Virus record (IMG/VR): IMGVR_UViG_3300034418_009359
Coordinates: 1 to 30,962 of that record
Length of the DNA stretch: 30,962 nucleotides
Source: a virus
Reading direction: 5' to 3' (one strand)
In this document: positions 1 through 30,962 of the stretch, piece after piece
How positions within the stretch are numbered: position 1 is the first letter of the stretch
Layout: every line of letters starts with the position of its first letter
Position numbers and translations under genes: made by a program
The notes under the pieces: model-generated
Databases searched by the model: none
The model's input: only the letters and a program-made list of their open reading frames with translations
Told to the model about the DNA's origin: nothing

Positions 1-2
1 GA

Positions 3-257
3 CCTATAAATACTTGTGATACGAGGAAATATATTTTGCGTGCAATACGTTGGGTAGATGAAGTTATTGAATTTAATTCTGATGATGAGCTTATTAGTAT
101 CCTCAAAGATCATCAACCACATATTAGAGTATGTGGTTCTGATTGGAAGGATAAAAATATTGTAGGTGAAGAATGGTGTAATAATATTGATTTTTTTGAA
201 AGAGAAAATGATGAGTCAACAACCAAAACACTGGAAAATTATATTAATCGGCGATAG
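3..257 (+). CDS. C-terminal part of a cytidylyl/adenylyltransferase (5' end outside window)
   Basis: The frame is open from the first bases of the window, so this is the 3' part of a longer gene. Visible pieces are KYILRAIRWVDEV, then GSDWK, then FFER and STTKTLE near the end. These match the C-terminal half of the RfaE-C / glycerol-3-phosphate cytidylyltransferase fold, where a GSDW-type segment and a final STT(R/K) motif bind nucleotide. The HxGH motif would be upstream and is not seen. Such enzymes activate sugar phosphates as nucleotide sugars. The next gene is an RfaE-like kinase that overlaps its end, so the pair may be a split version of the bifunctional HldE/RfaE kinase-nucleotidyltransferase. 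The exact substrate is unknown. Confidence 0.7.
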   Translation, partial: PINTCDTRKYILRAIRWVDEVIEFNSDDELISILKDHQPHIRVCGSDWKDKNIVGEEWCNNIDFFERENDESTTKTLENYINRR

Positions 258-966
258 CTGTACAGATGAATATGTGTATGGAAATGTAAATCGAATCAGT
301 CCAGAAGCACCTATTCAGGTATTAGATTTCGTTAGACGTAAGATTCAAGATGGAATGACCAAAAATGTAAGAAATAATTTGGTCAATCTTAATTGTGATG
401 TTAAAATGTATACCAAAGTTTTAGAGCAAAAAACTAGATATATTGATGAGAAATCAAACCAACAACTTATTCGAGTAGATTCTAAAATCAATTATGGTGA
501 ACCATATAATATCAATGAGATTTGGCCGAAGGAATATGATGCTGTTGTTATATGTGATTATGATAAGGGATATTTGTCGTATGGTAGTATTGAACATATT
601 ATCAGTAAATCGAATAAGCCAGTATTTATTGATACAAAAAAACAAGACCTAGCTAGATTTAAAGGCGCATATATTAAGATTAATAAGATTGAATCTGATT
701 TAGCAACATCAAAAACTGACGATATTATCGTTACTCAAAGTGGTATAAATGTTACATACAAGGACAATGAATTTTATCCTCCAGATGTTGGTAATCTTAT
801 AGATGCATGTGGGGCTGGCGATACCTTTTTAGCAGCTCTGGTTAAAAAATTCTTAGATACAAATGATATGGCAGCAGCAATTAATTTTGCAATGATTGCA
901 GCAGCAGTAACTGTTAAACATACTGGTACATATGCTCCAACAATAGAAGAAATGGTGGAAATATGA
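208..966 (+). CDS. PfkB-family sugar kinase, RfaE/HldE kinase-like
   Basis: This is a ribokinase-fold (PfkB) kinase. It starts with a Rossmann-like strand (IILIGDSCTDEYVYG) followed by RISPEAPIQVL, which is typical of the heptose-7-phosphate kinase domain of HldE. Near the end is the PfkB signature IDACGAGDTFLAAL, with the catalytic Asp in GAGD. At about 250 residues it is shorter than the usual 310-330, and the middle looks trimmed. I chose ATG 208 (211 also possible) because homology begins just after it; a longer frame from 166 would add a hydrophobic tail inside the previous gene. It overlaps the cytidylyltransferase upstream and the cupin downstream. It probably phosphorylates a sugar phosphate for surface glycan synthesis; the substrate is not provable here. 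Confidence 0.75.
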   Translation: MMSQQPKHWKIILIGDSCTDEYVYGNVNRISPEAPIQVLDFVRRKIQDGMTKNVRNNLVNLNCDVKMYTKVLEQKTRYIDEKSNQQLIRVDSKINYGEPYNINEIWPKEYDAVVICDYDKGYLSYGSIEHIISKSNKPVFIDTKKQDLARFKGAYIKINKIESDLATSKTDDIIVTQSGINVTYKDNEFYPPDVGNLIDACGAGDTFLAALVKKFLDTNDMAAAINFAMIAAAVTVKHTGTYAPTIEEMVEI

Positions 967-1331
967 GACTAACTGGAATAGTAGAAAAGGGTTGGGGTTC
1001 TGAAAATATCTTTGTATCTAACGATTATTATGCTGGGAAGTTATTAAACTTCAATAAAGATAGCAAATTTTCTATGCACTTTCATTCTAACAAACATGAA
1101 ACTTGGTATGTTCTTTCTGGTAAATTTAATGTAGAAATACTTAATACTAATACTGCTAAAATATATGTTATTGAACTAAATGTTGGTGATGTTCATACTA
1201 ATGTGCCATTAATGCCCCATAGAGTTATTTGTTTGGAAGCTGGAACTTTATTAGAAGTAAGCACACCAGACAGTGTTGAAGATAATTATAGAGTATTGCC
1301 TGGAGATAGTCAAAATGAAATACGTAATTGA
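963..1331 (+). CDS. Cupin protein, mannose-6-phosphate isomerase type II-like
   Basis: A 122-residue single cupin domain. The metal-binding motif is visible as HFHSNKHETWYVLSG (His-x-His, later Glu), followed by GDVHTNVPLMPHRV. The N-terminal KGWGSE and C-terminal STPDSVEDNYRV are characteristic of the C-terminal cupin of mannose-6-phosphate isomerase / GDP-mannose pyrophosphorylase proteins. The start overlaps the kinase stop by 4 nt (ATGA). Together with the phosphomannomutase at 24262-24960 it suggests mannose or related sugar interconversion. It could instead be a generic sugar epimerase or isomerase cupin. Confidence 0.7.
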   Translation: MRLTGIVEKGWGSENIFVSNDYYAGKLLNFNKDSKFSMHFHSNKHETWYVLSGKFNVEILNTNTAKIYVIELNVGDVHTNVPLMPHRVICLEAGTLLEVSTPDSVEDNYRVLPGDSQNEIRN

Positions 1332-1611
1332 TATTGATGGTACAATATGTGATCAACAACGATCCGGTGAATATGATAGAGCTAAACCGTATAAAGATAG
1401 AATAGAAAAAATAAATGAATTATACAATGATAACACTATAATATATTATACTGCTCGGGGTTCTGCTACAAATAAAGACTATTTTGATATGACCATAAAT
1501 CAACTAAGTGAGTGGGGATGTAAATATCATGAATTAAGAACTAGAAAATTATCATATGATGTTTGGATTGATGACAAAGCACACAATGCAGATGATTGGT
1601 TTAAAAAATGA
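1315..1611 (+). CDS. Small HAD-superfamily phosphatase
   Basis: About 98 residues, beginning MKYVIDIDGTIC. The DIDGT signature provides the nucleophile and acid-base Asp pair of HAD phosphatases. YYTARGS is motif II (Thr), and DVWIDDKAHNADDW is the motif IV acidic pair with a KA lysine. It is a minimal, capless HAD like those encoded in LPS and capsule loci. I chose ATG 1315, which overlaps the cupin by 17 nt, because the signature begins there; the frame is open upstream to 1273 but that part has no HAD similarity. It sits in the sugar cluster, so a sugar-phosphate substrate is likely. Confidence 0.75.
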   Translation: MKYVIDIDGTICDQQRSGEYDRAKPYKDRIEKINELYNDNTIIYYTARGSATNKDYFDMTINQLSEWGCKYHELRTRKLSYDVWIDDKAHNADDWFKK

Positions 1612-2348
1612 AAGTACAGATAACATATACACCAACAGTTAGAGAATCATTAAATTTTGCTGAGAATTCATTGAAATCATTTAATTCATATAACTACGAA
1701 GCCGAACTAAACGAAGGATTTACCCGCGCTACTAATAAATTAGAAGGAATATATGATTATCCATTAGCAAAAGATGGTAGACTATATCAAATGAAAGAAG
1801 GCCAAGATCCAGTATATCTTACTAAATTAGCTTGTGTTTTGAACAATGTAAAATTTTGGCATAAAGTTAGAGATAATAATGAAGTCATGATATTCGCTGA
1901 GCATGATTCGATATGTGTCAGTGATATTTCACATTTTGATAGCTTTGAATACATGATATTAAATGTAGATACTGCGTTTATTAAGAATCCTAAATACAAC
2001 GTTGAAATTAAACAATTTGGCCAACAAAAACTATATAATACGTCAAATAAACATATACAGCAAATGGGTGATGATTGGCCATTAAAATATTATCATAAGA
2101 ATAATTGGGAGGGTTCGTTAATGGTACCAGGGACAGCTGCATATGCTATCTCGCCACAGGGAGCAGATAGACTAATAACAGCGGCTGAAACGATTGGTTT
2201 AGATCAGAGTGATTATTTTATTAATAGCTCTAATATAGACATCCAATATGTTCTACCAAGTCCAGTTCAATTAAGTGATAAAATTTTATCTACTTCATGG
2301 TTAACTGAATTAACAAAACCAGATAAAAAAAATGGAATTTTAAGATGA
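1608..2348 (+). CDS. Glycosyltransferase, family 25-like
   Basis: About 246 residues. The middle has VMIFAEHDSICVSD, resembling the ILEDD/EHD metal-binding site of GT25 LPS glycosyltransferases, and later GTAAYAISPQGADRL, the typical GTxxYxIS-x-GA segment near the active site. The start overlaps the HAD gene (ATGA). The protein shares its general layout with the product of 3171-3881 (ILEHDAE, GNSAYIIKPEGARIM), so the two are probably paralogues or at least the same family. Donor and acceptor sugars are unknown. It may modify host glycans or glycosylate phage components. Confidence 0.65.
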   Translation: MKVQITYTPTVRESLNFAENSLKSFNSYNYEAELNEGFTRATNKLEGIYDYPLAKDGRLYQMKEGQDPVYLTKLACVLNNVKFWHKVRDNNEVMIFAEHDSICVSDISHFDSFEYMILNVDTAFIKNPKYNVEIKQFGQQKLYNTSNKHIQQMGDDWPLKYYHKNNWEGSLMVPGTAAYAISPQGADRLITAAETIGLDQSDYFINSSNIDIQYVLPSPVQLSDKILSTSWLTELTKPDKKNGILR

Positions 2349-3181
2349 TTGAAAAAAAAATAAATATTGCTATCATAGGGCATGGATTTGTTGGTAAAGC
2401 TGTTGACTACGGATTCCCAGATACTTCATGTAATAAATTTATAATTGATCCAAAGTATCAAAATGAAATTAAAGATTTAACAAAGTATGATATTGATTTT
2501 GCTTTTGTCTGTGTTCCAACCCCAATGAATAATAATGGTTCTATTGATTCAAGTATTATTGAAAATGTCTTGGATGATATATCAAAATATACTGATGCTA
2601 CTATAATCGTGAAATCGACTGTTATTCCAGATGTTATTGATAATCTTGATTTTGATTTTGTATATAACCCAGAATTTTTAACAGAAAATAATGCTAATCA
2701 AGATTTTGTTAATCCATCTTTTCACGTTCTTGGTGGACCTGCGAATCTTACTACTAAAGTTGAAGATCTTTATAATAAATATAGTTTATGTAAACCATGT
2801 CCAGTTCATCATATGCGACCGATAGATGCTAGTTTTGTTAAGTACGGCGTCAATTGTTTTTTAGCTACAAAAGTATTATGGTTTAATCAGTTTTTTGATA
2901 TAATTGAAAAAGCTGGTGGTAATTTTAATAAGATTATTGGTGCTATTACGAATGACGAGCGTATTGATAAATCACATACAACAGTACCGGGTTTTGATGG
3001 GAAGCGTGGATATGGTGGCGCATGCTTCCCAAAAGACACTAACGCCTTTTTATCATATGCACCAGAATTCACTGTTCTTGAAGAAGTAATTAAGCAGAAT
3101 AATAAATATCGTAAAAATTACTCTATGGATAGTCGGGAAAAAGAACAGAATGTAACTTATGGAGAACGCAATGAAAGTTAA
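2345..3181 (+). CDS. Short UDP-glucose/GDP-mannose dehydrogenase-like protein
   Basis: The N-terminus is a NAD-binding Rossmann fold (IAIIGHGFVGKAV), followed by FAFVCVPTPMNNNG and IIVKSTVIP, typical of the nucleotide-sugar dehydrogenase family. YNPEFLTENNA is the conserved NPEFLxE segment. GYGGACFPKDT near residue 227 holds the catalytic Cys. At 278 residues it lacks the C-terminal UDP-sugar-binding domain of the usual 390-430-residue enzyme, so it is either a minimal enzyme or truncated. Start ATG 2345 overlaps the upstream stop. Expected reaction: oxidation of a UDP-hexose to UDP-hexuronate. Activity of this short form is uncertain. Confidence 0.75.
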   Translation: MIEKKINIAIIGHGFVGKAVDYGFPDTSCNKFIIDPKYQNEIKDLTKYDIDFAFVCVPTPMNNNGSIDSSIIENVLDDISKYTDATIIVKSTVIPDVIDNLDFDFVYNPEFLTENNANQDFVNPSFHVLGGPANLTTKVEDLYNKYSLCKPCPVHHMRPIDASFVKYGVNCFLATKVLWFNQFFDIIEKAGGNFNKIIGAITNDERIDKSHTTVPGFDGKRGYGGACFPKDTNAFLSYAPEFTVLEEVIKQNNKYRKNYSMDSREKEQNVTYGERNES

Positions 3182-3881
3182 AGCTATAACAGTAAAAGAT
3201 CTTCCTGTATCAGAACAAGGTTATGACCGATTAGTTCAATCATCAAAAGCTGTAGGTAATGACTTTGAAATAGAAAAATATGATGCTGTTACACCTGATC
3301 AAACGGATCATTTAATGGAAAAGTATAACTTTGAGTGGACTTGGCCGTGGTCAGGTAGTAAAACTCATGATAAGATTAATGTGCATATGCGCTCATACGG
3401 TACAGCAAACCCACAAAGACGTATTGCATGTGGCTTGAGTCATTTCCTATTATGGGAAGAATGTATGAATACAAATGAACCTATTCTTATACTTGAACAT
3501 GATGCTGAATTTACACAAAAATTTGATCCAACCGGCGCACTAGAATCAGAGTACTTAGCAATTGGTATCAATGATCCCCATAATGCTACTAGACTTATTC
3601 CTGTCTTCCACGGTAAAGTACAAGAAACACCAGCAGATGAACATGGTTGTATTCCATGCCCTATCATAGATCGACCAGAGGTAGCTCAAGGTTTGGCTGG
3701 TAATAGTGCTTATATTATTAAGCCAGAGGGTGCTAGGATTATGTGGGATAAGTTATATGAGTTAGGTCTCTGGCCTAATGATGCTATTTTAGCCAGACCA
3801 GTTGTTGAATGGTTAGGCGTTACAAAAGAATATTATACACGAGTACAGGGGTTGACTTCGACTACATCATCAATTCATTAA
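3171..3881 (+). CDS. Glycosyltransferase family 25 (LPS-type)
   Basis: About 236 residues. MKVKAITVKDLPVSEQGYDRL is a typical GT25 N-terminus, CGLSHFLLWEEC is the family's GxxxSH motif, ILILEHDAEF is the acidic metal-binding motif, and GNSAYIIKPEGARIMWD is the late conserved segment. ATG 3171 has GGAG upstream and overlaps the previous gene by 11 nt. The longer frame from 3159 is less likely. This is the last gene of the sugar cluster and is followed by a late promoter, so it marks a transcription-unit boundary. Confidence 0.75.
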   Translation: MKVKAITVKDLPVSEQGYDRLVQSSKAVGNDFEIEKYDAVTPDQTDHLMEKYNFEWTWPWSGSKTHDKINVHMRSYGTANPQRRIACGLSHFLLWEECMNTNEPILILEHDAEFTQKFDPTGALESEYLAIGINDPHNATRLIPVFHGKVQETPADEHGCIPCPIIDRPEVAQGLAGNSAYIIKPEGARIMWDKLYELGLWPNDAILARPVVEWLGVTKEYYTRVQGLTSTTSSIH

Positions 3882-3884
3882 TTG

Positions 3885-3892
3885 TATAAATA
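3885..3892 (+). promoter_or_regulatory. T4-type late promoter TATAAATA
   Basis: An exact match to the T4 late promoter box lies just after the glycosyltransferase stop and about 75 nt before the large structural gene. T4 late promoters need gp55, gp33 and the gp45 clamp; a gp33-like gene is present at 30566. Position in an intergenic gap ahead of a late gene supports it. Confidence 0.7.
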
Positions 3893-3910
3893 TATCATTG
3901 CGGTTAGGCT

Positions 3911-3976
3911 ATGAGCAAACCCGCATTGGTAGAAGGCTACGGTAATCCTATCGGAGAAATAATGAATGTCAAATAA
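3911..3976 (+). CDS. Possible 21-residue leader peptide ORF
   Basis: A short frame reads MSKPALVEGYGNPIGEIMNVK and stops 11 nt inside the next gene. It lies between the late promoter and the large gene, in an otherwise empty gap, and the overlap would permit translational coupling. There is no strong ribosome-binding site. I do not recognise the peptide; it may be a chance ORF. Confidence 0.25.
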   Translation: MSKPALVEGYGNPIGEIMNVK

Positions 3977-6530
3977 AACCACTAAAAGCGCTACTCTAGA
4001 CGTGTCTGATAAAGATTCCGTAGCCTCATCTTCCAAAAAGAAATTAAAAAATGCCAAGACCCTAACCGGATCTAAGGTAGATCCAATTGACACTTCTCCA
4101 AAAGAAAAGGATGGTCTTAACGAAGCAAAACAACTTAATGTTGCATTTGCATTTGGGCGCTTTAATCCTCCTACCATTGGTCATGAAAAGTTAGTTGAGA
4201 AACTACTTAAAGTAGCATCTGGTACTAAGTCAGTGCCCATGCTATATTTTTCACATTCTCAAGACAAATCAAAAAATCCATTATCATATATCAATAAAGC
4301 AAAATACCTAAGGAAAGCCTTTGGTAAACTTGTCACGCCGAGCAACTCCCGTAATGTTATTCAAATCTTACAGGAGCTTGAAAAGAAAGGCTTTAGACAG
4401 GTAACTATGCTTGCTGGTTCTGATCGAGTAAATGAATTTAAGGCTCTATTGAACAAGTATAATGGTAAAGAATACAACTTCGATAAAATTTCTATTGTAA
4501 GTGCAGGCGAACGTGATCCGGATTCAGATGATGTATCCGGCATGAGTGCTAGTAAGATGCGTGCGGCTGTTAAGGCTGATGATTTTACTAGTTTCAAGAA
4601 GGGTTTACCACACAAACTCCAGAGATCAAAAGGTGACTCTGAAAAGTTATACAAAGCTATTAGACAAGGGATGGGACTAAGCATGAACGAATCAAGGGGC
4701 TGGGAAAAGATTGTAGAACAATTACCCGATGTTCAAAGAAAATCTGACGAGGCTAAAAAAGTGCTAAAGAAAATCAAAGATCCAAAAGAATATGGTTATG
4801 AAGGTGAGATGGTAATGTCTCAACTCAAAGGCGTCATGATGCACGCGAAGCAGCTACATGACATGCTCGAGCCCGAGACCGATCTCCCTGAGTGGGTTCA
4901 GTCAAAGATTACTCTTGCCTATGACTATATGCAGACAGCAGCTGACTACATGTCAACCGAAATGAGCGAAGAAGTCCAACAGGTTGATGAAAATCAAAAG
5001 AAAAAGATTGCCGAGGACTTAAAGAAACTTGTTAAAGAAGGTGATGCATGGGATAAGGCAATTGCGGCTGCAGATCAACATGCTCGTGATTGGGGACCCG
5101 GTGGTAAGAAACGCGAAGCTCTCAATAAGAAAAGAGCTGAAGATCCTAAAATGCAAGCTTATGCAAAGCGTAGAGCAGATTCACAGGCACGATACAAAAA
5201 GATTTCGGAAAAGCTTGATAAAGATGCATCAACAGACATGCATACTAATTTAGTAGGCGAATCGGATGATGTACATGCTCGATATATGCGTACACATGGT
5301 AAGAAAGCCAGTGGATATGGACGTTGGGCATTTACTACAAGCCGTCATAGTCAATCACAGCCAGGTCAAACGTTTATTCACACTGGAGATTTTAGTTCAG
5401 CGCATAGAGCAGCAAAGAAGCACTTTGGTAAGCCAGTATATGTAATGGAAAAGCTTGATAAAGATGCATCAATGGGTGAATATATCGATGACTTTAAAGA
5501 TTCGAATGCACCACAATTTAAGGGTAAGTCAATGAAAAAGCGTCGACAAATGGCCATTGCTGCTAAGTTATCAGCAGAAGGTTATGTATCTCATGCTCAG
5601 CGCAAAGCGGTTTGGGCGTCTCGTAATGATGAGAAGAAAAAGAAAATGAGGAAAGAAAGTACTGATGCTTATGGTAAAACCCTTCAAAAGAGAGCAGATG
5701 ATAAGAAAAAGTCTAACATATCTAAGTCTGATAAGGATAAGTTAGGTAAACTTGCGGCTTTGATGCGTAGAGAAGAAGCTGAGCTATATGAAATGAAAAA
5801 CGTACCAACTCATAAGCTAAAAGCACTTGTTGCACGAGGTGATTCTGACTCAAAAGGAATGTCACCCGCGTTTGGGATGCAAATAAAAGCTGCTCGACGT
5901 GAGCTTGCTCGACGTAAAAATAAGGTAAATGAAGGTATTATATTGAATAAAGGCTTCAAAGAAGAAGTTGAAATCAATGAAGTATTGACTATCCAACAAC
6001 GTCAAAAGCGGAAGGTACTTGCTCGTAGGCTTAAGTCTAAATTAGCTCGGGGTCGTATGATTGCTAAAAAGAAAATGGCACCCCCTGCTAAACTTAAGAC
6101 TCGTTCACAACGTAAGGCTCGTGACCTTATCCGTAAGAGATTCTCTGCCGGTAAGAATTACAAAAATCTATCACCTGCTGAAAAGATTATGCTTGATAAG
6201 CGGATTGAAAGTAAACAAAAGCTTATTGCTAAAATTGCAAAACGACTCCTACCTAAGGTTAGAAAGGCTGAAGCCGAACGTCTTAAGTCTTATCGTCAAA
6301 ACCTTAAAAAGGAAAATTATGAATTTACAGAACGTGACCTAAAGAATATTGCACGTAAGGCTGAAATTCATAACATAGATGAAGCAGTGTTGTTTGAAGT
6401 ATATAATGATGGTATTGATCTGTATGATGAATCTGTTGCTGATAAGTTAAACCCTAAGCAATTTGCATTTAACCGTGTAAATTCTTATTTGGCAAAAGGA
6501 AAGTCATACTATGAGTACCACGACGAATAA
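3966..6530 (+). CDS. Large modular late protein with N-terminal nucleotidyltransferase domain (probable virion/internal head protein)
   Basis: An 854-residue, very Lys/Glu-rich protein. After a low-complexity N-terminus comes LNEA (residues 51-54), an exact match to the T4 prohead protease consensus LxE|A. Next is a cytidylyltransferase/NMNAT-like domain with GRFNPPTIGH (64-73) and SASKMR (194-199). Downstream are charged helical modules separated by motifs such as EEVQQVDE, EKLDKDAS (twice) and EEVEINEV. The final module (NIDEA, VYNDGI, QFAFNRVNSYL) resembles the end of the protein at 10454-11023. GGAGAAAT precedes ATG 3966. The late promoter upstream fits a structural or packaged protein. 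The domain call is good; the virion role is inferred. Confidence 0.65.
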   Translation: MSNKTTKSATLDVSDKDSVASSSKKKLKNAKTLTGSKVDPIDTSPKEKDGLNEAKQLNVAFAFGRFNPPTIGHEKLVEKLLKVASGTKSVPMLYFSHSQDKSKNPLSYINKAKYLRKAFGKLVTPSNSRNVIQILQELEKKGFRQVTMLAGSDRVNEFKALLNKYNGKEYNFDKISIVSAGERDPDSDDVSGMSASKMRAAVKADDFTSFKKGLPHKLQRSKGDSEKLYKAIRQGMGLSMNESRGWEKIVEQLPDVQRKSDEAKKVLKKIKDPKEYGYEGEMVMSQLKGVMMHAKQLHDMLEPETDLPEWVQSKITLAYDYMQTAADYMSTEMSEEVQQVDENQKKKIAEDLKKLVKEGDAWDKAIAAADQHARDWGPGGKKREALNKKRAEDPKMQAYAKRRADSQARYKKISEKLDKDASTDMHTNLVGESDDVHARYMRTHGKKASGYGRWAFTTSRHSQSQPGQTFIHTGDFSSAHRAAKKHFGKPVYVMEKLDKDASMGEYIDDFKDSNAPQFKGKSMKKRRQMAIAAKLSAEGYVSHAQRKAVWASRNDEKKKKMRKESTDAYGKTLQKRADDKKKSNISKSDKDKLGKLAALMRREEAELYEMKNVPTHKLKALVARGDSDSKGMSPAFGMQIKAARRELARRKNKVNEGIILNKGFKEEVEINEVLTIQQRQKRKVLARRLKSKLARGRMIAKKKMAPPAKLKTRSQRKARDLIRKRFSAGKNYKNLSPAEKIMLDKRIESKQKLIAKIAKRLLPKVRKAEAERLKSYRQNLKKENYEFTERDLKNIARKAEIHNIDEAVLFEVYNDGIDLYDESVADKLNPKQFAFNRVNSYLAKGKSYYEYHDE
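5207..5232 (+). repeat. 26-bp direct repeat, copy 1 (encodes EKLDKDAS)
   Basis: An identical 26-base stretch occurs here and at 5447-5472, exactly 240 bases apart, so it stays in frame. Both encode EKLDKDAS at a module boundary of the large late protein. Confidence 0.9.
5447..5472 (+). repeat. 26-bp direct repeat, copy 2 (encodes EKLDKDAS)
   Basis: The second identical copy of the repeat at 5207-5232. The following residues (MGEYIDDF, FKGKS, RRQMAIAAKL) begin a distinct module, consistent with assembly of the gene from shuffled segments. Confidence 0.9.
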
Positions 6531-6825
6531 CGAAAAATGGATTCATAACAAATGGCGACCAGGGATGGCATGGCTTTACATGACCATCTGTGCATTTGAC
6601 TTTATCATCTTGCCTATATACTTTATTATGGCTCAAGGAGATATGAGTGTAAATACATTAGTACAATGGCAACCAATTACCCTTGTATCTGGTGGTTTGT
6701 TCCACGGTGCTATGGGTGCTATTATTGGTTTGACGGCATGGGGTCGTAGTAAAGAAAAGATGGCTTTTGGGCCTAATGGTGAGTTTGTAGTAGAACAAGA
6801 ATCACAAAGTATTACGGGCAAATAA
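6511..6825 (+). CDS. Holin-like membrane protein
   Basis: 104 residues with two clear hydrophobic segments, roughly 20-41 (MAWLYMTICAFDFIILPIYF) and 55-77 (PITLVSGGLFHGAMGAIIGL), then a polar tail. The WRPGMAWLYM start and the GGLFHGAMGAIIGLTAWGRS ending resemble the 3-TM holin family known from gene-transfer agents and marine phages. ATG 6511 overlaps the previous gene by 20 nt, with AAAAGGAAAG upstream. It would form the inner-membrane pores that release endolysin. Spanins (11078, 11538) and a SleB hydrolase (30010) elsewhere in the window make a lysis role plausible, though unproven. Confidence 0.6.
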   Translation: MSTTTNNEKWIHNKWRPGMAWLYMTICAFDFIILPIYFIMAQGDMSVNTLVQWQPITLVSGGLFHGAMGAIIGLTAWGRSKEKMAFGPNGEFVVEQESQSITGK

Positions 6826-7044
6826 ATGAAAAAGTTTGGACAATATTTAATGGAAGATATGATTGCGGCAGTTACCCAGAAGGGTAATAATATATATATC
6901 TATAATGAAACAGGACGAATTATGGCTGCTATAGTTGGTGGTCAATTAATGGGTTATACACCTTCTAATGTATCAGTTAAGAAGGGCGATAAAACCATTA
7001 TATACAATAACCAAGGTCGACCAATTAGCGTAGTTGTTAACTAA
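6826..7044 (+). CDS. Small protein with T4-like capsid-targeting leader
   Basis: 72 residues, unrecognised. It begins MKKFGQYLME, matching in length and pattern the T4 internal-protein targeting leader MKTYQEFIAE (aromatic at 4 and 7, hydrophobic at 8, Glu at 10). LME fits the LxE rule for cleavage by the T4-type prohead protease. The rest (NNIYIYNETGRIMAAIVGG, then DKTIIYNNQGRPISVVVN) contains two similar beta-strand repeats, IYIYNxxGRI and IIYNNQGRP. It directly follows the holin-like gene, among late genes. A small internal head protein is my inference. Confidence 0.5.
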   Translation: MKKFGQYLMEDMIAAVTQKGNNIYIYNETGRIMAAIVGGQLMGYTPSNVSVKKGDKTIIYNNQGRPISVVVN

Positions 7045-7058
7045 AAGGAATAAAAGAA

Positions 7059-8225
7059 ATGAGTAGACTAAGCAGAATGGCAGCACGAGATGCTCGTAGA
7101 CAAATGGGTTCACGTAAGATGGTTGATCCTGCTGACATTGATAATGATTCAGCTGAAGCATCTGATGAAACAGTAAAGAACTTTGTTGTTCAATTACGTA
7201 AGCATATATCACTACGCGGTCGTAATCCAGTTGTTTTTGCCAATGGTGAAAAGAAGAAGCTTGATCCTAGAGATATTGATAAATTCATGCGTATTTTTGG
7301 TGATACAAGACGCCCAATGGATAAGGAAAAGCTTCAAGCCCGTGCCTCTAAGTCATACAGTAACTTTAAGAAGGTAATCAGTGAAGATTTTGAAGGCTTG
7401 GAAGAAAGCGAATCACCTTTCGTGGGTGGTGATAGTCCCCGTACCGACCACGTTGATCAATTTGGTAATAAGATTAAAACAAAGAATATTGCTAAGAGAT
7501 TGGCTCGTCAAGCTATGCGTCGTCAAATGGAATTGGCTGCTTCTAAAAGGTCTAAGGCTAAACAGGCGGTTAAACGTGCAGGTGTTAAAGAAGAAGTTGA
7601 ACTTGACGAAATGTATAAGTGTTCAAGTTGTGGGCGCCGACATAAAGATGTTAACTGCCCAAAATGCGACCCTAAGATTTCAGAAGGCCGTGAGCATAAA
7701 TTAAGTAAGCAATATGCGGATGATCATGCTAAAGCCTCGGCCGGTAAATACTCAAATAAACAACTTAAGGGTATTGCTAAAAAGTGGGGTACTAGAGGTG
7801 GTGATAAGTTTCTAAAGTATATGAAGAATGAAGAAGTTGAACAGATTGATGAAGGTACGTGGTTATATCCAAAAACCCCAGCCGATAAACAAAAATTAAA
7901 TGCACTATTAAAGAAGCCTATTCCATTAGGTAAGGACGGCGAAACAGCAATTAAAGCCATCAGCAAATATATTGGTGATGATGTACTATTTGATGATCTT
8001 GCCGCGGCCAGTGAAAAGAGCAGAACAAAAGATGCTAGACCAATAATTAAAGCAAGAATGAAACAACTTGGAGAAGAAGTTGACCATATCACAGAAGTTG
8101 CCGTGGGTGATGAAGTGACATGGAAAGTTGGTAGTAACAGCAAAACAGGTAAAGTGACTAAGATTAGTGATGATGGTTATGTTCTAGTAGGATCGACAAA
8201 AATTGCAATGTCGGACATTCTATAA
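7059..8225 (+). CDS. Modular late protein with EEVEQIDE motifs and zinc-ribbon segment
   Basis: 388 residues, highly basic, probable structural protein. The N-terminal third is rich in Arg and Lys. A zinc-ribbon-like stretch follows the first motif: CSSCGRRHKDVNCPKC. EEVELDE, EEVEQIDE and EEVDHITE divide the protein into segments; the last segment (VGDEVTWKVGSNSKTGKVTKI) looks like a small SH3/KOW-type barrel. A good ribosome-binding site (AAAAGGAA) precedes ATG 7059. It shares motif style and composition with its two large neighbours, so the three probably act together in the head. The exact role is unknown. Confidence 0.55.
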   Translation: MSRLSRMAARDARRQMGSRKMVDPADIDNDSAEASDETVKNFVVQLRKHISLRGRNPVVFANGEKKKLDPRDIDKFMRIFGDTRRPMDKEKLQARASKSYSNFKKVISEDFEGLEESESPFVGGDSPRTDHVDQFGNKIKTKNIAKRLARQAMRRQMELAASKRSKAKQAVKRAGVKEEVELDEMYKCSSCGRRHKDVNCPKCDPKISEGREHKLSKQYADDHAKASAGKYSNKQLKGIAKKWGTRGGDKFLKYMKNEEVEQIDEGTWLYPKTPADKQKLNALLKKPIPLGKDGETAIKAISKYIGDDVLFDDLAAASEKSRTKDARPIIKARMKQLGEEVDHITEVAVGDEVTWKVGSNSKTGKVTKISDDGYVLVGSTKIAMSDIL

Positions 8226-8226
8226 T

Positions 8227-8234
8227 TATAAATA
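8227..8234 (+). promoter_or_regulatory. T4-type late promoter TATAAATA
   Basis: An exact box right after the stop of the preceding gene and 22 nt before ATG 8256, with AAAAAGGAAC as ribosome-binding site between. Spacing is ideal for a short late leader. Confidence 0.75.
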
Positions 8235-8255
8235 AAACTAAAAAGGAACGACAAT

Positions 8256-9683
8256 ATGTCTGATATCTATAAATCAATCCCTGATAGCTTAATTAAAGCT
8301 GCAAAGGGTGTTATGGAACAAAATACAGATCTTAGAGCAGAACAAGAACTTGCTAGTCATGGTTTTTCTATTAATGAAAAGAACGATTACCTTGAAACAG
8401 ATCTCAAGAAGCGCAAGAAAAATAATGACAAAGCTATAAAAGATATGAAAAAGATGGGTTCTCCTATGAAGAATCCTGCCTTTGGTGAAGAAGTCGAGCT
8501 AACCAAGGAAGAGCAAGAGTTCATCGATTCTCTGAACAACGATATTTTTGAAGAGGAAGAGATTGAAATTGCTGAAGCCAATTATTATATAGCAACATCT
8601 GAAAAGTCTAAGTTTCATGACAAGGGCTACCGTCCTCACCTAAAAAACCCACAAGGTAAGACTTCTTATCTTGCTAGCGTTGCTTACAAATCACATGAGC
8701 ATGCTGCCGGTGAAGCTGCTGCTTATCACAAGGGATATACATCAGGCCCTGGTAAAGCGTCTGAGCGTGGTGCAAATGATGCAGTACGTGCTTATAGACA
8801 CAAGAATAAAGAGCACATGCATGAAGAAATTGAACTTGATGATGTAGATCCTAAGGCTCTTAAGATGAAATTCAAGAATCGTAAAGACAAGGACATCGAT
8901 AATGATGGTGATGTAGATGATTCTGACAAGTATTTGCACAAGCGCCGCAAAGCTATTTCTAAGAATATAGATGAAGACGCCGAGCAGATCGATGAGATCT
9001 CCGGTAAGACACTTGCTTCATATTCCGATAAAGTAGCAAGATATGGTCCCATGAAAGATGTTAGGACTAGACAAAAGCACGAGAAAGGCGTATATACAGC
9101 CTATAAGAAAATGAAGGGAAAGGACGTTAAGGTTCCTGCTCGTATGGAAGAAGTAGAACAGATTGATGAAATCTCACGTAAGACACTTCGAAGCTATATC
9201 GACAAATCAGGCGAAAGCATGAAGCAAAAGGGCCGAGGCCGTCCTTCTCGTGCTTTTTCTGCTAAGAAGGCCAAGCGGTCCGCTGGTATAGAAACGGCCA
9301 AACTTAAGATTAATGATAAAAATGAAAAAGAATGGGATGAAATGGACAAGAGTAGAGAGAATACTATTTCTACTGTGCATTCATATATTCTAACAGATGG
9401 TCCTAAAAAGGCTGGTTATTCTAAGTTTAATTCATCTGGTGATAGAACAATATTTGTTAAAAAGGGACCTAATGGTCATCTGTTATACTTAGAAGTATAT
9501 AACAATACTGATAAATATTCTGGACGATTTGGTAAAATTGGCAATTCTGGTTCTTATGACTACAGCAATAACATTTATGTTAATGACCTTGTGCCATGGA
9601 AACTTAGGGGTAATTCTGATCCGAAAGAAGGAATTGAACAGTTCAACAAACTTATTAAACAAAACGAAAAAGTTAGAGATTAA
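8256..9683 (+). CDS. Modular late protein with EF-hand loop and EEVEQIDE motifs
   Basis: 475 residues, charged, probable virion protein. Segments are divided by EEVELTKE, IEIAEA, EEIELDDV, DAEQIDEIS and EEVEQIDEIS. The last two are each followed by a related unit (KTLASYSDK, KTLRSYIDK), an internal repeat. At 8892-8927 it encodes a complete EF-hand-type calcium loop, DIDNDGDVDDSD, with acidic residues at 1, 3, 5, 9 and 12 and Gly at 6. A distinct C-terminal domain (from about SYILTDGPKKAGYSKF to the end) looks globular and less charged. It is expressed from its own late promoter. Function is not known. Confidence 0.55.
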   Translation: MSDIYKSIPDSLIKAAKGVMEQNTDLRAEQELASHGFSINEKNDYLETDLKKRKKNNDKAIKDMKKMGSPMKNPAFGEEVELTKEEQEFIDSLNNDIFEEEEIEIAEANYYIATSEKSKFHDKGYRPHLKNPQGKTSYLASVAYKSHEHAAGEAAAYHKGYTSGPGKASERGANDAVRAYRHKNKEHMHEEIELDDVDPKALKMKFKNRKDKDIDNDGDVDDSDKYLHKRRKAISKNIDEDAEQIDEISGKTLASYSDKVARYGPMKDVRTRQKHEKGVYTAYKKMKGKDVKVPARMEEVEQIDEISRKTLRSYIDKSGESMKQKGRGRPSRAFSAKKAKRSAGIETAKLKINDKNEKEWDEMDKSRENTISTVHSYILTDGPKKAGYSKFNSSGDRTIFVKKGPNGHLLYLEVYNNTDKYSGRFGKIGNSGSYDYSNNIYVNDLVPWKLRGNSDPKEGIEQFNKLIKQNEKVRD

Positions 9684-9700
9684 ACAAGAAGGAATAAACA

Positions 9701-10045
9701 ATGCCACAATGGGGTAATACAGACGAATATGCTGACGCACCTAAGTCACAAGCAGATGACAAGGGGAATACCGGTCAGGACCTATATGGTACTGAAGTCT
9801 TCGGTGTTGATGCACAAGAAGTAGCAGCCGGTTCTGCTACACATTCTGGTTGGGTTAGACGAGTAGCCGGTACAGGTGGTCGTTCAGGTCGTGTCCAGGA
9901 AGAAGTTCTAGTAGCAATGAGCGGTAAAACATTCTCCAAGAATGATGCCGGCGATTATCTTGATGTTACTGACTTTGCCAATACAACACCTGGTGCTGCT
10001 AATACAACAGGTACGGCTGACGATACTGAATACCCAGACGCTTAA
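9701..10045 (+). CDS. Small virion-type protein, unknown function
   Basis: 114 residues, rich in Gly, Ala, Thr and Asp (MPQWGNTDEYADAPK start; TPGAANTTGTADD near the end), with a beta-prone core GSATHSGWVRRVAGTGGRSGRV. From memory, similar MPQWG... proteins are widespread in T4-like marine phages next to head genes. AAGAAGGAAT upstream is a good ribosome-binding site. It sits among late structural genes and is probably a virion component; I cannot name it. Confidence 0.5.
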   Translation: MPQWGNTDEYADAPKSQADDKGNTGQDLYGTEVFGVDAQEVAAGSATHSGWVRRVAGTGGRSGRVQEEVLVAMSGKTFSKNDAGDYLDVTDFANTTPGAANTTGTADDTEYPDA

Positions 10046-10064
10046 GTTTACAATTTAGTTTATT

Positions 10065-10454
10065 ATGGTTACAGTTAATGAGTCAACTTATATGTTGTAT
10101 GCCGCGGCACACTATGATAACCCGCAGTGTTATGACATAGAAGAATTTAATGATGATATGAATAAATTCAAGTACCTATTGCGCTTGTTCTCTAGGTACA
10201 AGAATAACAATGTATTAAAAGAACGGCTCATTTTGAATCATTTGATTACACTATATAATGTGTTTCCTAGTGAGGTTGCAACTAAATTGCTTTTCTATAA
10301 GTGTTCTGAGTATAAGTCATATTTAAAGACTTTCTTAGTATTTTTAAATTATATGCCAGAAAGAATCAACGGTGTAGAAACCGAAGATTCAATCATTTTT
10401 AGCTCTGATATAGAAATAGATAATCATATAGCAAATATATTGAGAGAAATCTAA
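10065..10454 (+). CDS. Conserved T4-like marine phage protein, unknown function
   Basis: 129 residues, predicted largely helical: MLYAAAHYDNPQCYDIEEF, then FKYLLRLFSRY, then LKERLILNHLITLYNVF, then FLVFLNYMPERI. I recall this pattern from a conserved cyanophage family of unknown function that lies beside structural genes. No catalytic motif is visible. Its stop overlaps the next start (TAATG). ATG 10065 has no strong ribosome-binding site. Confidence 0.5.
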   Translation: MVTVNESTYMLYAAAHYDNPQCYDIEEFNDDMNKFKYLLRLFSRYKNNNVLKERLILNHLITLYNVFPSEVATKLLFYKCSEYKSYLKTFLVFLNYMPERINGVETEDSIIFSSDIEIDNHIANILREI

Positions 10455-11023
10455 TGAAAACATTCAAAGAGTTTACTGAAGAAGTTACTAATGTAGTTGG
10501 TGATGGTAGTGCTATAGGGGCTGAAGAACCGGTGGTGAGTAAAAAGGCTCAACAAAAGTACAAGAAGAAGAATAAGAAAAGAAACCCTCAATATCACAAA
10601 GGATTAAAGAAGTCCACTTCAGATAAAAGGCAAGCACATTTTAATAAGGGCGCTAAAATGGATGATGATAATCCAGCTGCATATAAACCTGCCCCAGGCG
10701 ATGCTACTGCCAAAACCAAACTGTCTAAACACACTAAGAAATATAAGCAAATGTTTGGAGAAGCTCTACTTACATTTGAAGATTATAATATTAATGAAGG
10801 TAAGGCCGATACTGCACTGAAAAAGAAAGCAGATAAGTCAGGTATGCCTCTTGCTATTCTAAGAAAGGTGTATAATAGAGGTATTGCAGCTTGGAGAACT
10901 GGCCATAGACCAGGTACTACTCCACAACAGTGGGGCCTTGCAAGAGTTAATTCATTCGTAACTAAATCATCAGGTACATGGGGTAAGGCAGATAAAGACC
11001 TTGCTGCTAAAGTAGGGGGATAA
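10454..11023 (+). CDS. Protein with capsid-targeting leader and conserved C-terminal module
   Basis: 189 residues. It begins MKTFKEFTEE, close to the T4 internal head protein leader MKTYQEFIAE. A lysine-rich middle (KKAQQKYKKKNKKR and similar) is followed by NINEG (an IxE site) and a conserved module: SGMPLAILRKVYNRGIAAW, then TGHRPGTTPQQWGLARVNSF. This module recurs in marine phages, and a diverged version ends the 854-residue protein at 3966-6530. The basic middle suits DNA contact inside the capsid. A packaged internal protein cut twice by the prohead protease is a reasonable inference. Confidence 0.55.
   Translation: MKTFKEFTEEVTNVVGDGSAIGAEEPVVSKKAQQKYKKKNKKRNPQYHKGLKKSTSDKRQAHFNKGAKMDDDNPAAYKPAPGDATAKTKLSKHTKKYKQMFGEALLTFEDYNINEGKADTALKKKADKSGMPLAILRKVYNRGIAAWRTGHRPGTTPQQWGLARVNSFVTKSSGTWGKADKDLAAKVGG
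10528..10579 (+). repeat. 52-bp direct repeat, copy 1 (inside gene 10454-11023)
   Basis: This stretch matches 11025-11076 with 4 differences in 52. It encodes the basic segment VSKKAQQKYKKKNKK. Confidence 0.9.
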
Positions 11024-11024
11024 A

Positions 11025-11088
11025 ACCAGTTGTGAGTAAAAAAGCTCAACGAAAGTACAAGAAGAAGAATAAGAAAGATGATACCTAA
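11025..11088 (+). pseudogene. 52-bp repeat copy 2: duplicated gene fragment
   Basis: Directly after the stop of the 189-residue gene lies a second copy of its internal segment. From GTG 11032 it reads VSKKAQRKYKKKNKKDDT and stops at 11088, overlapping the i-spanin start by 11 nt. It has no leader and no other part of the parent gene, so it looks like the remnant of a tandem duplication or a past recombination. It may now only provide the i-spanin's upstream region. Confidence 0.6.
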
Positions 11089-11545
11089 TACTCTCCTTAT
11101 AAAAGGAGTTGCTATTCTAGGTGGTATTGCCCTTCTAACTAGTGGCTTCTTTTATGTTAAATTTCTTTTAGCGAAACTTGATGCGGCGGAACAACGTGAA
11201 GCTACATATCAAAGTGTGATTTCTGAGTATCAAGCTCAACTTGATTCATATAAAGATGATTTATTAGAAATTCAAGGTCTCAATGAAGAAGTGCTTGAAA
11301 CATATGAAATCGCAAAGGAAGAATATAGGTCTCTACAAAAAAGATTTGAACAAACTACATCTGGTAATAAACGAGATCTTAATTTTTTAGCTATTTCTAA
11401 ACCAGGTTTGATTGAAAAAAGAATAAATAATGGTACAAAGGATGCTTTAAGATGTAATGAACTGATGACAGGTGCTGAACTTAATACGAATGATGATAGT
11501 AATACAATTTGTCCTGACTATATTAAGAGTATGAGTAATGATTAA
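11078..11545 (+). CDS. Inner-membrane spanin (Rz-like)
   Basis: 155 residues: an N-terminal transmembrane helix (about residues 8-30, LIKGVAILGGIALLTSGFFYV) followed by a long coiled coil (LDAAEQREATYQSVISEY, LEIQGLNEEVLETYEIAKEEY). The C-terminal block KPGLIEKRINNGTKDALR with a Cys is typical of i-spanins in tailed phages. The next gene overlaps by 8 nt and encodes a small lipoprotein, the expected outer-membrane partner. Spanins fuse inner and outer membranes in the last lysis step, implying a Gram-negative host. Confidence 0.8.
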   Translation: MIPNTLLIKGVAILGGIALLTSGFFYVKFLLAKLDAAEQREATYQSVISEYQAQLDSYKDDLLEIQGLNEEVLETYEIAKEEYRSLQKRFEQTTSGNKRDLNFLAISKPGLIEKRINNGTKDALRCNELMTGAELNTNDDSNTICPDYIKSMSND

Positions 11546-11873
11546 AGCAGTAGCAGTATTATTGGTTAGTTTAGCATTAGTGTCATGTGGTACTACAAAG
11601 TTAGTTGAAAAACCGATCGAATATACACGACCACCTTTGATTATACAAAATACAGAATCTATAGTGCAACGTGATATAACTTGGCACATTATTACTAATG
11701 ACACATATTTGGATAAAATAACTTTATTGGGTGACAATACAGCATTGGTTGCTTTAACAGTAGATGATTATGAGAGGCTTAGCCTAAATTTGGCTGAACT
11801 TAGAGCCTTTATTTGGAAACAGAAACTTGTTATAGAAGCATATAAGTCTTATTACAAAAAAAGAGAAGAGTAA
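11538..11873 (+). CDS. Outer-membrane lipoprotein spanin (Rz1-like)
   Basis: 111 residues with a lipoprotein signal: hydrophobic AVAVLLVSLALVSC, where LVSC is the lipobox and Cys17 would be lipidated. The mature part has the PPL proline segment common to o-spanins (YTRPPLI) and a C-terminal helix (LNLAELRAFIWKQKLVIEAYK). It overlaps the i-spanin gene by 8 nt, the usual spanin-pair layout. It should sit in the outer membrane and bind the i-spanin across the periplasm. Confidence 0.8.
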   Translation: MIKAVAVLLVSLALVSCGTTKLVEKPIEYTRPPLIIQNTESIVQRDITWHIITNDTYLDKITLLGDNTALVALTVDDYERLSLNLAELRAFIWKQKLVIEAYKSYYKKREE

Positions 11874-12287
11874 ATGTCATCCGAGATTACAGATATAAAA
11901 GTTAATCAAAAGGTAATGGAAGAAAGGCATAACCAATTGATTCAAACAATATCATCATTAGAAAAATCTATCGAAAAAATAACTGAGGTTTCATCTAACG
12001 TGGCTAAACTCTTAGCAGTATATGATGAGCGTTTACATAACCAAGAAAAGAATGTTGAAAAAATAGCAGAAAATAATAAACAGAGTTCTGACATTATTCA
12101 TGATCGAATCAATAAAATGAAAGAAGAATATAACGCCGGACTCGAAGGAGCCATAAAACGAGGCGAAACTTGGCATAAAGAAAATCTGTCAAGATTCAGT
12201 AAAATTGAAAAGTGGATCTTCACCGTATCAGGTGGGGGAATAGTTATTGGCTTTTTATTATCAAAGTTCATCAATTATATATTTTAA
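11874..12287 (+). CDS. Coiled-coil protein with C-terminal membrane anchor
   Basis: 137 residues. Almost the entire length up to residue 110 is predicted coiled coil (HNQLIQTISSLEKSIEKITE, VEKIAENNKQSSDIIHDRIN). The end is a transmembrane helix (WIFTVSGGGIVIGFLLSKFI). It starts one base after the o-spanin stop. The layout suggests a lysis-related or membrane-tethered protein; similar tail-anchored coiled-coil proteins occur next to spanins in marine myoviruses. It has no named function, and a holin or antiholin role is only a guess. Confidence 0.55.
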   Translation: MSSEITDIKVNQKVMEERHNQLIQTISSLEKSIEKITEVSSNVAKLLAVYDERLHNQEKNVEKIAENNKQSSDIIHDRINKMKEEYNAGLEGAIKRGETWHKENLSRFSKIEKWIFTVSGGGIVIGFLLSKFINYIF

Positions 12288-12290
12288 GTA

Positions 12291-12319
12291 TTTACAAAGC
12301 TAACTAATAGTATTATAGT
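12291..12319 (+). promoter_or_regulatory. Sigma70-like promoter ahead of primase
   Basis: TTTACA, a 17-nt spacer, then TATAGT. It sits in the 63-nt gap before the primase gene and belongs to a set of six similar elements in this window. It probably drives the DNA and nucleotide metabolism operon using host RNA polymerase. Confidence 0.6.
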
Positions 12320-12350
12320 TACTACCAATACTTAATTAATTGGTGTAATT

Positions 12351-13346
12351 ATGCTTTGGTTAGACAAGAAATACATAGGTCTTATCAGTCCCAGATTAAA
12401 TAAATTTGCTAAACGAGATGAGCATCGGTATCAATTCCGGTGTCCATTTTGTGGTGATAGTGCTAAGAATGAGAATAAAGCACGGGGCTGGTTCTACGAA
12501 AAACAGGGTAAGATGTTATACTATTGCCATAACTGCGGTGCGGCAATGGATATAAAGAAATTTATCCGGCAAGTAGACCCTACTTTATATAATGAATATG
12601 TCAAAGAAGTCCTTAAGTCTGAAGGCAAGCCACTCAATCAACCTAAAATTAAAACTAAACCACCCGTCTTTATTAAGAAGAAACAACTGGATGGGTGCCC
12701 TAAAGTATCAGAATTAGATCATGATCATGTGGCATATGTATATCTAAAGAATAGACATGTACCAGAAGAATGGTTTTCTAGGCTTCATTATACACCCACA
12801 TTTAAGGCTTATGTTAATACAATCATTAAGAATAAGTTTGAGACAACCAAGAATGATGATGAACGACTCCTGATCCCATTCTATAACACCAAAAAAGAAT
12901 TGATCGGCTTCCAGGGCAGAGCTCTGGGCCCATCTAAATTGAAATATATCACAATCATTCTAAATGAGACTGAACCCAAAGTCTTTAATTTAGACCGCTG
13001 TGATAGATCTAGACCTCATATAGTCTTGGAAGGACCCATTGATAGTATGTTTATGTCAAACTCAATAGCCATGACAGGTGGTTCTATTGATGACATATAT
13101 ATCAATGAGAACTCAATCATTGTATATGATAATGAGCCTAGATCTAAAGAAACATGCTATAAGATCCAAAAAGCAATTGATCATGGCTATCAGATAGCAT
13201 TATTTGACCACTTTAATACACATAAAGATATTAATGATATGGTATTGGGCGGTTATATTTCAACCGAATTGGAAACAGCACTAATAGAAAATGCATGTTC
13301 TGGTTTGAAAGCACAACTAAACTTTGATAAATGGAAAAGGATATAA
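12351..13346 (+). CDS. 61: DNA primase, T4 gp61-like
   Basis: 331 residues. The N-terminal zinc finger (CPFCGDS ... CHNCG, four Cys) recognises the priming template. The centre has LIPFYNTKKELIGFQGRAL, and the TOPRIM-like core includes HIVLEGPIDSMFM (catalytic Glu) and IIVYDNEPRSKE (acidic metal site). This layout matches T4 gp61, which makes pentaribonucleotide primers with the gp41 helicase. It is first in an operon running through ThyX and ribonucleotide reductase. ATG 12351 follows the promoter by about 30 nt; no strong ribosome-binding site is visible. Confidence 0.85.
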   Translation: MLWLDKKYIGLISPRLNKFAKRDEHRYQFRCPFCGDSAKNENKARGWFYEKQGKMLYYCHNCGAAMDIKKFIRQVDPTLYNEYVKEVLKSEGKPLNQPKIKTKPPVFIKKKQLDGCPKVSELDHDHVAYVYLKNRHVPEEWFSRLHYTPTFKAYVNTIIKNKFETTKNDDERLLIPFYNTKKELIGFQGRALGPSKLKYITIILNETEPKVFNLDRCDRSRPHIVLEGPIDSMFMSNSIAMTGGSIDDIYINENSIIVYDNEPRSKETCYKIQKAIDHGYQIALFDHFNTHKDINDMVLGGYISTELETALIENACSGLKAQLNFDKWKRI

Positions 13347-13347
13347 T

Positions 13348-14046
13348 ATGAAAGTAAATTTGATTGGATTAACCCAACCAAAAATGGATATGACAGCGGA
13401 TGAATTTGTAGCATATACGGCTAGGATTTCTAATCCAAATAACCAAATGAATACAGCAACTGCACCCCAGCTCATTAATTATTTGATTAAGAATAAGCAT
13501 TGGAGCCCATTTGAAATGGTTCATGTGTGTATTGAAATTGAGAGTACTAGAGATATTGTAAGGCAAATTCTTAGGCATAGATCATTTTCATTCCAGGAAT
13601 TTAGTCAAAGATATGCTGATCCCACTGAGTCACTTGGGTTTGAAACAAGAGAAGCCCGGTGGCAAGATACTAAAAATAGACAAAATAGTGTGGATATAGG
13701 AGATAGTTCTGAAGATCTTATTATTGCTGAACAATGGGAAACATACCAAAAAGATTTGAATGAAAGATCTAAGCATGTTTATGATTGGGCTATTGATAAG
13801 GGTATTGCCAAAGAAGTAGCCCGATCAGTACTACCAGAAGGTAATACTATATCTCGTATATATATGTCAGGCACATTACGCTCTTGGATGCATTATTGCT
13901 GGCTTCGAATCGGTAATGGGACTCAAAAAGAACACATGGAAATTGCCCAAGCATGTTGGGAACTTATATGTCATGAATTTCCTACCATCGGTGCCGCATA
14001 CGACGAAGCAGAACAACTCAAGCAACTAGAAAGAGGACTTTCATGA
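13348..14046 (+). CDS. thyX: FAD-dependent thymidylate synthase ThyX
   Basis: The ThyX signature RHRxxSxxExSxRY is intact as RHRSFSFQEFSQRY (residues 76-89), followed by the conserved C-terminal ARSVLPEGNTISRIYMSGTL and RSWMHYCWLR. It makes dTMP from dUMP using FAD, NADPH and methylene-THF. I chose ATG 13348 (MKVNLIGL), just after the primase stop; a frame from 13324 only adds residues overlapping primase. The stop overlaps nrdA (ATGA). Length (232) fits the family. Confidence 0.93.
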   Translation: MKVNLIGLTQPKMDMTADEFVAYTARISNPNNQMNTATAPQLINYLIKNKHWSPFEMVHVCIEIESTRDIVRQILRHRSFSFQEFSQRYADPTESLGFETREARWQDTKNRQNSVDIGDSSEDLIIAEQWETYQKDLNERSKHVYDWAIDKGIAKEVARSVLPEGNTISRIYMSGTLRSWMHYCWLRIGNGTQKEHMEIAQACWELICHEFPTIGAAYDEAEQLKQLERGLS

Positions 14047-16319
14047 TCATATATGTTACCAAGCGATCTGGTAAAAAAGAAGAACTAAACTTAAATAAAT
14101 TCCATCGTGTAGTAGCAGATGCATGTGAAGGTATCACTGGGGTTTCACCTTCTGAAATTGAATTGAAGTCTCATGTTTCATTCTATAATAACATACCCAC
14201 GTCTGAAATCCAGGAAACTTTGATTAAAGCTGCGGCCGATCTTATTAGTGAAGAAACTCCCAATTATCAATTTGTTGCTGGTAGACTTATTAACTATAAT
14301 CTTCGTAAAGAAGTCTATGGTGAATATGAACCAGATGGGTTATTGAGTCATTATAGCCGTTTACATAGTCTGGGCTATTATACTTCATTTGATACCCTAT
14401 ATGAGTTAGAAGAATGGGATGACTTAGGTAGTTATGTTAAACATGCACGGGATGATTTATTTACTTATGCAGCCATGGAACAGTGGAGGGGTAAATATCT
14501 AATAAAGAATAGAGTAACGGGTCAGATTTTTGAAACACCTCAAATGGCATATATGCTTATTGCTATGTTCCTGTTCCAAAACTATTCGGATCGAATTAAA
14601 TGGATAAAGGAATTTTACGATGCAATTAGCACTTTTGACATTAGCTTGCCTACTCCAATTATGGGCGGCTTACGCACACCTCAGCGACAATTCTCTTCGT
14701 GCGTACTTATTGAAACAGACGATTCATTAGACTCAATTAATGCAACGTCTTCTTCAATCATTAAATATGTATCTCAAAAGGCTGGTATTGGCATTGGGGC
14801 TGGTCGTATACGTGCCATTGGTAGTTCTATACGTAATGGTGATGCTGTTCATACTGGGGTCATACCTTTTTATAAACATTTTCAGACCGCTGTCAAAAGT
14901 TGTAGCCAAGGGGGCTTACGGGGAGGTGCGGCAACTCTGTATTACCCTATTTGGCATTACGAAGTAGAAGATCTATTAGTACTCAAGAATAACAAGGGTA
15001 CAGAAGATAACCGTATTCGTCGCTTAGATTATGGGGTTCAGTTTAACAAATTGTTCTACGAACGCCTTATTTCAGGTGATAATATAACTTTGTTTTCACC
15101 GAGTGATGTACCTGGTCTTTATGATGCATTCTACCAAGACCAAGAATTATTCCAACGGTTATATGAAACAGCCGAACGGAATACACATATTCGTAAAAAG
15201 ACTGTTAAGGCTATTGATCTATTCACATCATTTGTAGAAGAACGCAAGGAAACTGGTCGTATCTATCTTATGAATGTTGATAATGTAAATACACAAGGAT
15301 CATTTGATCCTGAGTTTGCACCAGTGAGGATGAGTAACTTATGTGCAGAAATCGGCCTACCCACCAAGCCATTGACTAATGTTAATGACCCAGAAGGTGA
15401 GATTGCTCTATGTACACTTTCTGCTATCAATTGGGGTAACATTAAGAAGCCAGAAGACTTTGAAAAACCTTGTCGTATTGCTGTTAGAGCTTTAGATGCA
15501 ATGCTGGATTACCAAAATTATCCGGTCCCTGCTGCTAAAAATGCCACAAAGTCAAGGCGCCCATTGGGTATTGGTATCATTAACTTTGCATATTGGTTAG
15601 CCAAGAATGAAAGTAATTATCAAGAACCCAACCTAGAATTGATTGATGAATATGCAGAGGCTTGGTCCTATTACATTATTAAGGAATCGGTTGAGTTAGC
15701 CAAAGAGTTTGGTGCTTGCCCTAAGAATAATGAAACAAAATACAGCAATGGTGCTACACCTAATCTATTGTATAAGTCAGCGGTAGATGAACTTGTGCCT
15801 CATAAAGAACGTATGGATTGGGCTACACTTAGAGCTGATCTTAAGGAATATGGTATTCGGAATAGTACGTTAATGGCTCTTATGCCGTCTGAAACCAGTT
15901 CACAGATTTCAAATGCTACAAACGGTGTTGAACCACCTCGGTCTTATGTGTCTGTTAAACAATCCAAAGACGGTGCTCTTAAGCAGGTTGTACCAGAATA
16001 CCGTAGGCTTAAGAATAAGTATGATTTGTTGTGGGACCAAAAGTCACCAGAGGGATACCTTAAGATTATGGCTATCTTACAAAAGTATGTTGATCAATGT
16101 ATCTCAGTTAATACATCGTATAACCCATTACACTTTGAAGATGAAAAAATACCATTATCTGATCTACTTAAGGATATTCTAATGCACTATAAATATGGTG
16201 GTAAAACACTGTATTATAATAATACATATGACGGTGCTACAGATGATAACATTGATATGTTAGAAGTACCATTGTCCGAGCTTGAAGATGAAGAATCCTG
16301 CGATTCTTGTACCATATAG
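14043..16319 (+). CDS. nrdA: Ribonucleotide reductase class Ia, large subunit
   Basis: 758 residues. The N-terminus has an ATP-cone-like segment (YVTKRSGKKEELNLNKF). The catalytic barrel includes FSSC at Cys220 (redox pair), NLCAEIGLP with the thiyl-radical Cys434, and CTLSAINWG with the second pair Cys. ALMPSETSSQI is the later NrdA signature, and the tail CDSCTI holds the C-terminal shuttle cysteines reduced by glutaredoxin or thioredoxin. It reduces NDPs to dNDPs with NrdB. It lies between thyX and nrdB in an operon. Confidence 0.95.
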   Translation: MIIYVTKRSGKKEELNLNKFHRVVADACEGITGVSPSEIELKSHVSFYNNIPTSEIQETLIKAAADLISEETPNYQFVAGRLINYNLRKEVYGEYEPDGLLSHYSRLHSLGYYTSFDTLYELEEWDDLGSYVKHARDDLFTYAAMEQWRGKYLIKNRVTGQIFETPQMAYMLIAMFLFQNYSDRIKWIKEFYDAISTFDISLPTPIMGGLRTPQRQFSSCVLIETDDSLDSINATSSSIIKYVSQKAGIGIGAGRIRAIGSSIRNGDAVHTGVIPFYKHFQTAVKSCSQGGLRGGAATLYYPIWHYEVEDLLVLKNNKGTEDNRIRRLDYGVQFNKLFYERLISGDNITLFSPSDVPGLYDAFYQDQELFQRLYETAERNTHIRKKTVKAIDLFTSFVEERKETGRIYLMNVDNVNTQGSFDPEFAPVRMSNLCAEIGLPTKPLTNVNDPEGEIALCTLSAINWGNIKKPEDFEKPCRIAVRALDAMLDYQNYPVPAAKNATKSRRPLGIGIINFAYWLAKNESNYQEPNLELIDEYAEAWSYYIIKESVELAKEFGACPKNNETKYSNGATPNLLYKSAVDELVPHKERMDWATLRADLKEYGIRNSTLMALMPSETSSQISNATNGVEPPRSYVSVKQSKDGALKQVVPEYRRLKNKYDLLWDQKSPEGYLKIMAILQKYVDQCISVNTSYNPLHFEDEKIPLSDLLKDILMHYKYGGKTLYYNNTYDGATDDNIDMLEVPLSELEDEESCDSCTI

Positions 16320-16326
16320 GAAATAA

Positions 16327-17397
16327 ATGACAGTATTTAATATTAAAAAGAAAAATCCAGCTAAGACTATGTTCTTTGATGGTGAAGTGACAATAGCCAG
16401 ATATGATGTTCTAAAGTATCCGATCTTTGAAAAATTAACTGATAAACAGATGGGGTTCTTTTGGAGGCCAGATGAAGTAGATTTGTCCCGGGACTCAAAG
16501 GATTTCCGTGAACTTAATCCGAGTGAACAACACATTTTTACCTCTAATTTGAAACGGCAAATTCTACTGGACTCTGTTCAAGGTAGAGCACCAGCAATGA
16601 CATTTTTGCCTATTACTTCTCTACCAGAGCTTGAAACATGGGTTCTCACTTGGTCATTCTTTGAAACAATCCATTCAAGATCTTATACACATCTCATTAG
16701 AAATGTATATTCTGATCCGTCTACTGTCTTTGATGAAATTATCAATATCAAAGAGATTGTAGATTGTGCCAAAGATATCAGTAAATACTATGACCAATTA
16801 ATGGAATTGAATACAGCTTTAGAGACTGATGAATACGAACACAAGAAAGCACTTTGGTTATGCTTGAATGCTGTTAATGCTCTAGAAGGTATTAGGTTCT
16901 ATACATCATTTGCTTGTTCTTGGTCATTTGCTGAATTGAAAAAGATGGAAGGTAATGCAAAGATTATCAAATTCATTGCCCGGGATGAAAATATCCACCT
17001 TGCAGCCACTCAAAATCTATTGAAACTACTACCCCAAGATGATAAGCAATTCAAGAAAATTGCCGAAGACTGTGAGGAAGAAGTTATTGATATCTTCAAG
17101 TCGGTTGTTGAACAAGAAAAGGATTGGGCTAAGTTCCTATTCAATGGTGGTTCTATGATTGGGCTAAATGAAGAACTATTGGTGAGTTATATAGAATGGA
17201 TTTGTAATAAGCGTATGACTGCTATTGGTCTTACACCATTTACCAAAGGGGGTAGTAATCCCCTGCCATGGACGGCAAAATGGATTAGCGGTGGGGATGT
17301 ACAAGTCGCACCACAAGAAACAGAAATTACTTCTTACATTGTAGGGGGTGTAGAAAAGGATGTCAACGAAGATACATTTAAAGGATTTTCACTATGA
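16327..17397 (+). CDS. nrdB: Ribonucleotide reductase class Ia, small subunit
   Basis: 356 residues. Diiron-ligand motifs are visible as FFETIHSRSYTHLIRN (Glu, His) and IARDENIHL (Glu, His). Tyr120 in SRSYTH aligns with the radical tyrosine of E. coli NrdB. The C-terminus (VNEDTFKGFSL) matches the tail that docks onto NrdA. GAAAT precedes ATG 16327, 8 nt after nrdA. It generates the tyrosyl radical used by NrdA. Confidence 0.95.
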   Translation: MTVFNIKKKNPAKTMFFDGEVTIARYDVLKYPIFEKLTDKQMGFFWRPDEVDLSRDSKDFRELNPSEQHIFTSNLKRQILLDSVQGRAPAMTFLPITSLPELETWVLTWSFFETIHSRSYTHLIRNVYSDPSTVFDEIINIKEIVDCAKDISKYYDQLMELNTALETDEYEHKKALWLCLNAVNALEGIRFYTSFACSWSFAELKKMEGNAKIIKFIARDENIHLAATQNLLKLLPQDDKQFKKIAEDCEEEVIDIFKSVVEQEKDWAKFLFNGGSMIGLNEELLVSYIEWICNKRMTAIGLTPFTKGGSNPLPWTAKWISGGDVQVAPQETEITSYIVGGVEKDVNEDTFKGFSL

Positions 17398-17561
17398 GTA
17401 AACAAAAAGAAAAAGTATACTGTATAGGCTGTGATAATGAAGCTATTATTGCATTTGAAAATGAAAGCGGGGATGAACCAGAATTCTGCCCATTCTGTGG
17501 GTGTTCTTTGGATGAAACTATTGATGAGTTAATCCAACAAGAATTTGAATACGAAGAATAA
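17394..17561 (+). CDS. 55-residue zinc-ribbon protein
   Basis: A small ORF in the gap between nrdB and the next gene, linked by ATGA at the start and TAATG at the end. It encodes two CxxC knuckles (YCIGCDNE ... FCPFCGCS) about 20 residues apart, followed by an acidic helix. The coupling and zinc ribbon argue that it is real. The function is unknown. Confidence 0.65.
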   Translation: MSKQKEKVYCIGCDNEAIIAFENESGDEPEFCPFCGCSLDETIDELIQQEFEYEE

Positions 17562-17989
17562 TGTATAAGAATCCCTGGTTATATCATGATCAAATATGGG
17601 AACCCACTGAAGAAGAACTAAAAGACTTATTTGGTTTTGTGTATTGTATCACCGACCCAAATGGTATGAAGTACATAGGCAAGAAGCAATTATGGTCTAA
17701 ACGTACTCTAAAGCCTTTGAAAGGTAAAAAGAGAAAACGTAGGAAGATTGTAGAATCTGATTGGAAAGAATATTATGGCTCCAGTGAGACTGTAAAGTCA
17801 TTAGTAGAAGAAACTAATGCCGATGGCTTCAAGCGAGAGATTTTACACTTCTGTAAGTCTAAAGGGGAGTTATCTTATAAGGAACTCCAAGAGCAAATGG
17901 ATCGGAGAGTCTTGTTCAAGCCAGATAAATATCACAATGGTATCATACAAGCCAGGATCAACCGAATCCATGTGTTAGATAAAATGTAG
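17561..17989 (+). CDS. GIY-YIG-like nuclease
   Basis: 142 residues. FVYCITDPNGMKYIGKKQLW resembles the GIY-YIG motif (here VYC ... YIG), followed by basic residues (KGKKRKRRK) and YYGSSE. In T4-like phages such proteins stand between nrd genes or act as small structure-specific nucleases. Later catalytic positions (Arg, Glu) may be FKREILHFC. Translationally coupled to the zinc-ribbon gene. Homing activity is not shown, as no intron or disrupted neighbour is visible. Confidence 0.6.
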   Translation: MYKNPWLYHDQIWEPTEEELKDLFGFVYCITDPNGMKYIGKKQLWSKRTLKPLKGKKRKRRKIVESDWKEYYGSSETVKSLVEETNADGFKREILHFCKSKGELSYKELQEQMDRRVLFKPDKYHNGIIQARINRIHVLDKM

Positions 17990-17996
17990 AAATGTA

Positions 17997-18025
17997 TTTA
18001 CATATAATCAAATTGATGGTAGTAT
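17997..18025 (+). promoter_or_regulatory. Sigma70-like promoter
   Basis: TTTACA, a 17-nt spacer, then TAGTAT, in the gap after the nuclease gene. It is preceded by ATGTA, as at 18557. It would serve the small ORFs and glutaredoxin downstream. Confidence 0.5.
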
Positions 18026-18031
18026 AAACTT

Positions 18032-18214
18032 ATGATGACACTTAAAACCCCCATATGGAAAGACTTAGATTATAATCTATGGTGTGATCTTTCCGATAAA
18101 AATTTAGTGAATAGAGGCGTAATGGCTGATTGTGCCATTGGTTTAAATACGTTTGGTATTAGTGACAGTAAAACTATAATCAATTTAATATTATCGGTGA
18201 TAATAGATGAATAG
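18032..18214 (+). CDS. Small hypothetical protein (60 aa)
   Basis: It encodes MMTLKTPIWKDLDYNLW and ends with a short hydrophobic helix (IINLILSVIIDE). No recognisable domain. There is no good ribosome-binding site, and transcription from 17997-18025 would give almost no leader. It overlaps the next ORF by 8 nt. Retained because it fills an otherwise empty part of a compact operon. Confidence 0.4.
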   Translation: MMTLKTPIWKDLDYNLWCDLSDKNLVNRGVMADCAIGLNTFGISDSKTIINLILSVIIDE

Positions 18215-18323
18215 CCTAAGAGGTGTTATATGGACTATACCAGAATATGCAGGTTGGTCAAAAATTAGGCGTGTAATAAGTGATGACTATTTATATAATG
18301 TAATCGACCATTTAGGAGTATGA
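18207..18323 (+). CDS. Small hypothetical protein (38 aa)
   Basis: The ORF begins MNSLRGVIWTIPEYAGW and ends VIDHLGV. It overlaps the previous small ORF by 8 nt and stops 6 nt before the glutaredoxin start. It is not recognised. TAGATGA layout suggests translational coupling, but it could be chance. Confidence 0.35.
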   Translation: MNSLRGVIWTIPEYAGWSKIRRVISDDYLYNVIDHLGV

Positions 18324-18329
18324 GAAAAA

Positions 18330-18551
18330 ATGAACGTAGTATACTCAAAACGAAATTGTAACTTCTGCACTGCCGCTAAGAAGTTGCTAGACAAGCACGA
18401 TGTTACATATGAAGAATATCGAATTGGTACAGATATTACTAGAAATGAATTCTTGGAGAGGTATCCCAACCAAAAGACCGTGCCCTTGATCATCCTTGAG
18501 GGTGAAGTTGTAGGGGGTTACAAAGAACTCAGAGAACTTTTTAAGGTATAA
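18330..18551 (+). CDS. Glutaredoxin
   Basis: 73 residues with the active site CNFC (residues 10-13, in YSKRNCNFCTAAKKLL), the TVPLI cis-Pro motif (in KTVPLIILEG) and the GGYKEL glutathione-binding end. This is the classic small glutaredoxin fold, similar in role to T4 NrdC. It reduces the NrdA tail cysteines, which explains its place just after the nrd operon. Confidence 0.88.
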   Translation: MNVVYSKRNCNFCTAAKKLLDKHDVTYEEYRIGTDITRNEFLERYPNQKTVPLIILEGEVVGGYKELRELFKV

Positions 18552-18556
18552 ATGTA

Positions 18557-18584
18557 TTTACTTTTGTGATAGATGTGATATTAT
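18557..18584 (+). promoter_or_regulatory. Sigma70-like promoter
   Basis: TTTACT, a 16-nt spacer, then TATTAT, in the 59-nt gap before the next gene, which has GAAAGGAAAA as its ribosome-binding site. Same family as the elements at 12291, 17997, 25949, 26268, 29216 and 29521. Confidence 0.55.
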
Positions 18585-18610
18585 ATATATTATGTTGAAA
18601 GGAAAAAACT

Positions 18611-18856
18611 ATGACACGTGATGAAATTGTGAATGTATTGAGTGCTGGTAAATGTAAATTGGTATTCAATAAAGTTGATGGTTCAACCCGGGAAATGACA
18701 TGTACTCTGTACAGTGAATTCATTCCTGAGTCTATGCAACCATCAAGTGACAGTAAGGTTAAGTTTAACCCAGATATTATTCGGGTGTTTGATCTTGATA
18801 AAGAAGGTTGGCGATCTTTCCGGGTTGAAAACTTTACAGAGGTAGCACCAGCATAA
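18611..18856 (+). CDS. Small conserved protein, DUF2693-like
   Basis: 81 residues, mostly beta: MTRDEIVNVLSAGKCKLVFNKVDGSTREMTCTL, then IIRVFDLDKEGWRSFRVENFTEV. The pattern (a TxREMxCTL strand and VxDLdkxxWRSFr) matches a small family found in many T4-like phages, annotated from memory as DUF2693. It may be a small SH3-like barrel. No enzymatic residues are apparent. It has its own promoter and strong ribosome-binding site, suggesting early, abundant expression. Confidence 0.6.
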   Translation: MTRDEIVNVLSAGKCKLVFNKVDGSTREMTCTLYSEFIPESMQPSSDSKVKFNPDIIRVFDLDKEGWRSFRVENFTEVAPA

Positions 18857-19872
18857 TGCAAATTTTAGGTGGTGAACTTATTAGAAATGCTACCAATCAG
18901 AATGCTATGGGCGGTACTGAATTACTTGGTACTGCTCTACATTCTAGGTTGGATCAAGAGCTTTTAAAAGACTTCCAAATTATTCTATCAAGACCATCTC
19001 ACCATGAACTTGATGAGAGTAAAATTCGTATTTGTTGGTTACATGATCTACCGGGTGATCCAGAGTCAGATTTCTTGTCTAATAAAAGTAATCATGACAA
19101 TTTCCATATGTATGTCTTTGTATCAAACTGGCAGATGCAAGGATACATTAATCATTATGGACTTCCTTGGAGTAAATGTGCTGTATTAGAAAATGCAATT
19201 GTACCCATTGAAGCACACACCAAACCCGATCCAAAAGAACAAATCAACCTTATCTATTTCTCAACACCTCATAGAGGGCTAGATATTTTGGTGACTGTCT
19301 TTGAAGAATTGGTAAAGCATGTGGATAATATTCATCTTGATGTTTATTCATCATTTGAACTGTATGGTTGGGCTGAACGTGACAAACCATTTGAACCATT
19401 GTATGATGTTATTAGAAATCACGAGAATATGACTTATCATAGTTCTGTTTCTAATGAAGAAATTAGGGAAGCTTTAAAGAAAGCTCATATCTTGGCTTAC
19501 CCTAGTACATGGCTAGAGACATCATGTTTGGTACTCATTGAAGCAATGTCAGCCGGTTTGGTTCCTGTGCACCCTAATTATGGTGCATTATATGAAACTG
19601 CGGCAGGTAACACTTGTATGTATCAATACAATGAAGATAAGAATAGACATGCTTCTATATTCTTTGGTGTGCTTAAGAGTATCATTGAGTCATATAGAGC
19701 TGAACCGGACTTTACAACAGCTAAATGTGCAACGGGCAAGTCTTTTGCAGATATTCAATTTGCTTGGGCCCAAAGGCAGGTTGAATGGTCTACTTTACTC
19801 TCAGGCTTGTTACAGAAAGTAACAGACAGATCTTTACCTGATAATACTTTAACCTTTAATACTGGTTCATAA
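18856..19872 (+). CDS. Glycosyltransferase family 4-like
   Basis: 338 residues, GT-B fold. The N-terminus has NAMGGTELL, a GGxE-like donor or acceptor loop. IYFSTPHRGLDILVTVF is the usual start of the C-terminal domain, and AYPSTWLETSCLVLIEAMSAGLVPV carries the E-x7-E nucleotide-sugar motif. Start overlaps the previous stop (TAATG). Genes upstream (1-3881) and the phosphomannomutase at 24262 suggest a GDP-mannose or similar donor, which is inference. Confidence 0.75.
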   Translation: MQILGGELIRNATNQNAMGGTELLGTALHSRLDQELLKDFQIILSRPSHHELDESKIRICWLHDLPGDPESDFLSNKSNHDNFHMYVFVSNWQMQGYINHYGLPWSKCAVLENAIVPIEAHTKPDPKEQINLIYFSTPHRGLDILVTVFEELVKHVDNIHLDVYSSFELYGWAERDKPFEPLYDVIRNHENMTYHSSVSNEEIREALKKAHILAYPSTWLETSCLVLIEAMSAGLVPVHPNYGALYETAAGNTCMYQYNEDKNRHASIFFGVLKSIIESYRAEPDFTTAKCATGKSFADIQFAWAQRQVEWSTLLSGLLQKVTDRSLPDNTLTFNTGS

Positions 19873-19873
19873 A

Positions 19874-20743
19874 ATGATAATCGTTGATCTAAATCAAGTC
19901 ATGATTGCTAATCTTATGGTTTCTATTGGTACACACACCAATACAGAAATTAAAGAAGAGTTGTTACGACACATGGTCTTGAATTCCATTCGTCATAATA
20001 ACGTCAAATTTAGGGCAGACTATGGTGAAATGGTTATTGCTTGTGATGATAAAAACTATTGGCGCCGAGATAAGTTCCCTTATTATAAGGCAGCACGTAA
20101 AGCAAACCGTGAAAAGTCTGAGTTGGATTGGAATGCTATCTTTACGGCCCTAAATAAGATTAGGGATGAATTGAGAGACTTCTTCCCTTATCGAGTAATC
20201 AGAGTATCTCATGCCGAAGCCGATGATATCATTGCTTCACTATGCCATGAATACCATGATAAGGAGCAAATTCTCATTCTTTCAGGTGATAAAGATTTTA
20301 TTCAATTGCAGGCTTATCCAAACGTAAGTCAGTATAATCCTGTACTCAAGAAAAAGATTACACATAAAGACCCTAAACGGTATCGAATTGAACATACACT
20401 TAGGGGCGATGCAGGTGATGGTGTACCTAATTTCTTATCAGCAGATGATATTATCATTACACCTGGCGCTAGACAAAAGCCTGTCACTAAGAAAAAGATT
20501 GAGCCTATCATTGACCAACTCATGTTTAATGCATTACCAAAAGATGTAATGACAGAAAACGAATTGAGAGGATATCATCGTAACAAAGAAATGATTGATC
20601 TATTTGAGAGTATTCCAACTGAAATTAGAGAACAAATCATTTCACAATACGAAGAACAAAAAGGAAAGGGCAGAGACCAGATCTTTAACTATTTCTTCAA
20701 ACACAAACTTAAACAATTGAACGAACACATTAGGGACTTTTAA
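19874..20743 (+). CDS. rnh: RNase H / 5'-3' exonuclease, T4 Rnh-like
   Basis: 289 residues with FEN/5'-nuclease fold. Acidic metal sites are visible: MIIVDLNQVM at the start, ACDDKNYWRRDKFPYYK, AEADDIIASL, ILSGDKDFIQL and GDAGDGVPN (helix-hairpin-helix-adjacent acidic pair). This is the T4 RNase H pattern, which removes RNA primers from lagging-strand fragments. Length is close to T4 Rnh (about 305). It lies downstream of primase in the same direction. Confidence 0.88.
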   Translation: MIIVDLNQVMIANLMVSIGTHTNTEIKEELLRHMVLNSIRHNNVKFRADYGEMVIACDDKNYWRRDKFPYYKAARKANREKSELDWNAIFTALNKIRDELRDFFPYRVIRVSHAEADDIIASLCHEYHDKEQILILSGDKDFIQLQAYPNVSQYNPVLKKKITHKDPKRYRIEHTLRGDAGDGVPNFLSADDIIITPGARQKPVTKKKIEPIIDQLMFNALPKDVMTENELRGYHRNKEMIDLFESIPTEIREQIISQYEEQKGKGRDQIFNYFFKHKLKQLNEHIRDF

Positions 20744-21159
20744 TGCAAAAACAAATCAACGAAATTATCAAGGAAATTACAGAACTACCTAAGCGTAAGG
20801 ATAAGATTGCAGCTTTGAGATCACATGGAGATAATGCAGCATTGAAGAATGTATTGAAATATACATTTGATCCAAACATAAAGTTTGCTTTACCCCCTGG
20901 TAGTCCGCCGTATAAACCAAGTGAGTTTTTTGATGAAACACATAATAGACTCTATGCCGAAGCACGTAAATTGTATTTGTTTGTAGAAGGTGGTAACCCT
21001 AATCTAAAAGCATTGTCTAGGGAACGACACTTCATTGAGTTGTTGGAATCTATTGATCCAGAAGATGCTAAACTTCTTTTGGCGGTAAAGGAAAAGAAGC
21101 TACCATGGACTGGGTTAACAGCCAAAATTGTACAAGAAGCCTGGCCAGGAATTTTCTAA
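20743..21159 (+). CDS. Conserved T4-like protein, DUF6433-like
   Basis: 138 residues. Conserved blocks are ELPKRKDKIAALR, FDPNIKFALPPGSPPY, LYAEARKLYLFVEGG and EKKLPWTGLTAKIVQEAWPG. From memory this matches a family seen after rnh in T4-like marine phages and annotated only as DUF6433. It may be a replication or late-transcription helper. It is coupled to rnh (TAATG). Confidence 0.6.
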   Translation: MQKQINEIIKEITELPKRKDKIAALRSHGDNAALKNVLKYTFDPNIKFALPPGSPPYKPSEFFDETHNRLYAEARKLYLFVEGGNPNLKALSRERHFIELLESIDPEDAKLLLAVKEKKLPWTGLTAKIVQEAWPGIF

Positions 21160-21335
21160 TGTCTAAGACAAAGAAATATAAGAAGCGCTATTATGACGAT
21201 GATTATGACGATGATTACAATTATGGTGATCATGATCAATATAGAAAGCGTAAGGCTGAAAAGCGTATTGCTAATGCTTTAAGGTCAAAAAATATTGATG
21301 ATTTATTGGACTGGGATGAAGGTGGATATAAATAA
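21159..21335 (+). CDS. Small Asp/Tyr-rich protein
   Basis: 58 residues, starting MSKTKKYKKRYYDDDYDDDY, then a basic helix (KRKAEKRIANALRSKNIDDL). The start overlaps the previous stop. A stretch of repeated GATGAT-like codons gives the DDY pattern. Similar low-complexity proteins occupy this place in marine T4-like phages; function unknown. Confidence 0.55.
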   Translation: MSKTKKYKKRYYDDDYDDDYNYGDHDQYRKRKAEKRIANALRSKNIDDLLDWDEGGYK

Positions 21336-21338
21336 TAC

Positions 21339-21572
21339 ATGCCAACATATACATTCGTAGACAAAAACACTGGTGAAGAAACCGAACATTTTATGAGTCT
21401 CTCTGAGCGGGAAGACTTCCTGTTGGCTAATCCTCACCTCGAAACAATCATCAAAAAAGTAAATATAGTCACATCAGCCATGTCTGGATCTAATAAGCCA
21501 GATGATGGGTTTCGTGATGTGTTGAAAAGGATTAAAAAAGGGAGCCCGCGAAGCAATATCAACACATTCTAG
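21339..21572 (+). CDS. FmdB-like small protein lacking zinc cysteines
   Basis: 77 residues beginning MPTYTFVDKNTGEETEHFMSLSE, which resembles the start of FmdB zinc-ribbon proteins, but no CxxC pair is present. FLLANPHLETI is the conserved middle. I recall the same sequence type between rnh and phoH in T4-like marine phages. It starts 4 nt after the previous gene. Confidence 0.55.
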   Translation: MPTYTFVDKNTGEETEHFMSLSEREDFLLANPHLETIIKKVNIVTSAMSGSNKPDDGFRDVLKRIKKGSPRSNINTF

Positions 21573-21587
21573 AAAGGGTAATACACA

Positions 21588-22292
21588 TTGCCTAAAACCA
21601 AAAAGAATAAACGCAACGTATATAATATTTCTAATGGACTTTCACTCTCAACTATTCAACCAAGAACGGAAAATCAAAAATTAGCCTTTGATGATTGGTA
21701 TGATGGTTATCATTTAATGCTTCACGGTTCTGCCGGTACAGGCAAATCTTTTATCTCATTATATTTAGCTCTATCTGATAAAGAAGATTTAGCACAATAT
21801 CATAAAGTATACATAGTACGAAGTGCTGTACCTACCAGAGATATTGGTTATCTTCCAGGTAAAGAGAGTGAAAAGATAGCTATGTATGAACAACCGTACA
21901 TTTCTATTTGCTCTGAGCTATATAATAGAGGTGATGCCTATAATATATTGAAGCATAACAAAGAGATTGAGTTCATAAGTACATCGTTTATTCGTGGTAA
22001 TACAATTGATAATGCTATAGTAGTAGTAGATGAAGTCAACAATATGAGTTTTCATGAATTGGATACTATTATTACTAGGGTGGGCGATAATTGTAGGATT
22101 ATTTTCTCGGGTGACTTCAAACAAAGTGATCTAAGAGATAAAAGGGAAAAACAAGGACTCAAACAATTTATGGGTATCCTAAATAATATGTCACAATTTT
22201 CACATATAGAATTCAATGAAGATGATATAGTGAGATCTCAATTAGTGAAGGATTATATTGTTGAGAGAGAACGACAAGATATTTGTACATGA
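21588..22292 (+). CDS. phoH: PhoH-family ATPase
   Basis: 234 residues. Walker A is GSAGTGKS (residues 47-54) and Walker B is VVVDE (Asp148, Glu149), followed by IIFSGDFKQSD as sensor. YIVRSAVPTRDIGYLPG is the PhoH signature. It starts at a TTG (21588) with AGAAAGG upstream; no ATG fits the conserved N-terminus. PhoH is common in marine phages; in bacteria it is linked to RNA metabolism under phosphate stress. Its job here is uncertain. Confidence 0.85.
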   Translation: MPKTKKNKRNVYNISNGLSLSTIQPRTENQKLAFDDWYDGYHLMLHGSAGTGKSFISLYLALSDKEDLAQYHKVYIVRSAVPTRDIGYLPGKESEKIAMYEQPYISICSELYNRGDAYNILKHNKEIEFISTSFIRGNTIDNAIVVVDEVNNMSFHELDTIITRVGDNCRIIFSGDFKQSDLRDKREKQGLKQFMGILNNMSQFSHIEFNEDDIVRSQLVKDYIVERERQDICT

Positions 22293-22971
22293 TTTACTTC
22301 AACCAAAAGTAATAGATCAAGTTACTGGTGATGGCTATAGGTATTATACAACACCTGAAGGCAATAAATACCCATCTATCACCAGTGCTTTATCATATTT
22401 AAGTGAAAAGCATATTGATGCTTGGAAAGAACGGATAGGGGAAGAAGAAGCAAATAGGATTGGTAATAGAGCAGCCAAGAATGGTACAGCCTTACATGAA
22501 ATGGCTGAAAAATATGTGCTTAATGATCCTACTTGGAGGGATGCTTTTCCTATTACAGTGAAAAGGTTCTTACCGCTTAAAGCATTACTAGATCAATATA
22601 TAGAATGTGTATATGGAACTGAACTAAGATTATATTCTGATGAATTAAGGATTGCAGGTACGGCTGATCTTATTGTTAAATGCAACGGTGAACTTACTAT
22701 TGCAGACTTTAAGACATCTATGAGACCTAAAACTGATGATCAAATTTTGGCATATTATATACAAGCAACAACATATGCCATATGTTTGAGAGAATTATAT
22801 GGACTAAATATTACACAGATTATGATATTCATGGCTGTGAATGAAGATAAACCAATATTATTTACAAAAAACGTGGCTGATTATGAAGACTTAACTAGAA
22901 ATTATTTAAAGCATTATCATGCAGGGAGACTAAAGCATGTCAAGGAAGAAAGAAGCCCGAGAGATTCTTAA
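22258..22971 (+). CDS. PD-(D/E)XK nuclease (Cas4/RecB-like exonuclease)
   Basis: About 237 residues. PSITSALSYL and GTALHEMAEKYVL are the early conserved helices. The nuclease core is AGTADLIV ... ELTIADFKTSMRPK, giving Asp, Asp and Lys, and then QATTYAICLRELYG (QxxxYA motif). This pattern is typical of the small PD-(D/E)XK exonucleases in marine T4-like phages. The best start is TTG 22258, preceded by GAAGGA, overlapping phoH by 35 nt; no in-frame ATG lies before the conserved region. Likely role: DNA processing or host DNA breakdown. Confidence 0.75.
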   Translation: MLRENDKIFVHDLLQPKVIDQVTGDGYRYYTTPEGNKYPSITSALSYLSEKHIDAWKERIGEEEANRIGNRAAKNGTALHEMAEKYVLNDPTWRDAFPITVKRFLPLKALLDQYIECVYGTELRLYSDELRIAGTADLIVKCNGELTIADFKTSMRPKTDDQILAYYIQATTYAICLRELYGLNITQIMIFMAVNEDKPILFTKNVADYEDLTRNYLKHYHAGRLKHVKEERSPRDS

Positions 22972-23179
22972 GCAAATCCTATGTGATAATGAATATAGCG
23001 AAAAGTTGGATATTATTTCAATGCGTATCTTAGAAGATGGTACAACGGATGACTTAATTGAAATTTTATTAGCAGTAATTATAGATTCAGCAAAGAGCAG
23101 TTATTTAACTAGAGAAGCAATCAACCAACTTTATCATATGACTGCAAAAGTAAAACAAGAGAACAGAAATGATATATGA
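22937..23179 (+). CDS. Small helical hypothetical protein
   Basis: 80 residues, mainly helical (REILKQILCDNEYSEKLDII, DLIEILLAVIIDSAKSSYL). It overlaps the nuclease by 35 nt and the next cupin by 11 nt. No known domain is seen. Confidence 0.5.
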   Translation: MSRKKEAREILKQILCDNEYSEKLDIISMRILEDGTTDDLIEILLAVIIDSAKSSYLTREAINQLYHMTAKVKQENRNDI

Positions 23180-23516
23180 AGAATTTAATATTGGCGGTGA
23201 ATTAGTCAAACAAGACCAGAGATATGTTGTAAGGGATAATAAACTACTCAACAATCTAGTGCTAAGTAGTACTTTGTTACACCCTCAAAAATCTACATCA
23301 GGTCATAAGCATGAGGGTCAAGAAGAAGTCTATATCTTTATGCAAGGTGAGGGTAAAATTGAATTAATTTATCCAGACAAAGAAGCCATTGTATATGATG
23401 TTAAACAAGGTACAACTGTACTAATTGAAGACGGTGTATTCCACCGAGTTCGGAATACATCTTTACAAGAACCTCTTTACTTTATATGTGTATTCGATGG
23501 AGCCAGAAAGCACTAA
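23169..23516 (+). CDS. Cupin-domain protein
   Basis: 115 residues. The metal site is visible: GHKHEGQEEVYIFMQGEGKI (His-x-His, Glu) and later GVFHRVRN (His). This is the standard single cupin. It is distinct from the mannose-isomerase-like cupin at 963. Substrate unknown; a sugar or small-metabolite role is possible given the phosphomannomutase downstream. Confidence 0.75.
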   Translation: MIYEEFNIGGELVKQDQRYVVRDNKLLNNLVLSSTLLHPQKSTSGHKHEGQEEVYIFMQGEGKIELIYPDKEAIVYDVKQGTTVLIEDGVFHRVRNTSLQEPLYFICVFDGARKH

Positions 23517-23517
23517 A

Positions 23518-24114
23518 ATGCTATCCTTTCAGGAGTTTACTAAAGAAATATCTATATCATTTTGGGATATAGATGACACTCTTCTTAAGACCGTCTCAAA
23601 TGTATATGTTGTGAAGGGCAATGAGAGAGTAAGGGCTCTAAACAGTAAAGAATTCAATACATATCAACTCAAACGAGATGAAAAGTATGATTTCTCTGAG
23701 TTTAAAGATTCAGAACATTTTGCCAATACATCAACACCATATAGTAATTTGATTAGATTGGCAAAGCGGATACTTAAGAATTATCATAAAGCATCTAATA
23801 ATAGCAAACTGGTAATCCTAACCGCCAGAGAAAACTTCGATGATAGAGAAAAGGCTATAGAAGCATTCAAGGGCTTTGGTTTACCATTAACTCATATAGA
23901 TATTGAATATGCCGGCGAATTAAACATGCCAGCCCCTAAAGCTAAGAAATTCGTTGTTAACAAATATTTGCAAAAGGGTCAATTCAATATAGTTAATCTT
24001 TTTGATGATCAAGAAAAGAATCTAGATGCATTTCTAACATTGGAAGATAAGTACCCGAAGATTATATTTAATGGATTTTTAGCATATGATGGTGAACTCA
24101 TACGATACAACTGA
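23518..24114 (+). CDS. HAD-family phosphatase with capsid-targeting-like leader
   Basis: 198 residues. A 10-residue leader MLSFQEFTKE, similar to the T4 internal-protein leader MKTYQEFIAE, is followed directly by the HAD motif ISFWDIDDTLLKT (DIDDT nucleophile). LVILTARENF is motif II, and NLFDDQEKN is the acidic motif IV. The fold resembles polynucleotide-kinase 3'-phosphatase-like HADs. I chose ATG 23518, just after the cupin stop; an earlier frame start (23425) lies inside the cupin gene. If the leader is real, the enzyme could be packaged in the head, but some cytoplasmic phage proteins may share such a start. Confidence 0.7.
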   Translation: MLSFQEFTKEISISFWDIDDTLLKTVSNVYVVKGNERVRALNSKEFNTYQLKRDEKYDFSEFKDSEHFANTSTPYSNLIRLAKRILKNYHKASNNSKLVILTARENFDDREKAIEAFKGFGLPLTHIDIEYAGELNMPAPKAKKFVVNKYLQKGQFNIVNLFDDQEKNLDAFLTLEDKYPKIIFNGFLAYDGELIRYN

Positions 24115-24265
24115 ATTGAAAATGGCTTACCTAGACGGTAAAGCGGCTAAAGATGATATGAGTGAGTACTCTATTATGTTGATGCAATGGTATGAAGAAA
24201 TTGCATCAATACAAAATAAACCAGAGATTATACGTGAATTTCTTAGAGGATGGAAACAAGAATGA
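24089..24265 (+). CDS. Small hypothetical protein (58 aa)
   Basis: It reads MVNSYDTTELKMAYLDGKAA and ends EIIREFLRGWKQE. The start overlaps the HAD gene by 26 nt, and the stop overlaps the next start (ATGA). Acidic and helical, no known domain. Coupled position supports it as real. Confidence 0.5.
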   Translation: MVNSYDTTELKMAYLDGKAAKDDMSEYSIMLMQWYEEIASIQNKPEIIREFLRGWKQE

Positions 24266-24960
24266 AAACATATATATTTGATGTAGATGGTACACTCACC
24301 CCCAGTAGAGATAAAATGGACAAAGATTTTAAGTCCTTTTTTATGTCTTGGTGTAAAGATCATATTGTCTATTTGGTAACTGGTTCTGATAGAGAAAAAA
24401 CAATTGAACAAGTAGGGCAAGATTTATACACCGAAGTTAATGGTGTGTTCAATTGTGCCGGGAATGCATTTTATATTAAAAATAGATTGATCTATACGCG
24501 GGATTTGAAGCTTACCCATGATCAAATTACTTGGTTACTAGACACACTTGAATTGAGTAAGACACCATATAAAACCGGTACTCATATTGAGTTTAGACTT
24601 GGTATGGTTAACTTCTCTACTGTAGGTAGAAATGCTACAAGAGAACAACGTGCCGCTTATGTAGCATATGATGAAGAAACTAATGAACGTTTTACTATTG
24701 CACAAGAATTTAATGAAGCTTTCCCTGAACTTGAAGCCACTGTAGCAGGCGAAACTGGTTTAGATATATATAGTAGGGGATATGATAAAGCACAAGTCTT
24801 AGATGAGTTATCTGGGAATGTAAAAGACTTTGTTTTCTTTGGTGATAAAATTTGTGAGAATGGAAATGACCTATCACTGGCACAGGCAATAGGTAGAATG
24901 GGTGGTACCTATCATAATGTAGATTCATGGGAAGATACATATTACCTATTAAAAAAATAA
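24262..24960 (+). CDS. Phosphomannomutase, eukaryotic (PMM/HAD IIB) type
   Basis: About 232 residues. MKTYIFDVDGTLTPSRDKM is the PMM nucleophile motif (DxDGTLTP). IEFRLGMVNFSTVGRNATREQR matches the cap-domain substrate site (FRxGMxNxSxxGR), and FVFFGDKICENGNDLSLA is the FFGDKxxxGGND motif. This is the alpha-phosphomannomutase class of eukaryotes, not the bacterial alpha-D-phosphohexomutase class. It converts mannose-6-P and mannose-1-P, feeding GDP-mannose. ATG 24262 overlaps the previous stop; an alternative start at 24250 adds four residues. Confidence 0.85.
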   Translation: MKTYIFDVDGTLTPSRDKMDKDFKSFFMSWCKDHIVYLVTGSDREKTIEQVGQDLYTEVNGVFNCAGNAFYIKNRLIYTRDLKLTHDQITWLLDTLELSKTPYKTGTHIEFRLGMVNFSTVGRNATREQRAAYVAYDEETNERFTIAQEFNEAFPELEATVAGETGLDIYSRGYDKAQVLDELSGNVKDFVFFGDKICENGNDLSLAQAIGRMGGTYHNVDSWEDTYYLLKK

Positions 24961-24969
24961 GAAAGAATA

Positions 24970-25002
24970 ATGGCACAATTTAAAAAAGATCGGAATTTCT
25001 AA
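24970..25002 (+). CDS. Possible 10-codon leader peptide
   Basis: ATG 24970 gives MAQFKKDRNF and stops at TAA overlapping the next ATG (TAATG). The ribosome-binding site GAAAGAA lies ahead. It could couple translation to the virion gene or be the remnant of a longer protein. Too short to judge. Confidence 0.25.
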   Translation: MAQFKKDRNF

Positions 25003-25853
25003 TGGCTATTTGGAATAAAGACTCACAAGCATATCTTGCAAATAATAAAACATTATTTGAAGCATTTTTACTAGCTGATAAAGATGGTAATCTTATCAAT
25101 TCGTTTGGTGTTGCATCGAATATTCCTATTGCAGCTGGACTCGTTGATGGGTATAGTGCAATACATAAGTTTGGTAGAAATCCAAATGTAGGAAACATAC
25201 CAGAAACTATTTGGATGCACGGAGGACTTTATAGTTATCTTGATGTTGGTTCTGATAGTACAATTTATGCATATAGCGCAAGCTCTGACGATGGCCCTGG
25301 CAACGATGGTGCTCACACGATTACTGTTCAAGGTTTAGATAATGATTTCAATCTAATTGAAGAAACGATTACTGTAAATGGTGCAGCTTCTACTGCTTCA
25401 TTCCTAAGAGTTTATAGAGCATTTGTTGCAACCGCTGGGGTGTTAGCGGCAAATGATGGTAATGTTCTTATATCCACCGCAGCGGCTGGAGGCGGTACAG
25501 TTCTTGCTGATATTGGCGTTATTGGTAGCGGGACAACTACTGGTTTGGGTCAAACTCAACTTGCACTTTATACAATACCAGCTGGAAAAACTGGTTATCT
25601 CACTACTTGGAACATAGGTGTAGCACCAATGAATAATGCTGTCACAGTGACTTTACTAGCAAGAGAACTAGATGGTAGTGCACCATTTAGATCAAAGGAT
25701 ATTGCTGATATCGTAGGCGGATATACTACTCAGAATTATTCGATTCCCTTGCGTTTTCCAGAAAAAACTGATATTGAAGTGAGAGGAACTGGTGACACTG
25801 GTTCAGTTATTTCATCTTCTTTTGATATTATACTAGTAGATAACGAGGCGTAA
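25002..25853 (+). CDS. Probable virion structural protein
   Basis: 283 residues, rich in Gly, Ala, Thr and Asn, no Cys and strongly beta. Segments include FEAFLLADKDGNLINSFG, HTITVQGLDNDFNLIEETI, LGQTQLALYTIPAGKTGYL and VTVTLLARELDGSAPF, a pattern I associate with decoration or tail-associated proteins that carry TIPAGKTAYL-type strands. In the marine T4-like phages I remember, such genes are annotated only as structural. No late promoter box is seen close by. Its position away from the main structural block suggests an accessory or host-range component. Confidence 0.55.
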   Translation: MAIWNKDSQAYLANNKTLFEAFLLADKDGNLINSFGVASNIPIAAGLVDGYSAIHKFGRNPNVGNIPETIWMHGGLYSYLDVGSDSTIYAYSASSDDGPGNDGAHTITVQGLDNDFNLIEETITVNGAASTASFLRVYRAFVATAGVLAANDGNVLISTAAAGGGTVLADIGVIGSGTTTGLGQTQLALYTIPAGKTGYLTTWNIGVAPMNNAVTVTLLARELDGSAPFRSKDIADIVGGYTTQNYSIPLRFPEKTDIEVRGTGDTGSVISSSFDIILVDNEA

Positions 25854-25857
25854 ATAA

Positions 25858-25893
25858 ATGAATATCTTTAAAGAATATACAGAAAATCATTAG
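25858..25893 (+). pseudogene. Orphan capsid-targeting leader (11 codons)
   Basis: Five bases after the virion gene, ATG 25858 reads MNIFKEYTENH and then stops. It closely resembles MKTFKEFTEE at 10454 and the T4 leader, but nothing follows in frame. It looks like the surviving start of a deleted internal-protein gene. Confidence 0.45.
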
Positions 25894-26018
25894 ATTGGTA
25901 TGAACCAACCGCAACATAAAAAAAGTTTAAAAAAGTGTCATTTTTTTGTTTACTTTTGCAAAAGCATAGTATATACTATACAAATAATACAACACGATCT
26001 TGAACATTCGTAAATAAC
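25894..26018 (+). promoter_or_regulatory. Intergenic region with sigma70-like promoter (25949-25977)
   Basis: No gene is visible. TTTACT, a 17-nt spacer and TATACT (25949-25977) form a promoter followed by the tRNA transcript. The -10 lies in a short palindrome, ATAGTATATACTAT. This is the best candidate for driving tRNA-Pro and perhaps the following tRNA genes. Confidence 0.6.
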
Positions 26019-26069
26019 AAAATGGTCTGGGCGGTATCGCTAAGCCGCCCATATATAAAAGCCCATTTT
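26019..26069 (+). other. Structured RNA leader upstream of tRNA-Pro
   Basis: A hairpin GGGCGG ... CCGCCC (26029-26034 with 26045-26050) lies inside an outer pair AAAATGG ... CCATTTT (26019-26025 with 26063-26069). No U-run follows the inner stem, so it is not a standard terminator. It may protect or guide processing of the tRNA precursor. Confidence 0.4.
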
Positions 26070-26099
26070 AGTCTAATCTAGAGTGGTCTTTTATATTTA

Positions 26100-26176
26100 C
26101 AGGGCGTAGCTCAGTCTGGCAGAGTGCCTCCCTTGGAAGGAGGAAGTCAGAGGTTCAAATCCTCTCGTCCTGACCA
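26100..26176 (+). tRNA. tRNA-Pro (anticodon TGG)
   Basis: A full cloverleaf: acceptor CAGGGCG with CGTCCTG, anticodon stem CCTCC/GGAGG with loop CTTGGAA (anticodon 26134-26136), T-loop TTCAAAT and encoded ACCA. C1:G72 is normal for tRNA-Pro. It is separated from the other tRNAs by one small gene. Confidence 0.92.
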
Positions 26177-26267
26177 ATTATGTTGATGTAGTGTAATTAA
26201 CACGCAAACTCGCTTCGATTCCGTAGATTACTCACCAACTTTTTTTACAGAAAACTGAAATTAGTTG

Positions 26268-26295
26268 TTTACTTTCTAGACCAGTATGGTATTAT
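26268..26295 (+). promoter_or_regulatory. Sigma70-like promoter, copy A of a duplicated promoter block
   Basis: TTTACT, 16 nt, TATTAT, then TATAAGGTTT and a ribosome-binding site before ATG 26329. About 80 bases, from the T-run at 26239 to the start codon, closely match 29188-29277. Confidence 0.65.
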
Positions 26296-26328
26296 AATAG
26301 TATAAGGTTTGAAACAAAGGAACATACC

Positions 26329-26664
26329 ATGACTAAGCGTGTATTTGATCAAGAACGGTTTGATATGTGGGATATTGATGGTAAATCAATTGAAAACGTT
26401 ATTGAACATTTCCAATATGAAGTGGATCGGTTGAAAGATGTCCACGAAGGCGCATCTGATTTCAGTTTTTCATTTGATATCGGGTGGTCAGCAGGTGATA
26501 GTGTTGAAGCTTACATTCACTTTATGCGTGATGAAACTTCATCTGAAACGGCTAAGCGCTTAAAGAAAGAAGAAAAGGCTAAGGCTAAAGCCGAGACCGA
26601 TGCCGCTAAGAAGGAAGCTAAAGAACGTAAGGAATTTGAACGCCTTAAGAAGAAGTTCGGCTAA
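26329..26664 (+). CDS. Hypothetical protein with charged C-terminal helix
   Basis: 111 residues. The first part (RFDMWDIDGKSIENVIEHFQYEVDRL) is probably helical, the middle SDFSFSFDIGWSAGDSVEAYIHF beta, and the tail is an Ala/Lys/Glu coiled helix (KRLKKEEKAKAKAETDAAKK). There is no recognised family. It has a host-like promoter and lies inside the tRNA region, so it may be an early accessory gene. Confidence 0.6.
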   Translation: MTKRVFDQERFDMWDIDGKSIENVIEHFQYEVDRLKDVHEGASDFSFSFDIGWSAGDSVEAYIHFMRDETSSETAKRLKKEEKAKAKAETDAAKKEAKERKEFERLKKKFG

Positions 26665-26687
26665 TAAAGGTTCTATAGTTCAACAAA

Positions 26688-26765
26688 GCCCGTGTAGGCC
26701 AATTCGGTAGAGTCGCCTGCCTTAGAAGCAGGATGTTGGGGGTTCGAGTCCCTCCACGGGCACCA
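26688..26765 (+). tRNA. tRNA-Leu (anticodon TAG), short variable loop
   Basis: Acceptor GCCCGTG with CACGGGC, anticodon stem CCTGC/GCAGG, loop CTTAGAA (anticodon 26723-26725), T-arm GGGGG TTCGAGT CCCTC, and ACCA. The D-arm looks like a leucine tRNA (GGTAGA), but the variable region is only ATGTT instead of the long class II arm. The identity rests on the anticodon. Confidence 0.85.
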
Positions 26766-26770
26766 ATAAA

Positions 26771-26846
26771 GCCCTTGAAGCATTGCTGGCGATGCGCCGG
26801 ATTTGTAACCCGGAGATATTCAGTTCGATTCTGAACAAGGGCACCA
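26771..26846 (+). tRNA. tRNA-Thr (anticodon TGT)
   Basis: Acceptor GCCCTTG with CAAGGGC, D-stem GCAT/ATGC, anticodon loop TTTGTAA (anticodon 26804-26806), encoded ACCA. Two oddities: A at position 8 and an A31-C39 mismatch at the top of the anticodon stem. Confidence 0.88.
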
Positions 26847-26854
26847 TAATTCAA

Positions 26855-26945
26855 GGATAGGCAAGCCAATGGGCGGTGGCCGTGGTTTTGAAAACCATTA
26901 GGACTAACCAGTGTCGTGTGGGTTCGACTCCCACCCTATCCGCCA
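26855..26945 (+). tRNA. tRNA-Ser (anticodon TGA)
   Basis: Acceptor GGATAGG with CCTATCC, G discriminator and CCA. Anticodon stem GTGGT/ACCAT, loop TTTGAAA (anticodon 26889-26891), a long variable arm as expected for serine, and T-loop TTCGACT. 91 nt. Confidence 0.92.
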
Positions 26946-26947
26946 TC

Positions 26948-27038
26948 GGTCATGTAGCTTAATGGTAGAGCGGCCGGATTTATATCCCGGAGCCCAGATT
27001 AGGGGACGATCTTGGTTCGAATCCAAGCATGACCACCA
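26948..27038 (+). tRNA. tRNA with anticodon TAT (nominal Ile) and long variable arm
   Basis: Acceptor GGTCATG with CATGACC, T-arm CTTGG TTCGAAT CCAAG, ACCA. The anticodon stem CCGGA/CCCGG has an A-C mismatch and the loop is TTTATAT (anticodon 26981-26983), reading AUA. The variable region is 20 nt (26991-27010) with a CCC/GGG stem, a class II feature not normal for isoleucine. The amino acid is therefore uncertain. Confidence 0.75.
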
Positions 27039-27043
27039 ATTTT

Positions 27044-27117
27044 GCCTCTATAGCTCAATGGTAGAGCAAACGACCTATAATCGTTAGATATAGGTTCAAT
27101 CCCTATTAGAGGTACCA
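27044..27117 (+). tRNA. tRNA with anticodon TAT (nominal Ile), unusual C33
   Basis: Acceptor GCCTCTA with TAGAGGT (G1-U72 wobble), D-arm GCTC/GAGC, anticodon stem AACGA/TCGTT, loop CCTATAA (anticodon 27076-27078), T-arm ATAGG TTCAATC CCTAT, ACCA. Position 33 is C instead of the near-universal T. Second TAT tRNA in a row. Confidence 0.8.
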
Positions 27118-27128
27118 TTACCAACAAA

Positions 27129-27204
27129 GCCTACGTAGTTCAATGGATAGAATCCCGGTCTTCTAAACCGGTTGTTGCAGGTTCGAGTCCTGCCGTGGGC
27201 ACCA
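27129..27204 (+). tRNA. tRNA-Arg (anticodon TCT)
   Basis: Acceptor GCCTACG with CGTGGGC, anticodon stem CCGGT/ACCGG, loop CTTCTAA (anticodon 27162-27164), T-arm GCAGG TTCGAGT CCTGC and ACCA. A regular cloverleaf reading AGA, a common codon in this AT-rich genome. Confidence 0.92.
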
Positions 27205-27209
27205 ATTAT

Positions 27210-27250
27210 AGCAGTATAGCTCAACAGGATAGAACACTCTTCTCAAAAAA
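27210..27250 (+). pseudogene. Truncated tRNA relic, probably tRNA-Leu (CAA)
   Basis: The 5' half of a tRNA is clear: acceptor strand, TA, D-stem GCTC/GAAC, then anticodon-stem CTCTT and loop CTCAAAA (anticodon CAA at 27244-27246). The 3' half is missing: after the loop the sequence turns into A-rich DNA and a TATAAATA late promoter. It was probably cut by recombination at the edge of the tRNA array. Confidence 0.65.
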
Positions 27251-27260
27251 AACATTATTT

Positions 27261-27268
27261 TATAAATA
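27261..27268 (+). promoter_or_regulatory. T4-type late promoter TATAAATA
   Basis: An exact late box directly at the end of the broken tRNA, 30 nt before ATG 27299. It starts a late transcription unit downstream of the tRNA array. Confidence 0.75.
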
Positions 27269-27298
27269 ATAAGGTAATTCAATAAAGGCAGGCAAATA

Positions 27299-27946
27299 AT
27301 GAAGACTTTTCTAGAATATCTTTGTGAGAAAGAAGACCCTTGTTGGAAGGGGTACGAAATGGTAGGCATGAAGAAGAAGGGTGGCAAAATGGTGCCAAAC
27401 TGTATGCCTATTTCTAAAGAAGAGTCAGAGCCTTGCTGTGATGATTGCAAAACAACTCTAATTGACGAGAACGTATATCGTGCTGGTTCAAAAATGTATT
27501 TTCAGCACTTTGTCAACCTGAGAGAAAGATACGAAGCTGGCGAATACAAGCCACAGTCACTTGCCGACCAAGAAATTCTTGAAAGCAATCTCGGTGACTT
27601 TGCTCAGTTCAACGGTCAGTGGATTCCACTTGACCAAATCATGTATGATGACCACCTTGTTGAAAAAGCAGAAGGCGAGAACAAGCCTCTCAACAAGCCA
27701 ATGAGGGGTGGTCCTAAGAAATTCTATGTCTATGTTAAAGATGGCGACCGCATTAAGAAAGTAACATGGGGCGACACAACTGGACTTAAAGTTAAGCTTA
27801 ACGATCCAGAAGCAAGAAAGTCATTTGCCGCAAGACATAAGTGTTCAGAGCAAAACGATAAGACTTCAGCCGCATACTGGGCATGCCGTCTGCCCCGTTA
27901 CGCCAAATCTCTTGGTCTATCAGGTGGAGGCTCATTCTTTTGGTAA
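27299..27946 (+). CDS. Late protein with capsid-targeting leader and Cys-rich segment
   Basis: 215 residues beginning MKTFLEYLCE, matching the T4-type leader with LCE as an LxE cleavage site. The next part (CWKGYEMVGMKKKGGKMVPNC) is a conserved marine-phage segment. ESEPCCDDCKTTLIDE has a CCxxC group. The C-terminal domain KFYVYVKDGDRIKKVTWGD ... FAARHKCSEQNDKTSAAYWACRL resembles a small family common in T4-like marine phages (DUF5872-like, from memory). It sits behind a late promoter. A packaged internal head protein is likely by leader and promoter; no enzymatic role is known. Confidence 0.6.
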   Translation: MKTFLEYLCEKEDPCWKGYEMVGMKKKGGKMVPNCMPISKEESEPCCDDCKTTLIDENVYRAGSKMYFQHFVNLRERYEAGEYKPQSLADQEILESNLGDFAQFNGQWIPLDQIMYDDHLVEKAEGENKPLNKPMRGGPKKFYVYVKDGDRIKKVTWGDTTGLKVKLNDPEARKSFAARHKCSEQNDKTSAAYWACRLPRYAKSLGLSGGGSFFW

Positions 27947-28209
27947 AACCATATCAGGATTTCTGTCTACAAAGTGGCACAAAACTTAGATTATTCAAAG
28001 AAAATGTAGAAGAAGATGAGTTGATATGGCACCAAGACGAGCGAGATAGAGAGATAACTATAGTTGATGGAGTGGGATGGAAACTTCAGTTTGATGATAA
28101 ACTTCCATTTGACTTAGAAATCAACGAAACTTACAAGATACCGAAAATGGTATATCATAGACTACATAAGGGTGAAGGGAATCTCTTAGTCAATATAAAA
28201 GAGAGATAG
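27940..28209 (+). CDS. Small cupin-like protein
   Basis: About 89 residues from TTG 27940 (MVKPYQDFCLQSGTKLRLF), overlapping the previous stop by 7 nt and preceded by GGTGGAGG. The sequence WHQDERDREITIVDG ... MVYHRLHKGEGNLLVNIKE has the short beta pattern of mini-cupins with a late His, as seen in cyanophage conserved proteins. An upstream frame start at 27883 is inside the previous gene and lacks similarity. Confidence 0.5.
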   Translation: MVKPYQDFCLQSGTKLRLFKENVEEDELIWHQDERDREITIVDGVGWKLQFDDKLPFDLEINETYKIPKMVYHRLHKGEGNLLVNIKER

Positions 28210-28210
28210 T

Positions 28211-28244
28211 ATGTGCAGCTGGCTAAAGAAGATGTCTTGCACAT
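28211..28244 (+). other. Inverted repeat in intergenic gap
   Basis: ATGTGCA (28211-28217) pairs with TGCACAT (28238-28244) across a 20-nt loop, between the cupin-like gene and the RNase H-like gene. No T-run follows. It may be a weak RNA structure or chance. Confidence 0.25.
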
Positions 28245-28277
28245 GATGCTAAGGTTTCATTTGATAAGGACTTAATC

Positions 28278-28730
28278 ATGTCTAACTACGACGAAGCAAT
28301 CGAATCTATTAAGGCGTCTTCCAATGAATCTTCTATATACATTGGTTGTGACTCTCAAAAGTATTCAATTGGTAAGAATAGATTTAAGGCTCGTTATACA
28401 ACTGTAATTGTTATTCACAAGGACTCTAAGCACGGTTGTCAAATTTTCCACAACTCAATTGAAATGGAAGACTTTGGTTCACTAAAGCAAAGGCTTCTAA
28501 ATGAAGTAGCTTATGCTGTAGAAGCGGCATCAGCTGTTATTGATTATGTCGGGGATCGTAATCTAGAAATCCATCTTGACATTAACTCTGATCCTAAGCA
28601 TAAGTCTCAAATTGCTATGAAAGAAGCAATTGGTTATGTTCAAGGTATGTTTGGGTTCTCACCTAAGATTAAGCCAGAAAGTTGGGCAGCAACGCACTGC
28701 GCGGACCATGCAGTGAGGTATTTTAATTAA
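28278..28730 (+). CDS. RNase H-like protein, YkuK/DUF458 family
   Basis: 150 residues. The core is IYIGCDSQK (first Asp of RNase H fold), RYTTVIVIH, then NLEIHLDINSDPKHKS (second acidic strand) and KPESWAATHCADHAVRYF, the conserved SWAAxxxADH ending. This is the predicted RNase H-like fold of YkuK. No activity has been assigned to that family that I know of. ATG 28278 has AAGGACTTAATC upstream. Confidence 0.7.
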   Translation: MSNYDEAIESIKASSNESSIYIGCDSQKYSIGKNRFKARYTTVIVIHKDSKHGCQIFHNSIEMEDFGSLKQRLLNEVAYAVEAASAVIDYVGDRNLEIHLDINSDPKHKSQIAMKEAIGYVQGMFGFSPKIKPESWAATHCADHAVRYFN

Positions 28731-28734
28731 AAAT

Positions 28735-28933
28735 ATGACAAAGCGTACATATAAAACTATGGGCTCACCTAAGAAGAGCGGGCGAAAGAAAAAGAGCAAA
28801 AGTTCTAATGTATCATTAATGATACATTAGAAGTTCTAATGTATCATTTAAAGAACAACTTTTATATGTGCTCCCACTGATTGTTGGTGGAGGAATATGT
28901 GCGATTGTCGTCGGACTTTTGAAATTAATCTAA
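28735..28933 (+). pseudogene. Small membrane-protein gene broken by a 31-bp fold-back duplication
   Basis: From ATG 28735 the frame reads MTKRTYKTMGSPKKSGRKK and then KSKSSNVSLMIH, stopping at 28830. From 28832 a second copy of AGTTCTAATGTATCATT restores the original frame: SSNVSFKEQLLYVLPL, IVGGGICAIVVGLLKLI, stop at 28933. Removing the 31 extra bases would give one protein with a basic N-terminus and a C-terminal membrane helix. As read, only a 31-residue peptide without the membrane part is made. It could also be an assembly artefact or a hairpin allowing frameshifting. Confidence 0.6.
28805..28830 (+). repeat. Perfect 26-bp palindrome, with third half-copy at 28836-28848
   Basis: CTAATGTATCATT is followed directly by its reverse complement AATGATACATTAG, and after 5 bases by another forward copy. 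The three units (+, -, +) create the frameshift in the gene that contains them. Confidence 0.9.
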
Positions 28934-28977
28934 TTAATTTAAAGGATAAATAACAAGAACATAAAAGGAGAACCAAT

Positions 28978-29187
28978 ATGATTTGGATTATGCGAGTTAT
29001 TTTATACATCAAAGAGTTGCTATCATTTAATAAGCAGAGTTGGCCAACTCTATATAGAGAAGATCTGGAAAAGCTTACCAAGGCCGAGTTAGAAGAACTT
29101 GGTAGGACTTTTAATCTTGAGCTTGACCGCCGTTATAAGAAAGATACACTTATTACGCAATTGCTCGAGCACGTCAACGGCGAATAA
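28978..29187 (+). CDS. Small protein with SAP-like motif
   Basis: 69 residues. The N-terminal part (MIWIMRVILYIKELLSF) is hydrophobic; the C-terminal half LEKLTKAELEELGRTFNLELD ... KKDTLITQLLEHV matches the SAP / Rho-N helix-turn-helix pattern that often binds DNA. Excellent ribosome-binding site AAAGGAGAA. A GATAAATA sequence at 28945-28952 resembles a weak late box. Function unknown. Confidence 0.6.
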   Translation: MIWIMRVILYIKELLSFNKQSWPTLYREDLEKLTKAELEELGRTFNLELDRRYKKDTLITQLLEHVNGE

Positions 29188-29215
29188 TTTTTTTATAAAA
29201 AAACTAAAATAGTTG

Positions 29216-29243
29216 TGTACTTTTCAAACCAGTGTGTTATTAT
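29216..29243 (+). promoter_or_regulatory. Sigma70-like promoter, copy B of a duplicated promoter block
   Basis: TGTACT, 16 nt, TATTAT, then TATAAGGTTT and an AAAAGGAC ribosome-binding site before ATG 29278. Matches the block at 26239-26328, although the genes downstream are unrelated. Confidence 0.65.
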
Positions 29244-29277
29244 AATAGTATAAGGTTTAAACAAAAGGACAACTCTT

Positions 29278-29496
29278 ATGAAAAATGCTAAGGAATTCGT
29301 AATGGATCATACAACAAATGATGCATATTGGGAAGGCTATGAAGCCTATATGCTAGAAAATTACGGCGGTGAATCTTATAAAGCAATTAATCCATATACT
29401 GGGTTGGATGAAGATGAGTTCTTCGAAGCCTGGGAAGATGGTTATGCTTGGGCAGGTAACCCGCCAAAGCATGCTCGGGCGGGTATGGATGATTAA
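29278..29496 (+). CDS. Small acidic hypothetical protein
   Basis: 72 residues: MKNAKEFVMDHTTNDAYWEGYEAYMLENYGG, then DEFFEAWEDGYAWAGNPP. Aromatic and acidic, with two similar helix units (YWEGYEAY, FEAWEDGYAW). No known family. It has a strong host-like promoter, so is likely an early gene; small acidic early phage proteins are often host-takeover factors, which is only a suggestion here. Confidence 0.6.
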   Translation: MKNAKEFVMDHTTNDAYWEGYEAYMLENYGGESYKAINPYTGLDEDEFFEAWEDGYAWAGNPPKHARAGMDD

Positions 29497-29520
29497 AAAG
29501 TGAGAACTTAAAGAAAAGGG

Positions 29521-29549
29521 TTTACATTGACATAAAAATAGAGTATTAT
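29521..29549 (+). promoter_or_regulatory. Sigma70-like promoter of tmRNA and tRNA-Met
   Basis: TTTACA, 17-nt spacer, TATTAT. Transcription would begin around 29556, just ahead of the tmRNA acceptor piece. TATAAATA at 29547-29554 overlaps the -10, so a late promoter could also act here. Confidence 0.65.
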
Positions 29550-29623
29550 AAATATATTGAAATTGTTGAAGGTGATGAAATAAACTATACAACACGCCGG
29601 GGCAGTACCGGCCGTCTCCACCA

Positions 29624-29690
29624 AAAATAGATTTCTGTACCTATTGTCGGTACAATTTCGAAGGGCACAACGAGGAAGTCTATTTTTGCT
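29624..29690 (+). other. Intervening segment of the tmRNA precursor
   Basis: This stretch joins the CCA end to the coding-piece start and should be removed in maturation. Its ends pair (AAAAATAGA at 29623-29631 with TCTATTTTT at 29679-29687), with an inner hairpin GTACC/GGTAC (29637-29641, 29649-29653). Confidence 0.75.
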
Positions 29691-29776
29691 GGGGACGAAC
29701 TAGGGTCGATTGGTAGTCATAAAGATCATTGAGATTTCCGGCATGATACCGCCGTTATCGGGTCGAACAAATAAAT

Positions 29777-29812
29777 GCTAACGACAACGAAGCATTTGCA
29801 GTAGCTGCATAG
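29777..29812 (+). other. tmRNA tag reading frame (ANDNEAFAVAA)
   Basis: GCT AAC GAC AAC GAA, then codons for AFAVAA and a TAG stop. The AND(N) start and hydrophobic AVAA end match alphaproteobacterial degradation tags, whose C-terminus is read by ClpXP-type proteases. GCT 29777 is the likely resume codon. Confidence 0.88.
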
Positions 29813-29863
29813 TTACGCGGGGTTAGAGAGGTTCCTTGCAACAGAATACCTCTCACTTATTAA

Positions 29864-29938
29864 CGCAGGGTAGAGCAGCGGCAGCTTATTAGGTTCATAT
29901 CCTAAAGGTCGGGGGTTCGAGTCCCTCTTCTGCAACCA
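29864..29938 (+). tRNA. Initiator-type tRNA-Met (anticodon CAT)
   Basis: A 75-nt cloverleaf. The first base C is unpaired opposite A72 (CGCAGGG with TTCTGCA), the formylmethionine initiator hallmark. Also seen are AGCAGC in the D-arm as in E. coli tRNA-fMet, an A11-U24 pair, anticodon loop TTCATAT (anticodon 29896-29898), T-arm GGGGG TTCGAGT CCCTC and ACCA. The anticodon stem TTAGG/CCTAA keeps two of the three G-C pairs typical of initiators. It begins almost directly after the tmRNA, so RNase P cleavage could separate both. Confidence 0.85.
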
Positions 29939-29945
29939 CTTAAGG

Positions 29946-30002
29946 CCGGGGGCTCATCGAAGTATAACTAGAAATAAGATCTAGCTTTGGTGAGCCCCCC
30001 GG
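29946..30002 (+). other. Long GC-rich hairpin before the endolysin gene
   Basis: CCGGGGGCTCATCGAAG pairs with CTTTGGTGAGCCCCCCGG, with one bulged C, and an inner CTAGA/TCTAG stem. It starts 8 nt after the tRNA and ends 7 nt before ATG 30010. No U-run follows, so it is either a terminator variant, an RNase III site or a translation-control element for the lysis gene. Confidence 0.65.
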
Positions 30003-30009
30003 GTAAGAA

Positions 30010-30558
30010 ATGAGTTATTCCAAAAAATATCTAACCATCTTTCTATGTACGACACTACTAAGTACTTTAGGCATGTTCCTATATGGACCTAAACAAGAAG
30101 TAGTCTTAAAAGACATTCAATATAAAAATGTCTATATAGAACAACATAAATATTCAGAATTAGATGTATTTCGTTATGATATCGATGAAATGCTTTGTTT
30201 AGCAAAGAATATATACCATGAGGCTAGAGGTGAAAGTGAAGAGGGTATGAAGGCAGTATCATATGTTACCCTCAATCGAGTCATGACCACAGGCTTTCCT
30301 GATAGTATTTGTGGTGTAGTCTATCAAAGGAATTCTAGGGGTTGTCAATTTTCTTGGACTTGTGATGGTCTTAAGGATATAATGAACGATCCTAAAGCAG
30401 TTGCTAAGTCGTTTAGCATCGCTTATCAGACAATTAATGAATATGATGATTTTACCGGTGGGTCATTATTTTATCACGCTTCACACATTAAACCATATTG
30501 GTCCGATACTTTTACTAGAGTTGCCTCTATAGGTGATCACATTTTCTATAAACATTGA
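30010..30558 (+). CDS. Endolysin, SleB-type cell wall hydrolase with N-terminal membrane signal
   Basis: 182 residues. Residues 7-26 (YLTIFLCTTLLSTLGMFLYG) form a signal-anchor or SAR-type helix. The hydrolase domain has MLCLAKNIYHEARGES (catalytic Glu), AVSYVTLNRV, and GCQFSWTCDG, then SLFYHASHIKPYW, as in the SleB/CwlJ family that cuts peptidoglycan. The signal segment suggests export by Sec, with the holin-like protein of 6511 possibly collapsing the membrane. The long hairpin just upstream may limit early translation. Confidence 0.82.
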   Translation: MSYSKKYLTIFLCTTLLSTLGMFLYGPKQEVVLKDIQYKNVYIEQHKYSELDVFRYDIDEMLCLAKNIYHEARGESEEGMKAVSYVTLNRVMTTGFPDSICGVVYQRNSRGCQFSWTCDGLKDIMNDPKAVAKSFSIAYQTINEYDDFTGGSLFYHASHIKPYWSDTFTRVASIGDHIFYKH

Positions 30559-30565
30559 GGATTAC

Positions 30566-30802
30566 ATGAACAAACCAGGCCTGAATATACAAGACTTACA
30601 CGTTGAAATTGAAAAGTTGGTAAGACGTGGGAAGGGCGAAGTTGATTACATTGATGCCGTCATTGATTATTGTGAAAAAAATAAACTAGACGTTGAAGCT
30701 ATTGCCGCTCAAATTAGGAATGGAACCAACCTTAAAGCTAAAATTCAAGAGAGTGCTGAAAATCTTAATTATCTCCCTAAGACAACAAGGCTCCCTGTAT
30801 GA
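30566..30802 (+). CDS. 33: Probable late-transcription coactivator, T4 gp33-like
   Basis: 78 residues from ATG 30566 (TGAGG upstream; a frame open from 30533 adds nonsense). MNKPGLNIQDLHVEIEKLVRR, VDYIDAVIDYCEKNKLDVEAIA, and LKAKIQESAENLNYLPKTTRLPV resemble the helical gp33 family, whose C-terminal (ENL/LP) region binds the sliding clamp and helps gp55 fire TATAAATA promoters. The late boxes in this window make such a factor necessary. Its stop overlaps the next start (ATGA). Confidence 0.6.
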   Translation: MNKPGLNIQDLHVEIEKLVRRGKGEVDYIDAVIDYCEKNKLDVEAIAAQIRNGTNLKAKIQESAENLNYLPKTTRLPV

Positions 30803-30962
30803 AACCGCTTAAGAAGCAAGTCTGGGATCAAGCCTGGGATCAAATCAGTGATCCAGCCTGGGATCAAGTCTGGGGTCAAGTCTGGAATCAAGTAAGGGGT
30901 CAAGTCAGGGGTCAAGTCTTGTCTCAAGTCTATTGGCGAGTCAGGGATCAAGTATGGGATCA
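30799..30962 (+). CDS. WDQV-repeat protein (3' end outside window)
   Basis: From ATG 30799 the ORF reads MKPLKKQVWDQAWDQISDPA and goes on with four-residue units (WDQV, WGQV, WNQV, RGQV, LSQV). The 12-base DNA unit, GTCTGGGATCAA and variants, recurs to the end of the window. Units vary at each position, mainly W/R and D/G/N. No function is known. Coupled to the gp33-like gene. It may form an extended or amphipathic fibre. Confidence 0.7.
   Translation, partial: MKPLKKQVWDQAWDQISDPAWDQVWGQVWNQVRGQVRGQVLSQVYWRVRDQVWD
30817..30962 (+). repeat. 12-bp tandem repeat (GTCTGGGATCAA family)
   Basis: About a dozen imperfect copies in frame, encoding (V/A/I)(W/R)(D/G/N)Q. It continues past the window end. 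Slippage or recombination could change copy number. Confidence 0.85.

Follow-up and report, generated by a model that had tools for sequence, protein, structure and literature searches.

The presence of a tmRNA gene in a virus record raises the question of why a phage would carry its own ribosome-rescue RNA, and whether that RNA is a recent acquisition from a host or a possession of the phage lineage. The record concerned is a 30,962-base IMG/VR virus record, analysed here over its whole length and referred to as the window. It is a fragment of a T4-like phage, with genes for a primase, NrdA, NrdB, an exonuclease, PhoH, a PD-(D/E)XK exonuclease, a SleB-type hydrolase and gp33. Matches to phrog_47, phrog_84 and phrog_86 mark the T4-type primase and NrdA/B, which together with the late-transcription coactivator gp33 (PF16805) characterise the phage as T4-like. 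The closest primases, at 41–44%, are those of cyanomyoviruses and marine single-cell viruses. Besides the tmRNA, the window encodes eight tRNA genes.

Anatomy and setting of the tmRNA gene

Both ARAGORN and Rfam recognise a complete permuted (two-piece) tmRNA gene at ~29,520–29,863 on the plus strand. ARAGORN reports a permuted tmRNA at 29530–29903 with the tag ANDNEAFAVAA. Rfam RF01849 (alpha_tmRNA) matches 29504–29857 with 159.1 bits against a gathering cut-off of 50 (E 2.8e-44), and RF04321 (tmRNA_permuted) gives 124.1 bits against a cut-off of 47 (E 4e-24). A first-pass annotation had read a complete two-piece tmRNA here and proposed the Rfam alpha_tmRNA model as a check, and both programs bear this out, the covariance-model score lying well over the cut-off. 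Its interval, 29584–29860, identifies the correct locus but starts ~28 nt inside the acceptor piece and leaves the promoter outside. Since a tRNA-Met gene begins at 29864, the coding piece must end by ~29863, and the ARAGORN end at 29903 is too far downstream. The features of the locus are as follows.

29521–29549, plus strand: sigma-70-type promoter (TTTACA at 29521–29526, 17 nt, TATTAT at 29544–29549)
29547–29554, plus strand: candidate T4-type late promoter motif TATAAATA, at a position conserved in viral copies
29556–29623, plus strand: acceptor piece (ARAGORN, Rfam and the alignment of relatives; 5' end inferred)
29596–29612, plus strand: T-arm, within the acceptor piece
29613–29619, plus strand: acceptor 3' strand, within the acceptor piece
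29620, plus strand: A73 discriminator, encoded
29621–29623, plus strand: encoded CCA, the end of the acceptor piece
29624–29690, plus strand: intervening spacer, probably removed in maturation
29691–29863, plus strand: coding piece, with the 5' acceptor strand (29691–29697), the pseudoknot motif, the tag frame and the 3' part CAACAGAA
29777–29812, plus strand: tag reading frame ANDNEAFAVAA plus stop, resume codon GCT (ARAGORN, Rfam)
29864–29938, plus strand: tRNA-Met(CAT), directly 3' of the tmRNA, with an initiator-like C1.A72 mismatch (ARAGORN, Rfam)
29946–30002, plus strand: hairpin between the tRNA and the SleB gene, with no T-run after it
30010–30558, plus strand: SleB-type cell wall hydrolase (PF07486, E 2e-25)
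30533–30802, plus strand: gp33-type late-transcription coactivator (PF16805, E 1.8e-14)

The acceptor 3' piece, with its encoded CCA, comes first and pairs with the 5' acceptor strand further on, which is the permuted order. As the first-pass annotation had stated, CGTCTCC (29613–29619) pairs in full with GGGGACG (29691–29697), giving a stem of 7 bp, and the third pair is G3.U70, the alanine identity pair. The tag that it had read is found in the coding piece, in the frame called by both programs, and the two processing points that it had named coincide, as positions, with the end of the encoded CCA (29623) and the start of the 5' acceptor strand (29691). It also correctly identified the tmRNA as permuted and alphaproteobacterial in type, and the phage as T4-like, which primase, nrdA/B, PhoH and gp33 bear out. 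The spacer is predicted to form a hairpin that prolongs the acceptor helix (z -2.8 by itself, -4.8 when the acceptor stem is included). No defect is seen in the acceptor stem, G3.U70, the encoded CCA or the tag frame, and judged by its sequence the tmRNA looks functional.

The gene sits between small phage genes and the SleB–gp33 pair, and from phoH to gp33 the genes that could be identified share one orientation. The adjoining tRNA-Met is initiator-like in its C1.A72 mismatch and in A11-U24, yet its anticodon stem contains only two G-C pairs; an initiator-like tRNA-Met is also present in near relatives. The segment 29938–30010 folds with -34.3 kcal/mol (z -5.2). Its hairpin was considered as an intrinsic terminator and rejected, as it has no T-run and is absent from the terminator scan; it is perhaps a processing or stability element. 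Elsewhere in the window, the tRNA-Ile at 27044–27117 has the anticodon TAT, its counterpart in contigs L088 (5562–5635) and L122 being GAT, and short degenerate GGGATCAAGTCTGGGATCAAG-type repeats, apparently coding for WDQ-like repeats, run from 30800 up to the contig end at 30962.

The tag ANDNEAFAVAA recurs in seven other viral contigs, which share the phage genes of the window, most at 97–100% protein identity. Because these contigs hold the same tmRNA with both mature pieces identical, the window gene is not a product of chance. The acceptor piece (56 nt) and the coding piece (166 nt) are identical throughout the eight sequences, whereas the 67-nt spacer carries 4–5 substitutions and one indel in five of the seven near relatives. 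The adjoining tRNA-Met shows 1–5 changes among them. Between the window and L088, 0 of 222 mature positions and 6 of 67 spacer positions differ (Fisher p 1e-4). Fixed mature pieces around a changing spacer are what selection on the mature RNA, with the spacer thrown away, would be expected to produce.

Viral permuted tmRNAs and their promoters

Two-piece tmRNAs in marine T4-like phages have already been published, and the window gene is one more; for phage genomes, a 2022 paper gives a count of 53 two-piece tmRNAs (PMC9004378). A blastn search of the tmRNA against phage records returned one 57-bp match and no useful relative, for which reason we turned to pattern scans. A scan for the paired core, with the spacer fixed at 45–75 nt, located a permuted tmRNA core in at least 119 stretches of viral contigs. 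Permuted tmRNA genes are widespread among contigs of T4-like phages. In a set of 63 distinct viral tRNA-like domains, standard pairs are formed at 97% of the positions of the acceptor stem and T-arm, compared with a shuffled maximum of 83%, in statistics that take no account of relatedness. Several of these pairs have changed on both sides; G3.U70 is present in 62 of the 63 domains, and ACCA in all of them. Viral tags nearly all end in ALAA, RLAA, AVAA or similar, C-terminal ends such as ALAA and AVAA being of the ClpXP degron type, and nearly all viral copies have kept an intact tag frame and resume region and a C-terminus of the degron type. Contig L100 (8159–9481) has two permuted tmRNA genes, one with the tag ANDNFASEDYALAA and one with ANENFALAA, both of which have a TTGACA...TATAAATA of their own in front, and for L055 (6074–6499) ARAGORN gives a tag that is unusually long for a viral permuted tmRNA, ADFKANGNVTFVNFGAKLPTNEEFALAA.

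Upstream of the window gene, TTTACA-17-TATTAT is the best promoter-like match of the region (10/12) and is kept in all eight near relatives. Taken alone it is weak evidence, because the regional site count is near the shuffle expectation. Comparison across the viral set is more informative. The motif TATAAATA is the T4 late promoter motif, which marine T4-like phages use too (NATAAATA) (PMC2984593). Of 123 viral permuted tmRNA genes, 91 have it 61–76 nt (nearly always 67–76) before CCACCA, against 1.5 expected from its same-strand frequency. Because the viral loci share ancestry, this and the other promoter and synteny counts do not represent independent events. After clustering at 85% identity it is retained in 51 of 75 viral genes, and it occupies that upstream place in 0 of 151 bacterial permuted tmRNA genes. 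A -35 element with at least 5/6 matches, nearly always at 17-nt spacing, accompanies 72 of the 91 tmRNA sites; of the 173 TATAAATA sites elsewhere in these contigs, only 8 have one. At the extended -10 positions of the viral tmRNA promoters, T and G occur most often. Exact TTGACA...TATAAATA occurs 56 times at tmRNA genes versus twice elsewhere; for exact TTGACA...TATAAT the figures are 0 and 39. Since TATAAATA is mostly fused to a TTGACA at 17-nt spacing, the viral tmRNA promoter looks like a combined early and late promoter. The composite of the window is less clean than that of most relatives, because its sigma-70 site and late motif are displaced by 3 nt from each other instead of coinciding.

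In a scan of viral contigs for the composite only, 18 of ~110 testable sites, among the matches listed, precede a permuted tmRNA 61–74 nt further on, and the strict check appears to have missed a few further tmRNAs. The TTGACA-17-TATAAATA composite thus appears strongly tied to the tmRNA, though not exclusive to it. In L295, L297 and L402 other genes stand behind it, including a recurrent frame beginning MAHFAELKAMTDPT, and the composite may mark a wider gene class that is expressed early and late. Overlapping early/late promoters have been proposed for the middle mode of RB49 and S-PM2, which lack MotA (PMC2984593). With regard to synteny, gp33 lies downstream on the same strand within 2.5 kb in 33 of 73 viral tmRNA loci with enough sequence; in none of the 73 was it found upstream within 2.5 kb or on the opposite strand.

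The closest known system is Methylophilales phage Melnitz (MZ577097, PMC9004378), like the window a marine T4-like phage with an alphaproteobacterial-type permuted tmRNA. The Melnitz gene is just upstream of gp33, and that of the window likewise precedes gp33. Melnitz has TTGACA-17-TATAAATA before the tmRNA, where the window has TTTACA-17-TATTAT with TATAAATA from 29547, and the tags differ (ANDNYVPVDYALAA in Melnitz, ANDNEAFAVAA in the window). The Melnitz tmRNA is followed by a predicted glutamine riboswitch, that of the window by the tRNA-Met and the hairpin; a glutamine riboswitch as in Melnitz was sought in the window and none was found. The tmRNAs of mycobacteriophages of the Bxz1 group and of Bacillus phage G are of the standard form, not permuted. 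These one-piece tmRNAs are phage-borne too (PMC4131195), but come from phages of other hosts.

Host capture or phage lineage

The first-pass annotation held that a permuted ssrA in a T4-like phage implies capture from the host. The window gene does have a bacterial look. With alphaproteobacterial permuted ssrA (RF01849) it shares the gene order, the acceptor stem, G3.U70 and ATGATACCGCCGTTA, and the identical tag occurs in 94 bacterial genome stretches, mainly of Rhodospirillales, Kordiimonadales, Emcibacteraceae and Sneathiella-type alphaproteobacteria. The pseudoknot motif ATGATACCGCCGTTA (as ATGNTACCNCCGTTA) is kept in the window group and present in 28 of 106 bacterial copies, and it is absent from all other viral copies in the set. 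Tag and pseudoknot motif together appear host-like, of the Rhodospirillales/Emcibacterales type. Other features separate phage and bacterial genes. In bacterial ssrA the commonest upstream motif is TATATT ~86 nt before CCACCA, compared with TATAAATA ~70 nt before it in most phage copies, and the bacterial acceptor piece has a hairpin for which phage copies mostly have too little room. The best bacterial match to the window tmRNA has 66–72% identity, in a sample of which 94 were chosen by tag and 73 came via whole-genome searches, and which holds no cyanobacterial or betaproteobacterial forms.

A tree of 78 viral and 71 alphaproteobacterial rows, with the tag left out, requires 1 label change between viral and bacterial, versus 49.9 in shuffles. 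This tree rests on a pairing-based extraction of the bacterial copies; the earlier two-piece alignments (1–2 label changes) and single short-piece trees (2 to 12) are supporting only. The dividing branch is weakly supported (64/44), and the window's own branch is long. Because viral copies group apart from bacterial ones, most phages seem to inherit the tmRNA from older phages, and the implied capture is not supported for viral permuted tmRNAs, which need 1–2 label changes against ~50 when shuffled. These sequence comparisons give good support to the view that the viral copies, taken together, did not arise as scattered recent captures.

The position of the window copy itself is less consistent. 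It falls with bacteria in FastTree trees both with the tag codons, whose agreement follows from how the set was chosen, and without them; in IQ-TREE runs it falls, weakly, with phages. AU tests on its placement give p values of 0.11 to 0.41, the bacterial placement (p 0.11) not being rejected. The tmRNA tree that the first-pass annotation had suggested as a check splits the viral set from the bacterial but places the window copy inconsistently. The trees are compatible with two origins of the window group: it could have been captured separately and more recently, or it could belong to the viral lineage and have retained host-like features. For viral tmRNAs generally, promoter, synteny and separation from host copies speak against a simple recent capture. 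It is the promoter motif, the synteny and the viral/host separation that our comparison adds to this known kind of phage tmRNA.

Proposed role and alternative readings

We consider it likely that the gene encodes a functional two-piece tmRNA of the phage, which would be transcribed early and late, processed, charged by the host, delivered by host SmpB, and used to tag products for ClpXP and free ribosomes. The sequence basis of this reading covers gene anatomy, constraint, promoter motifs and neighbours; transcription timing, processing, charging, tagging and benefit are deduced from the anatomy and the established tmRNA pathway. The precursor would be transcribed early from the host sigma-70 site, and late from the T4-type site after takeover by gp55/gp33/gp45. 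A cut at the CCA 3' end (29623) and an RNase P cut at 29691 would remove the hairpin spacer, and the 3' end of the coding piece would be made when RNase P releases the downstream tRNA. The two mature RNAs would be joined through the acceptor stem and charged by host AlaRS via G3.U70. Host SmpB would then bring the tmRNA to stalled ribosomes, and the tag ANDNEAFAVAA would mark the broken product for host ClpXP. A search for SmpB in 15 tmRNA-bearing phage records, including the complete Melnitz record and with the largest being 183 kb, found none, and the same search gave matches in 10 of 14 control genomes. On this ground phage tmRNAs presumably use the SmpB of the host; the window covers only 31 kb of its phage genome. 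The gain for the phage would be that ribosomes are kept free on broken or cleaved mRNAs once host transcription has been shut down, and such a benefit while the host copy is silent may be the most economical reading of the late motif. A role in ribosome rescue or proteolysis, as the first-pass annotation proposed, appears reasonable.

That tmRNA works on stalled ribosomes of any mRNA speaks against a selective tagging of host proteins. Such tagging, early in infection and serving to degrade host proteins for amino acids, was suggested for Melnitz by its authors, who name only the early promoter at the tmRNA and infer early action from it (PMC9004378). Most copies, that of Melnitz among them, have the late motif at this promoter as well, which argues against early-only use, and this explanation of the window gene is unlikely. 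It is quite improbable that the phage tmRNA acts mainly as a decoy or regulator, competing for SmpB or ribosomes and dampening host trans-translation like the tag-less DS6A molecule. A phage tRNA-like domain of the DS6A type does inhibit host tmRNA when expressed (PMC11915505, PMC4131195), but a decoy would need no tag frame, resume region or degron-type C-terminus, and that these are kept intact in the window and nearly all viral copies argues against it. A passive passenger without phage function (recently captured host sequence, a prophage attachment-site residue or a misassembly) is very improbable: tmRNA genes are common integration sites and the tag and pseudoknot motif match bacteria, but the whole gene stands between phage genes in eight contigs, its mature pieces are unchanged while the spacer diverges, its promoter is of phage type, no close bacterial match is present in the sample, and the corrected tree has the window on the phage side.

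A functional tmRNA that serves the phage thus remains our preferred reading of the window gene. For the viral genes as a whole, we lean towards an old, phage-owned lineage of permuted tmRNAs, distinct from present-day host ssrA, often upstream of gp33 and behind a superimposed early/late TTGACA-N17-TATAAATA promoter, by which trans-translation would be regularly expressed throughout infection in many T4-like phages. As to why a phage would carry its own ribosome-rescue RNA, promoter and synteny yield a testable proposal, namely that the phage needs its own tmRNA in the late phase, after transcription of the host copy has ceased. What had been an incidental annotation would become a widespread trait with contrasting predictions: expression early only, as proposed for Melnitz, or both early and late.
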